In this document: positions 1-23,217 of the stretch, in pieces
Numbering within the stretch: the first letter of the stretch is position 1
Layout: every line of letters begins with the position of its first letter
Source of the DNA: a virus
Reading direction: 5' to 3' (one strand)
Virus record (IMG/VR): IMGVR_UViG_3300029448_000466
Location: 1 to 23,217 of that record
Length of the DNA: 23,217 nucleotides
Translations under genes and position numbers: made by a program
Notes under the pieces: model-generated
The model's input: only the letters and a program-made list of their open reading frames with translations
Told to the model about the DNA's origin: nothing
The model's database searches: none

Positions 1-2
1 AG

Positions 3-770
3 GATAAAGCACCCGAGAAGCTCGTGTATGGCGTTATGAAGGAAGTTAGAGAGTTACCTAACGTAGGCCTTAGGGGTGATAAGTTCTTCGCACCAGAGGC
101 TACTGTGGGCGACTACGTGGATTACGATGGTTCTGTCTTGGTTGTTGACCCTTCAGGTCGTGGTCAGGATGAGACTGCCTACGCTGTCGTAAAGATGCTC
201 AATGGTTACTTATATGTAGCTGATTGTGCAGGTATTGAAGGGGGTTATAGCGAAAAGACCTTAACTGCCCTAGCTAATATAGCTAAAGATCATAAGGTAA
301 ATGTAGTTCTCATCGAGAGTAACTTTGGTGATGGTATGTTTACTGAACTTATTAAACCGTTTTTGAAGAAGATATATCCCGTTACTACAGAGGAAGTGAG
401 ACACAGCAAGCAGAAAGAGTTGCGTATTATTGATACGCTTGAGCCAGTGATGAACCAGCACAAGCTTATTATTGATCCGAAAGTCATTCAACAAGATTTC
501 GATAGTGTCCAACATCATCCTCCTGAGAAAGCCCAGAGGTATATGCTCACTTACCAGATGACACGAGTTACCAAACAACGAGGAGCTTTGGCTCACGATG
601 ATAGACTCGATGCTCTGGCTATGGGGGTGGCCTACTGGGTAGAACAGATGGCTGCGGATGTTGATGAGGAGATGAAAGAGCGTAAACATCAGATGTTGAT
701 GGATGCCCTTGATCAGTTCCAGAATGGCTACAACGTCAACGCACCTCAAAGGAGTAACACATGGATATAG
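3..770 (+). CDS. terL: Terminase large subunit, C-terminal nuclease part (5' end outside window)
   Basis: This is the C-terminal part of the DNA-packaging motor protein (T7 gp19 type), which cuts concatemeric phage DNA and drives it into the prohead. The frame is open from the first bases of the window, so the true start lies upstream; the GTG at 24 is internal. The visible part is the RNase H-like nuclease: VVDPSGRGQDET carries the first catalytic aspartate, the IESNFGDG strand follows, and HDDRLDAL supplies the late acidic residues. The ATPase Walker motifs would be upstream. The last 10 bases overlap the next gene. In T7 this gene sits near the right genome end, which fits the non-coding, early-gene region that follows about 2 kb on. 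The family assignment is strong. Confidence 0.93.
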   Translation, partial: DKAPEKLVYGVMKEVRELPNVGLRGDKFFAPEATVGDYVDYDGSVLVVDPSGRGQDETAYAVVKMLNGYLYVADCAGIEGGYSEKTLTALANIAKDHKVNVVLIESNFGDGMFTELIKPFLKKIYPVTTEEVRHSKQKELRIIDTLEPVMNQHKLIIDPKVIQQDFDSVQHHPPEKAQRYMLTYQMTRVTKQRGALAHDDRLDALAMGVAYWVEQMAADVDEEMKERKHQMLMDALDQFQNGYNVNAPQRSNTWI

Positions 771-1072
771 ATGTAGTACCAATGGTAAGACTAACTTGGC
801 GAGATGCTCAAGACTCTGACGGAGCTTGGACACCCATAGAAGATATACTAGGACATGAGTGTGCGGTGTGTCAGGAAGTGGGTTGGTTAGTATACAACGA
901 CACAGAAAAAGTCATCATCATGCGATCCCGCATTGTAGCAGAAGAACTACAAGAAGGAGGCGCTCATATAGCCATACCCAACTCATGGGTAGTCAAAATA
1001 GAAGAGTTAAAAGTACATGAAGATAAAACTAATGTGCTGCTTAATACTTATCAGTCCGTTCACGCTAGCTAG
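761..1072 (+). CDS. Small conserved phage protein, unknown function
   Basis: This 103-residue soluble protein has no signal peptide or membrane segment. The ATG at 761 lies inside the terminase 3' end, with a good Shine-Dalgarno (AAAGGAG) about 8 bases upstream, which supports this start and translational coupling to terminase. The pattern (LTWRDAQDSDGAWTPIED, then a cysteine pair in HECAVCQEVGW, then HIAIPNSWVVKIEEL) resembles a family of roughly 80-100 residue phage proteins whose function is unknown to me. The C-terminal 18 residues overlap the next gene and look unconstrained. I do not assign a role. Confidence 0.75.
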   Translation: MDIDVVPMVRLTWRDAQDSDGAWTPIEDILGHECAVCQEVGWLVYNDTEKVIIMRSRIVAEELQEGGAHIAIPNSWVVKIEELKVHEDKTNVLLNTYQSVHAS

Positions 1073-1583
1073 TGAAGCTACTGTAGGAGACTTTGGTACT
1101 AATCAGCAAGCAGAGACTATTACAACTACAACCGAAACTACCGTAAACCAAAAGGGTACACCAGTTTCCACTGCGGTATCCCCCTCAACTCCCACGTATC
1201 AAGCAGATACTTGTATCGTTACTTCAGGTGCAGGTATGCAAACCCTACAGATAGGCTTCTCTACTTCTAAGATGGAGGTAGATGAGAACTGTGAGCGACT
1301 AAAGCTCAGTAGGCAGCTTGCAACGCTAGGACTTAAGGTGGCTGCCACCAGTGTTCTCTGTCAAGACCCTAGGGTTTGGTGGGCTATGCGTAATGCACAG
1401 ACCCCTTGCCCAATAAAAGGACTCATTGGAGATGAAGCACTTGAATATTATACGCAACACCCTGAGTTTGTCCCTGTTGCTCCTGTTATTGTTACCAAGG
1501 ACAGCTCATGCTCAGGCAAACGATTACGATATGACCCAGTTAAGCGAAAGTACGTCCGTAATAAGGAATGTGATAACGACTAA
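1017..1583 (+). CDS. Secreted cysteine-containing phage protein, unknown function
   Basis: This 188-residue protein has a clear export signal: a basic start (MKIK), the hydrophobic run LMCCLILISPFTLA and a likely signal peptidase I site after LAS. The cysteines sit inside the hydrophobic core, so I do not read them as a lipobox. A Thr/Ser-rich low-complexity linker (about residues 30-60) precedes a folded region with spaced cysteines (VDENCERLKLSRQL, VLCQDPRVWWAM, TPCPIKG) and a basic, two-cysteine tail. Cysteines suit a periplasmic location with disulfides. The start overlaps the preceding gene by 56 bases and has a poor ribosome site. The last 152 bases overlap the next gene in another frame. 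Position after terminase makes a lysis or envelope role possible, but nothing proves it. Confidence 0.7.
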   Translation: MKIKLMCCLILISPFTLASEATVGDFGTNQQAETITTTTETTVNQKGTPVSTAVSPSTPTYQADTCIVTSGAGMQTLQIGFSTSKMEVDENCERLKLSRQLATLGLKVAATSVLCQDPRVWWAMRNAQTPCPIKGLIGDEALEYYTQHPEFVPVAPVIVTKDSSCSGKRLRYDPVKRKYVRNKECDND

Positions 1584-2265
1584 CGTCCAAGAGTACATCC
1601 AATGGACATCACAGTCTATGCAAGATGGGACTACCATTATCTACAATAACGAAGATGGTACGGAATATGAACTAACTGCGGAACAGACGCAAGCCTTTAA
1701 CCAAGCTTATGCTGATGGTTTAGCGAACAGCACTCCAGAGGCTCTCACAGCCGTTCTACTGAACGATATGATTGACCTAGAGCAGACTACCTATGAGGAG
1801 GAGAAAAGCTCTCTAATCGAAGCTGCGAGCGAGATACAGGCAGTCATAGAGGTAGCTGAGATTCTTGTCGTTGGAGATCAACAAGCAAAGATCAATGCAG
1901 AGGCATATGCAGTTGAGAATGATTTAACAGAGATCAAAGAAACTACACGTAAAGATTTCAATACTTCCATAGACGGAATGCTAGAAGCAAGCATGACAAA
2001 GAACATGATTGAGGCTTATGCTCAAGATAGCTTTGTTATAGACACCATAGCTAACTCATTCATGTCTACAGAGTCTATTACGGACTTCTTTACTAATGCT
2101 CAAATCTCTATTGATGAATTATCACCCACTTATCTTGTTGTAGAGTGGGATGCAGCTATTGTGGGTATTGAGAGTGTTATGTTCAATATGTACTCAAATG
2201 ACCCTTACGGAGATGAATTACAAATAATACCAATGCCTAGACCAGAACCCATAGGAGAGCAGTAA
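1432..2265 (+). CDS. Secreted phage protein with signal peptide, unknown function
   Basis: The frame is open from a TTG at 1426, but I choose the ATG at 1432, which has AAGGA ten bases upstream. The protein (277 residues) begins with a textbook signal peptide: MKHLNIIRNTLSL, a run of seven leucines, then PRTAHA with an AHA|QA cleavage site. The mature part is acidic, mostly predicted helical, with long Glu/Ala/Gln-rich stretches around residues 80-180 and a proline-rich end (IPMPRPEPIGEQ). It has no cysteines. It is therefore probably periplasmic or released. The coding start lies inside the preceding secreted-protein gene, an unusually long overlap. Its stop overlaps the next start (TAATG), so the downstream membrane protein is coupled to it. 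I do not recognise the family. Confidence 0.75.
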   Translation: MKHLNIIRNTLSLSLLLLLLLPRTAHAQANDYDMTQLSESTSVIRNVITTNVQEYIQWTSQSMQDGTTIIYNNEDGTEYELTAEQTQAFNQAYADGLANSTPEALTAVLLNDMIDLEQTTYEEEKSSLIEAASEIQAVIEVAEILVVGDQQAKINAEAYAVENDLTEIKETTRKDFNTSIDGMLEASMTKNMIEAYAQDSFVIDTIANSFMSTESITDFFTNAQISIDELSPTYLVVEWDAAIVGIESVMFNMYSNDPYGDELQIIPMPRPEPIGEQ

Positions 2266-2648
2266 TGGAAGTTAAAGATATAGCAGTTTGGATAGGTATT
2301 GCCTCCTCGATTGGAGGTGTAGCTGTAGGGTATGGTACTCTGACTGAGAAGGTGTCTACACTAGAGAAAGCTACAGATGCCACACACCTTGAAGCTAGAC
2401 TAACCAAGCTTGAGGTGAGAATTGAAGATAATGACATAGGTCACATAGGTAAAGAGATACAACAATTAAGAGGTGAACATGAAAAACTTGTGCAAAAAGT
2501 TGAAGGCATTCGCATCCCGAGTACGGTCAGCATTAAGTCGGATGTACGTCTACTGCAAGAACAAATTAAAGACGTTAGGGTCGGCATTGAAAAGGTGGGT
2601 GAAAGCATTAAAGCGGTAGAAAATAAGCCCTCTAATCCACTTTTGTAA
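2265..2648 (+). CDS. Membrane-anchored coiled-coil protein (spanin or holin candidate)
   Basis: This 127-residue protein has one N-terminal membrane segment (IAVWIGIASSIGGVAVGYG, residues about 6-24) followed by a charged helical region with heptad-like spacing (VSTLEKATDATHLEARLTKL, then residues 60-115). A short N-terminus, one transmembrane helix and a long coiled coil is the layout of inner-membrane spanins, and also of some small phage membrane proteins near lysis genes. The start overlaps the previous stop by one base (TAATG), which implies coupled translation with the secreted protein upstream. It is the last gene before the non-coding genome-end region. Function is inferred from topology and place only; a holin would more often have further membrane spans. 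Confidence 0.7.
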   Translation: MEVKDIAVWIGIASSIGGVAVGYGTLTEKVSTLEKATDATHLEARLTKLEVRIEDNDIGHIGKEIQQLRGEHEKLVQKVEGIRIPSTVSIKSDVRLLQEQIKDVRVGIEKVGESIKAVENKPSNPLL

Positions 2649-2669
2649 GTCATTGATATTAGGGGGTAG

Positions 2670-2689
2670 TTTCTAAAGTACCTATTGTG
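2670..2689 (+). promoter_or_regulatory. Putative phage RNA polymerase promoter, copy 1
   Basis: The 20-mer TTTCTAAAGTACCTATTGTG recurs at 10335 (one mismatch) and 16684 (identical). Its CTATTG end resembles the CTATAG core of T7-class promoters, with the G as likely +1 (2687). It lies just after the last late gene, as T7 places promoters near its genome ends. Promoter function is inferred from repetition and placement. Confidence 0.65.
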
Positions 2690-2722
2690 CCTAGAGACCC
2701 CCCCCCGTTCACATATATATAT

Positions 2723-2762
2723 AGTATACTATAGTATACTTAAGGATACCTTAAGGATACCT
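2723..2762 (+). repeat. Tandem 10-bp and 11-bp phased repeats
   Basis: Two copies of the palindrome AGTATACT start at 2723 and 2733, ten bases apart. They are followed at once by two perfect head-to-tail copies of TAAGGATACCT at 2741 and 2752. The spacing equals one helical turn, which suits a protein-binding array, for example for terminase or a regulator. The role is unknown. Confidence 0.7.
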
Positions 2763-2790
2763 TTAGGGTTCTTATAGTCGGTTAGAAATC

Positions 2791-2820
2791 CAGTGTAGGG
2801 GACTGTGGGTGACTGTGGGG
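2791..2820 (+). repeat. Three 10-bp G-rich phased repeats
   Basis: CAGTGTAGGG, GACTGTGGGT and GACTGTGGGG follow each other without gaps. The second and third differ at one base. The phasing matches the neighbouring repeats at 2723-2762 and the region is non-coding, so a binding array near the genome end is plausible. Confidence 0.6.
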
Positions 2821-2914
2821 TCTTTGGTGTTCTATAGACCTACTACTTATGATCCCTCCTTGTGATCAATACTGAACCATATTTACTCAGAAAAATCTGA
2901 GGTGGTATACGTAT

Positions 2915-3046
2915 ATGCGTCAGCGTAAAAATCCCCCCTGCCATGCTTGCCATTTACACACAAAAGACACGCGACACGCCACACACTATTGCAATGATCG
3001 CTACAGCCAGCCATTCACAAAGGATATTAAAACCGTTTACAGTTGA
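2915..3046 (+). CDS. Possible 43-residue zinc-finger-like early protein
   Basis: A small open frame begins at the ATG at 2915, preceded by GAGGTGG at a good distance (about 10 bases). The product starts MRQRKNPPCHACHLH and has a CxxC pair (C9, C12), histidines at 13, 15, 21 and 24, and a further cysteine (C26) in HYCNDR, a layout that could bind one zinc ion. It is basic and short, like many early phage host-interaction proteins. It stands alone upstream of the other early genes and lacks their GCGAGG leader. The cysteine/histidine spacing and ribosome site are the only evidence; it may be chance coding in a non-coding region. Confidence 0.4.
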   Translation: MRQRKNPPCHACHLHTKDTRHATHYCNDRYSQPFTKDIKTVYS

Positions 3047-3091
3047 TTGATCAGCATTAACGATTGATCTTGGCTTATTGATCTGTATTAG

Positions 3092-3119
3092 TTGTCTATC
3101 TGTATTTGAGTTTTATTAA
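3092..3119 (+). promoter_or_regulatory. Possible host sigma70 early promoter
   Basis: TTGTCT (3092-3097) and TATTAA (3114-3119) are separated by 16 bases in AT-rich DNA about 105 bases before the first leader-bearing early gene. Several other AT-rich hexamers nearby could serve as well, so the position is tentative. Confidence 0.25.
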
Positions 3120-3223
3120 TTTTTTTCATTCATTAACTATTTGTAATGTTAAACTACTTGCAGACACAAAAGTCCTTTGCTAACCTTCACAACATCAACT
3201 AATCAATCAGCGAGGCTTCACCT

Positions 3224-3451
3224 ATGTCAAACTTATATCCACAAACGAAAGACGAATATCAAGTAACTGATCACCAAGCATCTGAGGATGATCCAAATAG
3301 AACTTATACTATCTGGTTAAGCAGTAGTGAAGTGAGAGACTTATTCAGCAATAACGATCAAGTAAGTAGCATTAGCGAACACTTTATAGAGTCTTTTCCA
3401 AGACGCTACACTGTAAGAGCCGTAAGCGATATTTACAAAAAACGATCTTAA
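3224..3451 (+). CDS. Small early phage protein, unknown function
   Basis: This 75-residue acidic protein has no membrane segment or cysteines. The sequence TYTIWLSSSEVRDLF reads as a beta strand followed by a helix, and the C-terminus (RYTVRAVSDIYKKRS) is basic. The ATG at 3224 is preceded by AGCGAGG, the leader element shared by many early genes here. It is the first gene of the early block and is followed by a hairpin and a 84-base gap before the next gene. By analogy with T7 class I genes it may act on host functions, but no family is recognised. Confidence 0.7.
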   Translation: MSNLYPQTKDEYQVTDHQASEDDPNRTYTIWLSSSEVRDLFSNNDQVSSISEHFIESFPRRYTVRAVSDIYKKRS

Positions 3452-3466
3452 GTAACCACATAGTAG

Positions 3467-3484
3467 GCACTCTTTCGGGAGTGT
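3467..3484 (+). terminator. Hairpin after first early gene (weak terminator or RNA-processing site)
   Basis: CACTC (3468-3472) pairs with GAGTG (3479-3483) around a TTCG loop closed by a T-G pair, with a further G-T pair outside. No T-tract follows directly, so it may attenuate, stabilise or be a processing site rather than terminate fully. Confidence 0.4.
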
Positions 3485-3535
3485 CTGCCATTGTAGTTAT
3501 TTATTAACCAGTAACACAATCAGCGAGGTTATCCA

Positions 3536-3691
3536 ATGAAAACATATAACGTAGTTTTATTATCTAATATCTGGAAAGACGGGCGCTCAATCATTGCTAA
3601 AGACGTTAGCATTGAAAAGGCTGAAAGCTTGCATTTTTACTATTCTCAGGTCAAAAAAGCAGACTGCACTATTGAGGAGGTCACCCAATGA
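3536..3691 (+). CDS. Small early phage protein, unknown function (51 aa)
   Basis: The frame starts at an ATG with the shared leader CAGCGAGGTTATCCA just upstream. The 51-residue product begins MKTYNVVLLSNIWKDGRS and ends CTIEEVTQ; it reads as strand, loop, strand (SIIAKDVS) and a helix, a compact soluble fold. Its stop overlaps the next start (ATGA), and the next gene's ribosome site (GAGGAGG) is inside its last codons, so the two are translationally coupled. No family recognised. Confidence 0.65.
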   Translation: MKTYNVVLLSNIWKDGRSIIAKDVSIEKAESLHFYYSQVKKADCTIEEVTQ

Positions 3692-3825
3692 AATACCGTC
3701 ACGCAGTACGCAACCATACACTAAAGATTCACCACAGAAACCAGCTACTAAAAGAGATCATCTCTGCGATATTAGTCTTAACAATGGCTGGCGCTATTGG
3801 CGCAATGATGGCTCTAGCAATTTAA
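3688..3825 (+). CDS. Small early single-span membrane protein (45 aa)
   Basis: The product has a basic, histidine-rich N-terminus (MKYRHAVRNHTLKIHHRN) and then one hydrophobic helix (about residues 24-45, IISAILVLTMAGAIGAMM) that runs to the C-terminus. It starts in an ATGA overlap with the preceding gene and has GAGGAGG nine bases upstream. A basic head inside and a membrane tail suggests insertion in the inner membrane. Function unknown; it could alter host membrane or exclude superinfecting phage. Confidence 0.6.
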   Translation: MKYRHAVRNHTLKIHHRNQLLKEIISAILVLTMAGAIGAMMALAI

Positions 3826-3851
3826 TTTAAACTTACAACGAGGATATACCA

Positions 3852-4043
3852 ATGGCTAAACAATACGCATACTTTAACGAATTACCAGTTACTACTATTT
3901 TTTCTATGAATGGTAATCAATGGATTAAACAATCAACTAGAACGGCCAAGATAGTCAAGCCAGTAGAATATAGCAATAGCTGGTTTTATTTTGGCAATCG
4001 TGATCTTTGCATAGTCAATAATCATAGTAGATTAGCCGCCTAG
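3852..4043 (+). CDS. Small early phage protein, unknown function (63 aa)
   Basis: A basic, aromatic-rich soluble protein (MAKQYAYFNELPVTTIF, then NSWFYFGNRDLCIV), probably all-beta. The leader ACGAGGATATACCA before the ATG is nearly identical to that of the gene at 4118. After it comes a 74-base gap with a 6-bp stem (4054-4059 with 4078-4083) and the string TTATTAAC before the next leader, the same order seen between 3452 and 3535. Confidence 0.65.
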   Translation: MAKQYAYFNELPVTTIFSMNGNQWIKQSTRTAKIVKPVEYSNSWFYFGNRDLCIVNNHSRLAA

Positions 4044-4117
4044 TAATCAAATCGGTAAGTCTTGGCACTAGCTAGGGTTTACCAGTGTGATTATTAACTA
4101 ACAGCGAGGATATACCA

Positions 4118-4351
4118 ATGACTGACAACACATATAACGGATGGACTAACAGAGAAACATGGCTGATTAATTTATGGCTTGGCGATAGCTTCGAGCCTAA
4201 TATTAACGCTGATGACATTATAGCTCTAGTCGATGAATTATTTGAGCAAGCTAACATTCCTACAATGTGGCAGGATTTTATTGATTTAGCCGTTATTAAT
4301 TACGATGAGCTAGAAGAACATTATGCCGATGAGAGCGAAGTAGCCGCCTAA
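4118..4351 (+). CDS. NGWTNxETW-type small protein (DUF7249-like)
   Basis: This 77-residue acidic protein opens with YNGWTNRETWLINLWLGD, a signature I know from a widespread family of small proteins in phages, plasmids and some bacteria with the pattern NGWTNxETWxxxLW; I believe it is the DUF7249 group, but cannot check. The remainder is helical and acidic (DELFEQANI, YDELEEHYADE). The ATG follows CAGCGAGGATATACCA. The biochemical role of the family is unknown to me. Family membership is recognised by motif, not by a search. Confidence 0.75.
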   Translation: MTDNTYNGWTNRETWLINLWLGDSFEPNINADDIIALVDELFEQANIPTMWQDFIDLAVINYDELEEHYADESEVAA

Positions 4352-4388
4352 CACACACACAAACCCAAAACCACAGCGAGGTCACCCA

Positions 4389-4490
4389 ATGAACCGAGAA
4401 ACAATGCTAGATTTAGCCATTACTTCTACATATGTAGTATCCATCGTTTTTGCTTTGCAATTCCTTTTTAACATTATCTTCGGAGGTTAA
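4389..4490 (+). CDS. 33-residue early membrane peptide
   Basis: The ATG at 4389 follows CAGCGAGGTCACCCA, matching the leader of its neighbours. The product has ten mostly polar residues and then one hydrophobic helix (TYVVSIVFALQFLFNIIF). It ends within the ribosome-binding site (CGGAGG) of the next gene. Small single-span peptides of this kind are common in early phage regions; function unknown. Confidence 0.6.
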   Translation: MNRETMLDLAITSTYVVSIVFALQFLFNIIFGG

Positions 4491-4493
4491 ATA

Positions 4494-4631
4494 GTGGCTA
4501 AGCATCAAACCAAACCCATGGAAATTCGACAATCTGACCTGATCGCATTATGTCAAAGATTGCTAGACGATCCAACAACAACCACACTAATCAAAGAGCA
4601 AGCTAAAAAGATTTTAAGCGAGGTGAAATAA
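4494..4631 (+). CDS. Small early protein with GTG start (45 aa)
   Basis: The best start is GTG at 4494 with GGAGG eight bases upstream, stronger than the later in-frame ATG at 4518. The product is helical and amphipathic (MEIRQSDLIALCQRLLDD, then LIKEQAKKILSEVK), like a small helix-turn-helix or adaptor, but no family is recognised. Its last codons contain the AGCGAGGTGA leader of the next gene, and its stop overlaps that start (TAATG). Confidence 0.55.
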   Translation: MAKHQTKPMEIRQSDLIALCQRLLDDPTTTTLIKEQAKKILSEVK

Positions 4632-4894
4632 TGAGCATAACCAATACTCAAAAAATAGAAATAGCTAAAGATTTTGTTAATTTACACAGATACCAACTTG
4701 ACGAATGGCAACCACTTAATTTGCACGGTGATAAAAAATATTTACAAATTTATCACAATATGTTGGGCGGTATGTATGGAGGCACGGAGTATACCGCTGA
4801 GCAAAAAGGTGAAGACTCTGATTGTTTAGAGATTGAAATAGATAATTCTGATTCATTATCAGGATTAACAACTACTTTTGAATTACTAATTTAA
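4631..4894 (+). CDS. Small early phage protein, unknown function (87 aa)
   Basis: A soluble acidic protein with a helical N-terminus (TQKIEIAKDFVNLHRYQLDE), a central glycine- and tyrosine-rich region (NMLGGMYGGTEY) and an acidic strand-rich end (DCLEIEIDNSDS). The TAATG overlap with the preceding gene and the GCGAGGTGA leader support the start. No family recognised. Confidence 0.65.
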   Translation: MSITNTQKIEIAKDFVNLHRYQLDEWQPLNLHGDKKYLQIYHNMLGGMYGGTEYTAEQKGEDSDCLEIEIDNSDSLSGLTTTFELLI

Positions 4895-4909
4895 CAGCGA
4901 GGTGAAACC

Positions 4910-5065
4910 ATGCACATAGAGAAAATCATAGAGTCCCAAGAGATAAGCCTATACGAACACGTAAGGCACTTTATCATCACTCTACAGCACTTAGGCGTAG
5001 ACGATGATTCAATTCATTACAAACTATTATCAGCCATTGACGACAACATAAGCGAGGATGAGTAA
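4910..5065 (+). CDS. Small early acidic protein (51 aa)
   Basis: The ATG at 4910 follows AACAGCGAGGTGAAACC. The product is acidic and helical (MHIEKIIESQEISLYEHVRH, then a C-terminal stretch ending NISEDE). The codons for ISEDE at its end contain the AGCGAGG leader of the following gene, so two genes share this sequence as code and ribosome site. No family recognised. Confidence 0.6.
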   Translation: MHIEKIIESQEISLYEHVRHFIITLQHLGVDDDSIHYKLLSAIDDNISEDE

Positions 5066-5067
5066 CC

Positions 5068-5253
5068 ATGCCATCACCATACAGATACTTAGTTAGACAG
5101 ATCATTGACCTAGATACACAAGAGAAACTTCTCGAGCTATCACTGGCAATGGAAAACCTAAAGCGCAACAGCGTGATAACTGGCATTGAATACCACAAGC
5201 TCGACTCGATGGTACTCAATAAGATTACAGTCTTGAACGAGGTGAGAAAATGA
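5068..5253 (+). CDS. Small early helical protein (61 aa)
   Basis: A largely helical, charged protein (LVRQIIDLDTQEKLLELSLA, then IEYHKLDSMVLNKITVLNEV). The AGCGAGG leader is 11 bases before the ATG, a slightly long distance. Its end overlaps the next start by four bases (ATGA) and carries that gene's GAGGTGAG site. No family recognised. Confidence 0.6.
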   Translation: MPSPYRYLVRQIIDLDTQEKLLELSLAMENLKRNSVITGIEYHKLDSMVLNKITVLNEVRK

Positions 5254-5414
5254 AATTAGTAGACAACAAAGCATTCACAAGTCTCAGCGCAGATCAACGC
5301 GCGTTAATGTTGTGGCTGGCTGAATGTCCCGCACCAATTAAAGAGCTAATGCGCTATGAATACAGCGAGAAGCTAGAGATTGTTATTAGTCTAAAGAGGT
5401 CATCTTATGAATAG
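5250..5414 (+). CDS. Small early protein (54 aa)
   Basis: The start is an ATGA overlap with the preceding gene, with ACGAGGTGAG just upstream. The product (MKLVDNKAFTSLSADQRALM, then WLAECPAPIKELM) is helical with two basic regions. The 3' end overlaps the next gene by eight bases and holds its AGAGG site. No family recognised. Confidence 0.55.
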   Translation: MKLVDNKAFTSLSADQRALMLWLAECPAPIKELMRYEYSEKLEIVISLKRSSYE

Positions 5415-5622
5415 CTATAACCTATTTCTTGAAGCACTTAAAAAATACTTCACTGAGCCTGATAACCACAAGGCCGACCAGTATATAACAACGCTAGAAG
5501 TCCTAGCGCCAAGCCTAACACGCCTAGAGATTCACCGAGCTAGGCAACAGGCACAAATAGAAATCTATAGGGAGGCAAGGCATGGAACCCATGACAATAA
5601 ACATTCTAGTATTCTTAGCTAG
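5407..5622 (+). CDS. Small early helical protein (71 aa)
   Basis: A two- or three-helix protein (NSYNLFLEALKKYF, then TTLEVLAPSLTRLEIHRARQ) with a basic, glutamine-rich second half, consistent with a nucleic-acid or protein-binding helix pair. It starts after AAAGAGG within the preceding gene and overlaps the next small gene (5582) by 41 bases. No family recognised. Confidence 0.6.
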   Translation: MNSYNLFLEALKKYFTEPDNHKADQYITTLEVLAPSLTRLEIHRARQQAQIEIYREARHGTHDNKHSSILS

Positions 5623-5659
5623 TTGCTACGTGATCTGGGAGATTTACGATAATGATTGA
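5582..5659 (+). CDS. 25-residue early membrane peptide
   Basis: ATG at 5582 with GGGAGG seven bases upstream encodes a peptide that is almost entirely one hydrophobic helix (TINILVFLASCYVIWEIY) with an acidic end. It overlaps the genes on both sides (41 and 8 bases), typical of compressed early phage DNA. The good ribosome site is the main support. Confidence 0.45.
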   Translation: MEPMTINILVFLASCYVIWEIYDND

Positions 5660-5846
5660 TCGCATACCGAGATACACCGACAAGCAACGACAGAAGCTGG
5701 TCAACTGGATAACAGAGCGTGATCTTGGTAGATGTACTTTTATTCATGGTATCTTGTGGCTTGATGCACCTGATGAGTCGTTAATGTTCACCAGCTTCAA
5801 AGACCTCAAAGAATACGCACGACAGCGGGGGGTTGCTCATGGGTAA
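5652..5846 (+). CDS. Small early protein (64 aa)
   Basis: A soluble, basic protein (MIDRIPRYTDKQRQKLVNWI, later GRCTFIHGILWLDAPDE). Ribosome site is weak (GGGAGAT, 10 bases before the ATG), so it may rely on coupling to the 25-residue peptide gene it overlaps. It overlaps the next gene by eight bases. No family recognised. Confidence 0.55.
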   Translation: MIDRIPRYTDKQRQKLVNWITERDLGRCTFIHGILWLDAPDESLMFTSFKDLKEYARQRGVAHG

Positions 5847-6108
5847 AGGATCAACACAGCGCAAGGTAGATCGAGATAAGTTTAACGAGAACTTTGACCG
5901 TATATTTAATAAGCAAACTAGCGAGGATAGCACGATGGGAAGATATTTAATAACGTGGAGTAGTGGCATAGGTGGTGTAAATGAATCTAGCTTTGATGAC
6001 TACCGAGAGGCAATGGAGTTCTTAGCTGACTGTGGGGGTAATGCGTCTTTTACCACGCTGGTAGACCCTGACGATGCCAGAGACGAACAATGGTATGACG
6101 AGCAGTAA
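5839..6108 (+). CDS. Small early protein, apparent fusion of two small phage proteins
   Basis: The frame opens at TTG 5833; I choose ATG 5839, which follows a G-rich site (GGGGGG). The first 32 residues (MGKGSTQRKVDRDKFNENFD, RIFNK) look like a short phage protein common in tailed phages that usually ends soon after the RIF motif. Here the frame continues through MGRYLITWSSGIGG to an acidic end (DARDEQWYDEQ). The methionine at 5935 is preceded by AGCGAGG at the usual distance, so a second 57-residue product probably starts there. This may be two genes that lost the stop between them. No enzymatic motif is visible. Confidence 0.6.
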   Translation: MGKGSTQRKVDRDKFNENFDRIFNKQTSEDSTMGRYLITWSSGIGGVNESSFDDYREAMEFLADCGGNASFTTLVDPDDARDEQWYDEQ

Positions 6109-6116
6109 GATTCTAA

Positions 6117-6145
6117 TTGACACCTAAAACCCTATAGACTATCTA
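6117..6145 (+). promoter_or_regulatory. Possible host promoter for the integrase cassette
   Basis: A perfect TTGACA (6117-6122) lies in a 71-base gap just before the 52-residue gene, winged-helix gene and integrase. At 17 bases the -10 would be TATCTA, which is weak (three of six). A second TTGACA occurs at 6163-6168 but has no suitable -10. The position suits separate control of the integration genes. Confidence 0.3.
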
Positions 6146-6179
6146 CGCTTTCGTAATAAGTATTGACAGAGGAGAGAAA

Positions 6180-6338
6180 ATGCTATTTTGTTTTGGCAAG
6201 AATGAGGTTAGTTTCTATCGGTGTTTATTTGATAACTTCAAATTACCTAGATTACTAATTAAAAAAACAAGGTACGGGTTCGACTTCTTTGTGTCTTGGT
6301 TAGGGGGATGTGTTGTCTGGTCGAGGATTAGAAAATAA
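6180..6338 (+). CDS. Small protein upstream of the winged-helix gene (52 aa)
   Basis: ATG 6180 with GAGGAG six bases upstream. The product is basic, rich in aromatics and cysteine (MLFCFGKNEVSFYRCLF, then FDFFVSWLGGCVVWSR), with a moderately hydrophobic C-terminal stretch that could touch the membrane. It overlaps the next gene by 29 bases. It opens the putative lysogeny cassette; function unknown. Confidence 0.5.
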   Translation: MLFCFGKNEVSFYRCLFDNFKLPRLLIKKTRYGFDFFVSWLGGCVVWSRIRK

Positions 6339-6627
6339 TCTTAAAGCAATAGAAGCATTTAGGAAGTATGACCCTTGGGTTGGAGCGCAAACTATTTTTG
6401 CATTTTTATATATAGCACAGCGTACTTACTTTAGAGCTGAGTCTATCCGTGTGATGGATGTAGGTTATGAGATGGGTACTACAAGTGCCAGCGCTAGTCG
6501 CAACATGGCATGGCTAGTTAAGCATGACTTGATCGAGCTATACGAGAACCCTGATAAAAGAATAGAGAAATTCATTAAACTAACGAAGCAAGGGAAACAC
6601 CTTGCAAAGAAACTGGAGGGACTATGA
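6310..6627 (+). CDS. Winged-helix DNA-binding protein (MarR-like)
   Basis: This 105-residue protein looks like a single winged helix: helices around residues 8-45, a putative recognition region (MGTTSASASRNMAWLVKHDL), a wing with ELYENPDKRIEKFIKLT, and a final helix (KQGKHLAKKLE). The arrangement of short helix, conserved Ser/Arg recognition helix, then L-I-x-wing-K-x-T-xxG is typical of MarR-type regulators. The start is GTG 6310 (or TTG 6313) after AGGGGG. Its stop overlaps the integrase start (ATGA), so they are co-translated; a role in controlling integration/excision or repression is inferred from that. It is not the usual lambda-like repressor. Confidence 0.7.
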   Translation: MLSGRGLENNLKAIEAFRKYDPWVGAQTIFAFLYIAQRTYFRAESIRVMDVGYEMGTTSASASRNMAWLVKHDLIELYENPDKRIEKFIKLTKQGKHLAKKLEGL

Positions 6628-7634
6628 GTGTAAAACAAAGAGGCAATGGCTGGCAGGTATATGTCACCCACAAAGGCAAGAAGTTTAGGCAAACTTGCTC
6701 CACAAAGGAAGATGCCACGCTACTGGAGGCTAAGTGGAGACATGCTATAGCCATTGGGGATGATCCAATGACGATGCAGGTCAACAAGCGCACTGGTACG
6801 GCATCAGGGATTACCTTTGGTGAAGCTATGGACAAGACCTATGACAAGTATTGGTCTGGCTCTAAGAATGAGAAGCAGGTAATCTACCTGATGAACATTA
6901 TCCTCAAGCGATGGAGCAGGAAGTTACCTATCAATGAGATTACTACCAGCTCGGTTGATAACTACGTTGCAGAGATGCAAGAGGAAGGACTCAAGAACAG
7001 CACCATCAACAGACGCTTAGCTGTTATTAGTAAGACACTAAAGTGGGCTTTCAGAAATGATCTACTAACTAGAATGCCCCATGTTGAGCGTATGAGCGAG
7101 AAGGGTAGCGAGCGATTAGAATACTTCAGTGAAGAAGAAGAAGCCCTGATACTAAAAACCCTAAAGGAATGGAAGCAGGATTACCTACATGATTATGCAG
7201 TCGTAGCTGTTGATACAGGCATGAGGGCGAGTGAGGTAGTTAAGTGTAACCCTAATCTTGTGCCTCTATCGCAGACTAGAGCAGATGGTAGTCCAGTTTA
7301 TGGGGTGATGGTGTCTCAGCGTAAGAACAGCAAGCCTTTAATCGTACCAACGACCAAGAGAACCGAAGAAATCCTCCGACTCCGTAGTTTTGACGAGATC
7401 GTAACAAGTCCTAAGCACCGCAGGGTATGGGACAGGCTACGAGATGAGCTAGAGCTGAAGCCTAAGTGCTGGCACACATGGAGGCACACTTGTGCTACTC
7501 GTCTACTGCAAAGAGGCATGGACATAGCTAAAGTAAAAGATTGGATGGGGCATGAAAACATTGCAACCACTTTAAAATATGTTAAATTAGCCCCACAGCA
7601 CCTAGTTCATGGTGTTGATTTATTGGAGGATTAG
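6624..7634 (+). CDS. int: Tyrosine site-specific integrase
   Basis: Lambda-type tyrosine recombinase of 336 residues, which would insert the phage genome at a host tRNA-Leu gene. The N-terminal arm-binding part (residues 1-50, GNGWQVYVTHKGKKFRQ) is followed by a core-binding domain (about 64-150) and the catalytic domain. The catalytic set is complete: Arg201 (DTGMRASE), a lysine in SQRKNSK (234 or 237), His284 and Arg287 (HTWRHTCATRLL), His310 (WMGHEN) and the nucleophile Tyr319 (TTLKYVKL). Length is normal for phage integrases. It begins in an ATGA overlap with the winged-helix gene. The tRNA-Leu-like sequence 73 bases downstream and the phased repeats after its stop are its likely DNA partners. 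It appears intact. Confidence 0.95.
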   Translation: MSVKQRGNGWQVYVTHKGKKFRQTCSTKEDATLLEAKWRHAIAIGDDPMTMQVNKRTGTASGITFGEAMDKTYDKYWSGSKNEKQVIYLMNIILKRWSRKLPINEITTSSVDNYVAEMQEEGLKNSTINRRLAVISKTLKWAFRNDLLTRMPHVERMSEKGSERLEYFSEEEEALILKTLKEWKQDYLHDYAVVAVDTGMRASEVVKCNPNLVPLSQTRADGSPVYGVMVSQRKNSKPLIVPTTKRTEEILRLRSFDEIVTSPKHRRVWDRLRDELELKPKCWHTWRHTCATRLLQRGMDIAKVKDWMGHENIATTLKYVKLAPQHLVHGVDLLED

Positions 7635-7636
7635 TG

Positions 7637-7666
7637 GTGTCTCAATGTGTCCTAAAGTGTCCTGTT
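7637..7666 (+). repeat. Three 10-bp phased repeats after integrase (candidate arm-type sites)
   Basis: GTGTCTCAAT, GTGTCCTAAA and GTGTCCTGTT run without gaps, each starting with GTGTC. They begin three bases after the integrase stop and end about 40 bases before the tRNA-like core. Helical phasing next to the core fits integrase arm sites or a regulator array; neither is proved. Confidence 0.5.
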
Positions 7667-7706
7667 TCACACACGAGTTTAACAATAAATGGCAGAAAAC
7701 AGCCAA

Positions 7707-7747
7707 GGCCTCGTGGTGGAATGGTAGACACAAAGGACTTAAAAGCC
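7707..7747 (+). other. Putative attP core: 5' half of tRNA-Leu(UAA)
   Basis: The sequence follows a bacterial tRNA-Leu from its first base: acceptor GGCCTCG, TG, D-stem GTG and CAC (7716-7718, 7729-7731) around GAATGGTAGA, then the anticodon loop CTTAAAA with UAA anticodon (7740-7742). Similarity stops about three bases after the loop; there is no variable arm, T-arm or matching acceptor 3' strand, so it is a fragment. Lying just downstream of the integrase, it is best read as the phage attachment core. Known related phages (P-SSP7) carry about 42 bp of tRNA-Leu in this place. Confidence 0.75.
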
Positions 7748-7787
7748 GATTCAACCTTACTACACATCCGTAACAACATTTAAAACT

Positions 7788-7794
7788 AGCGAGG
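7788..7794 (+). promoter_or_regulatory. Orphan early-gene leader AGCGAGG before the RNA polymerase gene
   Basis: AGCGAGG, the ribosome-binding element of many early genes, occurs here with no ATG at the usual distance. It could be a relic, or it could start a 17-18 codon leader at ATT 7796 or CTG 7799, whose TAA (7850-7852) falls just past the polymerase ATG at 7845. That would couple the leader to the polymerase, whose own ribosome site is poor. Confidence 0.4.
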
Positions 7795-7812
7795 TATTCT
7801 GAACACAATCCA

Positions 7813-7818
7813 TATAAT
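7813..7818 (+). promoter_or_regulatory. Possible -10 element for the RNA polymerase gene
   Basis: A perfect TATAAT lies 27 bases before the polymerase start codon. No good -35 box is present at 16-18 bases, and there is no TG extension, so activity would be weak or need an activator. Transcription from it would leave a leader of about 20 bases. Confidence 0.3.
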
Positions 7819-7844
7819 CCTTTGCTCCGCTAACGTAGATAGTT

Positions 7845-8669
7845 ATGAGTAAAGACACAGCCCTACTAATTAGTGTCCCAACTGGAGCAGAAATGGCAAC
7901 TCTTGCAGAGCAGATTGAACTTGAATTGAACATGGTACAAAGCGGCATCGACAGATACAACAAGCAGAGAACCGACCTTGAAGGTAAGACACTAAGCAGT
8001 AAGACATTACACGGTAGAACTATCATCGCAGGTGTAGTAGAACCTGTTGCCGATGGTATTCGTGACCTCCTCAAAGAGAAAACATCTAACCGATCTACGG
8101 TAAAACTTCTCAAAAACTGCAAACCAAACACCACAGCGCTACTTTCTTTGATAGGAGTGGTTGACACAATCTCAAACTGGTCTACACTAATAAGATCAGC
8201 GGGTAGAGTCGGCATCATGGTAGAGACTCAGTTAAGATTAGATGCTTGGCTCATGGCAGATCGGGAGACTGCTAAGAACCTAATAAAAATGGCTAACCAA
8301 AAGTCTGATAGCGGTTACGACCACAAGAGACACGGCCTAAACTTCAAGATTAAGAAAGATAAAGTAGAAGTCCCATCATGGACTAGCGAAGAACGCATTC
8401 ATATCGGACTAAAGCTAATCAACATCATCATAGAACGAACAGGGATCGTTAAGTTAGAACGCAGGTCACACCGAAGGCACACTGTAAACTACTTAGCGGC
8501 AACTGAAGATACACTAGAGTGGATCAAAGCGTTTAACGAGACACACGAGAAAGCTTCACCAAGGTTTGCGCCTTGTGTAATTGAACCAAAGGATTGGACA
8601 TCGTTTTACGGTGGTGGTTATCACAGTAACTACGTACACGACCTATCCTTCATGCGAGTACACGGTTGA
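7845..8669 (+). CDS. T7-type RNA polymerase, N-terminal part
   Basis: This 274-residue product matches the N-terminal region of single-subunit phage RNA polymerases: the helical TLAEQIELELNMVQSGIDRY segment, VEPVADGIRDLL, and the conserved junction CVIEPKDWTSFYGGGY, equivalent to the VVPPKPWTGITGGGYW of T7. In T7 this region binds the AT-rich upstream promoter and the nascent RNA. The frame then ends at TGA 8667-8669, where the intact enzyme would go on to the thumb and palm. The continuing homology is found at once in the -1 frame. So this is the first fragment of a split or frameshifted gene. The ATG at 7845 has a poor ribosome site. It could work only together with the downstream part. Confidence 0.85.
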   Translation: MSKDTALLISVPTGAEMATLAEQIELELNMVQSGIDRYNKQRTDLEGKTLSSKTLHGRTIIAGVVEPVADGIRDLLKEKTSNRSTVKLLKNCKPNTTALLSLIGVVDTISNWSTLIRSAGRVGIMVETQLRLDAWLMADRETAKNLIKMANQKSDSGYDHKRHGLNFKIKKDKVEVPSWTSEERIHIGLKLINIIIERTGIVKLERRSHRRHTVNYLAATEDTLEWIKAFNETHEKASPRFAPCVIEPKDWTSFYGGGYHSNYVHDLSFMRVHG

Positions 8670-10333
8670 TGAGAAAATCAGTAGCAGAATATGTCGAGAA
8701 GTTAGAGAGCCTCGACTTGTCTACTGAATATAACTGTGTAAATTCTATACAAAAGACACCATGGAGAATCAATGGCTTCGTTTTGGATGTCATCAGGGCG
8801 GCATGGGAGAGTGGGCAAGAGTATGTAGGCTTACCCCCACGAGAGAACACACCGTTACCTGAGTATCCTTTTGATATAGACCCTTCCGAGTTTACCGAAG
8901 AACAGAAAAAAGAATTCAAAGATTTTAAAATACGCAGAGGTGCTATCCACAATTCAAATTGTCGTAGCATGTCTAGGCGTATACAAGTTGAACGTACTCT
9001 CCAGCTAGCTGAGGAATATAGAAGCATCGAGAATTTCTTCTACGTGTGGCAGTTAGATTTTAGGGGCAGAAAATATCCAGTAGAAAGTTTCCTTTCACCA
9101 CAAAATGCTGATTACAGCAAAGCTCTTCTGGAGTTTTCTCGCCCTGTTTTTATTAAAGACGACAGCGATGCACAATGGTTAGCCATACATGGCGCTAATG
9201 TGTTCGGTGTTGATAAGGTTAGCCTAGAAGATAGAGAGATGTGGGCATACCTGAATGTTGAGAATGCAGTAGCAGTCTACAACGACCCGCTTGGTTGCAA
9301 GTGGTGGCAAGAAGCAGACAAACCTTGGCAAGCACTGGCATGGTGTAAGGAATGGGCAGAGTATAACGAGGTACGCCTCAGAGGCATGGGGGAGTTCTAT
9401 GAGACACGACTTCCTTGTGCTAGTGATGGTTCATGTAATGGCTTACAGCACCTCTCAGCGATGCTCAGGGACTCTGAAGGGGGTCGTAGTGTAAACCTCA
9501 CACCTTCCGATGAGCCACAAGACATTTACTCTGATGTTGCAGAGAGAACTACAAGATTCCTAGAGCAACAAGACACAGAGGTAGCCAGACAGTTGCTTCG
9601 TGTGGGTATTTGTCGTAAGATATGCAAGCGTAGCGTGATGATAGTACCTTACAGTGGTACTCGCCATGCTTGTCGGAGTTACATACAAGAAGCTCTGGCA
9701 GAAAAGTGTTCTGATTTTAATCCCTTTGGTGATAGCTTGTTCCAAGCGTCAAATTACCTCGCTGGTTTTGTTTGGCAAGCCATCGCTGAAGTGATTAAGT
9801 CAGCATCCATCGTGATGTCTTACATTAAAAGCATCGCTCAGCTCTATGTCGAAGCTGACATTCCCCTCCAATGGACAACACCTACAGGTCTACTGATCGT
9901 CCAGAACTACGCTGAAGTTAAGTCAAGGCGTATCAAGACTCATCTCAACGGCTCACTTCTCAAGCTTAACTACAATGAGAAAGTGGATCGAACAATTAAC
10001 AATCGCAAAACTATCTCAGGTAGCTCACCTAACTTCATTCACAGTTTAGATGCGGCCGCTTTGACCCTGACTGTCAACGAATGTGTGAAGCAGGGCATCA
10101 CGGACTTTGCGATGGTTCACGATTCATACGGAACACACTCCCCAAACATGCCTTTACTCAACAAGGTACTGCGTCAGGAGTTTGTTACGATGTATGAAGA
10201 CCACGATGTACTGCAAAATCTCTACGATACCGCAGTATCTTCGTTACCAGAGGGAGTGGATGTACCACCCCCACCAACCAAGGGTGATTTGGATTTACAG
10301 GAGGTACTGCTAAGTGATTATTTTTTCGCATAG
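8669..10333 (+). CDS. T7-type RNA polymerase, thumb-palm-fingers part
   Basis: This 554-residue product carries all catalytic residues of the family. Numbered from ATG 8669: Asp253 in SDGSCNGLQH (T7 Asp537), Lys320 and Tyr328 in CKRSVMIVPYSG (T7 Lys631, Tyr639) and Asp485 in VHDSYGT (T7 Asp812). The C-terminus DYFFA matches the T7 end DFAFA, which is essential there. In the specificity loop, RIKTHLNGS aligns with T7 PIQTRLNLM, so T7 Arg746 is His here and Asn748 is kept, consistent with a different promoter. The start overlaps the stop of the N-terminal part (TGATG), which allows termination-reinitiation. Together with the upstream part the length (about 829) is normal for the family. Confidence 0.93.
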   Translation: MRKSVAEYVEKLESLDLSTEYNCVNSIQKTPWRINGFVLDVIRAAWESGQEYVGLPPRENTPLPEYPFDIDPSEFTEEQKKEFKDFKIRRGAIHNSNCRSMSRRIQVERTLQLAEEYRSIENFFYVWQLDFRGRKYPVESFLSPQNADYSKALLEFSRPVFIKDDSDAQWLAIHGANVFGVDKVSLEDREMWAYLNVENAVAVYNDPLGCKWWQEADKPWQALAWCKEWAEYNEVRLRGMGEFYETRLPCASDGSCNGLQHLSAMLRDSEGGRSVNLTPSDEPQDIYSDVAERTTRFLEQQDTEVARQLLRVGICRKICKRSVMIVPYSGTRHACRSYIQEALAEKCSDFNPFGDSLFQASNYLAGFVWQAIAEVIKSASIVMSYIKSIAQLYVEADIPLQWTTPTGLLIVQNYAEVKSRRIKTHLNGSLLKLNYNEKVDRTINNRKTISGSSPNFIHSLDAAALTLTVNECVKQGITDFAMVHDSYGTHSPNMPLLNKVLRQEFVTMYEDHDVLQNLYDTAVSSLPEGVDVPPPPTKGDLDLQEVLLSDYFFA

Positions 10334-10334
10334 T

Positions 10335-10354
10335 TTTCTAAAGTACCCATTGTG
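10335..10354 (+). promoter_or_regulatory. Putative phage RNA polymerase promoter, copy 2
   Basis: TTTCTAAAGTACCCATTGTG begins one base after the RNA polymerase stop and 58 bases before the ssDNA-binding protein gene. It differs from copies 1 and 3 by one base (CCCATTG for CCTATTG) and shares the following CCT with copy 1. This position corresponds to the start of T7 class II (DNA metabolism) transcription. Confidence 0.65.
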
Positions 10355-10392
10355 CCTGATGAACTCTTTAACTTTAACTATAGGAAACTAAA

Positions 10393-11007
10393 ATGGCTAA
10401 ACAAAAACTACCTGTGATTGAAGGCACAGCCATGTGGGCTAAGGTCTTTGAACCAGATACAAAGTTCAACCCCGATGGTGACTACAGCATCAACGTACAG
10501 ATGCCTGTCGCTGACTCCGTAACCATGAGTGAGAAACTAGATGCGCTAGTTCAAGCTAAGTTCAATGAGGCTGTCAAAGAAGACCCACGCCTTAAGAACC
10601 AACTGACCACTCGCCCTTCTTGCCAACCTGTTTTTGACAGGGACACTGGTGATGATACTGGCAATGTTGAATTCAAATTCAAGTTGAAAGCCAAGATCAA
10701 GAAGCGTGATGGGACTATGTTTGAGCAAGCCCCCACTGTGTTTGACTCCAAAGTTAAACCGATGGACAAGTCAACACTGATTGGTAATGGCTCGCGAGTG
10801 AAGGTTGCTTTTGAACCTATCACTTATGCGATGCCAGCCACCAAGCAAGTGGGTGTCTCCCTCCGATTAAAAGCAGTTCAAGTTCTCGACCTTGTTGAGT
10901 ACGGTACGTCTAGTACGTCCGTGTTCGATGAAGAGGATGGCTATGTTGCCCCCTCCACAACACCAGCCGTCCAAGAGGAGGTAGCGTTTGATGCCACAGA
11001 CTTCTAG
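10393..11007 (+). CDS. Single-stranded DNA-binding protein (T7 gp2.5-like)
   Basis: This 204-residue protein matches the T7 gp2.5 group: an N-terminal OB-fold region (VIEGTAMWAKVFEPDTKFNP, then YSINVQMPV), a conserved middle (FKFKLKAKIKKRDG, TLIGNGSRVKVAF) and a strongly acidic tail ending VAFDATDF. In T7 the acidic tail with its C-terminal phenylalanine contacts the DNA polymerase and helicase-primase, and the same terminal Phe is present here. Length is close to T7's 232. It follows promoter copy 2 with TAGGAAAC upstream of the ATG, and its last 17 bases overlap the endonuclease gene. Confidence 0.9.
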   Translation: MAKQKLPVIEGTAMWAKVFEPDTKFNPDGDYSINVQMPVADSVTMSEKLDALVQAKFNEAVKEDPRLKNQLTTRPSCQPVFDRDTGDDTGNVEFKFKLKAKIKKRDGTMFEQAPTVFDSKVKPMDKSTLIGNGSRVKVAFEPITYAMPATKQVGVSLRLKAVQVLDLVEYGTSSTSVFDEEDGYVAPSTTPAVQEEVAFDATDF

Positions 11008-11368
11008 GTCAACCCTTGAAGAACGTGTTCAACGTAACCTCGACAAACGTGGGGTAACTTATGAGTATGAACCTTGTAAGTTGCCCTATGTTGTTGAACG
11101 TAACTATGTCCCTGATCTTCGTATCGGGGATATGTTCATCGAGATTAAAGGGTACTTCCGTCAAGACGCGCAACGAAAGATGCGTAACATGAAGGAGCAA
11201 CACCCTGACTTGGACATTCGCTTTCTATTCCAGAAGAACAACAGCACTGTGCAAGGAGCTAAGAGAAGAAAAGATGGAACGAAGATGACTTGTGCTGAAT
11301 GGGCAGAACGTCACAACTTCATTTATGCAGAGGGGATTATTCCAGATGAGTGGTTACGAAATACCTGA
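10991..11368 (+). CDS. Endonuclease I (T7 gp3-like Holliday-junction resolvase)
   Basis: A PDDEXK nuclease of the T7 endonuclease I family, which cleaves branched DNA and helps degrade host DNA. The N-terminal helix (TLEERVQRNLDKRGVTYEYE) supplies the first glutamate, YVPDLRI the aspartate (T7 Asp55) and FIEIKGYF the Glu-x-Lys (T7 Glu65, Lys67). I choose ATG 10991 rather than the in-frame TTG 10988 because AGGAGG lies about 10 bases before it. The 125-residue length is slightly short of T7's 149. It overlaps the preceding gene by 17 and the following by 23 bases. In T7 the lysozyme gene comes next; here that place is taken by a small unknown gene. Confidence 0.9.
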   Translation: MPQTSRSTLEERVQRNLDKRGVTYEYEPCKLPYVVERNYVPDLRIGDMFIEIKGYFRQDAQRKMRNMKEQHPDLDIRFLFQKNNSTVQGAKRRKDGTKMTCAEWAERHNFIYAEGIIPDEWLRNT

Positions 11369-11543
11369 GATAGATGATGAAGATCACATTATGTTTGAGG
11401 ATTACTTGGAACACAACATTGAAGCACAATGTGATCATGATCCAAGTGTGCAACGCTGTGATTGTAGGTATGAAGCATTTGAGAAACTTGAAAAAAGACG
11501 AAAAAAATTAGAGAGGAAATATGCAGCAACAGGCAGATGGTAG
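11346..11543 (+). CDS. Small charged protein between endonuclease I and primase-helicase
   Basis: A 65-residue protein with an acidic N-half (YEIPEIDDEDHIMFEDYL), a CDHD...CDCR segment with three cysteines, and a basic helix (FEKLEKRRKKLERKY). The frame is open earlier, but ATG 11346 with GAGGGG nine bases upstream is the best start. It overlaps endonuclease I by 23 and the primase-helicase by 23 bases. The cysteine/histidine cluster could bind a metal. No family recognised. Confidence 0.65.
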   Translation: MSGYEIPEIDDEDHIMFEDYLEHNIEAQCDHDPSVQRCDCRYEAFEKLEKRRKKLERKYAATGRW

Positions 11544-13119
11544 CGAGTTCGTTATGCACACGCCTTGCGAGAAGTGTGGGTCATCGGATGCAAACAGCCT
11601 ATATACCGATGGACACACCTATTGCTTCTCTTGTGAAACTTACAAACAAAGCGAGGAGGAGGTTCAGGTGGTAGAGTTAAAACCTACTGGACTTTTAACA
11701 GGCCGACATGAGCCGTTAGTTAAGAGGAAGATAACAGAGAACACTACAAAGTTTTGGGATTACCAGATAGGGGAGCTACATGGTAAGACAACGCAGGTTG
11801 CAAATCACAAAACCCCAGACGGAAAAACTGTGGGGCAAAAGATTAGAACAGCGGGAAAAGAGTTCAGTGTCAGAGGCAGTCTCAAAGAAGCAGGATTATA
11901 TGGGCAATGGCTCTGGAGAGATGGAGGCAAAGCAGTCACCATCGTTGAAGGAGAGTTAGATGCACTCTCAATGTCACAAGCCTTCGACCACAAGTGGCCT
12001 GTAGTCTCCGTTAAGACAGGAGCGGCAGGAGCTAAGAGAGATATAAAGAAATCAATACAATGGCTAGAGAAGTTTGAGTCTGTTGTATTCATGTTTGACC
12101 AAGACGAAGCAGGGCAGAAGGCAGCTCAAGAGTGTGCTGCTTTACTGTCACCAAAGAAAGCTAAGATAGCTAGACTCCCTCTGAAAGATGCAAGCGAGAT
12201 GCTACAAGAGGGCAAGACTGCTGAGTTGATTGATGCCTTCTGGAGTGCGCGGGACTTTACCCCTGCTGGTATTGTTAATGCTAGAGATTTATGGGACAGA
12301 GTTTCAGATAGGTCATCAAAGAAAGCTATACCTTACCCTTTCACCATGCTCAACAACAAGATTGGTGGCATACGCAAGCGAGAGATAGTAACGATATGTG
12401 CTGGCTCAGGTGTAGGCAAGTCTCAGATATGCAGAGAGATTGCTTATGACTTGGTGATGAACAAAGAAGTCACACTGGGTTACATCGCATTAGAAGAAGG
12501 TTGTGAACACACGATCCATGGGTTGCAATCTATCTACCTCAACAAGATTGTTCATAAAGACATGGATGATGTTACTGATGAAGAGCTACGAGAATCTTTT
12601 GATGCTACTGTAGGTAGTGGCAGAGTTTTCTTACACGACCATCACGGTTCTACTGAAACAGTTGAGGACATGTTATCTACACTGCGTAGTCTGATACGTG
12701 GACAAGACTGCCAGTACATTATACTTGATCACCTCAGTATTATTATGAGCGGTATGGAAGTAGCTGATGAACGCAAAGCTATTGACATACTAATGACCAA
12801 GCTCCGAACTCTATCAGAAGAAACAGAGGCGGCTATCATTGCAGTCTGCCACCTGAAAAGATTAAGCGGAGACAGAGGGCACGAAGAGGGTGCAACCACA
12901 TCCTTATCACAGCTTCGTGGTTCAGCGGCTATAGGTCAGTTGTCTGACATAGTAGTAGGCTTAGAGAGAAACCAACAAGATAACGAAGACCCCAACGCTA
13001 CAACTGTACGCATCCTCAAGAACCGATGGAGTGGTGAGACAGGCATAGCAGGGAAGCTTCGGTACTGTAAAGAAACAGGCCGTATGTCTGAAGAGAAGTA
13101 TGAAGACGTACCCTTTTAA
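11521..13119 (+). CDS. Primase-helicase (T7 gp4-like)
   Basis: Bifunctional replication protein of 532 residues. N-terminal zinc ribbon with Cys16, Cys19, Cys35 and Cys38 (TPCEKCGSS, YCFSCET), then a TOPRIM primase domain with VEGELDA (Glu144) and MFDQDEAG (Asp193, Asp195). The C-terminal RecA-type DnaB-family helicase has Walker A GSGVGKS (295-301), the catalytic glutamate in IALEEG (325), Walker B ILDHLS and the SQLRGSAAIGQLSD segment. The acidic tail ends in phenylalanine (KYEDVPF), as in T7, where it docks onto DNA polymerase. The ATG follows AGAGGAAAT and overlaps the small upstream gene. Length is close to T7's 566. It unwinds the fork and primes lagging-strand synthesis. Confidence 0.95.
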   Translation: MQQQADGSEFVMHTPCEKCGSSDANSLYTDGHTYCFSCETYKQSEEEVQVVELKPTGLLTGRHEPLVKRKITENTTKFWDYQIGELHGKTTQVANHKTPDGKTVGQKIRTAGKEFSVRGSLKEAGLYGQWLWRDGGKAVTIVEGELDALSMSQAFDHKWPVVSVKTGAAGAKRDIKKSIQWLEKFESVVFMFDQDEAGQKAAQECAALLSPKKAKIARLPLKDASEMLQEGKTAELIDAFWSARDFTPAGIVNARDLWDRVSDRSSKKAIPYPFTMLNNKIGGIRKREIVTICAGSGVGKSQICREIAYDLVMNKEVTLGYIALEEGCEHTIHGLQSIYLNKIVHKDMDDVTDEELRESFDATVGSGRVFLHDHHGSTETVEDMLSTLRSLIRGQDCQYIILDHLSIIMSGMEVADERKAIDILMTKLRTLSEETEAAIIAVCHLKRLSGDRGHEEGATTSLSQLRGSAAIGQLSDIVVGLERNQQDNEDPNATTVRILKNRWSGETGIAGKLRYCKETGRMSEEKYEDVPF

Positions 13120-13140
13120 TCAATCCAGCGAGATGATGAG

Positions 13141-14853
13141 ATGTTAATATTTGATATAGAAGCAGACAACCTACTACCCGATGTAACCACCGTACATTGT
13201 ATATGTATTCAAGACACCAATACTAACCGTGTGTGGAGATACGACCCCACGCAATTAGATGTAGCACTTGATGTACTCAGTGATGCTGAAGTCATAGGTG
13301 GTCACAACGTCATGGCTTACGACTTACCTGTCCTCAAGAAAATATTTGGCTTCGAGTACAGAGGTGAAGTCTTCGACACCCTAGTTGCCTCAAGGTTAAT
13401 CTGGCCTAACCTGAAAGAGAAGGACATGCTGAAGCGCACAGTTGAGAACAAGATGATTGGCTCACACTCGCTCAAGGCATGGGGGCAGAGGCTCAAGTTT
13501 AACAAGGGTGACTACGGTGAGCAGGAAGAAGCATGGGATCAGTACACGCCAGAGATGCTTGAGTATTGCGCTCAGGATGTAGCCCTCAATGTTAAGCTGT
13601 ATGATTTAATCAAAGAGAAGGACTATCCTCAAGAACCTATGCGACTTGAGCATGAGATGAATGACTTACTTCTCACACAAGAACGCATGGGCTTTCCTTT
13701 TCACGTTAAGAAAGCTCAACAACTCTACACTGATCTATCAGCACGTAAGCTAGAGATAGAAGAAGAGCTGGTAGCTACGATAGACCCCACCATAGTCGAA
13801 CTAAAAACCAAGACAAAAGTAATTCCCTTCAACCCTGCATCACGTCAACAGATAGCAGACAGACTACAGAAGAAGGGGTGGAAGCCTACGGAGTTTACTC
13901 CTAGTGGTGAACCAAAAGTTGACGAAAAAATCTTAGCAGGGATAGAGATGCCCGAAGCTAAGTTATTAACTGAGTTTTTAATGCTCAACAAAAGGTTAGG
14001 ACAATTAGGAAATGGAAAACAAGCATGGCTTAAACTTGAAAAGAACGGGAAGATTCACGGGCGTGTTAATCACATGGGTGCTGTCACTTCTCGCTGTACT
14101 CATAGCGACCCAAACGTGGCACAAGTACCATCAACAGGAGCAGCGTTTGGTAAGGATTGTCGAGAGTTGTTTTACGCCCCCGATGGTTACTCCCTGCTTG
14201 GAGCAGATGCAAGTGGACTTGAGTTGCGGTGTCTAGCACACTACATGAACCGCTACGATGGTGGTGCTTATGGTAAAGAGATACTGAGTGGTGACATTCA
14301 CACAGCTAATCAAGAAGCGGCAGGTCTAGCAACACGACCACAAGCTAAGACTTTTATTTACGGGTTTCTTTACGGAGCTGGTAATGAGAAGATAGGAGAG
14401 ATTATAGGCAAGGGTGCAAGGGAAGGCTCACTGATTAAGAAACGCTTTCTCGCTAAGACACCTGCACTAAAGAAACTAACAGAGGCAATCAACACAAGGT
14501 TAGAACAACAGCAGGGTGAAAAGTTTATCAATGGGTTAGATGGAAGACGCATCCCCATACGACATTCACATGCTGCTCTCAACACATTACTCCAATCAGC
14601 AGGGGCTATCATTTGTAAGAAGTGGTACTCGCTCATTGAAAGGATGATCAGAGAGAGAGGATACAACCACAATGAGGTGGCGATTGTAGCTTTTGTTCAC
14701 GATGAAGTTCAAATCATAGTTAAGAAAGGTTTGGAGGATGAAGTTGGTGCGATCACTAAAAAAGCCATTAAAGAAACAGAGCGAGAGTACAACTTCAAAT
14801 GTCCTCTCGACTCGGAGTTCCAAGTCGGAAGCAGTTGGGCAGACACTCACTAG
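13141..14853 (+). CDS. Family A DNA polymerase (T7 gp5-like, compact)
   Basis: Replicative polymerase of 570 residues with an N-terminal 3'-5' exonuclease (FDIE with Asp5 and Glu7, HNVMAYDLPVL, YCAQDVALN) and a polymerase domain: motif A GADASGLELR (Asp356), motif B RPQAKTFIYGFLYG (Lys403, Tyr407, Tyr411) and motif C VHDE (Asp521, Glu522). It is about 130 residues shorter than T7's 704. The stretch between ERMGFPFH and FNPASR, where T7 inserts its thioredoxin-binding loop, is only about 45 residues here, so thioredoxin is probably not used. Tyr407 corresponds to E. coli Pol I Phe762. The ATG follows AGCGAGATGATGAG. Its 3' end overlaps the nuclease gene by 116 bases. Confidence 0.95.
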   Translation: MLIFDIEADNLLPDVTTVHCICIQDTNTNRVWRYDPTQLDVALDVLSDAEVIGGHNVMAYDLPVLKKIFGFEYRGEVFDTLVASRLIWPNLKEKDMLKRTVENKMIGSHSLKAWGQRLKFNKGDYGEQEEAWDQYTPEMLEYCAQDVALNVKLYDLIKEKDYPQEPMRLEHEMNDLLLTQERMGFPFHVKKAQQLYTDLSARKLEIEEELVATIDPTIVELKTKTKVIPFNPASRQQIADRLQKKGWKPTEFTPSGEPKVDEKILAGIEMPEAKLLTEFLMLNKRLGQLGNGKQAWLKLEKNGKIHGRVNHMGAVTSRCTHSDPNVAQVPSTGAAFGKDCRELFYAPDGYSLLGADASGLELRCLAHYMNRYDGGAYGKEILSGDIHTANQEAAGLATRPQAKTFIYGFLYGAGNEKIGEIIGKGAREGSLIKKRFLAKTPALKKLTEAINTRLEQQQGEKFINGLDGRRIPIRHSHAALNTLLQSAGAIICKKWYSLIERMIRERGYNHNEVAIVAFVHDEVQIIVKKGLEDEVGAITKKAIKETEREYNFKCPLDSEFQVGSSWADTH

Positions 14854-15121
14854 CCCTAGCAGGTTAGGTGACTTAGCTGAACTCTATGCAATGACATGGT
14901 TATGGGATCAGGGCTTTGAAGTCTTTTACAATGCTGGCTCTACTGGAGCTATCGACATTGTAGGCATCAAGGATGATGAGGTTTACTTGTTCGATGTGAA
15001 GACATCACGTAGATCAAGTGGAGTAAGCAAGCGCACAGACTTACAAAAAGAACTAGGCGTACAGTTTATTCTCTTCAATCCTAACACACGAAAGCTTCGG
15101 CTAATGAAACACAGGGATTAA
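14738..15121 (+). CDS. PDDEXK-type nuclease (Hjc/VRR-like), long overlap with DNA polymerase
   Basis: The conserved part is SRLGDLAELYAMTWLWDQGF (glutamate in the first helix), GAIDIVGIKDDE (aspartate) and YLFDVKTSRR (Asp-x-Lys), the order of a PDDEXK nuclease such as archaeal Hjc resolvases and related phage enzymes. It probably cuts branched or damaged DNA. The only in-frame ATGs are 14738, deep inside the polymerase gene, and 14891, which would remove the conserved first helix. I therefore give 14738, though the first 40 residues are low-complexity and look shaped by the polymerase frame; a rare start codon nearer 14840 is possible. The stop lies one base before the next gene. Confidence 0.65.
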   Translation: MKLVRSLKKPLKKQSESTTSNVLSTRSSKSEAVGQTLTSPSRLGDLAELYAMTWLWDQGFEVFYNAGSTGAIDIVGIKDDEVYLFDVKTSRRSSGVSKRTDLQKELGVQFILFNPNTRKLRLMKHRD

Positions 15122-15122
15122 T

Positions 15123-15308
15123 ATGGAATGCACACAACTTAACATCATACTCGTAGCAAGCTTCGCTTTTGTCAGTGTAGCTCTTGGCGTTAAATGGATT
15201 TCACAAACTCTGATTGAGTATGCCTTAGCACAACAGGGCTTGCAGATGTCAAAGCTAACCCAAGAAGATATTGATCGAATGTTTAAGGAGGATGAAGATG
15301 AAAAGTAG
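15123..15308 (+). CDS. Small membrane protein (61 aa)
   Basis: One N-terminal hydrophobic helix (LNIILVASFAFVSVALGV) followed by an amphipathic helix (ISQTLIEYALAQQGLQM) and an acidic tail (DIDRMFKEDEDEK). It starts right after the nuclease gene, and its last codons carry the AAGGAGG site of the exonuclease gene, which it overlaps by 11 bases. Function unknown; its place among replication genes might mean membrane attachment of some part of the machinery, but that is speculation. Confidence 0.65.
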   Translation: MECTQLNIILVASFAFVSVALGVKWISQTLIEYALAQQGLQMSKLTQEDIDRMFKEDEDEK

Positions 15309-16020
15309 AACCTTACTTGTAGACGGTGACATCGTTGCTTACAAAGCAGCTACCATCGCAGAGACTCCTATAGATTGGGGTGACGGCCTATGGACACTTC
15401 ACGCACACGAGAAAGATGTCATCATCTCTATGGAACAATTCATGGAGACAATCATAGAACAGTCTGGGTGTAACAAAGTTATCACCTGTCTCTCTGGCGA
15501 CAAGCTGTACCGTAAAGATGTAGCCCCTTACTACAAGGCTAACCGTAAAGGTACACGCAAGCCCATGCTCCTGAATTTTGCCAAAAAATATTTGAGCGAT
15601 AACTACAATGGCAAGATGGAAGATAAGTTAGAGGCTGATGACCTCCTTGGTATCTTAGGCAGTGCAGATAATACTACTGTCATCTGGTCTGCTGATAAAG
15701 ACTTGCTAACAATACCCGCCTACCACTTAATTGACGGCAAGGTAGTAGAGGTAGATGAAGAAGAAGCTGACTACCACTTCCTCAGCCAGAGTTTAATAGG
15801 AGACACAACCGATAACTACAAAGGTTGCCCGACTGTTGGTGCAGTTAAAGCGGATAGAGTCTTAACACAACACGGTGCTACATGGCGCACAGTAGTAGAG
15901 ACTTACGAGAAGCATGGCCTCAGTGAAGAGGTAGCCATAGAGAATGCAAGACTAGCACGTATACTGCGTGATGGTGAATATGATTTTAAAACTAAGGAGG
16001 TAAAACTATGGGCAGCATAG
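15298..16020 (+). CDS. 5'-3' exonuclease (T7 gp6-like, FEN/PIN fold)
   Basis: This enzyme removes RNA primers and degrades host DNA to nucleotides. The acidic metal-binding residues are present: LVDGDIVAYKAA at the N-terminus, EADDLLGILGS in the middle and SADKDLL, followed by GDTTDNYKGCPTVGAVKA, the helix-turn that contacts DNA in FEN-type nucleases. An earlier in-frame ATG at 15292 lies directly on the Shine-Dalgarno AAGGAGG (15285-15291), so I choose ATG 15298, six bases after it. The 240-residue length is shorter than T7's 300. It overlaps the next gene by 13 bases. Confidence 0.9.
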   Translation: MKSRTLLVDGDIVAYKAATIAETPIDWGDGLWTLHAHEKDVIISMEQFMETIIEQSGCNKVITCLSGDKLYRKDVAPYYKANRKGTRKPMLLNFAKKYLSDNYNGKMEDKLEADDLLGILGSADNTTVIWSADKDLLTIPAYHLIDGKVVEVDEEEADYHFLSQSLIGDTTDNYKGCPTVGAVKADRVLTQHGATWRTVVETYEKHGLSEEVAIENARLARILRDGEYDFKTKEVKLWAA

Positions 16021-16301
16021 ACGATGCAACACCAGAGATGTGGAACAAGGCAGCACTTGCAATTAAAGATGCCGTTGACCATCCACCCCACTACAACAAA
16101 GGCGACATAGAAACCATTGACTACATCGTGGATGTCTTAGGCGAGTACGATGCTATTGCTTATTGTCATGGTAATGTACTAAAGTATACAAGCACAAGGT
16201 TGTGGGAGAAGGGCAAGCCCATTGAAGATGCTCGTAAAGCCATCTGGTATCTGAACAAGATGATAGAGCTGATGGAAAAAACTAAAGGGAAGAACTGGTA
16301 A
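16008..16301 (+). CDS. DUF3310 family protein
   Basis: A 97-residue protein with the pattern of DUF3310, a family widespread in phages, sometimes labelled nucleotide kinase without direct proof: VDHPPHYNKGDIETIDYI, then AIAYCHGNVLKYTSTRLWEK and a final DARKAIWYLNKMIEL. The ribosome site AAGGAGG is very strong, suggesting high output. It starts inside the exonuclease gene and ends in a TAATG overlap with the MazG-like gene, so the three are translated as a set. A role in nucleotide metabolism is inferred from that company. Confidence 0.88.
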   Translation: MGSIDDATPEMWNKAALAIKDAVDHPPHYNKGDIETIDYIVDVLGEYDAIAYCHGNVLKYTSTRLWEKGKPIEDARKAIWYLNKMIELMEKTKGKNW

Positions 16302-16654
16302 TGTTTATTAACTATGATTACTTAGCTGGTATGTTTGAAGGATTTGATTACTACCAGATGAAGAGTAACGAAACCTCTGGCATCCCCGAAGGGATAAACT
16401 TAGAGTATCTCACTCTACAGATGGCCGCTGATATAGGGCAGCTAGCAAAGAAGGTTAAAGAACGATCAGCTAAAGGTGAGCCTTACAATTTCAAAGAGCA
16501 GGTGAACGAAGATATAGGGAGCATCCTCTGCTCCTTGTCTCTACTCACTGACCGCATGGGATTGAATATGAGTGACGTAGCCTTTGATAATATTAGTAAA
16601 AACTTGAAGGTAAATATTGGTCAGAAAACAAACGATAAGAAGGCTAAATACTAA
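16301..16654 (+). CDS. MazG-like protein with altered metal-binding motif
   Basis: A 117-residue all-helical protein whose middle and end resemble MazG-type NTP pyrophosphohydrolases: LTLQMAADIGQLAKKVKE, then NEDIGSILCSLSLLTDRMGL and VAFDNISKNL, matching the usual E-[ED]-x-GEL, EE-x-GD-x-L and N-x-x-K-L segments. The metal-binding pattern ExxE...ExxD is changed: ADIGQ replaces EEIGE and EDIGS replaces EEIGD. It may be a weak, changed or inactive member. It is coupled to DUF3310 through TAATG and is the last gene before promoter copy 3. The fold assignment is by pattern only. Confidence 0.6.
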   Translation: MFINYDYLAGMFEGFDYYQMKSNETSGIPEGINLEYLTLQMAADIGQLAKKVKERSAKGEPYNFKEQVNEDIGSILCSLSLLTDRMGLNMSDVAFDNISKNLKVNIGQKTNDKKAKY

Positions 16655-16683
16655 AATCGTAAGTCCTTGATTTCATTGTGATG

Positions 16684-16703
16684 TTTCTAAAGTACCTATT
16701 GTG
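16684..16703 (+). promoter_or_regulatory. Putative phage RNA polymerase promoter, copy 3
   Basis: TTTCTAAAGTACCTATTGTG, identical to copy 1, lies in the 58-base gap between the nucleotide-metabolism genes and the virion block. The likely +1 G is 16701, leaving a 12-base leader with GGAG before the ATG at 16713. This corresponds to the onset of T7 class III (structural) transcription. Confidence 0.7.
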
Positions 16704-16712
16704 GAGTAACCA

Positions 16713-16901
16713 ATGAATATTTTAGATAAGAAACTGTTCATAAGTAAGGAGCTAGTTGATCACTTCAAAGAGCTTTTTCCGAACAAACTACCCCGCAAGT
16801 TAGGTGTAACTCCTGATGCTATAGCCTACTTACAGGGTCAACAATCCGTCATTGAACGTATGGAGTTTATCCTTGATGACGACAAACCAGATGAGATTTA
16901 A
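16713..16901 (+). CDS. Small conserved protein at start of virion block (62 aa)
   Basis: A charged helical protein (NILDKKLFISKELVDHFKEL, then KLGVTPDAIAYLQGQQSVIE). The segment VTPDAIAYLQGQQSVIERM recalls small proteins that other T7-like phages carry just before the portal gene, function unknown. It is the first gene behind promoter copy 3, with GGAG six bases before the ATG. Confidence 0.75.
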   Translation: MNILDKKLFISKELVDHFKELFPNKLPRKLGVTPDAIAYLQGQQSVIERMEFILDDDKPDEI

Positions 16902-16903
16902 TT

Positions 16904-17116
16904 ATGTGTTTACCAAGTTCACCTAAAGCCCCTAAGCCACCAGCCCCACCACCAGCTCCTAACCAAGCCCCTGATGAAATCGAGAACGCTGTAGACTCTA
17001 ATGCTACACAGATGAGGAAGAAGCGTTTAGGCAAGAGAAAGCTACGAAGAGGTGCAGGTGTGCAAGTGACATCCTCGTCACAAGGTTCAGGTTTAAAGAT
17101 TAATAAAACAGCTTAA
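16904..17116 (+). CDS. Proline-rich small protein, T7 gp7.3-like (tail assembly candidate)
   Basis: A 70-residue protein with a proline/alanine-rich start (SPKAPKPPAPPPAPNQAP), a basic middle (RKKRLGKRKLRRGAGVQV) and the ending SSSQGSGLKI. T7 gp7.3, a small virion protein encoded just before the portal, likewise has a basic region followed by a Ser/Gly-rich ending (SSGGGINI), and the gene position is the same. The similarity is one of layout, so the name is tentative. It starts two bases after the preceding stop. Confidence 0.65.
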   Translation: MCLPSSPKAPKPPAPPPAPNQAPDEIENAVDSNATQMRKKRLGKRKLRRGAGVQVTSSSQGSGLKINKTA

Positions 17117-17126
17117 GGATTAACCT

Positions 17127-18680
17127 ATGAATTACGATCAAGGCATAGCCAAAGCCTACGAGAATATGGCATCGGATCGTGATGTATTCTTAACTAGAGC
17201 TAGGACTTGTGCAGAACTAACGATCCCCACCCTCATGCCAAGAGATGGTCATACAGGTTCAACCCAGTATGATACACCTTATCAAGCAGTGGGTGCGAGA
17301 GGTGTCAACAACCTAGCCTCTAAACTCTTAATGACTTTGCTACCGCCAAACAGTCCTTTCTTCCGTTTAACTATTGATGACTTTGATTTAGTAGAACTAG
17401 CAGGTAATGCTAGAGGTAAAGCAGAGGATGCACTGGCTCGTATTGAACGATCAGCCGCACAGGTAATTGAATCAAAAGCTATTCGAGTACCGACCTTTGA
17501 GATGCTAAAGCAACTCATCGTATCTGGTAATGCTCTTATACATATGCCACCAGAAGGCGGGATGAAAGTCTTTAGGTTAGACCGTTACGTTGTGAAGCGT
17601 GACACTATGGGGAACATTCTTAAGATTATTGTGAAAGAGACAATAGCTTATGAAGCGTTACCTAAAGAAGTTCAAGAGGCTCTACTGGAAACAGAAGGGT
17701 ATCAAGAACAGATAGAGAAGAAAGAGTGTGATCTTTACACTTGCATCAAACGTGAAGGTAAGAAATTCATGGTGCATCAGGAAGTCCATGGTGTAGTAAT
17801 ACCCAAGACTACTGGTAGTTACCCTCAAGATAAACTCCCTTGGTTAGCCTTACGATTTATCGCTGTAGATGGTAATGACTATGGTCGATCATACGTTGAA
17901 GAAATAGTAGGTGATCTTAAATCTCTTGAAGCTCTTACTCGTGCTATCGTAGAAGGTTCTGCGGCTAGTGCTAAGTTGATCTTCATGGTACGACCCAATG
18001 GTACAACAAAGATACGGAACATTGCAGACAGCACAAATGGCGCTATCATCTCTGGTGATGCGAATGATGTATCTACCCTGCAAGCTAATAAGTTTAACGA
18101 CTTCCGTGTTGCTCAAGAAACAATGAACACCATAACGCAAAGGTTATCTTATGCGTTCTTATTAAATAGTTCAGTGCAGCGTCAAGCTGAACGTGTGACT
18201 GCTGAAGAAGTACGTTACATGGCACAAGAACTTGAGACTGCTTTAGGTGGTATCTACTCTGTGTTATCACAAGAGTTCCAATTACCTCTTGTTAATCTGC
18301 TCCTTGCGAAGATGCAGAAAGAAGGTAAGATGCCTAAGTTCCCTAAAGATACTCTGAAGCCTCAGATTGTAACTGGTTTAGAAGCTCTTGGCCGAGGTCA
18401 GGACTTAAATAAACTACAAGCATTCTTGCAATACTTACAGCCACTAGGCCAAGAGGTTATTGCACAAGAGTTAAATATTGATGACTATATAGATCGCTTA
18501 GGTGCATCTTTAGGAATTGATACACAAGGATTAATTAAGTCGCCTGAACAAAAACAACAAGAAATGATGGCAGCCCAAGAAGCCCAACAACAACAGATGA
18601 TGGCGCAGATGGCTGAGAAAGGTGTAGCACCTGCTGTAAAAGGTATGGTGGATGCAGCTAGTCAACAGGCAGAAGAATAA
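17127..18680 (+). CDS. Portal (head-tail connector) protein, T7 gp8-like
   Basis: The 517-residue protein matches T7 gp8 (536 residues), which forms the twelve-subunit ring through which DNA passes. Recognisable parts are AYENMASDRDVFLTRARTCA with LTIPTLMP at the N-terminus, GARGVNNLASKLLMTLLPPN, the VSGNALIHMP segment, LPWLALRFIAVDGNDYGRSY in the stem region, and VTAEEVRYMAQELETALGG. The C-terminus is a Gln/Met-rich helix (QQEMMAAQEAQQQQMMAQ), as in related portals. The start ATG 17127 follows AAGGATTAACCT. Confidence 0.95.
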   Translation: MNYDQGIAKAYENMASDRDVFLTRARTCAELTIPTLMPRDGHTGSTQYDTPYQAVGARGVNNLASKLLMTLLPPNSPFFRLTIDDFDLVELAGNARGKAEDALARIERSAAQVIESKAIRVPTFEMLKQLIVSGNALIHMPPEGGMKVFRLDRYVVKRDTMGNILKIIVKETIAYEALPKEVQEALLETEGYQEQIEKKECDLYTCIKREGKKFMVHQEVHGVVIPKTTGSYPQDKLPWLALRFIAVDGNDYGRSYVEEIVGDLKSLEALTRAIVEGSAASAKLIFMVRPNGTTKIRNIADSTNGAIISGDANDVSTLQANKFNDFRVAQETMNTITQRLSYAFLLNSSVQRQAERVTAEEVRYMAQELETALGGIYSVLSQEFQLPLVNLLLAKMQKEGKMPKFPKDTLKPQIVTGLEALGRGQDLNKLQAFLQYLQPLGQEVIAQELNIDDYIDRLGASLGIDTQGLIKSPEQKQQEMMAAQEAQQQQMMAQMAEKGVAPAVKGMVDAASQQAEE

Positions 18681-18704
18681 CCTTAAACTAAAGAGACTAT
18701 TTAT

Positions 18705-19508
18705 ATGAGTACAGAACAACTATCTACACACGAAGAAGTAGCTCCTGATGCAGAAGCCCAAGCCTCCCACGAAGCGGAGATGGTAAAGGTAGCAGATGAG
18801 TTAGAAGCAAAGAACAACCCTGATGCAGAGCCTCGCCCTGATTGGCTTCCTGAGAAGTTTAAGGATGCCGAGCAGATGGCTGAAGCCTACGCTCACCTAG
18901 AGAAGAAGCTAGGAGGAGAAGAACCAGCAGAGCAAGCACAACCTGAAGAAGCTTCTGAGGAAGTATCGGAACAGGCTGATGCGAGTGATGTTAAGGAAGC
19001 TGTAGAAAATGCTGGTGTAGATTTTGATTCATTACAAAACGAATACAACGAACAAGGAGGACTCACGGAAGCTTCTTTAGCAAAGCTAGAGGAAGCAGGG
19101 TTCTCACAAGATTTGGTAAACAGTTGGATACAAGGGCAAGAAGCTCTTGCAGCTAATTACCAGAGTTCCATCTACGAAAGCGTGGGTGGAGAAGAAGCTT
19201 ACGGGCAGATGATTGAGTGGGCTGGTGATAACTTGAGTGAAGCTCAGGCCGCTGCCTTTGATCGTGCTGTAAGTTCAGGAGACTTAGATGTCGTCAAGTT
19301 GGCTGTATCTGGTTTACAATCTCAGTATCAAACTGCTGAAGGCTCTGCTCCCACTTTAGTTAGTGAGAGTCAGACAACATCTTCAACAGGTGGTGTGTTT
19401 AATTCATGGGCTGAGGTAACTCAGGCTATGGGTGACTCCCGATATGAGAGTGACATGGCATACCGCCAACAAGTTTCTAGTAAAATTGCTAGAAGCGACT
19501 TGACATAG
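18705..19508 (+). CDS. Capsid assembly (scaffolding) protein, T7 gp9-like
   Basis: An acidic, Ala/Glu-rich helical protein of 267 residues lying between portal and capsid, as gp9 does in T7. Diagnostic parts are PRPDWLPEKFKDAEQMAEAY near residue 45, a long disordered acidic stretch (about 70-105), a conserved middle (AYGQMIEWAGDNLSEAQAAA) and a basic end (YRQQVSSKIARSDLT), the part that contacts the capsid protein in scaffolds of this type. It should leave the prohead as DNA enters. A strong terminator follows nine bases after the stop. Confidence 0.92.
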   Translation: MSTEQLSTHEEVAPDAEAQASHEAEMVKVADELEAKNNPDAEPRPDWLPEKFKDAEQMAEAYAHLEKKLGGEEPAEQAQPEEASEEVSEQADASDVKEAVENAGVDFDSLQNEYNEQGGLTEASLAKLEEAGFSQDLVNSWIQGQEALAANYQSSIYESVGGEEAYGQMIEWAGDNLSEAQAAAFDRAVSSGDLDVVKLAVSGLQSQYQTAEGSAPTLVSESQTTSSTGGVFNSWAEVTQAMGDSRYESDMAYRQQVSSKIARSDLT

Positions 19509-19516
19509 TCTCTTTG

Positions 19517-19538
19517 GCCTCCTTCGGGAGGCTTTTTT
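19517..19538 (+). terminator. Rho-independent terminator after the scaffold gene
   Basis: GCCTCC (19517-19522), TTCG loop, GGAGGC (19527-19532), then six T. A perfect hairpin and T-tract. It would reduce read-through from scaffold into capsid, so the capsid gene may need its own start of transcription or rely on read-through by the phage enzyme. Confidence 0.9.
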
Positions 19539-19674
19539 AATTCTAACAAGTAACTACGAACACGATTACTATTACCTTTGACCCTCTGCGGAGGACAATC
19601 CTAGAGAACGAATGAGTGTTAGGTGACTGACTAGAATATCATTCATTTAAACATTTAACTAAAAGGTAAAAATT

Positions 19675-20664
19675 ATGACAGATTATAATGGTGCGAGTAC
19701 TGGTGCAGTATCTCGCTTAGGCCAAGTAAACGGAGCGAACGATGCAAAAGCTTTGTTCCTCAAAGTATTCGCTGGTGAAGTTTTGACAGCGTTTAACACT
19801 AACAACATTGGTATGGGCTTACATCGTGTACGCTCTATCTCTAGCGGTAAGTCGGCACAATTCCCACTTACTGGTTTGTCAACTACTGCCACTCTAGTGG
19901 CTGGCGATGAGATAGTTCCTACTGCCATCAACCACAATGAGAAAGTAATTACTATAGACGATCTTTTGACTAGCTCAGCTTTTATTGCTCGGATCGACGA
20001 AGCTATGAACCACTATGATGTTCGATCAATCTACTCTTCTGAGATTGGTAACGCCTTAGCAAAAGCTGCTGATGTCAACATCTTTAAGTCTATTGCTAAT
20101 GCTTCTGTTGGTAAAGATAACGCTGGCGCTGCATTACCTCAAGCAGATAGCTCACCTACTTCAGGTGCTACTGTATTGTCTGGTGAAGCGGTTGCTACTA
20201 TCTCTGGCCAAGAAGGTGCAGACTTAGTATTTGATGCTTTGCAAACTCTTGACTCTAAGAATATTACTGGTGAGAAGTATGTAGTTTTAACTCCTGCTCT
20301 TTACTACGCAATGTTCAAAGGTTCTACTAACAACATGGCTGGCTTCATGAGTTCTGACTTCGGTAGTGGTGGTAACGCTAACGCTGGTACAGTACCTATG
20401 ATTGGTGGTGCTAAAGTATTTATGTCTAACAACCTTCCTGCGGAAGCTGGCTACTCAGTCGGTGGTTCTGCTGCTGGTGCACAAGACATTCAAGCATTAG
20501 TATTCACTAAAGATGCTGCTGCAACAGTTAAGCTACTTGATTTGGGCGTTGAATCTGAATATTTAATTCAGAACCAAGGCACATTGATGGTTGCTAAGTA
20601 TGCAATGGGACATGACGCTCTTCGTGGCGAATGTGCTGTTCGTATTGTTCAATCAGTATCTTAA
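19675..20664 (+). CDS. Major capsid protein, T7 gp10-like
   Basis: The 329-residue HK97-fold shell protein. The start resembles T7 gp10 (SRLGQVNGANDAKALFLKVF, GEVLTAFNTNNI), followed by RVRSISSGKSAQFPLTG and the conserved DEAMNHYDVRSIYSSEIG. The end, KYAMGHDALRGECAVRIV, is also typical. Length is near T7's 345 residues. A 136-base leader separates it from the terminator after the scaffold gene, ending in AAAAGGTAAAAATT before the ATG. A second terminator lies just after the stop, so the gene is isolated as a transcription unit, as T7 gene 10 is by its terminator. Confidence 0.96.
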   Translation: MTDYNGASTGAVSRLGQVNGANDAKALFLKVFAGEVLTAFNTNNIGMGLHRVRSISSGKSAQFPLTGLSTTATLVAGDEIVPTAINHNEKVITIDDLLTSSAFIARIDEAMNHYDVRSIYSSEIGNALAKAADVNIFKSIANASVGKDNAGAALPQADSSPTSGATVLSGEAVATISGQEGADLVFDALQTLDSKNITGEKYVVLTPALYYAMFKGSTNNMAGFMSSDFGSGGNANAGTVPMIGGAKVFMSNNLPAEAGYSVGGSAAGAQDIQALVFTKDAAATVKLLDLGVESEYLIQNQGTLMVAKYAMGHDALRGECAVRIVQSVS

Positions 20665-20679
20665 TCTGATACACACTGG

Positions 20680-20706
20680 AAGCTCCCCTTCGGGGGAGTT
20701 TTCCTC
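20680..20706 (+). terminator. Rho-independent terminator after the capsid gene
   Basis: CTCCCC (20683-20688), TTCG loop, GGGGAG (20693-20698), extended by G-T and A-T pairs, followed by a T-rich run broken by CC. It takes the place of the T7 late terminator, which also follows the capsid gene. Confidence 0.85.
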
Positions 20707-20729
20707 TTTATTTTTTCATTGAGGTAAAC

Positions 20730-21353
20730 ATGACAACTCCAACAACAGAACTAGAAGCAGTAAACATTATGCTCTCTACTATTGGTGAAGCACCAGTAAA
20801 CAACCTAGACTCTGGGTTGGTAGATGCTGAGACTGCTGAGACCATCCTCAAGAATGTTTCCAGAGATGTTCAATCACATGGATGGAACTTTAACTCTGAA
20901 CCAGATTACACCGTTGCGGCTGACTCTAGCGGCAATGTTATTCTCCCTACGGAGATTGTAAGAGCTGACTTAGCAAACTCTGAGACTAAGTACAGAAGCT
21001 CTAAGAACGAATACATACAACGTGGTAATAAGATGTATGATAAGGTCAACCATACTTACAACATAGGTAAAGCCCTCAAGCTGGATGTTGTCGTCTTATT
21101 AACCTTTGACTTACTTCCCGAAATAGCAAGGCGCTATATTGCCATCAAGGCATCTCGTATTTTTCAAGAGCGAGTAGTAGGAAGTACAGAACTATCACAA
21201 ATGAATAGGAACGATGAACAGCAAGCTTGGTTTGCCCTTCAAGAGATGGAAGGGGACAATGGCGACTATAATATATTCGATGACTACAGTACCGCAAGTG
21301 TACTCAATCGTAGCATCGGCACAAAGGTGATTTCAAATGGCTCTAGTTTCTAA
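20730..21353 (+). CDS. Tail tubular protein A (T7 gp11-like)
   Basis: A 207-residue protein that in T7 forms the twelve-subunit adaptor between portal and nozzle. The start is characteristic: ELEAVNIMLSTIGEAPVNNL, followed by VSRDVQSHGWNFNSEPDYTV and the later LLPEIARRYIAIKASRIFQE. T7 gp11 has 196 residues. The ATG is preceded by TTGAGGTAAAC. It overlaps the next gene by 17 bases. Confidence 0.95.
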   Translation: MTTPTTELEAVNIMLSTIGEAPVNNLDSGLVDAETAETILKNVSRDVQSHGWNFNSEPDYTVAADSSGNVILPTEIVRADLANSETKYRSSKNEYIQRGNKMYDKVNHTYNIGKALKLDVVVLLTFDLLPEIARRYIAIKASRIFQERVVGSTELSQMNRNDEQQAWFALQEMEGDNGDYNIFDDYSTASVLNRSIGTKVISNGSSF

Positions 21354-23217
21354 AAGCATTCCTAACTTTATCAACGGGATTTCTCAACAGCCTCCTAGTT
21401 TACGTTTAGCAAGCCAAGGAGAAGTACAGGAAAACGGTTACTCTGATATAGTAGAAGGCTTAAAGAAACGCCCACCCACGAAGTTTAAAAGAAAGTTAAA
21501 TACAGGTAGCCCTGCAAGTAGCACTTACTTAACAGCTACTGAACTAGCAACAGCACACATCCACACGTACAAGAGAAGTGCTACAGAACAGTTTACCGTT
21601 ATCCTTGTACCAGCAACCCCTAAGCTCTACGTTTATGACATTGAAGGTAACCTTCGGTACGAGTCAGGCGTAGCAAGTTGGAGTGCAACAGGGTCGCAGA
21701 TAGCTACTAACTCAGATGCAGCTACACTTAGCGCATACTTTGGCACAAGCCTCAACAACCAACAAGTTACGGCAACCTCTGTTGCTGACTACACGTTCTA
21801 TGTAAATAAAGAAAAGGTTGTGACTAGAAATGAAACTTCTCCTAGCAACTCACGCAACTTTGAAGGGTTGTTTTATTTAAAAAAATCTGATTATGCAAAA
21901 AAATATTTGTGCCAAATAGACAGTGAAACAGCAGGTTTTTGGCTTACTTTAAATGGAGGAGCCTCAACGGATGCGACAGGTTTAAAAACTGGCGTTATAA
22001 TGGATAAAATATCAGGAAGACAATCAGGCACTTCAGGCTCTAGTTCAGCTCAAACAATGGATTTAGGAGGTTGTACTAGACTTGGAAGTAGCTCCCAGCC
22101 TTTCTTCACTGTAAGCCGTAGCACTGACTTTACTATGCGAGTTGTAGACGAATCTGGCGGCTCGTCTTTATTTGCACATAAGGATGCGGTTGCAACTTTT
22201 ACTGAACTACCTAAGTTTTGTAGCACTGGTTTTACTATTCAAGTTAATGGAGATAACCAAAAAAAAGAAGATGATTTTTACGTTAAGTTTGCGGGTGACG
22301 AGTCTTCTGGTACTTGGAAAGAATGTGAAGCTCCTTCAAGACCTAACGCTCCTGTATATCATAGTTTTACTAATTCTACTATGCCCCACACCTTAGTACA
22401 AAATGCTGATGAAAGCTTTAGCTTTACTACAGGTTCATGGGATGACAGGAAGTGTGGGGACGATGCCACTAACCCTTTCCCAAGTTTTGTCGGAGGAAAG
22501 ATTAACGATGTCTTCTTCCACCGCAACCGATTAGGTTTCCTATCGGATGAGAATGTAATCTTTAGTGAATCTAATGGTTACTTCAATTTCTTTAGGACAA
22601 CTGTTCGTTCACTTCTTGACTCTGCTCCTATTGATGTAGCAGTCAGTCAAAATGAAGTATCAATACTAAAGGCTGCTGTGCCATTCCAAGAGCAGCTCCT
22701 ACTGTTCTCTGAGATTAACCAGTTCACCCTATCCGCTGACCAGCTCCTCACACCAGCAGAAGTGTCTATAGATACCTCTACGAACTTTGAGTGTGATCTA
22801 ACAGCAAAGCCAGTAGGTGCAGGTAACAGTGTATTCTTCTCAGTGCAGAACGGAACGTACTCAGGAATGCGAGAGTATTACACGACAGGCGATACAGAAG
22901 TAAAAGACGCTAACCTCATCACTGCACACATTCCAAACTATCTTGCAGGTAGTGTTAAGCAGATGATAGCTTCTACTAACGAGAACCTTTTGTTAGTAAG
23001 GACTACAACAGATAAGAAAGAGTTATACGTCTACAAGTGGTATGAGAACGAGACTGAGCGTTTACAAAGCTCTTGGTCTAAATGGAAGTTTGATGCTAAC
23101 ATTGCTCACGTTGCTTTTAATAACGAAGAGATATTCATCGTCTTTGAAGATGGTCGATTTGAGAACATGACCTTAACTTTAGATGCTCAGTTGCTCAACA
23201 TCTACCCTATACACCTT
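21337..23217 (+). CDS. Tail tubular protein B (T7 gp12-like), 3' end outside window
   Basis: The nozzle protein of the short tail. The frame starts at ATG 21337 inside the gp11-like gene, with AAAGGTGA about 8 bases upstream, and stays open for 627 codons to the window end; T7 gp12 has 794. It begins VSKSIPNFINGISQQPPSLR, the family's signature start, and has the middle signature TNPFPSFVGGKINDVFFHRN followed by RLGFLSDENVIFSESNGYFN and LLDSAPIDVAV. The segment from about 21870 to 22430 is visibly more AT-rich than the rest and encodes a Ser/Gly-rich part of the propeller domain. Confidence 0.95.
   Translation, partial: MALVSKSIPNFINGISQQPPSLRLASQGEVQENGYSDIVEGLKKRPPTKFKRKLNTGSPASSTYLTATELATAHIHTYKRSATEQFTVILVPATPKLYVYDIEGNLRYESGVASWSATGSQIATNSDAATLSAYFGTSLNNQQVTATSVADYTFYVNKEKVVTRNETSPSNSRNFEGLFYLKKSDYAKKYLCQIDSETAGFWLTLNGGASTDATGLKTGVIMDKISGRQSGTSGSSSAQTMDLGGCTRLGSSSQPFFTVSRSTDFTMRVVDESGGSSLFAHKDAVATFTELPKFCSTGFTIQVNGDNQKKEDDFYVKFAGDESSGTWKECEAPSRPNAPVYHSFTNSTMPHTLVQNADESFSFTTGSWDDRKCGDDATNPFPSFVGGKINDVFFHRNRLGFLSDENVIFSESNGYFNFFRTTVRSLLDSAPIDVAVSQNEVSILKAAVPFQEQLLLFSEINQFTLSADQLLTPAEVSIDTSTNFECDLTAKPVGAGNSVFFSVQNGTYSGMREYYTTGDTEVKDANLITAHIPNYLAGSVKQMIASTNENLLLVRTTTDKKELYVYKWYENETERLQSSWSKWKFDANIAHVAFNNEEIFIVFEDGRFENMTLTLDAQLLNIYPIHL

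Follow-up and report, generated by a model that had tools for sequence, protein, structure and literature searches.

Uncultivated T7-like phages of a large group encode their RNA polymerase in two genes, cut where the promoter-binding domain meets the catalytic domain

INTRODUCTION

T7-type RNA polymerases (RNAPs) are the model "single-subunit" transcriptases. The Autographiviridae are characterised by a single RNAP gene (PMC11092137). Within the T7-like RNAP family, a natural heterodimer is known from the Schitoviridae, namely RNAPII of phage N4, in which gp15 contributes a truncated N terminus, the thumb and the DX2GR motif and gp16 contributes the palm and fingers, and which uses the cofactors gp1 and gp2 (PMC4496689). 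The N4 genome also encodes a giant virion RNAP. Engineers have also divided T7 RNAP into two to four pieces that are active when co-expressed, using split points that fall in five surface seams, with residues 67, 179, and 601 given in the text (PMC4299498). In T7 RNAP itself, the C-linker comprises residues 251-296 and the C-terminal domain is taken as residues 300-883, and the rigidity of the C-linker matters for the change from initiation to elongation (PMC3961267).

Here, we describe a virus record of 23,217 bases (the window, by which we mean the whole stretch of DNA that was analysed) in which a T7-type polymerase is read from two overlapping genes, together with its relatives in IMG/VR. 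All members of the resulting clade are metagenome contigs, the largest of which are about 40 kb.

RESULTS

The window carries a T7-type genome. The end of a terminase gene, small early genes, a regulator-like gene, an integrase, the RNA polymerase, SSB, and endonuclease I are followed by a primase-helicase, a DNA polymerase, an exonuclease, and the portal, scaffold, capsid, and tail tubular proteins, with some of these names derived from protein matches and others from position and reading. The gene list, the protein matches, and a comparison of gene orders agree in showing the order of RNAP, replication, and head-tail genes that is typical of Autographiviridae, but where that family has a single RNA polymerase gene, the clade of the window has two. 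In gene order, roseophages and pelagiphages come closest, and they have one RNAP gene at the corresponding place. These phages also carry a lysozyme gene between endonuclease I and the primase, whereas none is evident in the corresponding interval of the window (11368-11521).

The first of the two polymerase genes is the N-subunit gene (7893..8669, plus strand), which encodes 258 amino acids from ATG 7893 and stops at TGA 8667-8669. Its ORF matches Pfam RPOL_N (1.2e-12), and the protein aligns to T7 RNAP residues 35-300, which correspond to the N-terminal (promoter-binding) domain and the C-linker; the equivalent of T7 P266 sits within it. The first-pass annotation had read 274 codons from an alternative start at ATG 7845. 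That ORF (7845-8669) holds up on re-reading the sequence, as do the ORF coordinates in general, the TGA, and the -1 frame of the second part, but its start is probably a different one: ATG 7893 is more likely to be used, since M17 is invariant in the aligned relatives, GGAG lies upstream of it, and two relatives (L188 and L232) have no usable earlier start. The 16 codons at 7845-7892 (MS-AT--LISVP) are kept in many relatives and absent in L188 and L232, and they could provide a second start site, form one arm of an attachment site, or act as a promoter.

The C-subunit gene (8669..10333, plus strand) lies in the -1 frame relative to the N ORF and encodes 554 amino acids from ATG 8669, or 555 if the alternative TTG 8666 is used. 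It matches Pfam RNA_pol (3e-108) and spans T7 residues 301-883, the catalytic domain with its thumb, palm, fingers, and specificity-loop region; the direct match to T7 runs from residue 307 to the C terminus. Alignment with T7 RNAP locates the equivalents of D537, R627, K631, Y639, H811, and D812 in this ORF, which bears out the earlier statement that nothing is missing and that the catalytic residues are kept. Together, the two proteins possess the RPOL_N and RNA_pol domains and the catalytic residues of motifs A, B, C, and DX2GR that are expected of the family, but not on one polypeptide. When modelled alone, each half matches T7 RNAP in the PDB by Foldseek, with AlphaFold pLDDT values of 88.8 for the N half and 93.0 for the C half. 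The model of the free N half (7893-8666) has a TM-score of 0.85 to the elongation structure 1msw and 0.46 to the initiation structure 1cez, although this predicted elongation-like fold may be a preference of the predictor.

Alignment with fused homologues places the cut at T7 H300/S301, with no conserved family residue lost. Given the published borders (PMC3961267), the break therefore lies at a domain border, just after the C-linker, which remains part of the N protein.

The two genes of the window overlap in a TGATG stop-start sequence (8667..8671, plus strand), for which relatives have ATGA, GTGA, TTGA, or TAATG. Already in early tblastn matches, relatives changed frame at the very residue where the window does. 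The full junction set was obtained by searching IMG/VR with both parts, by further searches with alignments, and by classifying ORFs with profiles, and it comprises 91 distinct junction sequences, including that of the window. Every one of the 91 is split, and no fused member was found inside the clade among the IMG/VR matches, so that the junction is indeed conserved in the family, as the first-pass annotation had held and had proposed to check in relatives. Among the split members, identity between C parts ranges from 50 to 99%. Most junctions (66/91) have a 4-nt overlap, in the form of ATGA (57), TTGA (7), or GTGA (2), and another 14 have a 1-nt overlap, either TGATG as in the window (8) or TAATG (6); the genes are separated in the other 11. 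The break point is constant while both the stop (TGA, TAA, or TAG) and the start (ATG, GTG, or TTG) vary.

A sequencing or assembly error in the window contig, or a recent inactivating deletion, might have broken an ordinary single gene, and the first reading of the sequence had raised both, the former as a homopolymer error. The frames of the window do differ by a single base, and fused relatives have the same domains within one ORF. The same break, however, occurs in 90 other distinct junctions, down to approximately 50% protein identity and with varied stops and starts. In comparisons of the window with five close relatives, dN/dS ranged from 0.05 to 0.13 in the N part and from 0.03 to 0.06 in the C part. 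Strong purifying selection acts on each half, which is at odds with a broken gene. On the grounds of conservation and dN/dS, we reject a sequencing error or pseudogene and consider that there is next to no chance of either.

The separated junctions decide the matter. In L188, the first gene ends in TAG and the second follows with its own Shine-Dalgarno (SD) sequence and ATG (TAGGAGGTTAAATG); the stretch after the TAG reads AGGAGGTTAAATG and contains both AGGAGG and the ATG. L073 has a short tandem duplication of the junction (590-640) that leaves both genes intact and places the second start 22 nt downstream. Longer gaps between the first stop and the second start are present in L299 (214 nt), L238 (222 nt), L244 (310 nt), L315 (693 nt), L208 (924 nt), and L232 (978 nt). 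These gaps hold other ORFs, including a complete thyX in L315 (1729-2421; Pfam Thy1, 1.1e-42), a DNA-methyltransferase-like ORF in L208 (475-1122), and a small ORF (MSNWIATN...) that is common to L232 (within 2513-3492) and L244 (within 3181-3485) and lies in the same place in both. Because the halves can be separated by whole genes, they are two genes.

These arrangements also bear on programmed -1 ribosomal frameshifting, which would join the frames into one polypeptide, either alone or beside the two separate proteins. The second gene is in the -1 frame at 84 of the 91 junctions, and in most junctions the second frame is open for 22-79 nt upstream of the stop, which speaks for such a mechanism. 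The -1 relation, however, follows automatically from ATGA and TGATG overlaps, and a canonical X XXY YYZ heptamer is found in frame near the junction in only 2 of the 91, at unrelated places. Junction RNA was no more structured than shuffled sequences at four junctions (z of 0.2, 0.3, 1.4, and 0.5, in pseudoknot-free folding). The seven relatives that are in other frames, several of which have whole genes between the halves, could not be joined by any slip, and the separated genes therefore exclude frameshifting as a general mechanism. The heptamer scan, the folding, and the unjoinable relatives led us to reject it as highly improbable, in keeping with the doubt that the first-pass annotation had expressed; the reading that this annotation had offered beside it, a two-subunit polymerase made by TGATG stop-start coupling, gains support from the separated genes, the selection on both halves, and the conserved break.

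A stop-start overlap is the usual arrangement for translational coupling. An SD scan found GAGG, AGGA, or AAGG upstream of most second starts, formed in part by an arginine codon of the N protein. The equivalent site in the window, CGAG (8655..8658, plus strand), is a weak SD-like sequence with a 3-base match (GAG), and its place is taken in most relatives by an AGG arginine codon within GAGG or AGGA. This junction arginine is encoded by AGG in 67 of 79 junctions (85%), compared with 20% of arginine codons elsewhere in the same genes, and it is the most AGG-rich of 19 conserved arginine columns, with a fraction of 0.85 against 0.64 for the next and 0.36 or less for the rest. In the window and in some near relatives, this codon is CGA and the site is weaker. 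The bias supports selection for a ribosome-binding site, short of proof because the related sequences are not independent.

The relatives compared from outside the clade, 26 polymerase genes in bacterial genomes and those of 7 named phages, are all single ORFs, none more than 46% identical to the split form. A maximum-likelihood tree of the catalytic part, which was a quick search without bootstraps and has several long fused branches, places all split members together on one side of a branch with SH-aLRT support of 100. One change explains the split trait on this tree. Since the 26 copies in bacterial genomes, which are prophage-like, are all fused and all outside the split clade, a host cannot be assigned from such copies.

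We also looked for a host through a possible attachment site. GTGTCYYA words are repeated at 7637-7665 and 7873-7880 of the window, on either side of a tRNA-Leu-like stretch (~7705-7750) that was spotted by eye downstream of the integrase; neither ARAGORN nor Rfam found a tRNA there. The repeats and the tRNA-Leu-like stretch may represent an attachment site flanked by its arms, and the 5' end of the RNAP ORF would then contain one of these arms. GTCCCA at this putative site is conserved even where the upstream DNA is unrelated (L011).

A 20-bp promoter-like motif, TTTCTAAAGTACCYATTGTG, is present in three copies in the window (2670-2689, 10335-10354, and 16684-16703), compared with 0.01 expected by chance. 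The second copy (10335..10354, plus strand) follows directly after the C-subunit gene, and the motif stands directly behind the polymerase genes in close relatives too. It is presumed to be the recognition site of the split polymerase.

DISCUSSION

The RNAP of these uncultivated T7-like phages, which form a large group, is encoded by two genes, and the cut separates the promoter-binding domain from the catalytic domain. The two are separate, conserved genes with selection on both, a single origin, and separately predicted folds. The best explanation, which we regard as very likely, is that the polymerase is made as two proteins from coupled genes and that these form an active two-subunit enzyme; the coupling, assembly, and activity are what we infer. 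Ribosomes that reach the TGA of the first gene would resume translation at the ATG that overlaps it or lies next to it, aided in most relatives by the AGG arginine codon that would double as part of the SD sequence. The weak SD-like site before the second ATG of the window speaks against this reading. The promoter-binding N-terminal domain would reside, with the C-linker, in the N protein and the whole catalytic domain in the C protein, and the two proteins would associate along the ordinary domain interface. The assembled polymerase would then transcribe the phage's own promoters, represented by the 20-bp motif. Because engineered split T7 RNAPs are active, assembly of the natural halves is plausible.

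The division of labour between the halves may be of another kind. If the catalytic protein alone were the core polymerase, the N protein could be a separable initiation or takeover factor that takes part in only some of the cycle. Genes that can lie 214-978 nt apart make unequal amounts of the two proteins possible, and the free N domain is modelled in an elongation-like form. The T7 N-terminal domain, however, is established to refold and remain in the elongation complex (PMC3961267), and the 1- or 4-nt overlap in most members favours linked synthesis, so we consider such a factor very unlikely. A somewhat better, though still small, chance can be given to the N protein being an initiation subunit comparable to a sigma factor, one that would load the catalytic protein on promoters and could leave, be swapped, or vary in amount. 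Were this true, transcription could be tuned by subunit swap, a device not known from any T7-type polymerase, and the insertion of genes between the halves would be a way to uncouple them.

The two-gene arrangement has several consequences. A whole clade with a two-gene enzyme breaks the single-RNAP-gene rule for Autographiviridae, and these phages may be misjudged by gene callers and in marker-gene surveys wherever one RNAP of ~800 amino acids is expected. For synthetic biology, the break offers a natural split point already tested by evolution. It also makes a mechanistic question testable, namely how promoter clearance proceeds when the C-linker is not covalently tied to the catalytic domain.

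Among known systems, T7 RNAP is homologous to the halves of the window over nearly its full length but is one chain. The unsplit RNAPs of marine and other Autographiviridae (roseophages CRP-804 and CRP-125, pelagiphages HTVC121P and HTVC031P, Pseudomonas phage LUZ100, and Rhizobium phage Pasto) have the same domains as the window but in one ORF of 808-841 amino acids; the best phage matches to the C part come from such unsplit polymerases, at 37-42% identity. Integrase-bearing phages of this unsplit kind also share the order regulator, integrase, RNAP, SSB, endonuclease I, primase, and DNA polymerase with the window. The clade appears to be a natural counterpart of the split polymerases that engineers build, and the natural break at 300/301 is not among the split points given in the text of the report on engineered T7 RNAPs (PMC4299498). 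In the open-access literature, we found no published report of such a split beyond N4-like phages.

The closest parallel is N4 RNAPII, in which two adjacent genes jointly cover a T7-like polymerase as they do in the window. The expectation in the first-pass annotation that a natural split enzyme would be new thus fails as a general statement, since N4 RNAPII is a known natural heterodimer (PMC4496689), but it survives with regard to the place of the cut. N4 is cut after the thumb and DX2GR and before motif A, whereas the break in the split clade is about 165 residues earlier, at T7 300. Consistent with the published division (PMC4496689), N4 gp15 ends at position 162 of our catalytic-domain profile and gp16 begins at 169, with weak scores for both. 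DX2GR belongs to gp15 in N4 but to the C protein in the window. The N-terminal domain, which is truncated in N4, is of full length in the window: the N protein spans T7 35-300, and the model of this half resembles the N-terminal domain of T7. We therefore did not file the split clade under N4 RNAPII. N4 also differs in genome type. The earlier break, together with the different phage family of N4, points to the split clade as an independent invention of the same kind.
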